45,157 nt of DNA from a virus. A model generated the notes under the pieces. That model was not told where the DNA came from. It saw only the letters and a list, made by a program, of their open reading frames with translations, and made no database searches. The translations under genes were made by a program, and so were the position numbers. Shown piece after piece: positions 1-45,157 of this stretch. The DNA lies in IMG/VR virus record IMGVR_UViG_3300030328_004203, positions 1 to 45,157 of that record, one strand, 5' to 3'. Numbering within the stretch: the first letter of the stretch is position 1; each line of letters opens with the position of its first letter.

Positions 1-205
1 TTTGCCCCTTCTTTTTAGAATCTTTATGATGCTTTTTGCGTTTTTCGAAAGCAGCTTTGAGGCGCTCTTTAATCTTTTCTCTATCAACCTTCTTCTCTGG
101 CTTAGGTCTCTCTGGCTTTTCCTTGTCAGGTCCAGCCTGTGCCGTTGTTAATGAAGCTGCAAATAGAGCAACTAATCCAATTTTAAGAATATTTTTCATA
201 TACAT
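1..205 (-). CDS. Small secreted lysine-rich protein, 3' end outside window
   Basis: The reading frame is open from the start to the left edge, so the C-terminus is missing. The visible part (about 66-68 residues) begins with a signal peptide: KN, then a hydrophobic stretch ILKIGLVALFAASL and a signal-peptidase-I-like TTAQA-G site. The mature part is extremely rich in Lys, Glu, Pro and Arg (for example RPKPEKK and KRKKHHK) and probably disordered. Two in-frame ATGs are possible (205 and 199). The first is better spaced from the AGG-containing stretch upstream. It lies 27 bases after the NTF2-like gene and is probably the next gene of the ribonucleotide reductase operon. No function is recognised. 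An exported basic protein acting in the periplasm is an inference from the signal peptide only. Confidence 0.6.
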   Translation of the reverse strand, partial: MYMKNILKIGLVALFAASLTTAQAGPDKEKPERPKPEKKVDREKIKERLKAAFEKRKKHHKDSKKKGQ

Positions 206-232
206 AGTTATTTACACCTTTATTGAAGGATA

Positions 233-586
233 TTACCCTTTAAAAGCTCTTATAGCTCTGATTTTGCCTTCGTTATTAAACTCAATTATATCAACTACTG
301 TAATCTCTTCAGCTTTTTCGTCATTACCACTAATAATATCAATTTCTGCAACTAATGTGTTTGGCTTGTTCTCATCTTGCCACATATTAATAACTTTAAT
401 TGCTATTCTTTCTACTGAGTCGAAGATTTGCTTCATCGCAATAAAAACGTTTATCTTTCCTTCTGCCTCAATGCTCCAATCTCTAAGCGTTGCTTTTTCA
501 TCGAACATTTTGTCTAATCCTTCTAAATTCTTTTCAGAAAATAGTCTGAAATATTCCGTTGCTTCGTAACTTCTGTTATCTTTCAT
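233..586 (-). CDS. NTF2-like / SnoaL-like fold small protein
   Basis: This 117-residue protein has the pattern of the NTF2-like (SnoaL) cone fold. An N-terminal helix (YEATEYFRLFSEKNLEGL) is followed by a short strand region (DEKATLRDW), a helix, and then three long strands alternating hydrophobic and charged residues, ending IIEFNNEGKIRAIRAFKG. That last pattern, 'D.i.fn.dGKI..i.a', is typical of polyketide-cyclase-like and nuclear transport factor 2 family proteins. It starts one base after the nrdB stop codon, so it is co-transcribed with nrdA-nrdB. Known members bind small hydrophobic ligands or act as isomerases. The substrate here cannot be told. Confidence 0.7.
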   Translation of the reverse strand: MKDNRSYEATEYFRLFSEKNLEGLDKMFDEKATLRDWSIEAEGKINVFIAMKQIFDSVERIAIKVINMWQDENKPNTLVAEIDIISGNDEKAEEITVVDIIEFNNEGKIRAIRAFKG

Positions 587-587
587 A

Positions 588-1601
588 TTAAAAATCGTCT
601 TCTAACGAACCTGCTTGTTGGTATTCTCTAACCCGTCTCTCAAAGAAATTACCCATTGCTTGAACATCAACAACTTCACCAAGCCAAGGGAATGGATTCT
701 TATCAGAAGGGAATCTGTACTCTAGCCCAATTCCTTCAAGTCTCCTGTTGCCGATATAGTGCATGTAATCTACAAACATATCAGCATTAAGCCCAAGTAT
801 ACCTCGCGGTAAAACATCATGAGCGTAAGCTATCTCAAGCTCAACTGCCTTCTTAATATGTTCTGTGAATTCTTCTTGTATAGCTTTAGTCCAAATCTTT
901 GGATTCTGTTCGATGAGAGTATTAATCAGATAAGTACCAAACTTAATATGAGAACTCTCGTCGCGTAAAGTATATTTGATTTGGTCAGCTACACCTTGCA
1001 TCTTGTTTTGTCTACCAAGAGCTAGAAGCATGGCAAAGCCACTAAAGAAGAATATACCTTCGCACACAATCCAGTATGTAAGGAAGTTCCTAAGTAGCTC
1101 TTTCTTACCTTCTAATGTAGTAGCGGTAAAGTCTGGCCTGTTGATATCTGTTGTAATCTCCATCAAGAAGTCGTCTTTAGCTTTTATAGAAGGTATGTTT
1201 TCGTAAGCTCTATAAACTTCATCTATCTTAAGATCCAAAGAATCACAAACATAAACAATAGTAAGATTATGAAGGCTCTCCTCAAACGCTTGACGTAGAA
1301 TATATTGACGACACTCAGCATCAGTAACGTGCCTAAAACCAGTAAGGAGTAAATTATTCCCAACAAGAGACTCGGAACCAGCAAAAAAGCCGAGCGAACG
1401 TTTAACCAAAAGTTTTTCATCGTCTGTTATTTCTCCGTTTTTCCATTGCTTAATATCGTCTGCCATCGAAATTTCAGTTGGCATCCAATTGTTAGCACAT
1501 CCTTTTAAGAATAAGTCCCATGCGACTTTGTGCTTATGAGGTAATATACAATTTACCCCTGCAACATTCTTACTTATGAGTTCTCCTGTTTTCATTGGCA
1601 A
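588..1601 (-). CDS. nrdB: Ribonucleotide reductase class I small subunit (R2), tyrosine-less
   Basis: This 337-residue R2 subunit provides the dimetal cofactor that generates the radical for NDP reduction by NrdA. The six expected metal ligands are visible: E77 (GSES), E108 and H111 (FEESLH), E181 (VCEG), E215 and H218 (DESSH). The first ligand is Glu where E. coli has Asp. The position four residues after H111, where E. coli has the radical Tyr122, is Ile115 (HNLTI). This recalls the class Ic R2 of Chlamydia, which has Phe there and a Mn/Fe cofactor. The C-terminus (GSLEDDF) is the usual acidic tail that docks on NrdA. The start overlaps the nrdA stop by 10 bases, with a GAGG Shine-Dalgarno-like element 7 bases upstream. 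Confidence 0.96.
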   Translation of the reverse strand: MPMKTGELISKNVAGVNCILPHKHKVAWDLFLKGCANNWMPTEISMADDIKQWKNGEITDDEKLLVKRSLGFFAGSESLVGNNLLLTGFRHVTDAECRQYILRQAFEESLHNLTIVYVCDSLDLKIDEVYRAYENIPSIKAKDDFLMEITTDINRPDFTATTLEGKKELLRNFLTYWIVCEGIFFFSGFAMLLALGRQNKMQGVADQIKYTLRDESSHIKFGTYLINTLIEQNPKIWTKAIQEEFTEHIKKAVELEIAYAHDVLPRGILGLNADMFVDYMHYIGNRRLEGIGLEYRFPSDKNPFPWLGEVVDVQAMGNFFERRVREYQQAGSLEDDF

Positions 1602-4051
1602 GCCTCACAAGCTTCTGGGTTAGCGATTGAACAAGCAACCATTTCTTCTTCTGTATATTCTTTACCCTCTGTATCTGCCTCTGTCTCTCCTGTTGATTTC
1701 TCAACTTTGGAGGCAGCTCTATTTCTTAAATAGTATGTAGTCTTGAGTCCTTTTTCCCAAGCCGCCATATAAATATCATTTAAATATTTTAATGAAGTGC
1801 CTTTATTATAAAGGTTAAAAGATATCCCTTGGTCTATCCATTTCTGCCTAGCTGCATTACATTCAATTAGTTTAAACATATCACGGTCAAAGGCGGTCAT
1901 GTATTTCTCTTTAAGATGCTTAGGTATGTCTAAAAGGCTAACATCTCCGTCTACCTCTTTAACTGCTTCAGCAAACTGTGGGTTCCAAATACCTTCTTTC
2001 TTCATGTCATCTACGAATTGTTCGTTCGTGATGTAGAAGTTTCCACTTTTGTTTTCGTAGACGAACAGGACTGAGAAGTTCGGTTCGATGCTCTGCTCCA
2101 CACCGTTGATATAACCAATAGTGGCAGTAGGAGCAATTGCCATGGTGTTACTATTGCGCATTCCATATTTTGTTATGTGTTCTCTGAGTGCTTCCCAGTC
2201 TATATTTTCGCTACCTACTTCAGTCTTTTTAACCCCACGTTTAGCCATAAGCGTATTGTAGGTATCTATTGGTAGAATATTCTTCTCCCATAGAGAACCA
2301 GAGTAGGTCTTGTAAGCTCCTCTCTCTTTAGCTAACTCACTAGATGAAAGTATAGCATTATAAGAAAAGAACTCTGTTAAATCATCTATAAACTCAACAG
2401 CTTTATCTGAATCGTATTGTATATCAAGAATTTGCAATACGTCATGAGTAGCCATCATACCTAGTCCAACTGGGCGATGCTGCATATTAGCATTTCTAGC
2501 CTCTTCTGTTGGGTAAAAATTTAGGTCGATTACGTTGTCAAGGATTCTAATAGCCGTCTTTACGGTAGAGGCCAAAAGCTCCCTGTCGATTCTGAGTTGT
2601 TTAGCTTCACTAGGGACTCTGAGATGATTCTTAAGATTGACAGAGCCAAGATTACATACAGCAGTTTCGCCAATTTCCGTTTTAATGCCGTTTTCATAGC
2701 TAGACGCCTTCGTGTGCAGAAGTATTTCTGTACAAAGGTTTGAACTATGTACTACACCCAAATGTTGATTGCTGTAACGAATATTTGAGGGGTCTTTGAA
2801 CGTAATCCATGGGTGAGATGTCTCGAAAAGAACCTTTAACATCTTTTTCCATAGATCTTTAGCGTTAACGACACGGTAATTTGATAAATCTCCGTTCTTT
2901 GCCTTTACGCACATTTCGTCGTAAACTTTTTTAAATTCATCACCGAATGTTTCATGTAAATCTCGACAGTCGGATGGGCAAAACATGTACCAATCTTCAT
3001 CGTTTTTTACTTTTTCCATGAATAAATCTGGCACCCAAGAAGCTGTATTCATGTCATGACAGCGTAAGCGGTCATCTCCTGTGTTTCGGCGCAAATTGAG
3101 AAAATCTTCAAAATCAAGATGCCAAGGTTCGAGATAGGCACAGCCAGCTCCCGGCCTTTTACCTCCTTGATTTACTGCGACGAGTGTGTCATTGAGGATT
3201 TTGAGCCATGGCACAAGACCTCCAGAAATCCCGTTTGTGCCTTTGATAAAAGCGCCAGATGCACGAAAATTAGAAACATCAAAACCCAAACCTCCAGCAT
3301 ATTTACTCTTACGAGCTTCTTGCCAGACTCCCTCGAAGATTCCGTCAATACTATCATCAAATGTATTTAAATAACATGAGCTTAATTGTGAGTGAGTAGT
3401 TCCACTATTAAAGAGAGTAGGGGTGGAAGGAGTGTACAACATATTGCTAAATAAATTATAGAACTCAATTGCTCTCTCTTCTTTATTTTCTTCATTTATT
3501 GCTAAGCCCATGGCTACCCTCATCCAAAAGGCTTGAGGAGTTTCCATTATCTTGTTATTCAATCTTATAAAGTATCTATCAATTAAAATTTGCAGACCTA
3601 AATATTTGAATAAAGAATCTCGTTCTGGCTGCATAGCTTCTGAAATCTTCTTTAGATCGAAATCCAGAATTTTTGCAGATACTATTTCTGCTTTAACTAA
3701 TTTTTTTATATTTTGTACAAATACTTTCCTGTATTGTAATTCAAAAGTATCGCTGTCTACGCTCTCCCTAAATACTTCCTTATATAGAGCGTTGGCAGCT
3801 AGCGCGCTAGCGACTTTACTATAATTAGGCTCTTTTTCTATTTTAGCTCTAGCAGATAAGATTAAAGCATCGTCAATCTGTTTAGTTGTTATCTTATCAT
3901 AAAGCTGAAGTCGGGCATCTAATATGATTTCGCTTGCCGAAACCCCATTACCTTCAATACCTTGGCATGCTCTGTATACACATTTGTTTATTTTTTCTAC
4001 GTTGAATTCCTCTAATTTTCCGTTTCTTTTTTTGACTCTTATGCTCTGCAT
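1592..4051 (-). CDS. nrdA: Ribonucleotide reductase class I large subunit
   Basis: This 819-residue catalytic subunit reduces ribonucleoside diphosphates to deoxyribonucleotides. An N-terminal ATP-cone (about 1-90, starting IRVKKRNGKLEEF) gives overall activity control by ATP/dATP. Active-site residues are present: C226 (SSCYLN), N438-C440-E442 (NLCTE), C466 (AVCNLGS), the PTATIG phosphate-binding loop near 641-646, and the radical-relay pair Y773-Y774. The C-terminal tail carries the CxxC redox shuttle C815/C818 (EACEACQ) re-reduced by thioredoxin or glutaredoxin. It is the first gene of the nrdA-nrdB unit and is full length for the family. A consensus-like promoter lies 40 bases upstream. 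No clear ribosome-binding site precedes the ATG. Confidence 0.97.
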   Translation of the reverse strand: MQSIRVKKRNGKLEEFNVEKINKCVYRACQGIEGNGVSASEIILDARLQLYDKITTKQIDDALILSARAKIEKEPNYSKVASALAANALYKEVFRESVDSDTFELQYRKVFVQNIKKLVKAEIVSAKILDFDLKKISEAMQPERDSLFKYLGLQILIDRYFIRLNNKIMETPQAFWMRVAMGLAINEENKEERAIEFYNLFSNMLYTPSTPTLFNSGTTHSQLSSCYLNTFDDSIDGIFEGVWQEARKSKYAGGLGFDVSNFRASGAFIKGTNGISGGLVPWLKILNDTLVAVNQGGKRPGAGCAYLEPWHLDFEDFLNLRRNTGDDRLRCHDMNTASWVPDLFMEKVKNDEDWYMFCPSDCRDLHETFGDEFKKVYDEMCVKAKNGDLSNYRVVNAKDLWKKMLKVLFETSHPWITFKDPSNIRYSNQHLGVVHSSNLCTEILLHTKASSYENGIKTEIGETAVCNLGSVNLKNHLRVPSEAKQLRIDRELLASTVKTAIRILDNVIDLNFYPTEEARNANMQHRPVGLGMMATHDVLQILDIQYDSDKAVEFIDDLTEFFSYNAILSSSELAKERGAYKTYSGSLWEKNILPIDTYNTLMAKRGVKKTEVGSENIDWEALREHITKYGMRNSNTMAIAPTATIGYINGVEQSIEPNFSVLFVYENKSGNFYITNEQFVDDMKKEGIWNPQFAEAVKEVDGDVSLLDIPKHLKEKYMTAFDRDMFKLIECNAARQKWIDQGISFNLYNKGTSLKYLNDIYMAAWEKGLKTTYYLRNRAASKVEKSTGETEADTEGKEYTEEEMVACSIANPEACEACQ

Positions 4052-4091
4052 TGGATATATTAATTACACTTACTGATCGCCCTAAAACACT

Positions 4092-4120
4092 ATTCTATTA
4101 TAAACTTTTGATTTGGTCAA
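4092..4120 (-). promoter_or_regulatory. Sigma-70-type promoter for nrdA-nrdB
   Basis: On the minus strand TTGACC and TAGAAT are separated by exactly 17 bp. The -35 overlaps the TGA stop codon of the polymerase gene. The predicted start leaves a leader of roughly 33 bases before the nrdA ATG, longer than at the other promoters of this window. Both hexamers depart from consensus, so the call is moderate. Confidence 0.5.
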
Positions 4121-6684
4121 GCAATATCCTTCAGTTCTGACAACTTTGTGAATATTTTCTGACTTTGTATGCCAATATCATCAATAAAAACCGCATCCTC
4201 CTTTTTGAGGGCTTTAATTATCACGACATCGTCCTTACTAGGCAGTTTGCCGTTTATTAGCTTACTCTCCTCTATCTTAGCATTGAATTGCAGCGCCGTA
4301 ATGGACCCTGTCTCGTCAGAACAAGTCAATCTAATGTAAGTAGACCCCTTTCTGGACTTACCCTTGAAATAGTCCTCTACTGTTGATATAAAGAGGACTC
4401 TAGTTCCCACTCTAGACTCGTTTACGTCTCGTATAGAAGTGAGATTATTAACTTTGTCGCTGTAGACCTCTTTCAACGACTTAGCGTGAGAATATCCGAG
4501 AAGCTTCTTCTCGTAGTACCAATTAGCAAGACTTTCAGACTTACTGTTTTGTTGGTAAATTTCTTTATATGGAGTATACTTCTTTTTGATAGTTTCAAAT
4601 CTAGATCCTCTCACATAGACTTTGCCGTCCTCATCTTTTCTATCGACAAGATTTTTAATAATATTAATTAAATCAAATTTATATTTTTCTCCTAAATTAT
4701 ATGCTATCCTCTTCTCTCTTTGTGTTAGTAGATTCCATAATTGAGCCTCTAATACAATCTTACTTCTAGACTGAGGAAACCCTTCAAATGCTCCTGCTTG
4801 TATCAGTGCAGATAAAACACCTATACCTACCTTTGCTTCACTAGCAGCTTGGAATACTTCAAACTTATTACTAAACTCTGCTCTAAAGTCGTTAAGCTTT
4901 TCAATAGTCTTATCCGAAATACCTTTTATAGATGTAAGACCATATCGAATGTTTTCAGACTCAATACTAAAATCCATTTTAGACTTAGTAATATGAGGTG
5001 GTAAAAGTTTAATATTAAATAAATCCAACTCTGTCTGTACTTTGTTTACTTCAGATAGTGGGTCTGGTTCGTGTTTTGTCATCTTTAGGAGAGACAAGAA
5101 GAACTCTTTAGGGTATGTAAACTTCAAGTGAGTTGTAATAGCGGCCAAGGCAGCGTAGCAAATAGAATGAGACTTATTAAAGGAGTAGTTAGCAGAATCT
5201 TCTAATACGCCCCATAGCACATCTCCGACTTCTTCGCCAAGTTTATTTTCTTTAACCTTATCAACAATCTTCTTCTTCCACTCTTTAACCTCTTTAACTT
5301 TCTTCTTACCTACAATACGTCTTAGGATTTCAGCTTCATCAAGAGTAAAGCCTATCTTATGAGCCATCTGCATCATCTGTTCTTGATAAAGACAGACTCC
5401 TCCTGTACTCTTTAAAATATCATCAAAGAAAGGATGAATAACTTCATAGACATCATGGTTCGCATAGTCAGAATATTTCTTAACAAAACCCAAAGCTCCC
5501 GGTCTGCCTAACGCAAGTACAGCACTAAGCTCTTCTAGATTTTTAGGCTTTACATCTTGACAAACTCTATAGTTCGTATCTGCCTCTATCTGGAACAGGC
5601 CATGAGGCGTTTTCAGATCTTGTAAATTCCTATATATGCTAGGATCATCAAGGTCAATATCTGTCACTTTTAATCCTACTTGCTGGCAAACATCATGCAC
5701 AACAGAAACACTTCGTAGACCTAAAATATCCAACTTGACATTGAATAGGGAAACCCAGTTCATATCATAAGATGAGACTACAGCTTTATCGCTGGTTAGC
5801 TCAACTGGACAACTATCCTCTAGTTGGTCATAAGACAATAGTACTCCAGAAGCATGAACACTCTTGTTTTTAATTAGGCCGCGTAATTTTAGAGATATTT
5901 GATAAGCCTCCCTATTTTCTTTTTCGTCAGCCCATTCTTTAAATTCTTTTACTTCATCGTAGGTTTCTTTGAGGTCTTTTACTTGACCAAAAATTTTAGG
6001 GATGAAGCCAGAAATAGTATTCATCTCTGTCTCGCTTTTGCTGGCTACAATCTTACCGCACTCTTTAATTAACAGCTTACCACTTAATGTGTTGAGGGTA
6101 AGTATCTTAGCGGTCTTACCTTTGAATTTACTGTCAATATAATCTAACACTTTATGCCTGTTGTAATAACAAACATCGTTGTCAATATCAACCATAAGAT
6201 TGCCGTCAAGATACGTAACCCCGTCTACTACTTGCTTTTTAGCTCGAATTTTAGATATGAACCTCTCAAAGAACAAACTGTATTTGATTGGATCTAAATT
6301 AGTAATGCCAAGTAAGAATAAGACGAAGCTACCCGCTGCCGAGCCACGACCTAGACCAATAGGAATGTCGCTCTGTTTGCAAAAATTAATAACATCCCAA
6401 GTGAGTAGCATGTAATCAACAAAGCCAAGCTCCTCCATAATACCAATCTCGTACTCAGTTCTCTCTGTATACCGTTTAGACTTGGAAGAATCAAGCTCTC
6501 CTGACTCTATCTTTTCTTTATAACCCGCAAAACAAAGCTTACGCAGTATTTGACTATTATCATCTTCGTCGCTGATGTCGTGTTCGCGTTTAGCTTCATC
6601 GGTAATTTCAAATGAAGGCAACCTTACTCCGTGTAACGGTAGGTCTATCTTTTTAAACTTTTTTAAAAATGTATTTGTGGTCAT
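4117..6684 (-). CDS. dnaE: Family C DNA polymerase (DNA polymerase III alpha core) without PHP domain
   Basis: This replicative DNA polymerase has 855 residues from the chosen ATG. The nucleotidyltransferase palm is clear. The GLGRGSAAGS signature is at about 110-118, catalytic aspartates D166 and D168 lie in VDIDND, and the third Asp is D319 in VKLDILGL, matching the three palm aspartates of bacterial DnaE. Fingers, a helix-hairpin-helix segment (YGLTSIKGISDKTIEKL) and a C-terminal OB-fold (from about 745) follow. The N-terminal PHP domain normally fused to this protein is missing and is encoded two genes upstream. I chose the ATG at 6684 because it forms an ATGA overlap with the exonuclease stop. 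An in-frame ATG at 6714 would add ten residues. Confidence 0.95.
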   Translation of the reverse strand: MTTNTFLKKFKKIDLPLHGVRLPSFEITDEAKREHDISDEDDNSQILRKLCFAGYKEKIESGELDSSKSKRYTERTEYEIGIMEELGFVDYMLLTWDVINFCKQSDIPIGLGRGSAAGSFVLFLLGITNLDPIKYSLFFERFISKIRAKKQVVDGVTYLDGNLMVDIDNDVCYYNRHKVLDYIDSKFKGKTAKILTLNTLSGKLLIKECGKIVASKSETEMNTISGFIPKIFGQVKDLKETYDEVKEFKEWADEKENREAYQISLKLRGLIKNKSVHASGVLLSYDQLEDSCPVELTSDKAVVSSYDMNWVSLFNVKLDILGLRSVSVVHDVCQQVGLKVTDIDLDDPSIYRNLQDLKTPHGLFQIEADTNYRVCQDVKPKNLEELSAVLALGRPGALGFVKKYSDYANHDVYEVIHPFFDDILKSTGGVCLYQEQMMQMAHKIGFTLDEAEILRRIVGKKKVKEVKEWKKKIVDKVKENKLGEEVGDVLWGVLEDSANYSFNKSHSICYAALAAITTHLKFTYPKEFFLSLLKMTKHEPDPLSEVNKVQTELDLFNIKLLPPHITKSKMDFSIESENIRYGLTSIKGISDKTIEKLNDFRAEFSNKFEVFQAASEAKVGIGVLSALIQAGAFEGFPQSRSKIVLEAQLWNLLTQREKRIAYNLGEKYKFDLINIIKNLVDRKDEDGKVYVRGSRFETIKKKYTPYKEIYQQNSKSESLANWYYEKKLLGYSHAKSLKEVYSDKVNNLTSIRDVNESRVGTRVLFISTVEDYFKGKSRKGSTYIRLTCSDETGSITALQFNAKIEESKLINGKLPSKDDVVIIKALKKEDAVFIDDIGIQSQKIFTKLSELKDIA

Positions 6685-7319
6685 AGTTCTAATGAATATT
6701 TTAAACGGTTCCAAACTTTTAAATTAAGCTCCAAATCAACAATAGCGTTATGGAGTTTTTCGTAATCATGATCTATATCAAACTCTTTACCTAAAAAAGT
6801 TAAACTAGATTTTATTCCTTTTACTCTTGTGTTATATATTCTATATTGGTATTCTGTAAAGTCTTCTTCTGGCTTGTAAGGGACTTCCATCTTAATGCCT
6901 CTGGCTACACAATTAGTATCAATAATTTTAGGAAGTAATGGTCTATAGTCTTTACCAGCTAATTTATACAACTCTTTTATAAGATAAATATCAAAGCCTA
7001 ATATATTATGTCCAACTACATAGTCTGCTTCATCTAGCCATTTAGTAATTGTAGGCAAGGTCTGTTTTAAGCTTTTAGCGTGTTTATTAACGTAATCCTC
7101 GTCGTAGCGAGTAATTCGTGCTGCGTCTTCACTTATTTTAAAGTCTGTGTCCCACTTAATATAATAATCTTTTTCGTCAAGCTTCTTAGTGCCGTCTGTC
7201 TTAATCATAGAAACCTGCCAAGATACGTTGTGGCAAAAGTTTAAGCATAGATTATATGTTTCGCAATCAATAAAGACTACTTTTTTATCTTTCCTAAATC
7301 TTAGTAGATGCTCGTCCAT
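6681..7319 (-). CDS. DnaQ-like 3'-5' exonuclease (DEDDh)
   Basis: This 212-residue proofreading-type exonuclease shows all five DEDDh catalytic residues: D18 and E20 (FIDCET), D110 (GHNILGFD), H190 and D195 (HNAIVD). It lies between the PHP gene (TAATG overlap) and the polymerase gene (ATGA overlap), so the three proteins should be made in equal amounts. In PolC of Firmicutes the same exonuclease is inserted inside the PHP domain of the polymerase. Here the order PHP, exonuclease, polymerase is kept, but as separate ORFs. A GGAGG Shine-Dalgarno-like element sits about 10 bases before its ATG. It most probably acts as the epsilon-like proofreading subunit. Confidence 0.92.
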   Translation of the reverse strand: MDEHLLRFRKDKKVVFIDCETYNLCLNFCHNVSWQVSMIKTDGTKKLDEKDYYIKWDTDFKISEDAARITRYDEDYVNKHAKSLKQTLPTITKWLDEADYVVGHNILGFDIYLIKELYKLAGKDYRPLLPKIIDTNCVARGIKMEVPYKPEEDFTEYQYRIYNTRVKGIKSSLTFLGKEFDIDHDYEKLHNAIVDLELNLKVWNRLKYSLEL

Positions 7320-8080
7320 TACGCTTGAGCCTCCTTCCAGCTTTCAAAGCTAAACTCATTAGAACAAAGATGATCGAACCTAGGATTATCAAGGGTGGTC
7401 CTATTATTAATACAGCGAAAAGTAAGGTAAGCCTTGAAATCGTCCCTATTTTCATAGTAGACAGACTTAACGGGTAATGATTGCATCTTGTTTTCATTGC
7501 AATATGATTCAACTTTCTTTTTAATTATATAATCAAACGGCATATCGTTGTCTTCGACAAAGAAGACAGGTTTAGTAAATTCAAATTTAGGAAAACATAC
7601 TGAAAAAGTCAATGAGTTCTTAAACAGGAATGAGTCATAGAAAGGAGCGCAAAGCTGTAAGTCGTTATCGTCCCAATGTTCCTCAAGCACAGAAAAGTCT
7701 ATTCTTGGTTGGTAATAAAAACCATCACAAGCTGCGTAGCTAGAAATCTTAATTAGCTTTTTGTAGCCCGCATCGTTCTTGGCTAAGATAACAAACTTAG
7801 ATTCCGTGTCTAACGATTCTCTAGACTTATCTTTACTGTCATTACAAACAGAGACTCTATATCCAAAGACAAGTTTAATACCTGCTTCACTAAAGTTCTT
7901 GTAAGCCTCAAGGAACCCGTTCATACTGTCCTCGACAAGAAATACGGACTTTAGGTTATTGCGCTTCGCTATCTCAACTATAGATGATGGATAGTCGCTA
8001 CGCTGCTCTTCTACATCTTCTAGAGTCAAAATAGACCTTCCGATGCTGTAATGCGATTTAAATAAGGGAATAGACTTCAT
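7319..8080 (-). CDS. Stand-alone PHP domain of DNA polymerase III alpha, degenerate metal site
   Basis: This protein (253 residues from the first ATG) matches the N-terminal PHP domain of DnaE in layout. It starts PLFKSHYSIGRS, equivalent to the family's 'f.hLh.Hs.ySllDG', and continues with IVEIAKRNNLKSVFLVEDS and then AGIKLVFGYRVSV, equivalent to 'a...G...laitDh' and 'gikpi.G.e.yv'. Most metal ligands are altered: HxH is replaced by FKSH, the TDH triad by VEDS, and the Glu after the glycine by Arg. A nuclease or phosphatase activity is therefore unlikely and a structural role is more probable. An alternative TTG start at 8113 is less likely because the ATG at 8080 aligns with the family N-terminus. 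Confidence 0.8.
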   Translation of the reverse strand: MKSIPLFKSHYSIGRSILTLEDVEEQRSDYPSSIVEIAKRNNLKSVFLVEDSMNGFLEAYKNFSEAGIKLVFGYRVSVCNDSKDKSRESLDTESKFVILAKNDAGYKKLIKISSYAACDGFYYQPRIDFSVLEEHWDDNDLQLCAPFYDSFLFKNSLTFSVCFPKFEFTKPVFFVEDNDMPFDYIIKKKVESYCNENKMQSLPVKSVYYENRDDFKAYLTFRCINNRTTLDNPRFDHLCSNEFSFESWKEAQA

Positions 8081-8091
8081 CCTGTTTATAC

Positions 8092-8120
8092 AGGATACAA
8101 CATACTGAATCAAAAGTCAA
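8092..8120 (-). promoter_or_regulatory. Putative internal promoter for PHP-exonuclease-polymerase
   Basis: On the minus strand TTGACT and TATCCT are 17 bp apart, next to the stop codon of the upstream nuclease gene. The -10 ends 11 bases before the PHP ATG, so the transcript would have only a very short leader. A second TTGAC five bases upstream makes the exact -35 uncertain. Confidence 0.4.
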
Positions 8121-8121
8121 G

Positions 8122-9096
8122 TCAAAAATCTGAGAAATCAAAAGCTGTACCTTTTCTAGCTGGTCCTCCTATCCAAGCTGGACAACCATCATAGCTTTTC
8201 TTCACAACATCATACTTTTCGTTTTCCTCTAAGTCTTCTTTCTCGTGAGCGCTCCTATATATTTTACCTGACTCTTTGTCTACTAAAGAATAAAATTCGA
8301 AAGGTTTCCTTGCTGGGCATATCCATTTTCCGGGTTTGTCGCTACCGCAAAGCCATCTATACTTTCTTCCGTTTTTAGCTAGATTGTCTAAAGCTTTACT
8401 TTCGTCGTAATCGGATAACAAGTCTGCTAGCTCTGTAAGGAACATCTCAAAGCCTTCTAGTTCTTCCTCTGTTAACTTTGGTGCGGCTTGCTCTGGTGAA
8501 TCTGGAAATCTTAGGAATAGGAATTTAACGCTAGGTATAACTCCATCCCTTTTGAAAGTAGCTAAAGAATACATTAAAGCTTGATAATTAGCTTCTATTT
8601 CTTCTCTATTAAATTTAGATTTGCTACTCTTATAATCCCAGATATCTATTTTATTTTTATAAAAAGCTTTTTTATCAATGAAGCCGTTAATAATGAAATT
8701 TTCTCCTTCTATCTCAAAGTGTTCCTCTGGTTTAAGATCTTTACATCCTTTACAATAGAAGTTATAGTTTAGTCCAACGTAAAGCATTTGATACATTAAG
8801 GATAAATTATCTTTATCATTTACATTTAGCCTTATCGCATGTTTTGTTAATAGCCTGTTTACTGGCTTGCAGCGAAGTATGGCTGTAGGGTTCTTTTTTA
8901 ACTTGTTGAAATATTTTTTCTTATGTTTTGGATTTAACAATAATTCAAATATTAAGTGGACAATAGTTCCTCTAGAGGCACCATCATTAGTAGTGTCAGG
9001 TATCTTGAGAAAGTATTTGGAGTAAAAAAGCCAACTACATGTATCAAGAGTCTTAATCTTACTAGCGCTAAGACGTACTTTGTTATTTTTAGACAT
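8122..9096 (-). CDS. PD-(D/E)XK nuclease, RecB/Cas4-like, possibly with Fe-S cluster
   Basis: The 324-residue protein has the order of motifs of the RecB/Cas4 (PDDEXK_1) nuclease family. It begins with LSASKIKTLDTC, then H47 in RGTIVH, D141 in INGFID, D154-Y155-K156 in WDYKSS (motif III) and Q172-x3-Y176 (the QxxxY motif). One N-terminal Cys (C20) and three C-terminal Cys (C250, C260, C305) have the 1+3 arrangement that holds a 4Fe-4S cluster in AddB and Cas4. That the cluster exists here is an inference. It overlaps the primase gene by 8 bases and sits in the replication block, so a role in end resection, recombination or host-DNA degradation is likely. Confidence 0.85.
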   Translation of the reverse strand: MSKNNKVRLSASKIKTLDTCSWLFYSKYFLKIPDTTNDGASRGTIVHLIFELLLNPKHKKKYFNKLKKNPTAILRCKPVNRLLTKHAIRLNVNDKDNLSLMYQMLYVGLNYNFYCKGCKDLKPEEHFEIEGENFIINGFIDKKAFYKNKIDIWDYKSSKSKFNREEIEANYQALMYSLATFKRDGVIPSVKFLFLRFPDSPEQAAPKLTEEELEGFEMFLTELADLLSDYDESKALDNLAKNGRKYRWLCGSDKPGKWICPARKPFEFYSLVDKESGKIYRSAHEKEDLEENEKYDVVKKSYDGCPAWIGGPARKGTAFDFSDF

Positions 9097-10024
9097 TAAA
9101 AAAGTTTTTTAAAAGAGAGGGTTCTTTGATGTGCATCTCATTAAAGTCATTACACTTATTAGGTAGTCTGACTGTTATTTGATCTTCGTCAAAGAAATCC
9201 AATAGTTTTTTTCTAGCTTGATACGCTCCTTTGTTACCTGCTCCATTATTTCTTGAATCATTATTAAAAGATAGAAATATTCTGTCTGGATCTAATCTGG
9301 TTAACAAACTTAAAGTATCTGGAGACAAGCTGACTCCAAAAGTAACTATGCAATTTTTAATACCGTGTTCCCATAAAGAAAGCATATCTCCTATACTCTC
9401 GACTAAAATAGCCTCTCTACATTTTCTAATCATTTCGTGATTGACTATTAGTGGGAATCTCCATTTAGACTTGTCTCCTATGAGCTTCCATTTTGGCCTA
9501 AAGAACTTGCCGTTATCTCCTTGCTCTGGTTTTAAGTCTCTACCCGCAAAACCTATTATCTGCTTCTTGTTATTAAATATAGGGAAAACATATCTGTAAG
9601 CCATTTTACCGGAGAAGGTAGTCCCTCCTTCAAACAAATCTAAAGTGTCAGAACTTATCCCTCTTTTAATCCAATAAGAATGATCTTTTTCTAATTTGTA
9701 AAGAAGCTCGTTTTTAAATATTTTAGTCTGGTCAACTTTAGGCTCTATCCTAGTGGAGCTACGAGTAAAATCTACTCCTTTATTTGCTAACCATTTAGTA
9801 GTATCAGACTTAGATTTAAGTCTAAGAGTAAGTCTGACTAAATCTTCTAGGCTTCCACCTATGTCTTGTCTGAAATCTTTCCATACTCCATCAGCCTTCC
9901 TAATACTTAACACAGTGGCACTGCTAGAGTCCCTGTATAAAGGTTTGGTTCTAAAATACTTACCTTGGTCACTAAGACTGTAACCTATTTCTGTTAGTAT
10001 CTCTCTGATTTGGTCTGCGTCCAT
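9089..10024 (-). CDS. DNA primase-like protein with TOPRIM domain
   Basis: This 311-residue protein is organised like a phage DnaG-type primase. An N-terminal segment resembles the CHC2 region (YFRTKPLYRDSSSATVLSI, then WKDFRQDIGGSLEDLV) but lacks the zinc-binding Cys/His. A DnaG-like core follows (YVFPIFNNKKQIIGFAGRDL). The TOPRIM domain has a catalytic Glu in AILVESIGDMLSL and an acidic second motif, FLSFNNDS, where DnaG has DxD. It lies directly after the helicase gene (2-base gap) and overlaps the nuclease gene. It should lay RNA primers for the phage polymerase. Loss of the zinc ligands and the NND version of DxD are unusual, so priming specificity may differ. Confidence 0.85.
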   Translation of the reverse strand: MDADQIREILTEIGYSLSDQGKYFRTKPLYRDSSSATVLSIRKADGVWKDFRQDIGGSLEDLVRLTLRLKSKSDTTKWLANKGVDFTRSSTRIEPKVDQTKIFKNELLYKLEKDHSYWIKRGISSDTLDLFEGGTTFSGKMAYRYVFPIFNNKKQIIGFAGRDLKPEQGDNGKFFRPKWKLIGDKSKWRFPLIVNHEMIRKCREAILVESIGDMLSLWEHGIKNCIVTFGVSLSPDTLSLLTRLDPDRIFLSFNNDSRNNGAGNKGAYQARKKLLDFFDEDQITVRLPNKCNDFNEMHIKEPSLLKNFFNV

Positions 10025-10026
10025 AA

Positions 10027-11490
10027 TTACAGAAGGTTATCGCTGTCTGGCTCTGCGTCATCCATAGTGGCTTGAAGCGCCCCTGCTTCAATTACATCTT
10101 CTAAAGTTCCTCTCTCTGCTACTTGGAAATTTTCAATATTGTAGTTTATAAAATTTGGAACATACTTATATCTGTTTCCATGTGGAACTCTCACTAAATC
10201 ATGATGCCCTTGAGCTTCTCTGCCTTGAAACCTTGTCGCCAACGGGATCAATTTATGAGTGCCGAAATTAGCTCCTTCCTCTGAGATTTCCTCTGGGGTC
10301 TTTCTTCTGAATATAGCGACAAACGAAGCGAACCATTGAAGCCTATCTGACTGAGCAATTGCACTACTATCGTCAACTCCGTTCTCTGCTGATCTGTTAA
10401 GCTGGCAAGCTGTAAGAAGCGGTATGTCTAACTCAAGAGTTAGTTCTTTTAGTGAGTTTACTTTCTCTCCTATAAGCTCATACTCTTTCTTGTTCATGTC
10501 TTTTTCACCAGTAAGTTTAATGTAATCGTATACTACTACGCAATCATTGCCTCTTCCTACTTCTGAATAATACCATCTCCTTATTATCGAGCATATCTCT
10601 TCTATTGGTTTACCCGCGACAGTCATGTGTTTGACTTTTTCTTGGGCTAATTTGAGTTTATCTTTATTATCGTTAAACTTCTTGACTAGCTCCTCGTTCT
10701 TTTTCCACATACCCGTCTCAAGATGCCACACGGGTATTCCGGTAGCAGAAGAAGCAATACGAAACTGAACGTCAACTGTCGCCATCTCAGTATCAAGAAT
10801 CAAAGCTGGGCAATCATTCATAACTGACATCCTAGTGGCTAAGTGAGAAAGTATTGTTGACTTACCGTGTTTCGGTCTACTGACCCAAGCATATATATTT
10901 CCTTTTCTTATGCCTCCGAACATCCTGTCAAAATTCCTATAAGGCGTTTTAAGACCCATTTCTTCTTTGGGATCGTTAGCTCTCTCTTGGATAAGATCCT
11001 CTATGCCTCCAAAAAGATCTTCTGGCTCGCTGAGCTTTGAATAGTTTTGAATCTTCTCGTTATAGATTTGGTCTGCTTGGCTTATAATAGAATCCGCATC
11101 TCTGTGACCATTAGTTTTAACAAAAGTTTTTAATTTATCTGCTGTTCCATCTATATCTCTTCTTATTCTTATTTTACAGAGTTCCTTGCAAGATTCAATT
11201 ACAGCACTCTTTTTAATCTGTGTAAAGGATATGTCTTCTATATAATTAAATATATCTACTTCGTTCTTAAATGAAACTCCAAGGTTTTTTATTTGATGAG
11301 CTAGTAATGTTTTGTCTAGCTTTTTACCAGAAGAGAGTATGTCCTTGATAGTGGAATAAATTATATAATGCTCTTTAGATACAAAATCTGTTGAGTCTAT
11401 AAATCTATCTACATCAAAAAATACATCTGGGTATTTAATTAAGCCACCTAGAACATGTCGTTCTATCTTTAAGGATGAAATGTTAGACAT
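10027..11490 (-). CDS. dnaB: Replicative DNA helicase, DnaB family
   Basis: This 487-residue hexameric helicase has an N-terminal DnaB all-helical domain (about 5-105, starting ERHVLGGLIKYPDVF) and a RecA-fold motor domain. Walker A is at 203-211 (VSRPKHGKS, the usual first Gly being Ser), DTE is near 233-235, Walker B at 318-326 (VVVYDYIKL), and a Gln sensor lies in ACQLNR. An acidic C-terminus (DDAEPDSDNLL) ends the protein. A promoter with TTGACC-17-TAGGAT lies immediately upstream, its -10 ending 9 bases from the ATG. It should unwind DNA ahead of the split polymerase and recruit the adjacent primase. Confidence 0.96.
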   Translation of the reverse strand: MSNISSLKIERHVLGGLIKYPDVFFDVDRFIDSTDFVSKEHYIIYSTIKDILSSGKKLDKTLLAHQIKNLGVSFKNEVDIFNYIEDISFTQIKKSAVIESCKELCKIRIRRDIDGTADKLKTFVKTNGHRDADSIISQADQIYNEKIQNYSKLSEPEDLFGGIEDLIQERANDPKEEMGLKTPYRNFDRMFGGIRKGNIYAWVSRPKHGKSTILSHLATRMSVMNDCPALILDTEMATVDVQFRIASSATGIPVWHLETGMWKKNEELVKKFNDNKDKLKLAQEKVKHMTVAGKPIEEICSIIRRWYYSEVGRGNDCVVVYDYIKLTGEKDMNKKEYELIGEKVNSLKELTLELDIPLLTACQLNRSAENGVDDSSAIAQSDRLQWFASFVAIFRRKTPEEISEEGANFGTHKLIPLATRFQGREAQGHHDLVRVPHGNRYKYVPNFINYNIENFQVAERGTLEDVIEAGALQATMDDAEPDSDNLL

Positions 11491-11499
11491 TCAACTTTA

Positions 11500-11528
11500 A
11501 TCCTAACCTAAACTGAATAAAAGGTCAA
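11500..11528 (-). promoter_or_regulatory. Sigma-70-type promoter for helicase, near-leaderless
   Basis: On the minus strand TTGACC (11523-11528) and TAGGAT (11500-11505) are separated by 17 bp. The -35 overlaps the stop codon of the upstream 101-residue gene. Only 9 bases separate the -10 from the helicase ATG, so the mRNA should begin within about three bases of the start codon and leave no room for a Shine-Dalgarno sequence. Confidence 0.55.
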
Positions 11529-11830
11529 GAAGAAAAATCATCTTCGTCTGTCCAATCGTCTTCTCTGTATTCGTTATCATCTGGAGAAGGAGGTGGGGCT
11601 TCTCCGCAAAGTTGGCTTTTTATAGTCTCAGCGTTAATATCATGTACGCTTTCTAGCCAATATTCTGAGGCTTTTTGCAATGCCATCATGTTTAACTCAT
11701 TATCAAACTGAGCATAATATCTAGGAGAACCTTGATCGTCGTAAGTAAATAGCAGAAATCCTCCATAAGAGAACTCATTTAGTTGCTGCAGAAGTGTAGG
11801 TGGTATGTTAAATCTGTCAAATTCCTGCAT
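11525..11830 (-). CDS. Hypothetical acidic-tailed protein in replication block
   Basis: The protein has 101 residues and no recognised family. The first 75 residues look like a small alpha/beta domain (helix PTLLQQLNEF, strands GGFLLFTYDD and RYYAQFD, then helices). The last 25 are proline-rich and then strongly acidic (DDNEYREDDWTDEDDFSS). Acidic tails ending in aromatic residues are used by SSB-like proteins to recruit partners, and the neighbouring helicase gene supports a replication accessory role. That is only inference. It starts 14 bases after the Vsr-like gene. A TAATAT hexamer 6 bases before the ATG could be a -10, but no good -35 accompanies it. Confidence 0.7.
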   Translation of the reverse strand: MQEFDRFNIPPTLLQQLNEFSYGGFLLFTYDDQGSPRYYAQFDNELNMMALQKASEYWLESVHDINAETIKSQLCGEAPPPSPDDNEYREDDWTDEDDFSS

Positions 11831-11844
11831 ATTTCTATATTACA

Positions 11845-12261
11845 CTATAAATCCACTTTAAATTTATTTTTAAAAAACTCTTTTGATAAAGAATCTACTT
11901 CATCGTGGTTTATTTCTATTAGGTTATAGTCGTTTTGTTCTAACCATTCCAACTTTTTAAAATCTCTATTTATAGACTTTAGATAGTTGACTCTAGAATT
12001 TGCGTGAAAGAACTTATTGAAGTTTCCGTGTTGAGCGCCATTTACTTCAACGGCAATTTTTTTAGTAGCATTAAGTATATCTACTTTCATTCTGCTGCCG
12101 TAAACAGGAAACTCTTCGTAGACTATACAACTCTTCCAGTACCTTTTTAAGAATTGCTTAACGTTAAATTGAAGCTTTGACCTGCTTTTCCCATCCCATT
12201 TTATTAAATATTTATTAACACCTTTGTTTTCAAGGCGTCCATATATATTATAAAGCCTCAC
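11845..12261 (-). CDS. Small Vsr/DUF559-like PD-(D/E)XK endonuclease
   Basis: The 138-residue protein has the core of a very-short-patch-repair or restriction-like nuclease: a helix with E50 (CIVYEEFPV), D61 in RMKVDILNA, then E72-x-N74 in IAVEVNGAQH and a conserved-looking H78. The rest (FNKFFHANSRVNYLKSINRDFKKLEWLEQNDYNLIEI, positions about 81-118) matches the family's 'kd..K...l...G...i.i' ending. It overlaps the upstream 88-residue gene by 4 bases. Such small nucleases in phages act as homing, Holliday-junction or repair enzymes. Which one applies cannot be decided. It lies close downstream of the structured RNA at about 12530-12738. Confidence 0.7.
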   Translation of the reverse strand: MRLYNIYGRLENKGVNKYLIKWDGKSRSKLQFNVKQFLKRYWKSCIVYEEFPVYGSRMKVDILNATKKIAVEVNGAQHGNFNKFFHANSRVNYLKSINRDFKKLEWLEQNDYNLIEINHDEVDSLSKEFFKNKFKVDL

Positions 12262-12524
12262 GACATGACTTGATTCACTTGAGACTGTAGTTTTTTAATG
12301 TGAGAGATAAGCTCTGAGTCAGCAGCGTGGTGTCTTTTAGTGTTAATGAACTCCCTTCTAATCTGTCGCTTTAACCCTCGGACAACCATGTCTCGGCTAT
12401 CGGCGATACCAAGCTTAACGCTTCTAGTCTTTTTTAACTTCTTTTTCTCAGCTTTCCTTTGTGCGTGTCTTGTCTTCATCTTCTCTTCTCGTTCGAATGC
12501 TTTTAAAAGCTCTCTATAATCCAT
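12258..12524 (-). CDS. Small highly basic protein
   Basis: This 88-residue protein is very rich in Lys and Arg (for example HAQRKAEKKKLKKTR) with a helical C-terminal half. No family is recognised. Nucleic-acid binding is likely from composition only. Its ATG lies 3 bases after the U-tract of a hairpin terminator, so its expression could be controlled by read-through of that terminator. A downstream ATG (residue 16), preceded by a purine-rich GAGAAGAGAAG, is an alternative start. It overlaps the next nuclease gene by 4 bases. Confidence 0.65.
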   Translation of the reverse strand: MDYRELLKAFEREEKMKTRHAQRKAEKKKLKKTRSVKLGIADSRDMVVRGLKRQIRREFINTKRHHAADSELISHIKKLQSQVNQVMS

Positions 12525-12527
12525 ATT

Positions 12528-12565
12528 AAAAAAAATGGTGGTTGGATTATTTGTTTACCAACACC
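12528..12565 (-). terminator. Intrinsic terminator or attenuator ending the structured RNA
   Basis: On the minus strand GGTGTTGG (12565-12558) pairs with CCAACCACC (12545-12537), eight base pairs with one bulged C and a 12-base loop. A run of eight T (12535-12528) follows. The run ends three bases before the ATG of the 88-residue gene, so it can act as the end of a separate RNA or as an attenuator of the genes downstream. Confidence 0.65.
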
Positions 12566-12738
12566 TTTTCGGTACCCGAGAAACAAATGTTTCATATCTA
12601 CCTACTTCGGACTCGCTCACGTTTTCCTTATTTGCCACTTGGCCGTCTGTACTTCCGTAAGCGCTACGTTACCCCCTTGGGAGGAATTGTTCCGTCACAC
12701 CGCCTCACTCCGTCGAGAGAGGAAATTCTTACTAACGT
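12528..12738 (-). ncRNA. Putative structured non-coding RNA (about 210 nt) or attenuator leader
   Basis: A perfect-spacing promoter (12745-12773) directs transcription leftward into this 210-base stretch, which has no ORF on that strand, a higher GC content than its surroundings, and an intrinsic terminator at its end. Several hairpins are visible on the minus strand: CCTC/GAGG with CTC/GAG stacked (about 12720-12701), GAAAC/GTTTC around 12593-12580, and the terminator. No tmRNA, RNase P, 6S or tRNA landmarks were found. Two readings are possible: an independent small RNA, or a 5' leader controlling the basic protein, the Vsr-like nuclease and genes beyond. Confidence 0.55.
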
Positions 12739-12744
12739 TCTTTT

Positions 12745-12773
12745 ATATTAACACAAGCTTAACATTATGTCAA
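12745..12773 (-). promoter_or_regulatory. Sigma-70-type promoter of the structured RNA
   Basis: On the minus strand TTGACA (12768-12773, perfect consensus) is followed after 17 bp by TAATAT (12745-12750). The -35 overlaps the end of recA, whose last codons lie at 12770-12775. Unlike the other promoters here no start codon follows. The predicted transcript begins near 12738 and runs through the structured region. Confidence 0.7.
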
Positions 12774-13909
12774 GCTAAAGTTTCTTTAAACATTTTATAG
12801 AAATAATTAGTAGCTTCAGTATTATCTTCTAGATAATTAAACAAACCATTCCTACCTTGAAACTTATCAGGGATCTCAATGTTGTTATCTTTTAGCTGTT
12901 GTACTATTTCTTCAGAGACTTTTATCCAAGCTCCAGATTTAGAAACAAACTCATACTGTAGTAGTAAGTCAACTATCTCTAATTCTTTCCAAATACTAGT
13001 TCCGTCTTTTCTACCCCTCTTAATTGGGTAGGTTATTACAACATTAGTCTTCTCGTTTGGAGACTTCTTGACAGTTACTTTGGACCATTGCCCTAGTATC
13101 TTGTTATTGACTCTGTCTGGAGCCTTCTTATCGTCCTCAAGAATATAATCTTTTTTATAGCGAGGTTCAAACTCAAGTATCCAATTAGCAAAATGTAAAA
13201 GAGCATTCCCTCCTGTTGCAGAAGTTTGACGCACTGGAGCTTTGGAATATGGATCAAGTTGTATGTCTGCCCTAACTTGACTAATAAATATAGCCATGTG
13301 GCCTCTTTTGGTTAGAGCGGTGGCAACCTTCTTCATGAATACAGAGCTAATAGTAGCTCCTCCTGCTACTTTAGTAGCGTCATCTAAAGCCTTCTCACTG
13401 TCACTCTTGGTTTGAAGTCCGTCTACAGAGTCTAGAATGAAAAGGTACTTTTTGTCTTCTTCGTTGAACTGGATAAGCATCTTCATCATGTCGAAAACCG
13501 ACTCGTAGATGTTACTCTCGTAAACAAAACAGGTTCCGTCTTTCCAGTTTTCTGGCTCTCTTGTATCTATAAATTCTACGCCAGATCTTTCTCTCATCTC
13601 TGGGCTTAACCTACCTTCGCATTTAAAATAAACAGCTCTGGAATTAGGTTGTTTGAGAAAATGCCTACCCACCTCAAGTGCTTCTGACGTTTTTCCTCCT
13701 TCGTTAATGCCGCAGAACCTATGTAGCCCCGGGCCTAGCCCACCTCCAGTTTCAATATCTAGGGTTAGAGAGCCTGTAGAAACTTTATACTCGATGGTTT
13801 CTTCGTAATTATAGTGATCTTCTTTGTGAGTCTTAAGGAACGAGGATAACTGTTCCGCTGAAGTTAAAACTCCATCTTCACTTACTTTCTTCTTCTTCTT
13901 TATTGCCAT
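12770..13909 (-). CDS. recA: RecA/UvsX-like recombinase
   Basis: This 379-residue strand-exchange ATPase has Walker A at 67-74 (GINEGGKT), E98 in FKCEGR at the place of the catalytic Glu, Walker B at 155-161 (YLFILDS), a loop region around 175-190, the QVRAD segment near 211-215, and the L2-like TSATGGNALLHFANW near 229-243. The N-terminus is a Lys-rich stretch (KKKKK). It is the last gene of the long leftward sugar operon and overlaps the preceding 123-residue gene by 32 bases, so it appears co-transcribed with sugar genes. It should drive recombination-dependent replication and repair. Confidence 0.93.
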   Translation of the reverse strand: MAIKKKKKVSEDGVLTSAEQLSSFLKTHKEDHYNYEETIEYKVSTGSLTLDIETGGGLGPGLHRFCGINEGGKTSEALEVGRHFLKQPNSRAVYFKCEGRLSPEMRERSGVEFIDTREPENWKDGTCFVYESNIYESVFDMMKMLIQFNEEDKKYLFILDSVDGLQTKSDSEKALDDATKVAGGATISSVFMKKVATALTKRGHMAIFISQVRADIQLDPYSKAPVRQTSATGGNALLHFANWILEFEPRYKKDYILEDDKKAPDRVNNKILGQWSKVTVKKSPNEKTNVVITYPIKRGRKDGTSIWKELEIVDLLLQYEFVSKSGAWIKVSEEIVQQLKDNNIEIPDKFQGRNGLFNYLEDNTEATNYFYKMFKETLA

Positions 13910-14249
13910 ATCTTAAAAAATCAATTAAAGTTTTTGGTTTCTTTTTTATCTCTACCTTATCTACTGCTCTATCTTTATCTAGTATAGCATGTTCTTTTTT
14001 AAAGTCAAGGCTAGAAAGGTTCTTTTGTTTTAATAAATATTTTTTAAATTTTTCTGTACGAAATTGAGCTAAACTCTCAAGTTTTAACTCACTAAAGTCT
14101 AAATCTTTGAATATTTGCTCCCCAAAATCCTTTATAAGAGACTTAGCAATCTTTATTTCTTTAGGCCAGATCACTTTTTCTGGGTTCTGTAGGAACTTCC
14201 AGACAAGATACTGATAAATATTATTAATCTTCTTACGTTTTTTAGTCAT
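13878..14249 (-). CDS. Hypothetical basic protein upstream of recA
   Basis: This protein has 123 residues from the ATG at 14249, which overlaps the stop of the preceding gene. A longer frame to 14300 exists but lies wholly inside that gene. It is Lys-rich and helical, with the segment PKEIKIAKSLIKDF near the middle and an acidic-basic C-terminus (GNKEEEESK). No family is recognised. Its 32-base overlap with recA suggests the two are made together, perhaps as a recombination mediator, which is speculation from position. Confidence 0.65.
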   Translation of the reverse strand: MTKKRKKINNIYQYLVWKFLQNPEKVIWPKEIKIAKSLIKDFGEQIFKDLDFSELKLESLAQFRTEKFKKYLLKQKNLSSLDFKKEHAILDKDRAVDKVEIKKKPKTLIDFLRYGNKEEEESK

Positions 14250-15123
14250 AAATATCCCAATTCTGTTTAGCGTGTTTATGTAGCGTCCAATCCATGTCAT
14301 ACTGAGACTTGTTTACTTTTTCAAGCCAATATGGTTTAACAAAGTACAACTCATTCTCTTTGTCGTAACCCCAATACTCTCTTCCTAGGTTTCTTACAAG
14401 AGGGCATCTAGTAGCGTCATGGTCGTCATAATCAATATCCATGTTTAAAACAAACCTTAGTTTAGAATTACTCTCTTTGAGTTTGTTAGCTACAGCAAAA
14501 TGTTGAGATACATGATTATTTTGTGTGTCTTTTGAGTACCTTTCTAAGTCGTTGTAAATTTTAGCAAACTCGTTTATTTGCTCAGAACTAGAAAAGAACC
14601 AAAGGTCTGGGATTGACTGACTAATAAAGGCCGATCTATTATTGAACATCCAGCCAGCAAAAGGGGCGTGAAAATACTCAGGATCGTAATCTGAAAAAAT
14701 TACATCTTCAAATAAAACGAGGTCGTATCTGGACACAAAAACAAAGTCATACTTAAAGCCTTGTTCTTCCTCGTATGCAGTTTTTTGCTTTACTACTTGA
14801 TCTAGAGAATAAAACCTACTCCACATCGTCTTCGAGCATTTGCGTTGATGCTCAATAGGTTGAGTTCCTTTTATTAAATGCTCTGTGTTAAAGTCAGTAA
14901 AAGGCTCTGCTATATACTTTTTTGGTTTATATAGGTCTAGTAGCTGTTGCTCATAGTCTAAGTCTCTAGTATGTAAGAAGGTATCAACATTTTCATTCTT
15001 ATCAAAAAGATGATGCTTATATTGGTTGAATCCTATTTTTGGGTCACATTTAGATCCTAGAGTATCGTCATATTTACTCTTGGTATAACCCAACATACCA
15101 TAAAGGCAGACAGCTATTCTCAT
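14242..15123 (-). CDS. Putative glycosyltransferase-like protein, paralogue of 17159-18013
   Basis: This 293-residue protein begins RIAVCLYGMLGYTKSKY and continues GFNQYKHHLFDKNENVDTFLHT. The paralogue at 17159-18013 has the same framework: VAVCLIGMVGG, GYKQYKKHLFDNNDVDVFCH, YKPKHY. Both share an acidic segment, YDFVFVSRYDL or YDFVYVGRYDV, where a GT-A enzyme would have its metal-binding acidic motif, and both end with a DDH-like motif. This looks like the capsule or LPS-type transferases often annotated only as hypothetical. It lies between GDP-mannose dehydratase and the small gene before recA. Transfer of a sugar made by this operon is the likely role. Donor and acceptor are unknown. Confidence 0.6.
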   Translation of the reverse strand: MRIAVCLYGMLGYTKSKYDDTLGSKCDPKIGFNQYKHHLFDKNENVDTFLHTRDLDYEQQLLDLYKPKKYIAEPFTDFNTEHLIKGTQPIEHQRKCSKTMWSRFYSLDQVVKQKTAYEEEQGFKYDFVFVSRYDLVLFEDVIFSDYDPEYFHAPFAGWMFNNRSAFISQSIPDLWFFSSSEQINEFAKIYNDLERYSKDTQNNHVSQHFAVANKLKESNSKLRFVLNMDIDYDDHDATRCPLVRNLGREYWGYDKENELYFVKPYWLEKVNKSQYDMDWTLHKHAKQNWDIYD

Positions 15124-16154
15124 CTATAGTCTTCTATGTCTTTTTGAACCATATCTGAAACCATCTGGTCGAAAGATATTTCTCTTTTCCAACCAAGCTC
15201 GGACTCTGCTAAGGTAGGGTCTCCGTGAAGCAGCTCTACGTCCGCTGGTCTAAACCATCGTTCGTCTACCTCTGCTAGAATAGTGTTTTCTTCGTACACT
15301 CTAAACTTAGCGTCTAAGCCTTCTCCGCTCCATAATCCGGGAATACCTGCGTTCTGAAAAGCTTTAGTCACAAAGTCTCTTACTGAGTGAGTGCTGCCAC
15401 TGGCCAAAACGTAGTCCTTCGGCTTCTCTTGATTCAACATAAGCCAAATCCCTTTCATGAAGTCTCTGCTGTCGCTCCAATCTCTACGCGAATCTACATT
15501 ACCTAGCTTCAGCGGTTCGAAGTCTTCCCCTTTATTTCTCCTATGGAGAATATCAGCAACTTTTTTCGTAATCTTGCGAGTAACAAACTCTTCTCCTCTT
15601 CTTGGGCCTTCGTGATTAAACAAGATAGAATGAACAGCATAAGTATTATAAGACTCTCTGTAGACTTTAACTAAGTGTCGAGCAGCAGCCTTGGATGCTC
15701 CGTAAGGACTCCTTGGTTTAATAGGGTGCTTTATGTCTTGAGGACTATAATCTACGTCTCCAAGCTCTTCAGAAGAGCCAGCACTATAAAACCTACATTC
15801 TGGCTTATGCTTCCTAATTGCTTCTAAGCATCGGATGACTCCGCCAGCATTGATATCAAACACGCTTAAAGGAGTATCCCAACTAACGCCAACATATGAA
15901 TTCGCTCCAAAATTAATAAAATAATCTGGCTGTATCTTCATAACCAAATCGTTTATGCTTGATGAGTCAGTCAAATCTCCATCTACCAAAGTAAACCTTT
16001 TATGGTGCTGTAAGTCTTTTATGTTTGTATAATTAGGCGTACCTGAGCGGCGCTGCATACCATAAATTTGGTAATCGGTTGAGTTTAGCAAGTAGTCTGC
16101 CATGTTGGAACCGTCTTGCCCTAAAACCCCTGTTATTAATACTTTTTTACTCAT
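15120..16154 (-). CDS. gmd: GDP-mannose 4,6-dehydratase
   Basis: This 344-residue extended short-chain dehydrogenase has the NADP-binding GVLGQDG motif (G9, G12, G15), a catalytic triad region GSSEELG (127-133) with Y151-x3-K155 in SPYGASK, and the family segments NHEGPRRGEEFVTRKI and RRDWSDSRDFMKG. It converts GDP-mannose to GDP-4-keto-6-deoxymannose, precursor of fucose, rhamnose, perosamine and related sugars. Length is normal (about 340-370). It has ATGA overlaps with both neighbours. No GDP-fucose synthase or aminotransferase follows, so the next step must come from the host or from an unrecognised gene of the operon. Confidence 0.9.
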   Translation of the reverse strand: MSKKVLITGVLGQDGSNMADYLLNSTDYQIYGMQRRSGTPNYTNIKDLQHHKRFTLVDGDLTDSSSINDLVMKIQPDYFINFGANSYVGVSWDTPLSVFDINAGGVIRCLEAIRKHKPECRFYSAGSSEELGDVDYSPQDIKHPIKPRSPYGASKAAARHLVKVYRESYNTYAVHSILFNHEGPRRGEEFVTRKITKKVADILHRRNKGEDFEPLKLGNVDSRRDWSDSRDFMKGIWLMLNQEKPKDYVLASGSTHSVRDFVTKAFQNAGIPGLWSGEGLDAKFRVYEENTILAEVDERWFRPADVELLHGDPTLAESELGWKREISFDQMVSDMVQKDIEDYR

Positions 16155-16513
16155 ATTTCTAAATCTGCTATTCCTTTATTTCTTTCTATACTGTGTGAAA
16201 ATGCTGTCAATGTTCCATCTGGCTTTTTATCATTAACAAGATGCCTGACTCCACCGCCTACTCCCATAATTAATTGATCGTAAAATATGTTCATATCAAA
16301 TAATTGTTTTTCTGTGAAGGCTCTAGAGCTTTCTTTTCTTCCTGTTATTAGTATAATGTTATACCCTTTGCCTTCCCATTCATCAATCTTTTCTATAGTG
16401 CCTTCCAAGGGCTTATCATCAGCCTTGTATTCACTGGTTGCTTGGGAAAGTGTGCCTTTATGCTCTATGAGCGTTCCGTCTATATCTAATATAATTGTTT
16501 TTACTGGTGACAT
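16151..16513 (-). CDS. HAD-superfamily phosphatase
   Basis: This protein has 120 residues from the ATG at 16513, which is preceded by AAAAGGA seven bases upstream, one of the few good ribosome-binding sites here. A longer GTG-started frame to 16576 overlaps the previous gene and is less likely. Motif I is IILDIDGTL (nucleophile D10, general acid D12) and motif II is IILITGR. Later HAD motifs are short, as in the small capsule- and LPS-associated HAD proteins. Probable role: removing phosphate from a sugar-phosphate intermediate, for instance a nonulosonate 9-phosphate. The substrate is inferred only from context. Confidence 0.75.
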   Translation of the reverse strand: MSPVKTIILDIDGTLIEHKGTLSQATSEYKADDKPLEGTIEKIDEWEGKGYNIILITGRKESSRAFTEKQLFDMNIFYDQLIMGVGGGVRHLVNDKKPDGTLTAFSHSIERNKGIADLEI

Positions 16514-17157
16514 GAGAAAATCCTTTTCGGTGCTGGCATATCTGTATAAAGAGTAAATTGGTGTCCCGCTTGACACCTAGACAAGCATAATCCTGTTTTT
16601 GAATATGGGTCGCTATCTATATACTTATTGCTTTCATTTGTAGAGACTTTAGCTGGAGTGCAATTAAATACTAAACTATCTTTTATATCTTTTATACTAT
16701 ACCACTCTCTTCTAGTAACTACTGTATAATCTATATTTAACTTTTTTGCTGCATATTGAACTGCTTTAGAGTAGCCTCCTGCGCCTAAAATATAAAGAGA
16801 TGTAATGTTCTTTTCTTTTTGTAGTAAATCTCTAGCAGCAATATAATCTGTATTGTAAGTAGTTGCTTCGCCTTCTTTTATAACTACAGTATTGGCAGCA
16901 CCTATTTCTTTAACCTCGTCTGAAGCGTTCAAGGATAATATTCGGTCATGAGACTTGTAAGGTCTTGATACGGCAAAGCCTTTAAAACCTAGAGCGAAAG
17001 CGCCGTCAACAGCCTTAGAGATGTCAGGTACAGAAAATGACTTATATATTGCATTCATATTATAAAACATGAACGCGTTGTTAAATACGATGCAACCCTT
17101 ATTGCCAGCTTTCTCTGCGAAAGAGGCATAAACTTCTGTGTCTTTATTCAAATACAT
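16501..17157 (-). CDS. Shikimate dehydrogenase-like (AroE-fold) protein
   Basis: The 218-residue protein follows the AroE architecture: an N-terminal substrate domain with KGFAVSRPYKSH (family 'G.nVTiPyK', catalytic K68), EIGAANTVV (family 'iGAvNTvv') and YNTDYIAARD (family 'G.NTD..G', catalytic D104). A Rossmann motif follows, YILGAGGYSKAV (G125, G127, G128), and then FNCTPAKV (family 'inaTp.Gm'). It is about 50 residues shorter than typical AroE and lacks the usual C-terminal helix. Both catalytic residues are kept, so it may be an NAD(P)-dependent dehydrogenase for a cyclitol or keto-sugar. Its position in a sugar operon argues against a role in aromatic amino acid synthesis. Confidence 0.75.
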   Translation of the reverse strand: MYLNKDTEVYASFAEKAGNKGCIVFNNAFMFYNMNAIYKSFSVPDISKAVDGAFALGFKGFAVSRPYKSHDRILSLNASDEVKEIGAANTVVIKEGEATTYNTDYIAARDLLQKEKNITSLYILGAGGYSKAVQYAAKKLNIDYTVVTRREWYSIKDIKDSLVFNCTPAKVSTNESNKYIDSDPYSKTGLCLSRCQAGHQFTLYTDMPAPKRIFSCHQ

Positions 17158-17158
17158 C

Positions 17159-18013
17159 TTATTTGTTTTTAAAGTACAATCTCCTAACCAATGGAAAATC
17201 GTCGTGCGTATAAAACTTTAACTCTAATTTATCTAGTAACCCTGTTTGCTCAAGATGGGCTGGAGCTAACCTGTGGTTTGATATGGTCCCAGCAGAGTCA
17301 ACTACTGAATATTTACCTTTCCATTTTCTATTGGGTTGAGTATATTGATTCAAATACTGAAATAAAGAACAGAACTTATCCATATCATCTGGATTGCCTA
17401 TAAACCATCTATCTATTAAACCTTCATGGTTGTACGGGTAACCGACTAGCTCTATTTTATAACCTTTTTCTTTCTGCTTATCTGTTAAGTCTCCGTTAAC
17501 AACTAAATCTTTCTCAAGGCTATGCCACTTATAGTTAGCTATAGCCTCATTGTTTTTGAATATCCTATTCCAATAACCAGCGTAGAACTTATCTTTATTA
17601 AGCTGGTCGAAGTGAATGTCAGTCTGCCAAGCTACGTCATACCTACCTACATAAACGAAATCGTATTCTTGGCCTGTCTCTTGTTGGTAAGACTTTCTTA
17701 AGAAATTTGCCGCTTGATAGCTGTACCACATATGGTAATGGCCTTGCTTCCTTTCTTCAGTCCCGGTTACATACTCAGGGATATTAAACTTAGGCTCTTT
17801 CTGAAAAAGATAGTGTTTGGGCTTATAAGCATCGATAATGTCATCTTTAAAGTCTACTGAGGAACTGTGACAAAACACATCTACATCATTATTGTCAAAT
17901 AAGTGCTTCTTATACTGTTTATAGCCTAGCTGAAGGACGTCTGTGGACTGGTTGAGACCATACTTTCCACTCTTACCTCCGACCATCCCTATTAGGCAAA
18001 CAGCAACTTTCAT
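17159..18013 (-). CDS. Putative glycosyltransferase-like protein, paralogue of 14242-15123
   Basis: This 284-residue protein is related to the product of 14242-15123 along its whole length: VAVCLIGMVGG start, YKKHLFDNNDVDVF, YKPKHYLF, and the acidic YDFVYVGRYDV. The region PYNHEGLIDRWFIGNPDDMD resembles the part of GT-A transferases that binds the acceptor. Its start lies inside the preceding GatZ-like gene (41-base overlap), and one base separates its stop from the next start. Two diverged copies suggest that two different linkages or sugars are handled. Confidence 0.6.
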   Translation of the reverse strand: MKVAVCLIGMVGGKSGKYGLNQSTDVLQLGYKQYKKHLFDNNDVDVFCHSSSVDFKDDIIDAYKPKHYLFQKEPKFNIPEYVTGTEERKQGHYHMWYSYQAANFLRKSYQQETGQEYDFVYVGRYDVAWQTDIHFDQLNKDKFYAGYWNRIFKNNEAIANYKWHSLEKDLVVNGDLTDKQKEKGYKIELVGYPYNHEGLIDRWFIGNPDDMDKFCSLFQYLNQYTQPNRKWKGKYSVVDSAGTISNHRLAPAHLEQTGLLDKLELKFYTHDDFPLVRRLYFKNK

Positions 18014-18965
18014 TTAATGACTTTATTTTGTTCTCTAGCGCGGAGTTTACCGCTTTATCATCTATATCTGACTCGAAATATATCTGCTTAAACTCACTAG
18101 TATTGTAGATGTAATGGCAACAAACTTCTGTAAGGAGTCTCTTTTCATATTCATCTTGAGGGTCAAAGCCCTCTGATAACCATTTTACCCAAAACTTAGA
18201 ATCAAAGCAAGCTTTAAATAACTCATTAAGCAATTTTTCTTCTTTTATTTGTTTTAGTATTGCTCTTGTTTGCTCTACTGCTAATTCTGGCGCTATGTTT
18301 ATTCCATCTAATCCTAGCTCAAATCTTCTTTTTATTAAATCTGGTTCTAGATAATCTCCATTATGTTCTTTACTTAATAGATTAAAATCTTTGCATACAG
18401 ATACCATGTCTTTGCATCTCTGCTCATCGAATTTACCAGTATTTGTCACACCTAACAATCCTACTCCTGATTGAATTACAGCGAACTTAACAGACTCAAA
18501 CCTTTCTCCTAGATTCTTTTTTAATTTATTTAAAAAATCTTCCAACTCTAAAGCCGAATATTTTCTTATAGCTTCTTCAGTTCCTACTTCGAAAAGGGAA
18601 GACTCATTGATGTTAAGGCTAGTGCCTATTAAAATTGAAGATGTTAAAGCAGCCGTTTCTATGTCTTGAAAAGCTTTCCAAGGGTCTATATGTATTAAGT
18701 CTAGTTTATTTTCAGAATCTTTTATGATAGAGTCAACTCCGTCATCTTTTGAAATTCCCTGACTTGGTCCTCCGTGGTCTCTTTGTATTTTAATCTTTGT
18801 TGAGTTTTTTCTTACATATTCAACAAGAGTTTTCGTGTCTGATACATATCCCCCATCATGATCGACTTGCCTCCTTGAAGGTATTAAACCTAGATCTAAG
18901 CCACTTTTAATGGCTACATCGACTATCTCTCGGCTCATTGGCCCTATGTATAACTTAGGAAGCAT
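17973..18965 (-). CDS. TIM-barrel protein related to GatZ/KbaZ (tagatose-bisphosphate aldolase family)
   Basis: The 330-residue protein has the landmarks of the GatZ/KbaZ family in order: IPSRRQVDHDGGYV (family 'eaTsNQVNqfGGYtG'), IQRDHGGPSQG (family 'GGDHlGPn'), LIHIDPWKAF (family 'kiHlDaS'), FEVGTEEA (family 'igtEvP') and a late HNGDYLEPDLIKRRFELG (family 'h.tDyq.p'). The barrel's metal and phosphate positions are partly altered, so the exact reaction is uncertain. Sugar phosphate aldol chemistry or lysis is likely. It overlaps both neighbours. Confidence 0.65.
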   Translation of the reverse strand: MLPKLYIGPMSREIVDVAIKSGLDLGLIPSRRQVDHDGGYVSDTKTLVEYVRKNSTKIKIQRDHGGPSQGISKDDGVDSIIKDSENKLDLIHIDPWKAFQDIETAALTSSILIGTSLNINESSLFEVGTEEAIRKYSALELEDFLNKLKKNLGERFESVKFAVIQSGVGLLGVTNTGKFDEQRCKDMVSVCKDFNLLSKEHNGDYLEPDLIKRRFELGLDGINIAPELAVEQTRAILKQIKEEKLLNELFKACFDSKFWVKWLSEGFDPQDEYEKRLLTEVCCHYIYNTSEFKQIYFESDIDDKAVNSALENKIKSLNESCCLPNRDGRR

Positions 18966-20496
18966 ATTTATTTAAATAAAATTTACCAAAATAAAACAAA
19001 AACTTTTTAAGCTCTCCTTCGTGTAGTGGAGCCATGTTAATCCAGATTATAGCAGTTAGAAGCTCTACCTTCTTGATGTTATAGCCATTTTCTGTTAAAA
19101 AGTCATACAATACTTCTCTGCATCTATTTAGCTTATCGCTGCGAAAGATATCGACTTCTACTCCTTTTTCGTTAAATTCTAAAGTATAATTATCAGAAGA
19201 AGCAATGTCAAAAGTCATGCTGTGGTTTAGTTTAGCTAAGTCGTAATAGACATCCCCGACTTCAAGGCCTCCAAAGCTCTGTCTCCAATCAATGATGGTA
19301 AATCTACCTTCTTCATCTATAATGTTATCCGTAACACAATCTCCATGAAACTTACAAGCTACTCCATCGGACAACTCTAAAGTTTCGAGTACAGTTGAGA
19401 CAGGTAGACACTTTCTGCCGTTTATAACTTCTTCTTTATCTGATATGCCTGTAGACTCGTCTAATTTAGAAATCCTATCTAGCGTTTTATTAAAATAAAA
19501 TTCGTGACAGGCTTTGGTGAACAGTTCTTTACTAAAGTCGCCATTGTAAAGTTTGTAGCTCTTCCATAAATCTTTAGAACACCAATCAAGAAAAGATCTC
19601 ATTTTTTCTTCATTTATAGTTTTTGATAGAGGCCTTCCTTCTACTTTCTCGTATTTATAAAAACCTCCTGCATACCCTGTTATTCGAGGGGTAATGCCTT
19701 GAAGTTTCATTGATCTAGAAACGCGATCATGGGCTATACTGTGGTCATGAAAAAACTTCACTATCTCATTATTTATAAGATAAATATTTTCTTCTGGCTT
19801 GTCTAGTACGGATATCTCTCCTTTTAGTTTCTCTTTCGCTATCTTTAGTTTAGTGGTGCTTCCTATGTCTAGCCAAGATTCTGTTTGTGATACTATAAAA
19901 GGACAACCAGACTTGGCCATAGCGTTTATAGGCTCGCAATCTGATTGACTGTCTTCTTTTAAATTCTCCCAAAAATCTTTGTAGTCTTTTATTCCGCAAA
20001 TACCTATATAAGATAATACTTTATCTGAGTTTGGAGCCTCTCCTTTTTCTTTAAAGCTTAAAAATATGTTGCCTTGTTTGTCTATCGTTCTGTACTGGTC
20101 ATTGCTTTCTTCGCTACTTCCGATAACCCAATTGGTGTGCGGCTCAGGTATGTTGCTTTCTACTATAGTGTCGCATGAGTTGAAAATAAACGGACACTGT
20201 AAATGCTCCTTCGCTTGCAGCATGGATAAGCCTTGACAGCTTCCTTCGCCTCTGAAGTTTTCAACCTCTACAAAAGTAAACTTTCTTTTTGGGTATACTA
20301 AAGAAAGAAAATCCTTTACTTGATCTTTATAATAACCTAGGGTGACTACTATCTCTATTTCTTCTGGGTAATTATCTAATATGTGACTAATGCAGGGCTT
20401 GTCTCCTACTCTAACTAAAGACTTATTTGTAAAATTAGTGATTTCACCAAGTCTACTACCTATGCCACTAGTGGTTAATAAAACTTTGTATTCCAT
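18955..20496 (-). CDS. Nucleotidyltransferase - sugar/choline kinase fusion
   Basis: This 513-residue two-domain protein begins with a nucleotidyltransferase (about 1-230) carrying TSGIGSRLGEIT and LVRVGDKP, the NTP- and substrate-binding loops of the RmlA/GlmU/LicC type, and NSCDTIV as the metal-binding Asp region. Residues about 240-513 form an aminoglycoside-phosphotransferase/choline-kinase-like domain with HGDCVTDN (H384, D386, N391) and the metal-binding IIDW (D403). A single protein could thus phosphorylate a small molecule and activate it as an NDP derivative, comparable in logic to LicA plus LicC, although these are separate in Haemophilus. The substrate is unknown. It abuts the 2OG dioxygenase gene with no gap. 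Confidence 0.82.
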   Translation of the reverse strand: MEYKVLLTTSGIGSRLGEITNFTNKSLVRVGDKPCISHILDNYPEEIEIVVTLGYYKDQVKDFLSLVYPKRKFTFVEVENFRGEGSCQGLSMLQAKEHLQCPFIFNSCDTIVESNIPEPHTNWVIGSSEESNDQYRTIDKQGNIFLSFKEKGEAPNSDKVLSYIGICGIKDYKDFWENLKEDSQSDCEPINAMAKSGCPFIVSQTESWLDIGSTTKLKIAKEKLKGEISVLDKPEENIYLINNEIVKFFHDHSIAHDRVSRSMKLQGITPRITGYAGGFYKYEKVEGRPLSKTINEEKMRSFLDWCSKDLWKSYKLYNGDFSKELFTKACHEFYFNKTLDRISKLDESTGISDKEEVINGRKCLPVSTVLETLELSDGVACKFHGDCVTDNIIDEEGRFTIIDWRQSFGGLEVGDVYYDLAKLNHSMTFDIASSDNYTLEFNEKGVEVDIFRSDKLNRCREVLYDFLTENGYNIKKVELLTAIIWINMAPLHEGELKKFLFYFGKFYLNKYAS

Positions 20497-21288
20497 TTAA
20501 ATTAATTCTGGGTTTGGGTTTACGACTCCATTTTTTTCAAAACTAGAAGTATACTCTCCATTAATAAAGTCTATTTTCTTAAGAGTGGGTTTGACTCTTA
20601 TATTCACTACGTCTCTGTAGCCTTCTATTATTGGATTAGCTCTATGGCAAGTGTTATTGTTGAATGCAAATGTTGTGCCTTTTGGTCCAGTTACTCTTTG
20701 GGCTTTGTGACCAGAGGACTCTAGCTCTTTAACCTCTTTATTTACTCTTGATCCATTAGGAGCCTTGTTCCATTTTTCTGGCCCTGTCCTGTGAGAATTA
20801 AACATATAGCCTTCCCCGTTAGGTTTTGAAAGGTATTCAAACGGAGAATTATTATCATCTACATCATTTAAATAAATTATATTTTTAACTATCTCGTTTG
20901 GGTTGTTATCATAATGCCATATATAAGAAGAGTCTCTTTCGCACTTTGTTGTTCTGTATATATAAATTTTATCAACATACAAATAGCAGCCGTACATATT
21001 GTCTTCTAAATAAGATACTATGTAGTCAGATAATATATTAAGCTCTTCTGTAAGGTTCCATATATTTGGATATTCAAGCATGATACCTTGCTTTTTGTTG
21101 TCAGTAAAATAATCGAATACTTTATTAGATATAGAAGCTACCGATTTCCCGTAATCTAAACCAAAAGTATTAATAGGGATATGCCTAGCTGGGTTAGAAT
21201 AAAAATCTTCCATCCTAGGAGGAAACGTACCTCTATTATCTTCTCTCCATTTTTCTCTAGAAAGTTGAAAGTATTCTTTATAGTTCAT
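20497..21288 (-). CDS. 2-oxoglutarate/Fe(II)-dependent dioxygenase, PhyH-like
   Basis: The 263-residue protein has the iron-binding facial triad of the double-stranded beta-helix oxygenases: H125-x-D127 (IWHYDNN) and H215 (NTCHRANP), with Arg in YRDVVNIRV for 2-oxoglutarate. The segment GPKGTTFAFNNNTCHR is characteristic of the phytanoyl-CoA dioxygenase-like subgroup. It probably hydroxylates a sugar intermediate or a modified acceptor. It sits between a methyltransferase and the nucleotidyltransferase-kinase and shares a 4-base overlap with the former. Confidence 0.82.
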   Translation of the reverse strand: MNYKEYFQLSREKWREDNRGTFPPRMEDFYSNPARHIPINTFGLDYGKSVASISNKVFDYFTDNKKQGIMLEYPNIWNLTEELNILSDYIVSYLEDNMYGCYLYVDKIYIYRTTKCERDSSYIWHYDNNPNEIVKNIIYLNDVDDNNSPFEYLSKPNGEGYMFNSHRTGPEKWNKAPNGSRVNKEVKELESSGHKAQRVTGPKGTTFAFNNNTCHRANPIIEGYRDVVNIRVKPTLKKIDFINGEYTSSFEKNGVVNPNPELI

Positions 21289-22487
21289 ACTTTAGATCTC
21301 CAGCATACAATTACTGCTCTATACCCACTTGAGTAAGCATCGTAAACAAAAAGGAACCTAACTAAATCAAAAAATTCTAAAAGAAACTCCTCCATGCACT
21401 TTAATGATATGTTCATTAGTTTGTGATCAAATGGAGACTCCATACATAGGTAGTCTGTTTTGCTGGCTATGTTGAACATAAAGTCCTTTGCTCCTTTATT
21501 ATTTGGATATATTTGATGCATTACAGAAGACAAAAGAGTCAAACTGTATTTATCAGTGCTGTTTTTAACAAAGTCAACTGCGTCAGCTTGTATATATTCT
21601 ATGTTGTCTAGGCCTGTTATCTCGTCTCTAATCTCGCAAGATAGTTGTATATCTTCTTTACATAAGTCTACTCCTGTTACAGATGAAGCGCCGGAGAGCC
21701 TAGCTTGGGTTGAAAAGAATCCTTCATTGCATCCTAGATCAAGAACTTTTTTGCCTCTAGCTTTATTCATATAATAGAAGTTAAGCTTTCTGTAGCTGTC
21801 AAAGTTTTTACCATCACTACTATATCCTTCAAAAGTATGGCCATTGTTAAATACATGCCCTTGGTATATTTTACCTTTCCATTTATTATCCCCTCTTGCT
21901 AAATATCTTTTAACAGCGTTATCGAAAATCTTTTTGCAATCTTCTTTGCTGGCTTGAGTTGGAATTTGATATCTGTTTTTGTCTACCTTAAAACGGTGGA
22001 AGTCTATTATTTTATCTCCTACTATATTCTTTTTTTTGCACCATTCGTCTTCTGGGAATAGATTTTCTTCTATAATAGTATTATTGAATTTATTTAATAA
22101 GTTAAGAGACGTTGGAAGCTTCTCTTTTAGAAACTCCTGATCTGGTATTGGAACCCAGCTTGGAAGTGGATGCGAATTGTTTGAATTCTCTAAATGTTGA
22201 ACTTTCATTAAGATATTGTCTGAGTCTATATTGTGATCAATAATTTCTGGGAAAATGTCTAAGCTTTTAGATTTAAAATAATCAAGGTTCTTGCTTGTTT
22301 CAGATAAAGTACCGTACTTACTTTCATTGTCTTTTATAATTTTAAGCCCTGTTCCGTCTTTCATTTTCATATAGTATGCGTCATCACATTCTATTCCGGG
22401 TCCAGCAACTTTCTCTCCATTAAGCATAAACCTAAGTTTACCTTCGTTCTTGCCTGTTTTTTTAAATATTAAATCTGAGACTTTCAT
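21285..22487 (-). CDS. Class I SAM-dependent methyltransferase with kinase-like N-terminal part
   Basis: In this 400-residue protein the C-terminal half has the Rossmann methyltransferase motifs: VLDLGCNEGFF at 248-258 (motif I), VTGVDL near 270-275 (acidic end of strand 2) and IQADAVDF (motif III). The N-terminal half (1-230) has YYMKMKDGTGLKIIKD followed by an all-alpha region with ILMKVQHLE, reminiscent of a protein-kinase-like N-lobe. No catalytic HxD or DFG is seen, so the kinase likeness is tentative. Methylation of a sugar or of the glycan end is likely. It has ATGA overlaps with both neighbours. Confidence 0.78.
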   Translation of the reverse strand: MKVSDLIFKKTGKNEGKLRFMLNGEKVAGPGIECDDAYYMKMKDGTGLKIIKDNESKYGTLSETSKNLDYFKSKSLDIFPEIIDHNIDSDNILMKVQHLENSNNSHPLPSWVPIPDQEFLKEKLPTSLNLLNKFNNTIIEENLFPEDEWCKKKNIVGDKIIDFHRFKVDKNRYQIPTQASKEDCKKIFDNAVKRYLARGDNKWKGKIYQGHVFNNGHTFEGYSSDGKNFDSYRKLNFYYMNKARGKKVLDLGCNEGFFSTQARLSGASSVTGVDLCKEDIQLSCEIRDEITGLDNIEYIQADAVDFVKNSTDKYSLTLLSSVMHQIYPNNKGAKDFMFNIASKTDYLCMESPFDHKLMNISLKCMEEFLLEFFDLVRFLFVYDAYSSGYRAVIVCWRSKV

Positions 22488-23545
22488 AGGAGGTCTTTCA
22501 TTTCTTGTGTTAGCGGAAAATGCTCTTCTGTTATCTCTGATGGCACATTATAATCCTTACCTTCTCCTAGATTATAAATTTTAAAATCAGATACCTCTTG
22601 TAACTTTTTAATATGATCCCAAAAAATTACGAAGTGCCTATCTTGCATTCTGTGTCCGTTATTTAAATACCAATTCGGAGCTTTCTTTTTCCCGTCAAAG
22701 GCATGTGTAAGATCTTTATTTAGATATTTTGGGTTAGGGTTCATGGCGTTTTGGCCATCGTTGCCTACGCTGTAGATTTCAGAGGCTCCTAAATATATCG
22801 CTAGTATTATTAGTTTATGACCTATGCCTAGGTTGGATGAAGACCTAGTATAATTAAAAGATATAGTATCTTTAAACTGTTCGGTGAAATGTCTAATTGT
22901 GTCAAAGTCAAAACACTCTTGTACGAAATTAGTCACCATAGGAAAAGTAAGAAGGCATTCGTTCTTTTTGATAGTCTCTATAAGCTGCTCGTTTTTAAAA
23001 TCTGTTATAGATGAGAAGAGGAGTAGATCTATTTGTTTTTCTGAAAAGTTTTTATTTTTGTAGAACTCATTTACAGTCCATAGATAATCATAATCTATAT
23101 TGTCCCACTTTACGTCACTACTGGAGGGACCTCCTACTGCTATCATAATCTTTTTACCTCTAAATTTTTCGTACTGCTCTGGCTTGCTTAACATCATATC
23201 ACAATTACCGTACTGTAATACGTTAGTATTTCCGTCTGAGGAAAATGGGTAAAATTGTTTAACTTTTTGGATATACTCTTTGTAGAGGAAATCTGTGTAC
23301 CTTCCTCCTTCTGGCATAAAAAAGTTCTGCTCTTTGCCAGCGTTTCTTGGTGTGACATATTGATATTCACTAAAACACTTATCCTCTTCTAGGTCATACC
23401 AAATTCTTCTAGGGTGTATATCAACTGGAATCACGTGCTGAATATAAAGCTTGAGCTTCTCTTCGCTTGCTCCTGAGCTGTGGTCAAACTCTCCGTCTAC
23501 GTAACATAGTACGCAGTTTTTTAATTTCTGTCCTAATTTAAACAT
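22484..23545 (-). CDS. DUF115/MAF-like protein, putative glycosyltransferase (copy 2)
   Basis: This protein has 353 residues from the ATG at 23545, which overlaps the upstream stop as TAATG. A TTG start at 23563 is less likely. The core is KIMIAVGGPSS (nucleotide-binding GGPS motif of the 6-hydroxymethylpterin-pyrophosphokinase-like DUF115 fold), then DYLWTVNEFY, IDLLLFSS, IGHKLIILAIYLGASEIYSVGNDG and KIYNLGEGKDY. Two more copies occur at 26072-26774 and 27610-28275. The fold occurs in MAF proteins, which attach nonulosonic acids to flagellin. Together with the NeuB and NeuA homologues next door, this suggests transfer of a nonulosonic acid. It is the only long copy with an extra N-terminal 120 residues. 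Confidence 0.7.
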   Translation of the reverse strand: MFKLGQKLKNCVLCYVDGEFDHSSGASEEKLKLYIQHVIPVDIHPRRIWYDLEEDKCFSEYQYVTPRNAGKEQNFFMPEGGRYTDFLYKEYIQKVKQFYPFSSDGNTNVLQYGNCDMMLSKPEQYEKFRGKKIMIAVGGPSSSDVKWDNIDYDYLWTVNEFYKNKNFSEKQIDLLLFSSITDFKNEQLIETIKKNECLLTFPMVTNFVQECFDFDTIRHFTEQFKDTISFNYTRSSSNLGIGHKLIILAIYLGASEIYSVGNDGQNAMNPNPKYLNKDLTHAFDGKKKAPNWYLNNGHRMQDRHFVIFWDHIKKLQEVSDFKIYNLGEGKDYNVPSEITEEHFPLTQEMKDLL

Positions 23546-25386
23546 TATGTTGCTGTGTCCCAATGATCTTTTTGTTTACTTAAAGTGTCAAGAGCTTTTA
23601 GGAATCCTACTCCATCATGGAAATGTCCTTGCCAAACTTCTATAACTTTAATCTTGCTAGAATCTAAAAACATAGAAAAATCTCCAATGTTGCCAGAGCC
23701 TATATCTAAACCTTCTCCGTCTACTCCCTCTGCGTCAGCAAGATGAAAGTGTCCAATACGAGGCTTTAATTGATTATACCAATCTAGCCAGCTCTCTCTA
23801 GCATATTCCGCAGAAAGGGATAGGTGACAAAGATCTAGAGTTATATCTATATTTTTGTCATTTATATATTCGATGTCTTCTTGAGAGTTAAATAGATCAA
23901 GCTTTACGGAGCCTCCAAAATACCAAGCGTAAGCTGGTAACCATTGGGGGTATATCTTATACTCGCTAGCCTGTGGGAGATAATAAAACAAATCCTCTAA
24001 GACATCTTCTCTTTTTCTATCACACCTTTGGGAAAAGCTTCCAATTATAGGTATGTGTTTTCCTATTTTATTACTTATTTGTTTTGCAAATTCTCCAGTT
24101 CTTTTTATTAGCTCTCTACTATCATTTCTAGTTTGAGTATCCTTTGATACTGGATCTACTATTCTATTTCCTTCTAAATAGTCTGGAAGATGTATTGATA
24201 TATAATCATCTTTATTAACTTTAGATACTGAGTCTAGTAAGTCTTCTGAAAAAACTTCTGTATAAGATAAATGAAACTCGTAAACTCCTGTATTAATAAG
24301 ACCTCTGTACTTTTCTATATCATGTAATCTTACTGGTATGCCTACTAAGTGTTGTCTTGCAAAAGTGGATAGCTTGTTCTTGTCGTAGCTAGTAACTTTT
24401 GTAAAGTGTCTTTTAGAGAGTGCTTCACCTTTGTTTAAGTTAATAAAAATACGTTTGTCTTTATAGTCTTGTAGGTATTCACCAACAGACATGCCAACGC
24501 GAGGAGCTTTAACATTGAAATCAGATAAGTTGTGGTCAGATGTGTCTGATATGTCTTTATTCGCATACATGCCAGTGCCTAAATTCTGCATGTTAAGGAC
24601 TTCTCCTTGATTCGGTAAGCGGTTTTCGTCTCCAAGTATGTCTTTTATGTTGGAAGCATATTTTTCTAATAGGAAAAAGTCGTCAATTTCAGAACTTGAA
24701 GAATCGTCTAAGCCGTTGCCATTCACGTTATTTGTTAAATGCCTCTCTATCCAGTTTGCTCCAAGGGTCATCGCCATTAAGCATACTTCTATATCCTCGT
24801 CGTGACTAGAGTAGCCAACCTGTTTAAAACCCAATTCTTTTAACTTGTTAATGAATAATAGGTTTTGCGCTCCCAATTTAGTTGGGTAGTTTGGAATGCA
24901 ATGAAAAACAATTAAATTTTTATCAATAAATTTAGTTAGAGTATCTTCTATTTTTGTTACTGAATGTCCTCCTGTGCTAACCATTACTTGTTTCTTTGTT
25001 TCTAATAGTCTTTTTATTAATTCATAATTAGTGCACTCTGCAGAAGGTACTTTAAAAAAGTCAAAGTTATTAGAAGCTAGCCCGAAAACTTCATAGTCTT
25101 CAACTCTAAAAAAGCTCATACCAGCTTTCATTCCTAAAGACCTAGCTAGGTCGGCAAGTAGGGTTAAATCTTTTATAGCTAAATCTGTCCTGCTGATTTC
25201 TGCTGAAAGTATCTCGTCTCCAATCTCATTGGAGGAGTGATAGAAAGTAGGTACGTTTCTAAACTGAAACTTTACTCCCCAGCAGTTTGCAGAGGCAGCT
25301 TTTCTAACTAAAGACTTTGCTTCTTCTAGGTCACCATTATGGTTACATCCTATTTCAGCTATTACTAATGGTCTGCTTTTTGGCAT
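23545..25386 (-). CDS. NeuB-like nonulosonate synthase fused to SAF and xylose-isomerase-like barrel
   Basis: This is a 613-residue fusion. Residues 1-260 are a NeuB-type TIM barrel: VIAEIGCNHNGDLEEA, GVKFQFRNV, FFKVPSAECTN, VMVSTGGHS, VGYSSHDED and NWIERHLT, with the family's metal- and PEP-binding residues. About 275-335 is an SAF/antifreeze-like domain (IFINLNKGEALSKRHF) that closes the active site in NeuB dimers. About 345-613 is an AP-endonuclease-2/xylose-isomerase-like barrel (YISIHLP, ITLDLCHLSLSAEY, HFHLADAEGVDGEGLDIGSG). It could isomerise and condense a sugar with phosphoenolpyruvate in one polypeptide. It has TAATG junctions on both sides. Confidence 0.85.
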   Translation of the reverse strand: MPKSRPLVIAEIGCNHNGDLEEAKSLVRKAASANCWGVKFQFRNVPTFYHSSNEIGDEILSAEISRTDLAIKDLTLLADLARSLGMKAGMSFFRVEDYEVFGLASNNFDFFKVPSAECTNYELIKRLLETKKQVMVSTGGHSVTKIEDTLTKFIDKNLIVFHCIPNYPTKLGAQNLLFINKLKELGFKQVGYSSHDEDIEVCLMAMTLGANWIERHLTNNVNGNGLDDSSSSEIDDFFLLEKYASNIKDILGDENRLPNQGEVLNMQNLGTGMYANKDISDTSDHNLSDFNVKAPRVGMSVGEYLQDYKDKRIFINLNKGEALSKRHFTKVTSYDKNKLSTFARQHLVGIPVRLHDIEKYRGLINTGVYEFHLSYTEVFSEDLLDSVSKVNKDDYISIHLPDYLEGNRIVDPVSKDTQTRNDSRELIKRTGEFAKQISNKIGKHIPIIGSFSQRCDRKREDVLEDLFYYLPQASEYKIYPQWLPAYAWYFGGSVKLDLFNSQEDIEYINDKNIDITLDLCHLSLSAEYARESWLDWYNQLKPRIGHFHLADAEGVDGEGLDIGSGNIGDFSMFLDSSKIKVIEVWQGHFHDGVGFLKALDTLSKQKDHWDTAT

Positions 25387-26075
25387 TATCTCAAACCAGA
25401 ATTATACAAAGACTCGCACATGTCAAATTGCCACTGATAATCTATATCAAAACACTCTTCCTCTTTCATTGGGAAAAGTTCTATTTCGCCGGGAGTGTTA
25501 AAGTCACCCATCCAGATACCTTCTCCTATTTTATCCATTCTTCCAGCGTAGAGGCAGTGAGCCGCTTCGTAAGTTTCTTCTACAAATTTACTGTTCATCA
25601 CCGCTTGTCCTTTTGGCCAAGGAGTTATTAAATCAAAGTTCTTATTCCAGAAATAGTTTTTCTTTTCCATTACTCCAAACATTCCTTCTGAATCAGACTT
25701 TAGATAAGCTTTGGTAAAATTTTCTATAGTCTCGGTTTTCATAAAAGGAGCACACGCATTTATTAAAACGCAGTACTTAAATGGTAGCTTATTCCACCAT
25801 TCGTACATAAGACTCATTGGGGTTCCTTCTGAGTTAGCTGACTCTGCTGACCTATTAAAAATATTAGCTTCCTTTTGAACGCATATAGATTTTAGTTCGT
25901 CTTCGTATACCGAAGCAAAAAACTGAGAGCTAGGAATAAAAGAAGAAGAGTTTATTTTATCTAGCGCTATATGCATAAGGGTAGTGCCTGAAAAATCTTT
26001 TATCATCTTCTGCGGAACTCTTTGAGAGCCAAGTCTCGCTTGTATTACAAAAACTATATCTTTTATATCTTTCAT
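25386..26075 (-). CDS. neuA: CMP-nonulosonate cytidylyltransferase, NeuA-like
   Basis: The 229-residue protein starts VFVIQARLGSQRVPQKMIKDF, the ARxGSkRvPxKN CTP-binding motif of CMP-sialic acid and CMP-Kdo synthetases. It continues with a middle ILINACAPFM and the acidic C-terminal EECFDIDYQWQF, equivalent to the 'iDide.W.d...aE' end of the family. It activates the NeuB product as a CMP-sugar for transfer. Length matches the family (about 220-230). Its ATG overlaps the TGA of the frame-broken DUF115 gene upstream, and its stop overlaps the next start. Confidence 0.85.
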   Translation of the reverse strand: MKDIKDIVFVIQARLGSQRVPQKMIKDFSGTTLMHIALDKINSSSFIPSSQFFASVYEDELKSICVQKEANIFNRSAESANSEGTPMSLMYEWWNKLPFKYCVLINACAPFMKTETIENFTKAYLKSDSEGMFGVMEKKNYFWNKNFDLITPWPKGQAVMNSKFVEETYEAAHCLYAGRMDKIGEGIWMGDFNTPGEIELFPMKEEECFDIDYQWQFDMCESLYNSGLR

Positions 26076-26774
26076 TTGTGAAATTTGTTGCCGTCTCCAA
26101 GGTTAGTAAACTCTACATCTGGGAAAAGTGACTTTGTATACTCCCAGAAAAAACCATACTGCTTATCAAATAACTTCTCAGTAAATATTCCCGGTAGGGT
26201 CTTTTTTCCGGGTTCGTGAGCATGGTCACCTTTATATTGGTTCGTATCCATCTAAGCCTACAAACTTTATTTTATTGCATCCTAAGAAGCATGCGAATAG
26301 AATCATCCTAGGACATACCCCAAGTCTCCCGTAGAATCTTGTGTGCATGGCAAAGTATTTTTCATAATCGTCGAACTCATGGTTAAACCATCTAGGGTGA
26401 ACCTCGAAGCCAAGGTACGGCTTGAACTTGTTTCTATACTGAATAAATTGTTCTGACTCTAAGTTTGGTTCTGCCATCAACATGGCTAAGTCTACTTTAA
26501 TAGATTCAAATCTAGGGTTTAGATAAAAATGATTACATGCCCATGTGAAGTCTCGTTCTGTATTGCTGTAATCAAGTCTATTAGTTGAAGGTCCTCCTCC
26601 GACTATTAAGACTGTTTTGTCTTTGTATTGATTGAAATATTCTAGATCTGAATAAACAATCTCTTCATTTGCTTTTGCTGAAGTGCAGAATTTTTTAAAA
26701 GAAGATTTAAAGTCACGAAAAACCCAATTAGGAAAAGGCTCCGATTCTCTATTATGTTCAAAGCATCCGTACAT
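26072..26774 (-). pseudogene. DUF115/MAF-like gene interrupted by a +1 frame break (copy 1)
   Basis: The first 180 codons (26774-26232) contain the GGGPSTNRLDY nucleotide-binding motif, DFTWACNHFY, VDLAMLMAEP and end VGLDGYEPI then TAA at 26234-26232. Skipping one base after the Pro codon (26238-26240) opens a second frame of 54 codons reading YKGDHAHEPGKK and ending FTNLGDGNKFHK. This matches the end of the copy at 22484-23545 (NLGEGKDY). This second frame has no start codon of its own and its TGA forms an ATGA overlap with the NeuA gene, exactly like its neighbours. So the intact gene had about 233 codons. Either a single-base insertion, a sequencing error or +1 frameshifting explains it. 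Confidence 0.8.
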
Positions 26775-27613
26775 TACCCTCTTAGTTTTTTCCTTACTGA
26801 CTTTTCAGAGGTAGTAACTTTTATTTTGCCATCTCCGTATGCTCTCTCTATTTCTCTTATTCCGCTGACTAGTTTAAATAGCCCTTGTGGCTCTAAAGAA
26901 CTCATATGATCAGAACCCCACATTGTTCTGTCTAGCGTTATATGCCTTTCTATAATAGAAGCTCCTAAATAGACAGCAGAAACCGATGTACCTAACCTAA
27001 ATTCATGACCGCTATAACCAATCTCTATACATTGATATTTATCTTTTAAGGTTTTTATACAAGAAAGATTTAGCTCATCTATAGGAGCAGGATAAGTGGA
27101 ATTGCAATGTAGAATAGCTATGTCTTTATATTCGCATTGAACTTCTAGTTCATGTACGGCATCGTCTACCTCTTTTGAGGTACTCATACCTGTAGATATA
27201 ATGACCCTTTTGCCTGTCTCACCTGCTGCTGACAAAAGCTTTTTGTTGGTAATCATAGCTGAAGGAATTTTGATAAATGGGACGTCGTACTGCTTTAAAA
27301 AATTAAGGCTGTCTAGGTCCCAAGGAGAGGCGCTCCAAGCTATATTCTGTTGTTTGCAGTATTTGTCTATGATATCGTATTCTTCTTGTCCAAACTCTAC
27401 CTTATGCTTGTATTCCAGATAGGTCATTTGGCCCCAAGGAGTGTCCCTCAGGACGTTTTTCTGGTGTTTGGGTACACAGACGTCCGGATTTCGCTTTTGG
27501 AACTTTACAGCATCACATCCTGCCGCTGCTGCAATATCAATGAGCCTTTTGGCTGTCTTTAAACAGCCATTATGGTTTATTCCTATTTCTGCTATAATGT
27601 AAGTCTTTTTCAT
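26774..27613 (-). CDS. neuB: NeuB-like nonulosonate synthase, catalytic barrel only
   Basis: The 279-residue protein has the full NeuB TIM barrel: YIIAEIGINHNGCLKTA, DAVKFQKRNP, WSASPWDLDSL, FIKIPSAMITN, VIISTGMST, ILHCNSTYP, IGYSGHEF, SIIERHITLDRTMWGSDH. It ends at SVRKKLRG, just where the SAF domain begins in standard enzymes of about 345 residues, so that domain is absent. It condenses an N-acyl-hexosamine-type sugar with phosphoenolpyruvate to give a sialic-, legionaminic- or pseudaminic-like acid. It has a 4-base overlap with the upstream DUF115 gene and TAATG with the next. Confidence 0.92.
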   Translation of the reverse strand: MKKTYIIAEIGINHNGCLKTAKRLIDIAAAAGCDAVKFQKRNPDVCVPKHQKNVLRDTPWGQMTYLEYKHKVEFGQEEYDIIDKYCKQQNIAWSASPWDLDSLNFLKQYDVPFIKIPSAMITNKKLLSAAGETGKRVIISTGMSTSKEVDDAVHELEVQCEYKDIAILHCNSTYPAPIDELNLSCIKTLKDKYQCIEIGYSGHEFRLGTSVSAVYLGASIIERHITLDRTMWGSDHMSSLEPQGLFKLVSGIREIERAYGDGKIKVTTSEKSVRKKLRG

Positions 27614-28275
27614 GATAAAATATTTAATTCGATGCCTTTAGACTCTATCCACTCTTTTATACTCGGCACCGCTTTTGCATTAGATTCCATATCCCAAGGT
27701 ATTTCGCAACCTCTATTATACATTAGTTCTTTGTCTTTCTCGTTATAGAAATGGCTTCCATGGGCATCTAAATCCCAGCCGATTGTTGTTATTGATTTAA
27801 CTCCAATATGAATAGCCATATAAAAAACAGTCTCAAGCATTATTCCCGGACCTGTACATCTTCCTGTACATGTTTTGCTTATTAGAAAGTCGTCGTAATT
27901 TCTTTTTACAACAAGAGTATTTTCCTTTCCTCCAATTTCTTCAAGTAAAGGAACTCTAAAAAACACATCGCATCGTTGTTCTGGATTCCATCTATGTCCT
28001 ATTGGGTAGTTGCTGCTTGCTATTACAGCTTCTGGTTTATGTTCCACATACCTGTAGGGTATGTTCGCATAATCAGATGGAAGATTAGAGCAATTCCAGA
28101 AATGGAAATCTGTTTCTTCTTGGAATCTATCGTATGCTTGCTTAACAGAAAAAACTAAATTATTTTTTAATTTTTGTCTAGTCTCTTTATTGTCATACTT
28201 ATTTAGAGAAGGCCCACATGCTAATATATAACAGTCTTGACCTGTTTTCGAATTTTCTAACTCTTTAAGATCCAC
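27610..28275 (-). CDS. DUF115/MAF-like protein, first gene of the sugar operon (copy 3)
   Basis: This 221-residue protein has CYILACGPSLNKYD (GPSL nucleotide-binding motif), LVFSVKQAY, FHFWNC, a Cys-rich TCTGRCTGPGIMLETV and SITTIGWDLDAHGSHFY. It belongs to the same DUF115 fold as the two other copies, but is more distant. The start is GTG at 28275, ten bases after a perfect promoter, so the message should be almost leaderless. No ribosome-binding site precedes it. It is probably a nonulosonate transferase or a related sugar-handling enzyme. The Cys residues in the middle are not seen in the other copies. Confidence 0.7.
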   Translation of the reverse strand: MDLKELENSKTGQDCYILACGPSLNKYDNKETRQKLKNNLVFSVKQAYDRFQEETDFHFWNCSNLPSDYANIPYRYVEHKPEAVIASSNYPIGHRWNPEQRCDVFFRVPLLEEIGGKENTLVVKRNYDDFLISKTCTGRCTGPGIMLETVFYMAIHIGVKSITTIGWDLDAHGSHFYNEKDKELMYNRGCEIPWDMESNAKAVPSIKEWIESKGIELNILS

Positions 28276-28285
28276 GCTAATGTTT

Positions 28286-28314
28286 ATTATAACAATATCT
28301 TAAAAGTTTGTCAA
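28286..28314 (-). promoter_or_regulatory. Perfect sigma-70 promoter of the sugar-recA operon
   Basis: On the minus strand TTGACA (28309-28314) and TATAAT (28286-28291) are both exact consensus, with a 17-bp spacer. The -10 ends ten bases before the GTG of the first gene, so the transcript should start three or four bases before the start codon. It lies just downstream of a strong terminator that isolates it from the late gene upstream. It can drive the 15.5-kb operon to recA. Confidence 0.85.
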
Positions 28315-28322
28315 GAGATAAT

Positions 28323-28351
28323 AAAAAGCCCCGCCCCCGAAGGGACGAGAC
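28323..28351 (-). terminator. Strong intrinsic terminator after the 487-residue gene
   Basis: On the minus strand a 10-bp stem (28342-28351 with 28328-28337, including three G-U pairs) closes a TTCG tetraloop (28341-28338) and is followed by TTTTT (28327-28323). It lies 25 bases after the stop codon at 28376 and just before the sugar-operon promoter, separating two transcription units. Confidence 0.92.
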
Positions 28352-28375
28352 TCTTTAAACGGATAACAACAAATA

Positions 28376-29839
28376 TTACTCTTGGTTGCCTCCCGCTTCA
28401 GCTTCGTCATCTCCTGAGCTTAGCTGCCAGTATTTCATAGGTGAAAACTTGGCTAAGTAGGCAGATGCAAGTTGCTTAGCGGTAATAGGCTTCAAGAAGA
28501 AATTAATAGGTACACCACAATCTCCTGCTATTGCCTTCTGAACATAATCATCAAACGCTGTCATAAGACTATTTGTGTCGATGACTTTATTGTTAGCAGT
28601 ATCAATCTTACCAAGGTTAGATACAACACCGGAAACATAGCTATTGTTAAGCTCCATAAAGCTTTGGCCTGTTCGAGCTTTAGCTGCTTTTGAAGCTGTA
28701 TTATTTACGCCATCGTCCGTTGCTCCTTGTATTGCTGACAATTGCTTCATCACATCAGTAGCATTCGGTTGGAGAGTAGAGACCGTAGTCTTAATCTCTC
28801 CAGACTTAATAGTTGGGATAATTCCCATAGTAATTACTGAAGCATGAGCTTGAACATTAGAAGAAGATAAGAGTTCTTTAATTGAACTCGCAAACGAGCC
28901 GTCAACACCAAACTTACCTTGAGATGATGCCAGCCAACAATTTTCTTCAAAGGAAGCTTCGAGATCAAAAGAAGTCGAAGAAGACGACTGATGAGAGCTG
29001 GATTTTTCTGACTTAAGCAAATGAACCATTCCTACAAAAGAAGATCCATGAGTTTGACCAGAAAGTAAAAACATCTTAGCTTTTTCATCTTTTAATGCAG
29101 TTTCTAATCCGGGTCCAGTTGTATCTATCTCAGAACCACTGTTATAAACATTCCATGCTCTAATAGCCTTCTCAGGATCTAGCACAAAAGGAGCAAACAT
29201 ATCTGCAAGCTTGTGAGTACAGTTAGCTGTAATAACTAAAGTACCTTGAAGTTCGTGTGCAGATGACTGACTTAAAGCTGCGGCTTTAGATGAGTGACCT
29301 GCTTTAGCTCCATATGTAGGACCAAATATAGAAGAAACTTGACCAGATACATATGATGCGATTGCGTTGGAGTGAGACTCTGTACCATCTTGCTCAGATT
29401 CGTATCTGAAGTATTGAGCGTCCATCACCATAGAGTCAGATGACAAATCCATTTTCTTAATTGCTGACTTGTTCCAATCGACAGGAGACTCAACCTCTTC
29501 TGAAATTATAGCCGCTGAAGCTTCTTTGGCTTTCTGTATTTCGTCTTGAGCTGAAGCTGTGGTAGCGGCATATTCTACTGCTGCACTAGCCATCTTCGTT
29601 TTGGTCTTATCTACTTGATCCGTAAGCTTCTCCATATCATCGGCACCGACTTGCATTTGGATCATCTCTTGGACCGTCATGTCAAGACTACGCTTAGAAG
29701 TAATTAGTGAGTTCAGCTTTTCTTGAGCAATATTGACGGGCTGTTGCGCTTTGTCAACTGCTTCAAGGGCTGCGATTTTCTTAGGATCTACGATATTTCC
29801 TAGTACTAGGCTAGGATCGAATGGGATTGATGTTGGCAT
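28376..29839 (-). CDS. Unknown 487-residue Ser/Ala-rich protein, probably abundant
   Basis: No family is recognised. Residues 1-110 are helical and coiled-coil-like (IAALEAVDKAQQPVNIAQEKL, 23-43, and KLTDQVDKTKTKMASAAVEY). The centre is rich in Ser, with SSSHQSSSSTSFDLEASFEEN near 291-311, and contains repeated short strands (QGTLVITANCTHK, ASVITMGIIPTI). The C-terminus is acidic (GDDEAEAGGNQE). There is no signal peptide or membrane segment. It is a single-gene unit between a 72-base AT-rich leader and a very strong terminator, and its codons look more GC-balanced than the sugar genes. This suggests a highly expressed late protein, perhaps virion-associated. Function cannot be assigned. Confidence 0.75.
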   Translation of the reverse strand: MPTSIPFDPSLVLGNIVDPKKIAALEAVDKAQQPVNIAQEKLNSLITSKRSLDMTVQEMIQMQVGADDMEKLTDQVDKTKTKMASAAVEYAATTASAQDEIQKAKEASAAIISEEVESPVDWNKSAIKKMDLSSDSMVMDAQYFRYESEQDGTESHSNAIASYVSGQVSSIFGPTYGAKAGHSSKAAALSQSSAHELQGTLVITANCTHKLADMFAPFVLDPEKAIRAWNVYNSGSEIDTTGPGLETALKDEKAKMFLLSGQTHGSSFVGMVHLLKSEKSSSHQSSSSTSFDLEASFEENCWLASSQGKFGVDGSFASSIKELLSSSNVQAHASVITMGIIPTIKSGEIKTTVSTLQPNATDVMKQLSAIQGATDDGVNNTASKAAKARTGQSFMELNNSYVSGVVSNLGKIDTANNKVIDTNSLMTAFDDYVQKAIAGDCGVPINFFLKPITAKQLASAYLAKFSPMKYWQLSSGDDEAEAGGNQE

Positions 29840-29911
29840 AATGTTTTATTTTTATATATTTTGTTAAATTTAACTATAATTACACTAATTTGATCGGGAT
29901 TTGTCTAATTA
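29840..29911 (-). promoter_or_regulatory. AT-rich leader, possible late promoter
   Basis: This 72-base gap before the 487-residue gene has no good sigma-70 promoter. The best fit on the minus strand is TTAGAC-18-TGTAAT. A TATAAAAA-type run lies about a dozen bases before the ATG and recalls the TATAAATA late promoter of T4-like phages. Since the window also encodes a sigma-like factor, a phage-specific late promoter is possible. This rests on one site only. Confidence 0.25.
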
Positions 29912-30700
29912 TCACACCATATGGAGCTTCTTTTTAGCCTGTGCAATCATCCATCTATCGCTCTTATCTAAATGAGACTTTAGATGATCGTCAATCTGTT
30001 TAAGCATTTCGGGTTTTTCTCCCATGTGCTGATCTCTGACTTTTTGTATCCCTTGTACTACTTTAAGTAAAGTAGAGCTAGCTCCTGAAGCTGGCATAGC
30101 AAACGGAGCCACTGCTGTTACAACTTTAAGGGCTATACCTAAAACAACTAGGAATACAACTATCCCTACAATCCAATAAACTTTACCCATTAAGCTAGAA
30201 TATTTAGTGGCTTGAAGGGCGTTTGCTTGGTTAATTGCTTTGAGTCTCGATTGAGCATCTTGAAGTTGACTTGATAAAATTCTGTTTTGGTTTTGAATTG
30301 CTATTATCTCTTTATCCATAGTAGCTAGAATTCTTTTTCCATCTTCTACTTGTTTAGGATCTGTAGAGAGAAGTCCGTTGACCATTTGATCTGACTTCAT
30401 AGCGTTTTCCATCTCCGGAGGACCTAATACAGTAACCCCTCTAGTGGTCATCTGTTTAGCTACCTGAGATTGAGGGGAAGGGTCTGGATCTTTCTGTAAA
30501 GCTTGATCTGCTGCATATACAAAAGTTCTACCACTCTCTATTTGTTTATTGTTATTATTAGCCTTCTCCTGTTCTATATTATTTACAACCTTTTCTTGCT
30601 TGTTAAACTTGCCTAAAGGTGTGGCGCAGCCACCAAGGACCACTAGGGATAAGGCCATTATATAAAAAATATCTTTAAAGTGATTGTTTTTATCTTGCAT
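29912..30700 (-). CDS. Lipoprotein with coiled coil and internal membrane segment, spanin-like layout
   Basis: The 262-residue protein has an N-terminal signal with lipobox LGGC (acylated Cys25), a long polar Asn/Gln-rich part, a coiled coil around 125-160 (IIAIQNQNRILSSQLQDAQ), and a transmembrane helix at about 172-200 (VYWIVGIVVFLVVLGIALKV). A basic C-terminal 60 residues ends in KKKLHMV. An outer-membrane lipid anchor plus inner-membrane helix joined by a periplasmic coiled coil is the plan of a unimolecular spanin, which fuses the membranes at lysis. The extra C-terminal domain is atypical. No endolysin or holin is seen nearby, so the role is inference. Confidence 0.65.
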   Translation of the reverse strand: MQDKNNHFKDIFYIMALSLVVLGGCATPLGKFNKQEKVVNNIEQEKANNNNKQIESGRTFVYAADQALQKDPDPSPQSQVAKQMTTRGVTVLGPPEMENAMKSDQMVNGLLSTDPKQVEDGKRILATMDKEIIAIQNQNRILSSQLQDAQSRLKAINQANALQATKYSSLMGKVYWIVGIVVFLVVLGIALKVVTAVAPFAMPASGASSTLLKVVQGIQKVRDQHMGEKPEMLKQIDDHLKSHLDKSDRWMIAQAKKKLHMV

Positions 30701-31248
30701 TATATATACTTCTCCTTTATAGTCTTATAAACTTCAATAGCTTTATCCAAATTTATATCTATATCTCCTTTTTGAAATCCATTCTCTATATACTTTATAT
30801 ACTCTTTTTTAGAACTTTCGTATGAATCAGAACTTGGCTCATTTTCGCAATATTGCTGTATAGCTGTTTCAAAGAATACTATTAATACTAAACATAGAGA
30901 TGCCCCTTCTAAATTAGGGTTACCAGTATCAAAAGATATATTTTTAATATTTTTTAAGCAAAAGAAATATTTATAAAAAGCTTCTGAAAGAAATAGGCAC
31001 TGCTCTTTGGTTAAACCAGCTTTATAGCCGACCTTAAAGACCATTAGCATAGCGCTGAGTTTCGGATGAAGGTCTAATAATCTTTTTTTATTTAACCTTT
31101 TTTTTGAGGCAAGCTCTATTAAAAGCACTGCATCATCTGTTTCTTCTGTAAGTTTGTCTATCGTTGGCTCGTCTACTTTAAGGAGATATGATAAATAAGA
31201 AACTGCTACATTGTCTATAATGTTATCTTTTGTTCTAGTCTTGGCCAC
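30700..31248 (-). CDS. Hypothetical helical protein
   Basis: This 182-residue protein starts at GTG (TAGTG overlap with the upstream stop). It is mostly alpha-helical, with a hydrophobic segment SLCLVLIVFFETAI near 117-130, several Cys, and an acidic-basic C-terminus (KEYIKYIENGFQKGDIDINLDKAIEVY at about 148-174). No family is recognised. It sits in a four-gene leftward unit between the FmdB-like protein and the lipoprotein, joined by TAATG to the latter, so a virion-assembly or lysis role is possible from context only. Confidence 0.65.
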   Translation of the reverse strand: MAKTRTKDNIIDNVAVSYLSYLLKVDEPTIDKLTEETDDAVLLIELASKKRLNKKRLLDLHPKLSAMLMVFKVGYKAGLTKEQCLFLSEAFYKYFFCLKNIKNISFDTGNPNLEGASLCLVLIVFFETAIQQYCENEPSSDSYESSKKEYIKYIENGFQKGDIDINLDKAIEVYKTIKEKYI

Positions 31249-31613
31249 TATTCTACTTTTATGTCACTAGGGCTTGCGTTTTCTTTGTATTGCATGCCTT
31301 GTCTCTTGTTAGAATATTTCTTTTCGGCTTGTTTCCTTATAGGATCTTCTCCTCCGCTGGCCTTTTTCCTTTTTTCGCTCAATTCTTTTGAGTAATCCCA
31401 CATCTCACCGATAGTACCTTTCATGTTCTTTGTTTTCTCGGTGAACTGTTGGGCTGAAAATGGATCTACCTCGCTATCTATTGAAGCATTAGGTATAGTA
31501 AATATTCTTTGAAATTCTTTTCCGTCTTCTGAATAGGAGTGTTCTTCGTTTATACCTTGTACAACCGTTATAACCTCTCCTGTATCTGGGTTTTCAAATA
31601 AATACTCAGGCAT
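31248..31613 (-). CDS. FmdB-like small phage protein without zinc ligands
   Basis: This 121-residue protein begins PEYLFENPDTGEVITVVQGI, the 'm.y.fe...cge..e....' opening of the FmdB zinc-ribbon family common in phages. The CxxC pairs are missing, and only the strand pattern and the hydrophobic I-F-TIP segment remain. The C-terminal half is charged and likely disordered (KELSEKRKKASGGEDPIRK). It overlaps the glycosyltransferase gene by 8 bases. In other phages such proteins lie next to structural or assembly genes. The function is not known. Confidence 0.55.
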   Translation of the reverse strand: MPEYLFENPDTGEVITVVQGINEEHSYSEDGKEFQRIFTIPNASIDSEVDPFSAQQFTEKTKNMKGTIGEMWDYSKELSEKRKKASGGEDPIRKQAEKKYSNKRQGMQYKENASPSDIKVE

Positions 31614-32697
31614 CGTTAATCGCTTTCAGAGAATCTAATATTTGATCAGTTGTCTTTTTGTAAGTGAATTCCTCTTGAAGGGAAAGCCCTTCTGTATTTT
31701 CTGGATTAGACTCTACTCTCTCTACAGCTTTTTCACAAGCCGCGATAAACTCATCCTCATCAAAATCATATATTCTACCTTGGTTATACTCAGCTCCCTC
31801 TTGAAAGAAAACTCCATCAACAGAAGATATCTTTCCGTTAGGCTTTACCTTAATTGAATTCTTATCAGTTGCCCATTCCTCGTAGCCAGTTGCTCCCATA
31901 AGGACAGCGTGCTTACCTATAGCTACTGAATGAAACTCAGGAAGACCCCATCCTTCTCCTCCTGACATACCTATAACTATATCAGCAGAATTTAAAAAGT
32001 CATTATATTGAACATTTTTATCCATAAAGGGTAAGAATTGGATGTTGAAGTATCTCTGGTTATCTAAGATCCTATTTATTAAACTAGGCATCTCTTTTTG
32101 TAGAAAAGTATTATGTACAGCGCATTGAAGTTGGTACTTCTTATTGTTGCCAAATTTTTTAGCCCATGCTTTAATTACTTTGCTATGTCTCTTTCTCTTC
32201 TCCAGCTTGCCACAAAGATTAAATACTATTCTTCCGTCATCAAAATACTTTTTATCAATCTTTTTAAAATGATATTTATCAAAACCTAAAGGCATTAACT
32301 CTGACTTTATTCCATAATTAGAGAACGTTTTTACAGAGTGATCAGCGGTAAAAAATAGTTTATCTGGACCGGAAGCTATATTAACTTCTGATGGAGTTGG
32401 TGCATCTAATTCGTAAAAGGATAACATGACCCTTTTATTAGATACTGAATTCATTGCTGAAGCATTTAAGTGCCAAAGCAAAAATACAGGGTTATCTTTT
32501 TTATGAACCCTCGGACCCTTGTCTATACAGCTTTTAAGCCACTTAATAAAATCAGGAGATAGACTGTAAGCGTCTACGTCTTGATTAATAGGAAATAAGC
32601 TTGGCTCAAGCCCCCGTTTGTGAATCTCTTGTAAGATACAAATTGAGACTTGGCCGAAGCTTAGCTTATTAACAGGAAGCTGTAAAGCAAAATCCAT
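31606..32697 (-). CDS. GT4-like (GT-B fold) glycosyltransferase
   Basis: The 363-residue protein shows the C-terminal nucleotide-sugar-binding domain of GT-B enzymes: RIVFNLCGKLEKRKRHSKVIKAW (170-192, with the Lys/Arg that contact phosphates), IVIGMSGGEGWGLPEFHSVA (the EX7E-type region, E and E in GEGWGLPEFH), and HAVLMGATGYEEW. The N-terminal domain begins LQLPVNKLSFGQVS, a GxxxxS-type loop. It shares a TAATG-like junction with the DUF736-like gene. It lies outside the sugar operon but on the same strand in the late-type unit, so it may decorate virion proteins. Confidence 0.8.
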   Translation of the reverse strand: MDFALQLPVNKLSFGQVSICILQEIHKRGLEPSLFPINQDVDAYSLSPDFIKWLKSCIDKGPRVHKKDNPVFLLWHLNASAMNSVSNKRVMLSFYELDAPTPSEVNIASGPDKLFFTADHSVKTFSNYGIKSELMPLGFDKYHFKKIDKKYFDDGRIVFNLCGKLEKRKRHSKVIKAWAKKFGNNKKYQLQCAVHNTFLQKEMPSLINRILDNQRYFNIQFLPFMDKNVQYNDFLNSADIVIGMSGGEGWGLPEFHSVAIGKHAVLMGATGYEEWATDKNSIKVKPNGKISSVDGVFFQEGAEYNQGRIYDFDEDEFIAACEKAVERVESNPENTEGLSLQEEFTYKKTTDQILDSLKAINDA

Positions 32698-32993
32698 TAC
32701 AAAAGTGCATCACCGTCTTCTGTAGAAGGCGTAGAAACTTCCTGTTGTTCCGTTGGCTGTGTTGCAGCTTGGCTCTCCGCTGGCTTGGACAGGTAGATCC
32801 TAAAGTCAGGTGCATTTTCTGATTTCTTATCCTTGTTGAAGAATGCTACAACAGGGATACGTTTATCCTCGCCAAACTCAGTCTGGATCTTAAAGTGGCC
32901 TGAAAAATATTTCTTTCCACTATTCTTGGATTCCTTCGTCCAGAGAGCGCCGATTTCTCTCTTTTCCCATTCGTTATTGGTATTATCTGACAT
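32697..32993 (-). CDS. DUF736-like small protein with acidic tail
   Basis: This 98-residue protein opens EKREIGALWTKESKNSGKKYFSG and includes IPVVAFFNKDKKSENAPDFRIYLSK (about 46-70), the DUF736-type pattern of plasmid and phage proteins ('ig.lw....g..y.sG' and 'd.ri.l'). The last 27 residues are a Gln/Thr/Glu linker ending DGDALL, an acidic-hydrophobic tail like that of SSB proteins. It is driven by its own TTGACA promoter whose -10 ends 10 bases before the ATG. A role in DNA binding or replication is plausible but unproven. Confidence 0.72.
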   Translation of the reverse strand: MSDNTNNEWEKREIGALWTKESKNSGKKYFSGHFKIQTEFGEDKRIPVVAFFNKDKKSENAPDFRIYLSKPAESQAATQPTEQQEVSTPSTEDGDALL

Positions 32994-33003
32994 AACTTCC
33001 CTT

Positions 33004-33032
33004 AGTTTAAATGTAACTTAATTCTGTGTCAA
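33004..33032 (-). promoter_or_regulatory. Sigma-70-type promoter of the DUF736-like gene
   Basis: On the minus strand TTGACA (33027-33032, perfect) and TAAACT (33004-33009) are 17 bp apart, just after the stop codon of the sigma-factor gene. Ten bases separate -10 and ATG. These include AAGGGA, but a start seven bases after the -10 would leave almost none of it in the mRNA. Confidence 0.65.
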
Positions 33033-33037
33033 GCATA

Positions 33038-33595
33038 TTATTTCTTAATCTTTCTTTTTAAAATTTCTGCACCTCTTTTATGTAGGTTTATTGCTGTCTG
33101 AGAGCTGAATCCTAACTGACTTCCTATCTTTTGCCAAGTCATCTTTTCTCCAGAAAAATATCTAAGAGAGTATACGCTCTTTATTCTATCATCTTTCATT
33201 TTATTTAATTCATTAAAAATAAATTTATTTATTTCAATGTTTTTATATGGAGCATCTTGGTCAAGTTGTAAAGTATTCTTCTTAACTCTCTCTGCTAGCA
33301 TGTATTTTTTGGTTTGTTTGCTTATCATATGTAAACATCTATATTTAACGTTATTGCTTAGCCAAGTACAGAAGCTAGATCCCTTGTCTAAATTGAAACT
33401 TTTCGCTGACTCGTAAATAATTAAATCTTTATCTGATAATATATCATTAGGGTCAGCCCCAGATTCTGTTAACGGGTTTATATATTTCGAATACATTGAT
33501 AAGAATACAGGGGAGTATCTTAGTATTATTTTTTCCAGCGACTCATTACAGTCGTTAGATTGTACTTTTTTTATTTCATGATAAAAGTTTTTCAT
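33038..33595 (-). CDS. Phage RNA polymerase sigma-factor-like protein
   Basis: The 185-residue protein has the two core regions of sigma-70 family factors. Region 2 has NLDKGSSFCTWLSNNVKYRCLHMI (about 70-93), equivalent to 'fDp.kG.kFsTyA...ir..i'. Region 4 is a C-terminal helix-turn-helix (TWQKIGSQLGFSSQTAINLHKRG, 151-173). The intervening DQDAP segment resembles the linker of short sigma factors. It would redirect host RNA polymerase to phage promoters, probably late ones, as T4 gp55 does. It is first in the leftward direction from the divergent control region, behind a 400-base leader that includes a structured RNA. Confidence 0.82.
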   Translation of the reverse strand: MKNFYHEIKKVQSNDCNESLEKIILRYSPVFLSMYSKYINPLTESGADPNDILSDKDLIIYESAKSFNLDKGSSFCTWLSNNVKYRCLHMISKQTKKYMLAERVKKNTLQLDQDAPYKNIEINKFIFNELNKMKDDRIKSVYSLRYFSGEKMTWQKIGSQLGFSSQTAINLHKRGAEILKRKIKK

Positions 33596-33825
33596 AAATT
33601 TTTAAAAATGCTAAACGAGCACTCCGCAAGCGGAGTGGACAAATCTTGTTTTTTGGTTGATGAAGTTTTTAGTTTATTTGCTCTGGGCGCAGTCCACCCA
33701 ACTAGAAAATTAAATAAACAATTACAAAAGAACGCTTTCGCTTCCATATTAGTTCCAATCGCAGGGGTCTATGCCCTTTTCAGCCCTTTTCTCTAGAGCT
33801 TAGCTAATGACTTCTGTAATCTATA
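33596..33825 (-). other. Long structured leader of the sigma-factor gene
   Basis: These 230 bases between the structured RNA and the sigma-factor ATG hold no gene on either strand. On the minus strand GTTTATTT and AAATAAAC (around 33718 and 33677) form an 8-bp helix enclosing a TGGG/CCCA hairpin. Close to the start codon CACTCCG-CTTG-CGGAGTG (33637-33620) forms a 7-bp hairpin with a tetraloop, followed by GCATTTTTAAAAA. No independent promoter was found, so it is probably transcribed by read-through and may regulate sigma synthesis. Confidence 0.45.
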
Positions 33826-34000
33826 CAAAAAAGTATGAAACTTAAAAGGTAGAACTTTTTTAGATGGGTCTCACTTCTCTCATACGCCGCCTGCACCCGC
33901 TTGTAGCGTACCTTCCAAGGTTCGAGAAGCCCCTTCGGGGTTGTTGGTCTCTTAAGAGTTCAACAGACTTGCTTTCGCTTTCACCTTTCAATCATACTTT
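33826..34000 (-). ncRNA. Putative structured non-coding RNA (about 173 nt)
   Basis: The predicted start of the minus-strand promoter (about 33998) coincides with the 5' arm of a perfect 9-bp helix between 33992-34000 and 33830-33838 (AAAGTATGA with TCATACTTT). A second 6-bp helix follows (33983-33988 with 33845-33850, AAAGGT/ACCTTT). Inside are CCCC-GAA-GGGG, a TGTTG/CAACA hairpin around CTCTTAAGAG, ACCTT/AAGGT, and CTTCTC/GAGAAG enclosing a TACGC/GCGTA arm. The closing helix ends in TTTTTT, so it doubles as a terminator. No tmRNA, RNase P, 6S, tRNA or intron signature was recognised. A standalone regulatory RNA upstream of the sigma gene is the best reading. Confidence 0.65.
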
Positions 34001-34004
34001 TTGA

Positions 34005-34033
34005 ATTATAGATTTGTCTTGACTTTTTGTCAA
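34005..34033 (-). promoter_or_regulatory. Perfect leftward promoter of the structured RNA and sigma leader
   Basis: On the minus strand TTGACA (34028-34033) and TATAAT (34005-34010) are exact consensus with a 17-bp spacer. Its -35 lies within the right arm of the inverted repeat CTTGAC-TTTTT-GTCAAG, so it competes with the rightward promoter for the same DNA. Confidence 0.8.
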
Positions 34034-34034
34034 G
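34018..34034. repeat. Inverted repeat containing two divergent -35 boxes
   Basis: CTTGAC (34018-34023) and GTCAAG (34029-34034) are perfect 6-base arms around five T. The left arm holds the rightward -35 and the right arm holds the leftward -35. One polymerase, or one dimeric repressor, bound here would exclude the other promoter. Confidence 0.75.
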
Positions 34035-34047
34035 TCTTTTTTAAAAT
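34019..34047 (+). promoter_or_regulatory. Rightward promoter of the nucleotide-metabolism operon, leaderless
   Basis: TTGACT (34019-34024) and TAAAAT (34042-34047) have a 17-bp spacer. Exactly six bases separate the -10 from the dCMP deaminase ATG at 34054, so the A of ATG is the expected transcription start and the mRNA should be leaderless. Confidence 0.75.
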
Positions 34048-34053
34048 TTAAAA

Positions 34054-34458
34054 ATGGACAGGTTAAATTGGTTTGACTATGGAATAGAACTTGCTAGAAC
34101 AGCATCTCTTAGAAGCGAAGACCCTTTTGTTAAAGTTGGATGCTGTATTTTAAGGCCAGATAATAGCATAGCTTCTCTTGGTTACAATGGAGCACCTCCC
34201 GGAATAGACATTGATTGGTCTAATAGAGACGAAAGAAGAAAAAGAGTTATTCACGCCGAGACAAATGCTTTAAGACACATAAAGCCTAATGAAGCAGATA
34301 GAATGTTCGTAACACTAATGCCATGCTCAGATTGCATAAAGAATGCTGCGTCTTACGGAATAAAAAGAGTATTTTATGTTAACGCTTACGAACTAGACTC
34401 GTCAGCGGTAGAGATAGCTAAAGAATTTAGAATAACATTACAACAAATAAAAAAATGA
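34054..34458 (+). CDS. Deoxycytidylate deaminase
   Basis: The 134-residue zinc enzyme converts dCMP to dUMP for thymidylate synthesis. Zinc ligands and the catalytic Glu are H67-A-E69 and P90-C91-x2-C94 (MPCSDC), the HAE...PCxxC pattern of the cytidine-deaminase fold. GYNGAPPGIDI near 43-53 is typical of dCMP deaminases. It is the first gene of an eight-gene rightward operon. Its ATG is at the predicted transcription start. It overlaps dUTPase by ATGA. Confidence 0.93.
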   Translation: MDRLNWFDYGIELARTASLRSEDPFVKVGCCILRPDNSIASLGYNGAPPGIDIDWSNRDERRKRVIHAETNALRHIKPNEADRMFVTLMPCSDCIKNAASYGIKRVFYVNAYELDSSAVEIAKEFRITLQQIKK

Positions 34459-34901
34459 TATCAGTATATATAAAAAAATTACAAGAGACGGCAAAGATAC
34501 CAACTAGAGCAACAGACTCAGATGCTGGATATGACTTATATGCAATCGAAGATGGAGTAGTTCCAACAGGAGGTAGAAAAGTAGTCGGAACAGGAATATC
34601 TATAGCCATTCCAATGAGTAGGAGTATCTTAACGCCATCTTACTACGGAAGAATCGCCCCAAGATCAGGACTCGCAGTTAAAAAAGGCATTGATGTATTA
34701 GCAGGAGTCGTTGACTCAGGATACAGAGGCGAAGTCGGCGTTGTCTTACAGAACTTTTCTGACGAGGACTTTCTCTACAAAAAAGGAGACAGAGTAGCTC
34801 AATTAATCCTAGAACAGTGTAATACTATAGAGTGGATTGAGTCAGACGAGCTGGACGACTCAGAAAGATCAGATGGAGGCTTTGGCAGTACAGGTACTTA
34901 A
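34455..34901 (+). CDS. dut: dUTP pyrophosphatase (trimeric dUTPase)
   Basis: This 148-residue dUTPase hydrolyses dUTP to dUMP, keeping uracil out of DNA and feeding dTMP synthesis. All five motifs are present: SDAGYDLYA (I), APRSGLAVK (II), GVVDSGYRGEVGV (III), GDRVAQLILEQ (IV) and the C-terminal RSDGGFGSTG (V), whose Phe stacks on the uracil. Length is standard. It works with the preceding deaminase. No thymidylate synthase is in the window. The next gene starts inside its 3' end. Confidence 0.96.
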   Translation: MISVYIKKLQETAKIPTRATDSDAGYDLYAIEDGVVPTGGRKVVGTGISIAIPMSRSILTPSYYGRIAPRSGLAVKKGIDVLAGVVDSGYRGEVGVVLQNFSDEDFLYKKGDRVAQLILEQCNTIEWIESDELDDSERSDGGFGSTGT

Positions 34902-35253
34902 CACGCTAGCAGCTTCAATAGCTACTTGCGGAATTTTGATAGCGTGGTTCGACACCGACATGCTACAACAATACTTGAGATTATTTCGCCTAACGAAGCT
35001 AACATATTTAAATGAATACGAAGAGTTTATGCTTGAGAACTCTAAAAGTGAGATAACATTTCTACAATTCTCTTATATTAAAGAGCCAAATTTTATAAAT
35101 AAATTAATTAGTTGCCCTTTTTGTTTTTCTTTTTGGATTTCTTCTATATGTTGTTTTATAGCTACTAGTAATGTTTTATTAGGTTTTGTATGCTATCCTA
35201 TATCTCTAGTATTGTATTTAACATTTATTAAAACTTTTTTAAAAGATGCCTAA
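34873..35253 (+). CDS. Membrane protein with CPxCxSFW motif
   Basis: This protein has 126 residues from the ATG at 34873 (a TTG frame to 34837 is rejected). It overlaps dut by 29 bases. There are three hydrophobic segments: VLNTLAASIATCGILIAWF near the N-terminus, a CPFCFSFWISSICCFIA stretch at about 80-96, and LLGFVCYPISLVLYLTFI near the end. The CPxC-x-x-FW motif in a membrane context resembles small phage and Bacillus proteins such as those of DUF1360. It is likely an inner-membrane protein. Function unknown. Confidence 0.65.
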   Translation: MEALAVQVLNTLAASIATCGILIAWFDTDMLQQYLRLFRLTKLTYLNEYEEFMLENSKSEITFLQFSYIKEPNFINKLISCPFCFSFWISSICCFIATSNVLLGFVCYPISLVLYLTFIKTFLKDA

Positions 35254-35551
35254 GTTACTACCTTTAAACGTTTGTTCTGAATTTTGTTCTTTACTTTTAT
35301 CTAAGCCTTTGGTACTATTAGAGATACCGAGGCTAAAGAAAATCTTGGAACTTTGCAAATCCTCAAACCGAAGCTGTTGTGCTTCAGCAAAGGATGCTCT
35401 TAGGAGCGCTGCAGAGGTAGAGATATATAATATATTGAAATCTTTAGATAAGGAATCAGTAGATAAGCTGAAAGAGGAGTTAGTAAATAAAAAAGAAAAC
35501 TCTGGTTTAAATATTATTTTTGAAAAGACTAGTAAGAATTTAACAATATGA
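35246..35551 (+). CDS. Hypothetical protein
   Basis: The protein has 101 residues with an N-terminal Cys-rich part (NVCSEFCSLLL, SSNRSCCASAKDAL) and a charged helical C-terminal half. No family is recognised. The six Cys in the first half could bind metal, but spacing does not match a known ribbon. The gene overlaps both neighbours (8 and 4 bases), as expected for a translated member of the operon. Confidence 0.6.
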   Translation: MPKLLPLNVCSEFCSLLLSKPLVLLEIPRLKKILELCKSSNRSCCASAKDALRSAAEVEIYNILKSLDKESVDKLKEELVNKKENSGLNIIFEKTSKNLTI

Positions 35552-35745
35552 CATCTAATTCGGATACAAATAAGGTACTGGGAATTCATCGAAGGATGAT
35601 TGACAAAACAGTAAGGGTGCTGGAAGGTTCATATACTTGGATCGGAAAGGTTATTGATGTAGTGGACACGGAGAATTTCTTAGTTAAAAGAAATAGAGAC
35701 GCTGAGCCGAAAACAATAAACATGTTCGATATTAGGTCCCTGTAA
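35548..35745 (+). CDS. Small hypothetical protein, SH3-like barrel
   Basis: This 65-residue protein has five short strand-like segments: KTVRVLEGSYTWIGKVIDVVDTENFLVKR (20-48), then KTINMFDIRSL. The pattern 'v.v..g....G.V..v....f.v......' resembles KOW or SH3-like barrels that bind nucleic acid or ligands. No specific family is named. ATGA overlap upstream and TAATG overlap downstream support that it is translated. Confidence 0.6.
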   Translation: MTSNSDTNKVLGIHRRMIDKTVRVLEGSYTWIGKVIDVVDTENFLVKRNRDAEPKTINMFDIRSL

Positions 35746-36344
35746 TGTTTTCTCATAGCCCAACACAAGAAATACACGCATCAGAAACTTTTATGTTTGA
35801 TCGTTTATTCTTTGAAGCAGATCTACCAAAAAAAGAACTGCCAGAAGAAATTAAAGATCAAGACATGTCTGAGGTAGAATTCCAAACTTCCGATCTCAAT
35901 GGATCGATGGATACTTGGTCTGTTTCAACAGCAGGAGAACTATTTTATCATGAAGTTGAACAAAACATAACCAAGGATGATGACTCAGAACGAGGGTTTG
36001 TCGTAGAAGAAAGTCAGACCGGTATAAAGAAGGTAGAAGATACAAAGTCAGTTCACTTCTATAGAGTCTTTGAAGGCGAAGAACAAGACTACTGGGTATC
36101 CTTTGACGCTCTATTCCATAAAGGCAAACTCTTACTAGTTGAACTTAATGATGTTTCAACTGTAAACAGACAAGAGAGAATACAAGCTAAAGCTAATGCA
36201 GAGAAATTCATGCAAGAGTACAAAGCTAGAAACGAGCGCAAGACAAGCCCCTTCTTAAAGCCTGTAAAACTTTTTATAGGTCTGTCTTTAGTCTTACTTC
36301 ATTGGGTAGGCAGAAACATCTCTAATCTTCATTCGAAACTATGA
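35745..36344 (+). CDS. Hypothetical acidic protein with C-terminal membrane anchor
   Basis: The 199-residue protein has an acidic N-terminal half (KKELPEEIKDQDMSEVEF), a beta-rich middle (GFVVEESQTGIKKVEDTKSV), a basic helix (ERIQAKANAEKFMQEYKARNER at about 144-165), and a C-terminal hydrophobic segment (LFIGLSLVLLHWVG). It is probably tail-anchored in the inner membrane with most of the chain in the cytoplasm. No family is recognised. It overlaps the dNMP kinase gene by ATGA. Confidence 0.6.
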   Translation: MFSHSPTQEIHASETFMFDRLFFEADLPKKELPEEIKDQDMSEVEFQTSDLNGSMDTWSVSTAGELFYHEVEQNITKDDDSERGFVVEESQTGIKKVEDTKSVHFYRVFEGEEQDYWVSFDALFHKGKLLLVELNDVSTVNRQERIQAKANAEKFMQEYKARNERKTSPFLKPVKLFIGLSLVLLHWVGRNISNLHSKL

Positions 36345-36931
36345 TTGCTTTAAGCGGTATTGCTGGCTCCGGAAAAGATTTATTCTGTAGGTTACTGTTG
36401 AGAGAAATCTCAGGCCAAAGAATAGCTCTTGCAGATCAACTAAAAGAAGAAGTTAGACCTTTTATAATTAATAGATACAGTATAGACATTCTTAATTGCT
36501 CGTTAGAAGCTAAAAATAAAGTTCGGAGCTTTCTAGTTTTCCACGGAGGTTTAAAAAGATTCCAATCACAAGGCTCTCACTGGACCTCTATAGCACAAAA
36601 GAAGCTTGATAACTGTAAGTCTACTCCAGTTGTTACAGATGTTAGGTATGACGAGTATAAAGATGATGAAGTAGACTGGGTTAAACAAAAGAATAAAGGG
36701 GTGCTAGTTCATATTAGAAAGTATTGGGAAACCGAAGGCTTATTTAATATGGAGAGGCATTATTTTGATCCACCAAACGAGGATGAAAAGAAGAATGACC
36801 CAAAGTTAATGTCAAAAGCTGACTACTGTATTGAATGGCCTCATATAGAAAATGCGACGACTAAAGAAATAGAAGATATTTTACGACCATTCGCAATAGA
36901 ATTTGCTGAGTGGTACAAAAAAAGGAGCTGA
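36341..36931 (+). CDS. Deoxynucleoside monophosphate kinase
   Basis: This 196-residue P-loop kinase starts IALSGIAGSGKDLF (Walker A, GxxxSGK at about 6-12), followed by RIALADQLKEE, the acceptor-binding segment of dNMP kinases, and TPVVTDVRYDEY, the Walker-B-like strand also seen in T4 gene 1 protein. It would phosphorylate dNMPs from host DNA breakdown and from the deaminase-dUTPase route. It belongs to the rightward nucleotide operon. Confidence 0.8.
   Translation: MIALSGIAGSGKDLFCRLLLREISGQRIALADQLKEEVRPFIINRYSIDILNCSLEAKNKVRSFLVFHGGLKRFQSQGSHWTSIAQKKLDNCKSTPVVTDVRYDEYKDDEVDWVKQKNKGVLVHIRKYWETEGLFNMERHYFDPPNEDEKKNDPKLMSKADYCIEWPHIENATTKEIEDILRPFAIEFAEWYKKRS
36921..36927 (+). promoter_or_regulatory. 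Strong ribosome-binding site fixing the start at 36934
   Basis: AAAGGAG lies six bases before the ATG at 36934. It decides against the longer GTG frame to 36910. It stands out because most genes in the window have little or no Shine-Dalgarno sequence. Confidence 0.8.
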
Positions 36932-36933
36932 CC

Positions 36934-37191
36934 ATGTTTTACGAAGCATTAATTAAGAAATACGAAGCGGAGATCGAAGAGTCGTTAGCGACTCTTAGGG
37001 TCTATATGAATAAAAGCGTAGGTATCGGAGAGCACTCTGATTTAATTACAGAATTAGATAAGTATGTATCCAAACTAGCTGCGGCAGAAGATAATCTAGC
37101 GACACTACAGAGACATAAAGTCGCAGTTACAAACACACAAACTGTGACAGAAGTTCCCGATAACCCTAGGGCGGACACTTTGTCCCAGTAA
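36934..37191 (+). CDS. Small helical hypothetical protein
   Basis: This protein has 85 residues from the ATG behind the AAAGGAG site. It is almost entirely helical and heptad-like (ALIKKYEAEIEESLATLRVY, then ELDKYVSKLAAAEDNLATL), so a coiled-coil dimer is likely. A flexible tail follows (TNTQTVTEVPDNPRADTLSQ). It is the last gene of the nucleotide operon. No family is recognised. The strong ribosome-binding site suggests higher expression than its neighbours. Confidence 0.65.
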   Translation: MFYEALIKKYEAEIEESLATLRVYMNKSVGIGEHSDLITELDKYVSKLAAAEDNLATLQRHKVAVTNTQTVTEVPDNPRADTLSQ

Positions 37192-37211
37192 AAGTGCAAT
37201 AAAAACAAGGA

Positions 37212-37240
37212 TTTACACTTGGCATGGAAAATGCATTAAA
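37212..37240 (+). promoter_or_regulatory. Putative promoter of hsp20
   Basis: TTTACA (37212-37217) and ATTAAA (37235-37240) are 17 bp apart, and six bases separate the -10 from the ATG, the same geometry as the stronger promoters nearby. The hexamers are weaker, so the call depends on the shared geometry. Confidence 0.4.
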
Positions 37241-37246
37241 AGAATT

Positions 37247-37651
37247 ATGAGTACATTAACATTAGCAAATATGGGATTAAGAAACGTAGAGAATCTTTTC
37301 GACTACGTTAACAACAGTCTTGAGAAAGACTATGACGACTGGGCTACTTCTTGGAAAGGTTGGGCTTCAGACAATAACACTCATTTTAATGAGACAGACG
37401 ATGGCTATGAATTTTACATAGCTCTAGCGGGTCTAACTAAAGACGAAGTAGAAGTGTCTGTTCTTGACAATAAGGTCAAAATTGTGGCCAGCGGCAAGTC
37501 AGCAGGAAGGGAAGTTAAATACGATAAAGCTTTCTCAGTACCGACAAAAGCCGAGCCAGAAACTTTGGAAGCTAAAATGGAAAACGGTATGCTGAGTATC
37601 ACGATTAGCAAAAGGGAAAAGGAAAAGAATAGGACCATTGCGGTCAAATAG
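37247..37651 (+). CDS. Small heat-shock protein, Hsp20/IbpA family
   Basis: The 134-residue protein has the alpha-crystallin domain at about 45-125: DGYEFYIALAGLTKDEVEVSV, the strand KVKIVASG, and the diagnostic ENGMLSITI (family 'nGvL.i.lpk'). A C-terminal IAV is equivalent to the I-x-I/V oligomer clip. It is a holdase that keeps unfolded proteins soluble, probably helping virion assembly as suggested for Hsp20 of marine myoviruses. It is a single-gene unit with a nearby promoter and its own strong terminator. Confidence 0.93.
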   Translation: MSTLTLANMGLRNVENLFDYVNNSLEKDYDDWATSWKGWASDNNTHFNETDDGYEFYIALAGLTKDEVEVSVLDNKVKIVASGKSAGREVKYDKAFSVPTKAEPETLEAKMENGMLSITISKREKEKNRTIAVK

Positions 37652-37675
37652 ACAAATAGCGACCCATTAGCTTCT

Positions 37676-37711
37676 AGAGGCTGCTCTAATTATGAGTAGC
37701 CTCTTTTTTTT
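37676..37711 (+). terminator. Intrinsic terminator after hsp20
   Basis: An 11-base stem (37676-37686 AGAGGCTGCTC with 37694-37704 GAGTAGCCTCT, one G-U pair) closes a 7-base loop and runs into eight T (37704-37711). It directly precedes the promoter of the SSB-like gene. Confidence 0.93.
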
Positions 37712-37712
37712 G

Positions 37713-37741
37713 TTGACAACACGTTAAGAACAATGTATACT
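37713..37741 (+). promoter_or_regulatory. Sigma-70-type promoter of the SSB-like gene, near-leaderless
   Basis: TTGACA (37713-37718, perfect) and TATACT (37736-37741) have a 17-bp spacer. Nine bases separate the -10 from the ATG at 37751, so the mRNA should start within about three bases of it. Confidence 0.8.
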
Positions 37742-37750
37742 TATTAAAGT

Positions 37751-38293
37751 ATGATTCAGTTTTATAAAGCAAACGCAAAAGTAACAGGAACAGCTTGTTC
37801 TTTCTCTGTCAATCCGAAAGACAAGTCAATATACGCTAGCTTGATCAAACAGAAAAGCTGGGATGCTAACTCTAAGACCGGAAGGTTCGATACAGAGAAT
37901 AAGTGCATCACCAAGCTTAGTGTTATGGAGCTAGGAGCAATCATTAACGCCATTGACACGAAGACAGATTGGTCTGCTTATCACGGAACTCAGACTAGGG
38001 CGACTAAGATGAATTTTTCTCCTTATTCTCAAGGAGATAATCACGGCTATAACTTTAGGGTAACAGCAGATTCCAAAGAAGACTCTGAAAACAAAGCTAC
38101 GTTTTCTATGGGTTTTAGATACGGAGAAGCTGAAGCGTTAAAGCAATATTTTGTATTCGCTATGCACTCCATCTTCCAAAACTCTCTAGAAGAAGCGCAA
38201 GCAAACGCCGCTGGTAACAAAAAGTCTAGCTACACTAAGCCAGCACCAAAACAAACTCAAGAGCAAACAGCCGATGAAGATGTAGTTTGGTAA
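37751..38293 (+). CDS. Putative single-stranded DNA-binding protein
   Basis: The 180-residue protein begins IQFYKANAKVTGTACSFSVN and alternates strands with aromatic and basic residues (IYASLIKQKSW, ATKMNFSPYSQ, GYNFRVTADS, KATFSMGFRYG). A helix and a Lys/Pro/Gln linker follow, with an acidic-aromatic tip, ADEDVVW. The beta-rich core plus a disordered linker and acidic tip is the plan of phage and bacterial SSBs, whose tips recruit replication partners. This is an inference from architecture. It heads a transcription unit with its own strong promoter, as expected for an abundant DNA-coating protein. Confidence 0.5.
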   Translation: MIQFYKANAKVTGTACSFSVNPKDKSIYASLIKQKSWDANSKTGRFDTENKCITKLSVMELGAIINAIDTKTDWSAYHGTQTRATKMNFSPYSQGDNHGYNFRVTADSKEDSENKATFSMGFRYGEAEALKQYFVFAMHSIFQNSLEEAQANAAGNKKSSYTKPAPKQTQEQTADEDVVW

Positions 38294-40206
38294 TGAGGAA
38301 AAAAAGAATACTCTTCCAGAGTGACTCCGCTTTAGCCAAAACAGGCTTCGGAAGAAACTCTAAAGAAATACTCTCGTACTTGTATAATACAGATAAGTAC
38401 GAGATTTTCCATTATTGTTGCGGCACAAGTAAAACAGAAGACTCTCTTCAAAGAGTTCCATGGGAATGTATTGGCACTATGCCAAATGACAAAAATCTCC
38501 TAATGAAGCTCAACCAAGACCCAGAGCAGGGAAGAAGCGTAAACTATGGAGGATATTTTGCAAATGACGCAGTAAAAGAATGTAAGCCAGATGTCTTTAT
38601 AGGAGCTCAAGATATATGGGGAGTAGAAACAATGGCTAGCAAGCCTTGGTTTAATAAGATAACTTCAGCTCTATGGACGACCTTAGACTCTCTTCCTTTA
38701 TATCCAAACGCTGTCAAGATAGCTAAGGATGTAAAAAATTACTGGGTTTGGAGTAGCTTTGCTCAAAAAGAATTTGACAAGCTAGGTCATGGCCATATTA
38801 AGACGGTTCATGGAGTTATAAACCATAAACAGTTTCATAGATTAGATGACGAGAAACGAAAGGAATTAAGAAATAAATTTAAAATAGAAGAAGATTCTTT
38901 TATTATTGGCTTTGTATTTAGAAATCAGTTAAGAAAGTCTGTTCCTAATCTTATAGAAGGTTATGCTAAGTGGAAAGAAACATATAAACCAGATAAAAAA
39001 ACTTATTTATTATTTCATACTCACTGGGGAGAAGGATGGAATATACATAGACTTTGCGATGAATATGGTGTTCCAAAAGAAGAGTTGATAACGACTCATA
39101 TTTGCAGAACTTGTAAAGATTATTATATAAAGCCATACAAAGGGCAAGAAATAGATTGTGAAATCTGCTCTGCTAAGAAGAGTCAAGTAACATGTGGGGT
39201 TACCCTTGGAGTAGAAGAGGATCAACTAAACGAAGTTTATAACTTAATGGATGTTTATTGTCACCCTTTTACAAGCGGTGGGCAAGAAATACCAATTCAA
39301 GAAGCTAAGTTTTCAGAATTAATAACTTTAGTAACAGATTATAGCTGCGGCCAAGAAAGCTGTGAAGAAGGCTCTCATTCTCTACCTTTAGAATGGTCAG
39401 AGTATAGAGAACACGGAACCCAGTTTAGAAAAGCTTCAACTTGCCCAAAATCAATATGCGAGCAATTAGAAAAAGTCTATAAAATGCCAAAAGAAGATAG
39501 GCTTAAAAAAGGCAAACTTGCAAGAGAGTGGGCTATAAGCAAATTTTCAACAGAGGTTACGGGTAAATTTTTAGAAAAATTTATAGACGAAGCCCCTTTT
39601 GCAGACTTTGACTTCGATTCTTTAGCTTGGAAACCAAGAAACCCTAGCTTCCAGATACCTAAAATCGACGACGATTCTGAATGGCTAATCTGTATGTATA
39701 AAAACATCCTTAAAATGGATGTTGATCCCCAAAACGAAGGTCATAAATATTGGATGAATCAAATGTCCAATAAAGTACCAAGAAAAAACGTAGAAGACTT
39801 TTTTAGGAAAACGGCTATATCTGAAAATGGCGAGAATATGCCATTTGATATTGAAAAGTTTTTAGATGATGAAGGTAAAGAGAAAAGAGTATTAGTTGTT
39901 ATGCCGGGAAGTATAGGAGATGTCTTTCTTTCTACTGCTGTCCTTAAATCAATTAAAGACAGATATAAAGATTCTAATATATATTTTGCTACTTCGCCAG
40001 AGTTCTTTGACCTTTTGGACGGAAACGATTATATATATAAGACTATTCCATACGATCCAAAGATGGATGACTTACTTTGGCTAGAAGGCAAAGGAAAACA
40101 TAAAGGTTATTTTAATGTAGCTTACCTACTTCACTTAGGTACGCAAAGGATATTTAACTATCAACATAACGGTCAAGATAAAATAGATTTAAACTTATGC
40201 ATTTAG
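38293..40206 (+). CDS. Multidomain glycosyltransferase: GT4-like, DUF4214-like, N-terminal half of GT9 domain
   Basis: This protein has 637 residues from the ATG that overlaps the SSB-like stop (TAATG). Residues 1-430 are a GT-B transferase (IIGFVFRNQLRKSVPNL donor domain, GGQEIPIQEAKF as the late acidic motif) with a zinc-ribbon-like insertion C271-x2-C274, C289-x2-C292. About 465-500 resembles DUF4214 (ICMYKNILKMDVDPQNEGHKYW, 466-487). From about 532 a heptosyltransferase-like (GT9) Rossmann half begins (VLVVMPGSIGDVFLSTAVL). It stops after 105 residues at TAG 40204-40206. The missing half is in the -1 frame immediately downstream, next to a UUUAAAC slippery site. It probably adds sugars to the phage or host glycan. 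Confidence 0.8.
   Translation: MRKKRILFQSDSALAKTGFGRNSKEILSYLYNTDKYEIFHYCCGTSKTEDSLQRVPWECIGTMPNDKNLLMKLNQDPEQGRSVNYGGYFANDAVKECKPDVFIGAQDIWGVETMASKPWFNKITSALWTTLDSLPLYPNAVKIAKDVKNYWVWSSFAQKEFDKLGHGHIKTVHGVINHKQFHRLDDEKRKELRNKFKIEEDSFIIGFVFRNQLRKSVPNLIEGYAKWKETYKPDKKTYLLFHTHWGEGWNIHRLCDEYGVPKEELITTHICRTCKDYYIKPYKGQEIDCEICSAKKSQVTCGVTLGVEEDQLNEVYNLMDVYCHPFTSGGQEIPIQEAKFSELITLVTDYSCGQESCEEGSHSLPLEWSEYREHGTQFRKASTCPKSICEQLEKVYKMPKEDRLKKGKLAREWAISKFSTEVTGKFLEKFIDEAPFADFDFDSLAWKPRNPSFQIPKIDDDSEWLICMYKNILKMDVDPQNEGHKYWMNQMSNKVPRKNVEDFFRKTAISENGENMPFDIEKFLDDEGKEKRVLVVMPGSIGDVFLSTAVLKSIKDRYKDSNIYFATSPEFFDLLDGNDYIYKTIPYDPKMDDLLWLEGKGKHKGYFNVAYLLHLGTQRIFNYQHNGQDKIDLNLCI
40188..40194 (+). other. Candidate -1 ribosomal frameshift site (T TTA AAC)
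   Basis: TTTAAAC lies in the reading phase required for a slippery X XXY YYZ heptamer: TTA and AAC are zero-frame codons 211 and 212 codons past the DUF4214 start region and only three codons before the TAG stop. A slip of one base back continues into the open frame of the next ORF, CTT ATG CAT TTA. A 6-bp hairpin (GGTCTA/TAGACC) lies at 40231-40249, 36 bases downstream, farther than usual stimulators. Confidence 0.5.
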
Positions 40207-41387
40207 TCGAACAGTACGCATTAGCAAGCGGGTCTAAAATTAGTAGACCTTATATTAGAGAGTCCTATCATCCTATTCCGGCTGAAAACTATATTACATT
40301 CTCTCCTTTCTCTAAGTCAGCTAAGAACTATGATTACTGGAAAGAAACTCTTGCTATGATTATTCCTACTCTTAGTAAGCTGGGTATAAGCGTGGTTCAG
40401 TTAGGAGGTAAAGACGATAAAGAATTTGAAGGTTGTATAAACTTAGCTGGAAGAACTAGCTTAACCCAAACAGCTTATTTGATTAAAAGAGGCCTTTTGC
40501 ACTTGTCTACAGACACTTTCACTACCCATATAGCTTCTGCGTTGAATAAGAGACTAGTAAGCCTTTACTCGAACTCTCCAGTTCAATGCGCAGGTCCTTA
40601 CAACTGGAAAGGTAATAATTCTCCTTATACAGTTCTGGAGCCTTATCTAGATGGAAAATGTTACTCTTTTGCTCTCGAAGAAAAGCCCAAAACCATAAAC
40701 ACAATAGAACCAGAAAAAGTTGGCTTATCTGTTTTAAGGTTACTTGATATAGATACGAAAGTAAAGCATAGAACAGTTCATATTGGCCAGAAATGGAATT
40801 TGGAGTTTTTGGAAGTTGTACCCTCTAATGTAGCTACTTTTAGCCAGAAAGCCCCAAGAGATAGACATGTTATTAGAATGGATTACCACTTCAATGAAGA
40901 GGTTATGTGTGCTCAGCTTGAATCTAATCCCGGTCTTATTGTCACTAGTGATCCAATTAAAATTGATTTACTAAAAGATAGAAGAGATTTGATAGAACAG
41001 GTAATTTATTTAGTAAAAGAGCCAAGATATGAAATAGAGTTTATTAGAGAGTTAGATAGATCAAATATTAAAAGCTCTTTATATACAGACTTACAAGGAG
41101 AAGATTTAAAAAAATTAAAATTTGATTTGTTAAATTTAAATAAACCTATATCCATACTAGAGAAAAGATCTTTTCAAGACATAAGAGAACATAAAACATT
41201 AGATTTAAAGAAACTGCAATTTAGAAGTAAGAAATTTGTTATAGAGAAAGATAAAGTTTATCCCGGAAAGGCAGCTTATAAAAACGGAATGTCTATCGAC
41301 GGTTTCTCTGCTGCTCCTATACCTATTATAGATTGTCAAGACTTTTGGGATGAGTTAGACTTCTTCTGGGTAACAGAAAGTGTTTGA
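40197..41387 (+). CDS. C-terminal half of heptosyltransferase-like (GT9) domain plus extra domain
   Basis: The 396-residue ORF in the -1 frame relative to the previous gene starts MHLVEQYALASG, the linker that follows the N-terminal half in GT9 enzymes. The nucleotide-binding half follows: YITFSPFSKSAKNYDYW, ISVVQLGGKDDKEF, INLAGRTSLTQTAYLIKR, LHLSTDTFTTHIASALNKRLVSLYSN. These match the 'G..s..K.wp...f', 'gg..e' and 'D.G..HlA.al' motifs of ADP-heptose transferases. Residues about 200-396 are unrecognised. By itself the GT9 domain is incomplete, so it is either fused by frameshifting at 40188, works in trans, or starts by reinitiation at ATG 40197. Confidence 0.75.
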   Translation: MHLVEQYALASGSKISRPYIRESYHPIPAENYITFSPFSKSAKNYDYWKETLAMIIPTLSKLGISVVQLGGKDDKEFEGCINLAGRTSLTQTAYLIKRGLLHLSTDTFTTHIASALNKRLVSLYSNSPVQCAGPYNWKGNNSPYTVLEPYLDGKCYSFALEEKPKTINTIEPEKVGLSVLRLLDIDTKVKHRTVHIGQKWNLEFLEVVPSNVATFSQKAPRDRHVIRMDYHFNEEVMCAQLESNPGLIVTSDPIKIDLLKDRRDLIEQVIYLVKEPRYEIEFIRELDRSNIKSSLYTDLQGEDLKKLKFDLLNLNKPISILEKRSFQDIREHKTLDLKKLQFRSKKFVIEKDKVYPGKAAYKNGMSIDGFSAAPIPIIDCQDFWDELDFFWVTESV

Positions 41388-41412
41388 CATTAATTTAAGT
41401 TGATGCTATTAT
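41384..41412 (+). promoter_or_regulatory. Sigma-70-type promoter of the annealing-protein gene, leaderless
   Basis: TTGACA (41384-41389, perfect) and TATTAT (41407-41412) have a 17-bp spacer. The -35 overlaps the TGA stop of the upstream gene. Six bases separate the -10 from the ATG at 41419, so the A of ATG is the expected transcription start. Confidence 0.8.
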
Positions 41413-41418
41413 CATGGT

Positions 41419-42126
41419 ATGACGCCAAACGAAAAGCTTAAGAGAGGCAAGGACGGGCTTCTAGAAAAGCCTCCTGTTGACTATGTTTTTAACGAAGACG
41501 GATCTGTCGATTGGAGAAAAATGGTTAGGACTGAGTATCTCGTAGCTAACAAGCAAAGGACTCAAGAGACAGACGTTTCTAATTTGCAAGATAGAGACCT
41601 CCTTATACTGCTAGGAGGAATCAAGGAGTTGGCTCAAATAAGAGGCTTTACAAAAGTAAGTTATGACGTAGTAACTGCTTCTCAAGAATATTTCGCTACT
41701 AGCTGCACAATAGAATGGCTACCTAACTATGAGACAGATAATAACGTAGTAAAATTCTCTTCTTTAGCAGACGCTCATCAAGATAATACTTACAGTTTTG
41801 CTTCTAACTTTTTAGCAGCCACGGCTGAGAATAGAGCCTTTGTAAGATGCGTAAGGAACTTTCTTAAGATTAATATTGTTGGTCAAGAGGAAATGGGAGG
41901 AGGTAAGCAGGTTTTTTCTAACCAAGCCTCAAAGGCATCTCCTAAAACAGACTCTGACCCAACCTCTCTTCTTCAAAAAGTGATGGATTCTAAAGGCGTT
42001 TCTTTTGATATGGTAAAGACTCGTTTACTAGACGAAGACTTCCCAAAAGCAGACTCGTTTGAATCTGCTAAAGATATTCCTAAGACAAAAACGTTTGAGC
42101 TTATAGCTAGACTTAAGAAAATTTAG
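41419..42126 (+). CDS. Putative single-strand annealing (Rad52/ERF-like) protein
   Basis: This 235-residue protein is not firmly assigned. The central part, LLILLGGIKELAQIRG, TSCTIEWLP and especially FLAATAENRAFVRCVRNFLKINIVGQEE (131-158 region), has the 'T+.a..RA+.r.l.n.l.i...ge' look of Rad52/ERF-type annealing proteins. In these a helix with AxxRAxxRA packs on a beta-sheet and ssDNA runs in the groove. The C-terminal 70 residues form a Ser/Lys linker and a small helical domain (SLLQKVMDSKGVSFDMVKTRL). Its own consensus promoter, and the recA and SSB-like genes elsewhere, fit a role in recombination. Confidence 0.45.
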   Translation: MTPNEKLKRGKDGLLEKPPVDYVFNEDGSVDWRKMVRTEYLVANKQRTQETDVSNLQDRDLLILLGGIKELAQIRGFTKVSYDVVTASQEYFATSCTIEWLPNYETDNNVVKFSSLADAHQDNTYSFASNFLAATAENRAFVRCVRNFLKINIVGQEEMGGGKQVFSNQASKASPKTDSDPTSLLQKVMDSKGVSFDMVKTRLLDEDFPKADSFESAKDIPKTKTFELIARLKKI

Positions 42127-42139
42127 GCTGAATAAGTAA

Positions 42140-42397
42140 ATGATTATGAAACTGCTTGACTGGAAATCATTCGCTATTGGTGTATTATTGACCACTACGA
42201 TAGTATTTGGAACAGGTGCTTCAAAAGAACCAACTGTGGATTTATTGAAAAAACTAGAGATTATTCCGTGGGATGCAAATCAGCAGTGGGAGTACAAAAC
42301 TTCCAATACTAAAAATATTCCCAAAGGATGGGAACCATTTGCTTACGATAGCGACGATAATTTTGATCCACTCCTCTTACGGCGTCGCATCAAATAA
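42140..42397 (+). CDS. Small exported or membrane protein, DUF4177-like
   Basis: This 85-residue protein has an N-terminal hydrophobic segment (FAIGVLLTTTIVFGTG) acting as signal or anchor. The QWEYKTS...KGWEPFAYDSDDNF...LLLRRRI pattern resembles the small DUF4177 family ('w.Yk.......GWe.v......yl.+r'). It starts 13 bases after the annealing-protein gene and ends directly against the stop codon of the opposite-strand gene. Function unknown. Confidence 0.6.
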   Translation: MIMKLLDWKSFAIGVLLTTTIVFGTGASKEPTVDLLKKLEIIPWDANQQWEYKTSNTKNIPKGWEPFAYDSDDNFDPLLLRRRIK

Positions 42398-42754
42398 TTA
42401 CCACTTCCCTATTGGGCAAGTCTCGTTAGCTAAATATACTTTCAGAGGGACAACGCATCCGCACTTAGCGCATCGCTGTCTTTCTTTTATATACCAAGAG
42501 CAAGACAAACAAGCTTTAAGTCTTTTAGATCTGTTTTCATCATCTGTTGAGACTCCGTCTCCTGAAGCAACAGACTTTATAGTCTTAACCAAGCTTTTAG
42601 CCACATTTTTAGCCATCTCGGATTTACTTGGTAGTTCTAGCTCTTCTTTTTTAATATCTTTTTTTATAGCCTCTCTTTTTCGGAACTCGCTTTTTTCTGT
42701 GTTCTCTAGAATAGGCTCTGAATAGTTAGAAGAAAATATATATTTTGGGTCCAT
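42398..42754 (-). CDS. Small protein with C-terminal zinc ribbon
   Basis: In this 118-residue protein the first 75 residues are charged and helical. The C-terminal part has C-L-S-C (81-84 region), C-A-K-C-G-C and a final CPIGKW, giving about five to six Cys in a ribbon typical of small phage proteins with 'C..C...........C..CGC....K......CP.gkW'. It follows the virion protein gene on the minus strand (1-base gap) and is convergent, without any gap, with the gene at 42140-42397. Zinc binding is inferred. Role unknown. Confidence 0.7.
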   Translation of the reverse strand: MDPKYIFSSNYSEPILENTEKSEFRKREAIKKDIKKEELELPSKSEMAKNVAKSLVKTIKSVASGDGVSTDDENRSKRLKACLSCSWYIKERQRCAKCGCVVPLKVYLANETCPIGKW

Positions 42755-42755
42755 A

Positions 42756-45157
42756 CTATTTCTTTAAGTCAAATATCAAAGGATCATTGCTTATAGACAA
42801 TGTCTTAACGCCTCCCGGCATACAATGATGAATACAAGGGCCTATATAATGATCTACTCCCCCTACTGAGCTAATATCTCTAATGATATCGTTAGTAGCG
42901 TAAACAGCTAGAGCTAGATTAAATTCAGGCTCCAACTTAAACACACCCCTTGCTGACGACTGAACCATTTCTGAAGTGCCGTTTATAATAGTCTTAGGGC
43001 CAATAACGTCATCTCCTTCATCTAGATCAAAAGTGCTCTCGTAACTATGCTGAGGCTGTCCAGATTGAGCACCGTCACTGCATATACTATGATATTTACC
43101 GTTTTGTTTTTGGACCGTACCTATTTTTTCATTTGAACAGTTTATTATCTTTGTCTGTAAATTACATCTTAACTTAGACTCTTCAGGTTTGTATTTATCT
43201 CTTACCCCCTCTGGTAAAGTATCCGTGAACCTAGGGTCAGCAATCACTTCGTATTCAGTCCAAACTTTTGTTGTTTTTAAGAAAGCCGACAAGAATGGCT
43301 GTCCGTTCGTTTGACATCCAAATACTATTTCGTTTTGGTATCCAGCTTTTATATAGTCTCCTCCTCTTATATTTACTAGATCTGTATCTATTGGCTCAAA
43401 GCTTTCGTAATGAAGTTCTCCTTGGCTCCTACCTATCGAAGTAGCTCCAACTGAAAAAGTATCAAGGAATGGATGTTGTTCATCACTTACATCAAATATC
43501 TTACTCGTGGCGTGTTCAACTATTTGCCCACCATAAGCCCAAGCCCTCTTATTAACAGGAGAAGGTATAGGTATTCCGTCTGATTTAGAAGGTATAATCT
43601 TTGTACTTGGAGTCATAAAGAACTGAGGAGGATTACAATACACACCAACTTCTTTGCTTATATTTACAGTATTAGGGAATCCGAAATCGTTAGGACTATC
43701 TCTGCCATCTTTAACCTTAAATTTTTGCTCGCCAACCTCAGTAAGCTCTTCTGTTTCATCTGACCAAATTGCATTTTCTCCATTATTAGATTTAGCAATA
43801 TTGTTTTCAGTTCCATCTCCTAAACCATCAGCAGTAAAAGCAGAGAAGTTTCCTACTTTTCTTGTCGAGTCAAAAGGATCAAAATATTCTATAGCGTTTA
43901 CTTTAGATTTTTGGGTATAGGTTGTATAATTAAATGTTTTGTCTCCATTTCCATAGCCCCACGTTTGACTACCCGCGTCAACAACTCCACCACTTTCGTT
44001 ATCAGAAAAAGTCAACCCAGCCATATTTGGATTAGATATGTATCTCCACTCTATTTGTTTAAACCTTCTCACTTTAGCAAACAATGGAGCCTCCACCCTA
44101 ATTTTAGTCATTAAGTTTGTAGCTCTCGCATATGAATTGAAGACCTCTGTTGTTATTGGGCTTCCGGGAATTAAACCAAAAGACTGAGGTAGGTTGGGAT
44201 TTTGTTCTCTAGAGAAAGAACTAAGCCAAGGAGTAGTCTTACTTGCTATTTTATTATTTACTATCCTATATTCGGCAACAGAGCTATTATTAACTACAGC
44301 AACCGCAGACCCATTTTCTACAGTAGGGTGAGTTTCATATTGTACCACATTAGAAATATTACCTTCATTGTCAAAAGTTATAGTGTTACTTAGAAAAGCA
44401 TTTTTAGAAGCATCTGTATTATCTTCATTATATAAGCCATGAATATTAGGGTCTTCTGTTCCTAGTATGTCGTTATCTTCGGAATTATCAGACTCAGTTA
44501 TTTCCTGTATTGATTCATTAACAAAGTTGCCAATAGCCTGTATCCTTTCCGCTTGATCTTGTATAGCGCCCCAAGTCTCATCATCTTCCGAAGAACCCTT
44601 CATTAGATCAATAGTAGGCTGAGAGTTACTAATAGAAATAGCTTTCTCTTTTATTGATTCAGCAATTACCTCTGTATCATCAAAAGTCAAACCAAATTCT
44701 TCTTGAGCTTCAGCCGGTAAGCTACTTTCATTACCTGTTAAAGTGACCCCTACAGTCTTTAGAGTAGATTGCCCAGAAAAAGCTGCGCTAACGTCATCAT
44801 TATAGTCTAAACTTTTGTCTACATTGGAATCGTTTATATTTCCAATTGTCGTTGTTTGAGTTATATAAGGCGTACTTGAGGTCCTAGAGTTCTCTATTCT
44901 GTTTGCTATATTCTTAGATATATCTAAGTATCCGGAGCCAGAGTTTACGACCTCGATAAATTTGATCTTTCCATTTTCTATTATAGCTCTAGCGGTAGAT
45001 TGCACGCCTCCACTCTGAGAAGGAGGATCTATGACCACTGTTGGTGGAGTTCTGTAGTTATCGCCTTTATCTGTAATAATTACTTTCGATATACCGCCTC
45101 TGCTTATTGGATCTTTATAGTTGGCTCTTAATTTATGCTCTAAATTAAATATATATA
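42756..45157 (-). CDS. Large virion-like (tail or baseplate) protein, 5' end outside window
   Basis: The frame is open to the right edge, so the N-terminus is missing and the GTG at 45038 is internal. About 800 residues are visible. Near the edge there are paired 'GSGY..PP.V.I' type modules: KGDNYRTPPTVVIDPP, then a strand, NGKIKFIEVVNSGSGYLDI. Such modules recur in phage structural proteins. The rest is Asn/Ser/Gly-rich and beta-rich, with a Cys-containing C-terminal domain (YIGPCIHHCMPGG). No enzyme motif is seen. Location at the end of a leftward unit and composition suggest a tail, baseplate or fibre component. Confidence 0.65.
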   Translation of the reverse strand, partial: YIFNLEHKLRANYKDPISRGGISKVIITDKGDNYRTPPTVVIDPPSQSGGVQSTARAIIENGKIKFIEVVNSGSGYLDISKNIANRIENSRTSSTPYITQTTTIGNINDSNVDKSLDYNDDVSAAFSGQSTLKTVGVTLTGNESSLPAEAQEEFGLTFDDTEVIAESIKEKAISISNSQPTIDLMKGSSEDDETWGAIQDQAERIQAIGNFVNESIQEITESDNSEDNDILGTEDPNIHGLYNEDNTDASKNAFLSNTITFDNEGNISNVVQYETHPTVENGSAVAVVNNSSVAEYRIVNNKIASKTTPWLSSFSREQNPNLPQSFGLIPGSPITTEVFNSYARATNLMTKIRVEAPLFAKVRRFKQIEWRYISNPNMAGLTFSDNESGGVVDAGSQTWGYGNGDKTFNYTTYTQKSKVNAIEYFDPFDSTRKVGNFSAFTADGLGDGTENNIAKSNNGENAIWSDETEELTEVGEQKFKVKDGRDSPNDFGFPNTVNISKEVGVYCNPPQFFMTPSTKIIPSKSDGIPIPSPVNKRAWAYGGQIVEHATSKIFDVSDEQHPFLDTFSVGATSIGRSQGELHYESFEPIDTDLVNIRGGDYIKAGYQNEIVFGCQTNGQPFLSAFLKTTKVWTEYEVIADPRFTDTLPEGVRDKYKPEESKLRCNLQTKIINCSNEKIGTVQKQNGKYHSICSDGAQSGQPQHSYESTFDLDEGDDVIGPKTIINGTSEMVQSSARGVFKLEPEFNLALAVYATNDIIRDISSVGGVDHYIGPCIHHCMPGGVKTLSISNDPLIFDLKK

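Follow-up and report, generated by a model that had tools for sequence, protein, structure and literature searches.

A conserved two-domain structured RNA, a candidate new RNA family, at the head of a phage sigma-factor operon

The window analysed here, the whole 45,157-base IMG/VR virus record, contains a 458-base spacer between divergent sigma-factor and dCMP deaminase genes, within which the element described below is located (Table 1). The window sigma protein matches NCBIfam TIGR02937 at E = 2.5e-9, and the proteins of two relatives pass the 42.9-bit cut-off of this model with 43.5 and 43.6 bits. The element lies directly upstream of this sigma-70-family gene in the divergent control region, in line with a first-pass annotation of the sequence, which had placed it there upstream of a sigma-factor gene. 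It is preceded by a perfect TTGACA-N17-TATAAT promoter, of which the window contains two copies where none is expected (0 in 20 Markov simulations), and the same spacing is found in the related phages L003 and L009 (both TATAAT) and L011 (TATACT). Judged by its sequence, the RNA promoter is a host-type sigma-70 promoter of perfect consensus. No second good promoter was found in the stretch between the RNA and the sigma gene, which implies that the sigma-operon transcript begins with the RNA. The divergent promoters (34018–34054; TTGACA on the minus strand, TTGACT-N17-TAAAAT on the plus strand) share a 6-bp inverted repeat, CTTGAC-N5-GTCAAG, in an arrangement that is conserved in four phages, and as the plus-strand −10 element ends 6 bases upstream of the dCMP deaminase ATG, the deaminase mRNA may be leaderless. 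Elsewhere in the window, a plus-strand promoter TTGACA-N17-TATACT (37713–37756) lies directly upstream of a Whirly-like gene and is similar to the promoter region of the RNA (77% across 44 bases).

Table 1. Position of the predicted RNA elements and neighbouring features in the window
Feature	Position	Strand	Remarks
Sigma-70-family (ECF-like) sigma factor	33038..33595	-	First gene of the RNA-headed operon; start codon at 33595
GC-rich hairpin before sigma start codon	33620..33637	-	Covaries; possible weak terminator or processing site
Third hairpin, UUGGGUG...YGCYCA	33684..33700	-	Follows domain 2 and precedes the last hairpin; lacking in L079
Domain 2	33719..33824	-	P3 (33821–33811 with 33730–33720), Pa (33800–33795 with 33787–33782), Pb (33776–33774 with 33767–33765), invariant GUCAUUAGCUA
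Candidate inter-domain pseudoknot	33751..33856	-	AGUUCUA (33856–33850) with UGGAACU (33757–33751)
Domain 1	33830..34000	-	Closed by P1 (34000–33992 with 33838–33830) and P2 (33990–33984 with 33849–33843)
Inner arm of domain 1	33874..33929	-	Helix 33929–33924 with 33879–33874
Whole structured RNA, ~400 nt	33601..34000	-	5′ part of the sigma-operon transcript; conserved in four phages
Sigma-70 promoter TTGACA-N17-TATAAT	34005..34033	-	12/12 matches; predicted start ~33998
Divergent dCMP deaminase gene	34054..34458	+	phrog_174, E 3e-34; neighbour kept in four close phages

Three close homologues, all from IMG/VR phages, were found by separate routes, L003 by a sigma-factor protein search (72% identity), L009 by a scan with a 20-base core of the RNA, and L011 with a sigma-protein profile. 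In all three, the same two genes flank the spacer, which is conserved over its full length, and the RNA is present in one copy per genome, no further copies being found in the close genomes. Identity within the RNA cores amounts to 86–95% in domain 1 and 70–86% in domain 2, far above the 45–57% observed at third codon positions of the flanking genes in the same phages, indicating that the element is under strong selection. A small protein was rejected as the conserved product, as no reading frame is conserved: a frame of 36–53 codons starting in P3′ shifts among the four phages, and the longest frames differ between phages because the indels are not divisible by three.

The first-pass annotation had described an RNA of 175 nt (33826–34000) in which the 5′ and 3′ ends pair in a perfect 9-bp helix that also serves as the terminator. 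The helix, P1, is indeed present, with AAAGUAUGA pairing perfectly with UCAUACUUU on the minus strand; the promoter-predicted 5′ end falls on its arm, and a six-U run (33834–33829) overlaps its 3′ arm in the window. As this U run is missing from all three close relatives (CACACUUGGUAU, CAUAUAGUAAAA and UAUACUAAAAAA), the closing stem does not qualify as a conserved terminator. Moreover, conserved structure continues for ~200 nt past the U run, doubling the length of the RNA, and P1 thus closes domain 1 and not the whole molecule, a second domain lying downstream. On comparative sequence grounds, the RNA is a phage-encoded, two-domain molecule of ~330–400 nt with conserved structure reaching to ~33620.

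In domain 1, an A–U pair of P1 is replaced by G–C in L003, and the core of P2 varies among the close phages as AAAGG/CCUUU, AAUGG/CCAUU and AACAG/CUGUU. The inner arm encloses a covarying hairpin (33921–33910) together with the invariant hairpin CUACAAGCGGGUGCAGGCGG. Domain 2, the support for which is at least equal to that of domain 1, is spanned by the 11-bp long-range helix P3, where 11 of 11 pairs form in all four phages while the pairs themselves vary. A candidate pseudoknot may connect the two domains, as 7/7 pairs are present in the four phages with a single wobble change and the AGUUC/GAACU core is retained in the more distant phage L079; the pairing is, however, nearly invariant and is therefore weak as covariation evidence. 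The last hairpin, ~25 nt upstream of the sigma start codon, has the arms CACUCCGC/GCGGAGUG in the window and GAUUCCGC/GCGGAAUC in the other close phages. No terminator was called at this hairpin, its U tract being imperfect in the window, whereas it carries a U-rich tail in L009/L011; the sequence shows no convincing 3′ terminus for a discrete RNA.

Covarying base pairs in homologues, the general criterion for a structured RNA family and the test that had been named beforehand, are present in this RNA. In a hand-drawn structure of 61 pairs, evaluated on the four close sequences against 500 shuffles in an alignment in which P2 is misaligned, 98.7% of cells pair and six pairs are changed on both sides, and neither value is reached in any shuffle (0/500); sliding the partners lowers pairing to 43–50%. 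When L079 is added in domain 2, 10 of 26 pairs are changed on both sides (0/500 shuffles) in an alignment fitted to the structure, and the L079 helices were additionally checked on the raw sequence, independently of that alignment. The pairs also discriminate between strands. Read on the minus strand, P3 has 44/44 standard pairs, with many G·U pairs among them, as compared with 35/44 on the plus strand, where nine become A·C, and the RNAalifold consensus energy is −71.1 kcal/mol for the minus strand as against −50.4 kcal/mol for the plus strand. A plus-strand RNA was rejected in view of the poorer consensus energy, the A·C mismatches and the direction of the conserved promoter, which is along the minus strand.

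Folding z-scores, a further check proposed for the RNA, are modest. At 175 nt the single-sequence fold is only moderately unusual, with z = −2.2 (minus strand) and −2.6 (plus strand), and at 403 nt z is −1.3. Single-sequence energy that is only mildly better than that of shuffles cannot carry the case alone, and the real evidence is comparative. Such modest z-scores, as well as the inverted repeat at the promoters of the divergent spacer, would be in keeping with a DNA-level element (origin, packaging or protein-binding site) or with chance folding of a conserved spacer that yields no functional RNA. We regard this as highly improbable, given compensatory changes with G·U pairs on one strand only and the recovery of the helices in L079 with new base pairs.

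L079 was reached by a scan with AAGTCATTAGCTARRCTC, which matched three known members, three sites in coding regions and L079. In the spacer of this phage a promoter-like TTGACA-N17-TAAGGT is followed by UAAGAGAC, AAAAAAAGUUC, GUCAUUAGCUAGGCUC, GGGUCGAAA and UUGCGAAGAACU in the same order as in the window, and both P2 (CCGAUU/AAUCGG) and P3 (UUAUUCAAG/CUUGAAUAA) consist of new sequences that pair perfectly. L079 is recovered by a domain 2 model built without it, scoring 28.9 bits with E = 8e-4 in a search of 485 kb. A domain 1 model search did not find it, domain 1 of L079 having diverged, and beyond the search motif the resemblance is no more than suggestive (14/300 shuffles were as good). 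Thus, we would place L079 in the family by virtue of its domain 2. Downstream of the L079 RNA lie a dNMP-kinase-like gene and then a sigma factor homologous to that of the window. The corresponding kinase-like gene of the window (36341–36931) belongs to the plus-strand operon, whereas in most relatives it lies upstream of sigma, and would represent a gene that moved across the divergent junction.

Among 2.9 million viral contigs, the family thereby counts only five members, of which four are close to each other. Neither GenBank phages nor plasmids yielded a homologue. Weak model matches in L119–L121 and L071, and in 38 further records, were rejected as low-complexity or coding sequence, and the new matches of a gapped-core pattern scan were all judged to be due to chance, as the other motifs were missing. 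In 12 other phages in which the sigma gene lies behind the kinase-like gene, the divergent spacers are short and the RNA was not detected, so that the RNA appears to be optional at the operon head, at least in a form that the models can detect. A 550-nt non-coding spacer (2492–3044), probably structured, precedes the sigma operon of a 162-kb phage, L116; although the place corresponds, it bears no similarity to the RNA and was rejected as a homologue.

The RNA had been put forward as unrecognised, and this description stands. Two modes of Rfam search returned no family at gathering score, tmRNA, RNase P and 6S RNA gave no covariance-model or ARAGORN match, and ARAGORN found no tRNA or tmRNA in the 45-kb window. 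tmRNA, RNase P RNA and 6S RNA are similar to it in their comparable length range, their bacterial or phage origin and the pairing of 5′ and 3′ parts. The large ornate RNAs of phages and prophages, GOLLD and ROOL, are multi-domain and pseudoknot-bearing and have no conserved ORF (PMC12286853), features that are shared by the phage-encoded noncoding RNA described here, in which the pseudoknot is a candidate. They are, however, ~660 or >800 nt in size as opposed to 330–400 nt, often (frequently but not obligatorily) lie near tRNA islands, whereas the window has no tRNA and the RNA described here heads a sigma operon. Rfam searches detected none of GOLLD, ROOL and OLE, either at gathering score or when the few matches up to E = 10 were considered. 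From these sequence searches, we consider the RNA a new candidate RNA family.

In HK022, too, a phage transcript opens with a structured RNA directly behind a host sigma-70 promoter, putL being located just downstream of a host-type promoter (PMC9378689). By analogy, the nascent RNA might bind host RNA polymerase and allow it to pass the terminators of the operon. The position of our RNA, with its start at ~33998, is comparable, but put RNAs are ~70 nt with two stem-loops (PMC9378689), whereas the present RNA, at ~400 nt, is five times larger and has two multi-helix domains. In addition, a strong terminator (28357–28322) closes the first minus-strand block and is directly followed by the second perfect TTGACA-N17-TATAAT promoter (28314–28286). 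With a new promoter immediately behind the terminator, there is no evident need for long-range antitermination, which makes a put-like role less likely still, and we hold it to be unlikely.

What is conserved in this RNA is the fold and its loop sequences, and not any switch at the sigma start codon. We therefore favour, with a probability of roughly 45%, the reading in which the folded RNA has an autonomous function, as RNA or RNP, in the course of infection. Domain 1 would fold first behind P1/P2, and domain 2 may then dock onto it via the weakly supported AGUUC/GAACU pairing. At the hairpin before the sigma gene, leaky termination or cleavage could free a fraction of the transcripts, and release at this point would yield abundant free RNA alongside the sigma mRNA. 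Direct adjacency to the sigma gene leaves a cis-acting 5′ leader nearly as likely, in which the RNA would control its own operon through attenuation at the last hairpin, control of sigma translation or feedback binding of the sigma protein. In agreement with a leader, the RNA lies on the same strand as the sigma operon, 25–30 nt before the first start codon, and lacks a separate promoter in the four phages and L079; its place at the operon head is kept even though the kinase gene intervenes in L079; and the U-tailed last hairpin of L009/L011 could be an attenuator. However, the expression platform is not conserved, the U tail being poor in the window and absent in L079. The element between the RNA and the start codon, a GC-rich hairpin in four phages and an AU-only hairpin in L079, is not even conserved in kind, which argues for an autonomous fold over a switch. 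In size the RNA also far exceeds typical protein-binding leaders, and it is more conserved than they are; the 12 relatives with the same operon manage with short spacers in which no copy was detected.

A bolder and more doubtful form of the autonomous reading is that the RNA represents a previously undescribed class of large phage RNAs that acts in trans during infection, be it as an RNP, an oligomer or a catalyst, in which case transcription from a host-type promoter would produce it alongside the phage sigma factor. Few large structured RNAs are known from phages, and the candidate family offers a defined start, a covarying two-domain structure and an ultra-conserved set of loops. Situated ahead of a phage sigma-factor gene, where two divergent operons are switched, it offers a testable example of an RNA positioned at the point of phage takeover of transcription.
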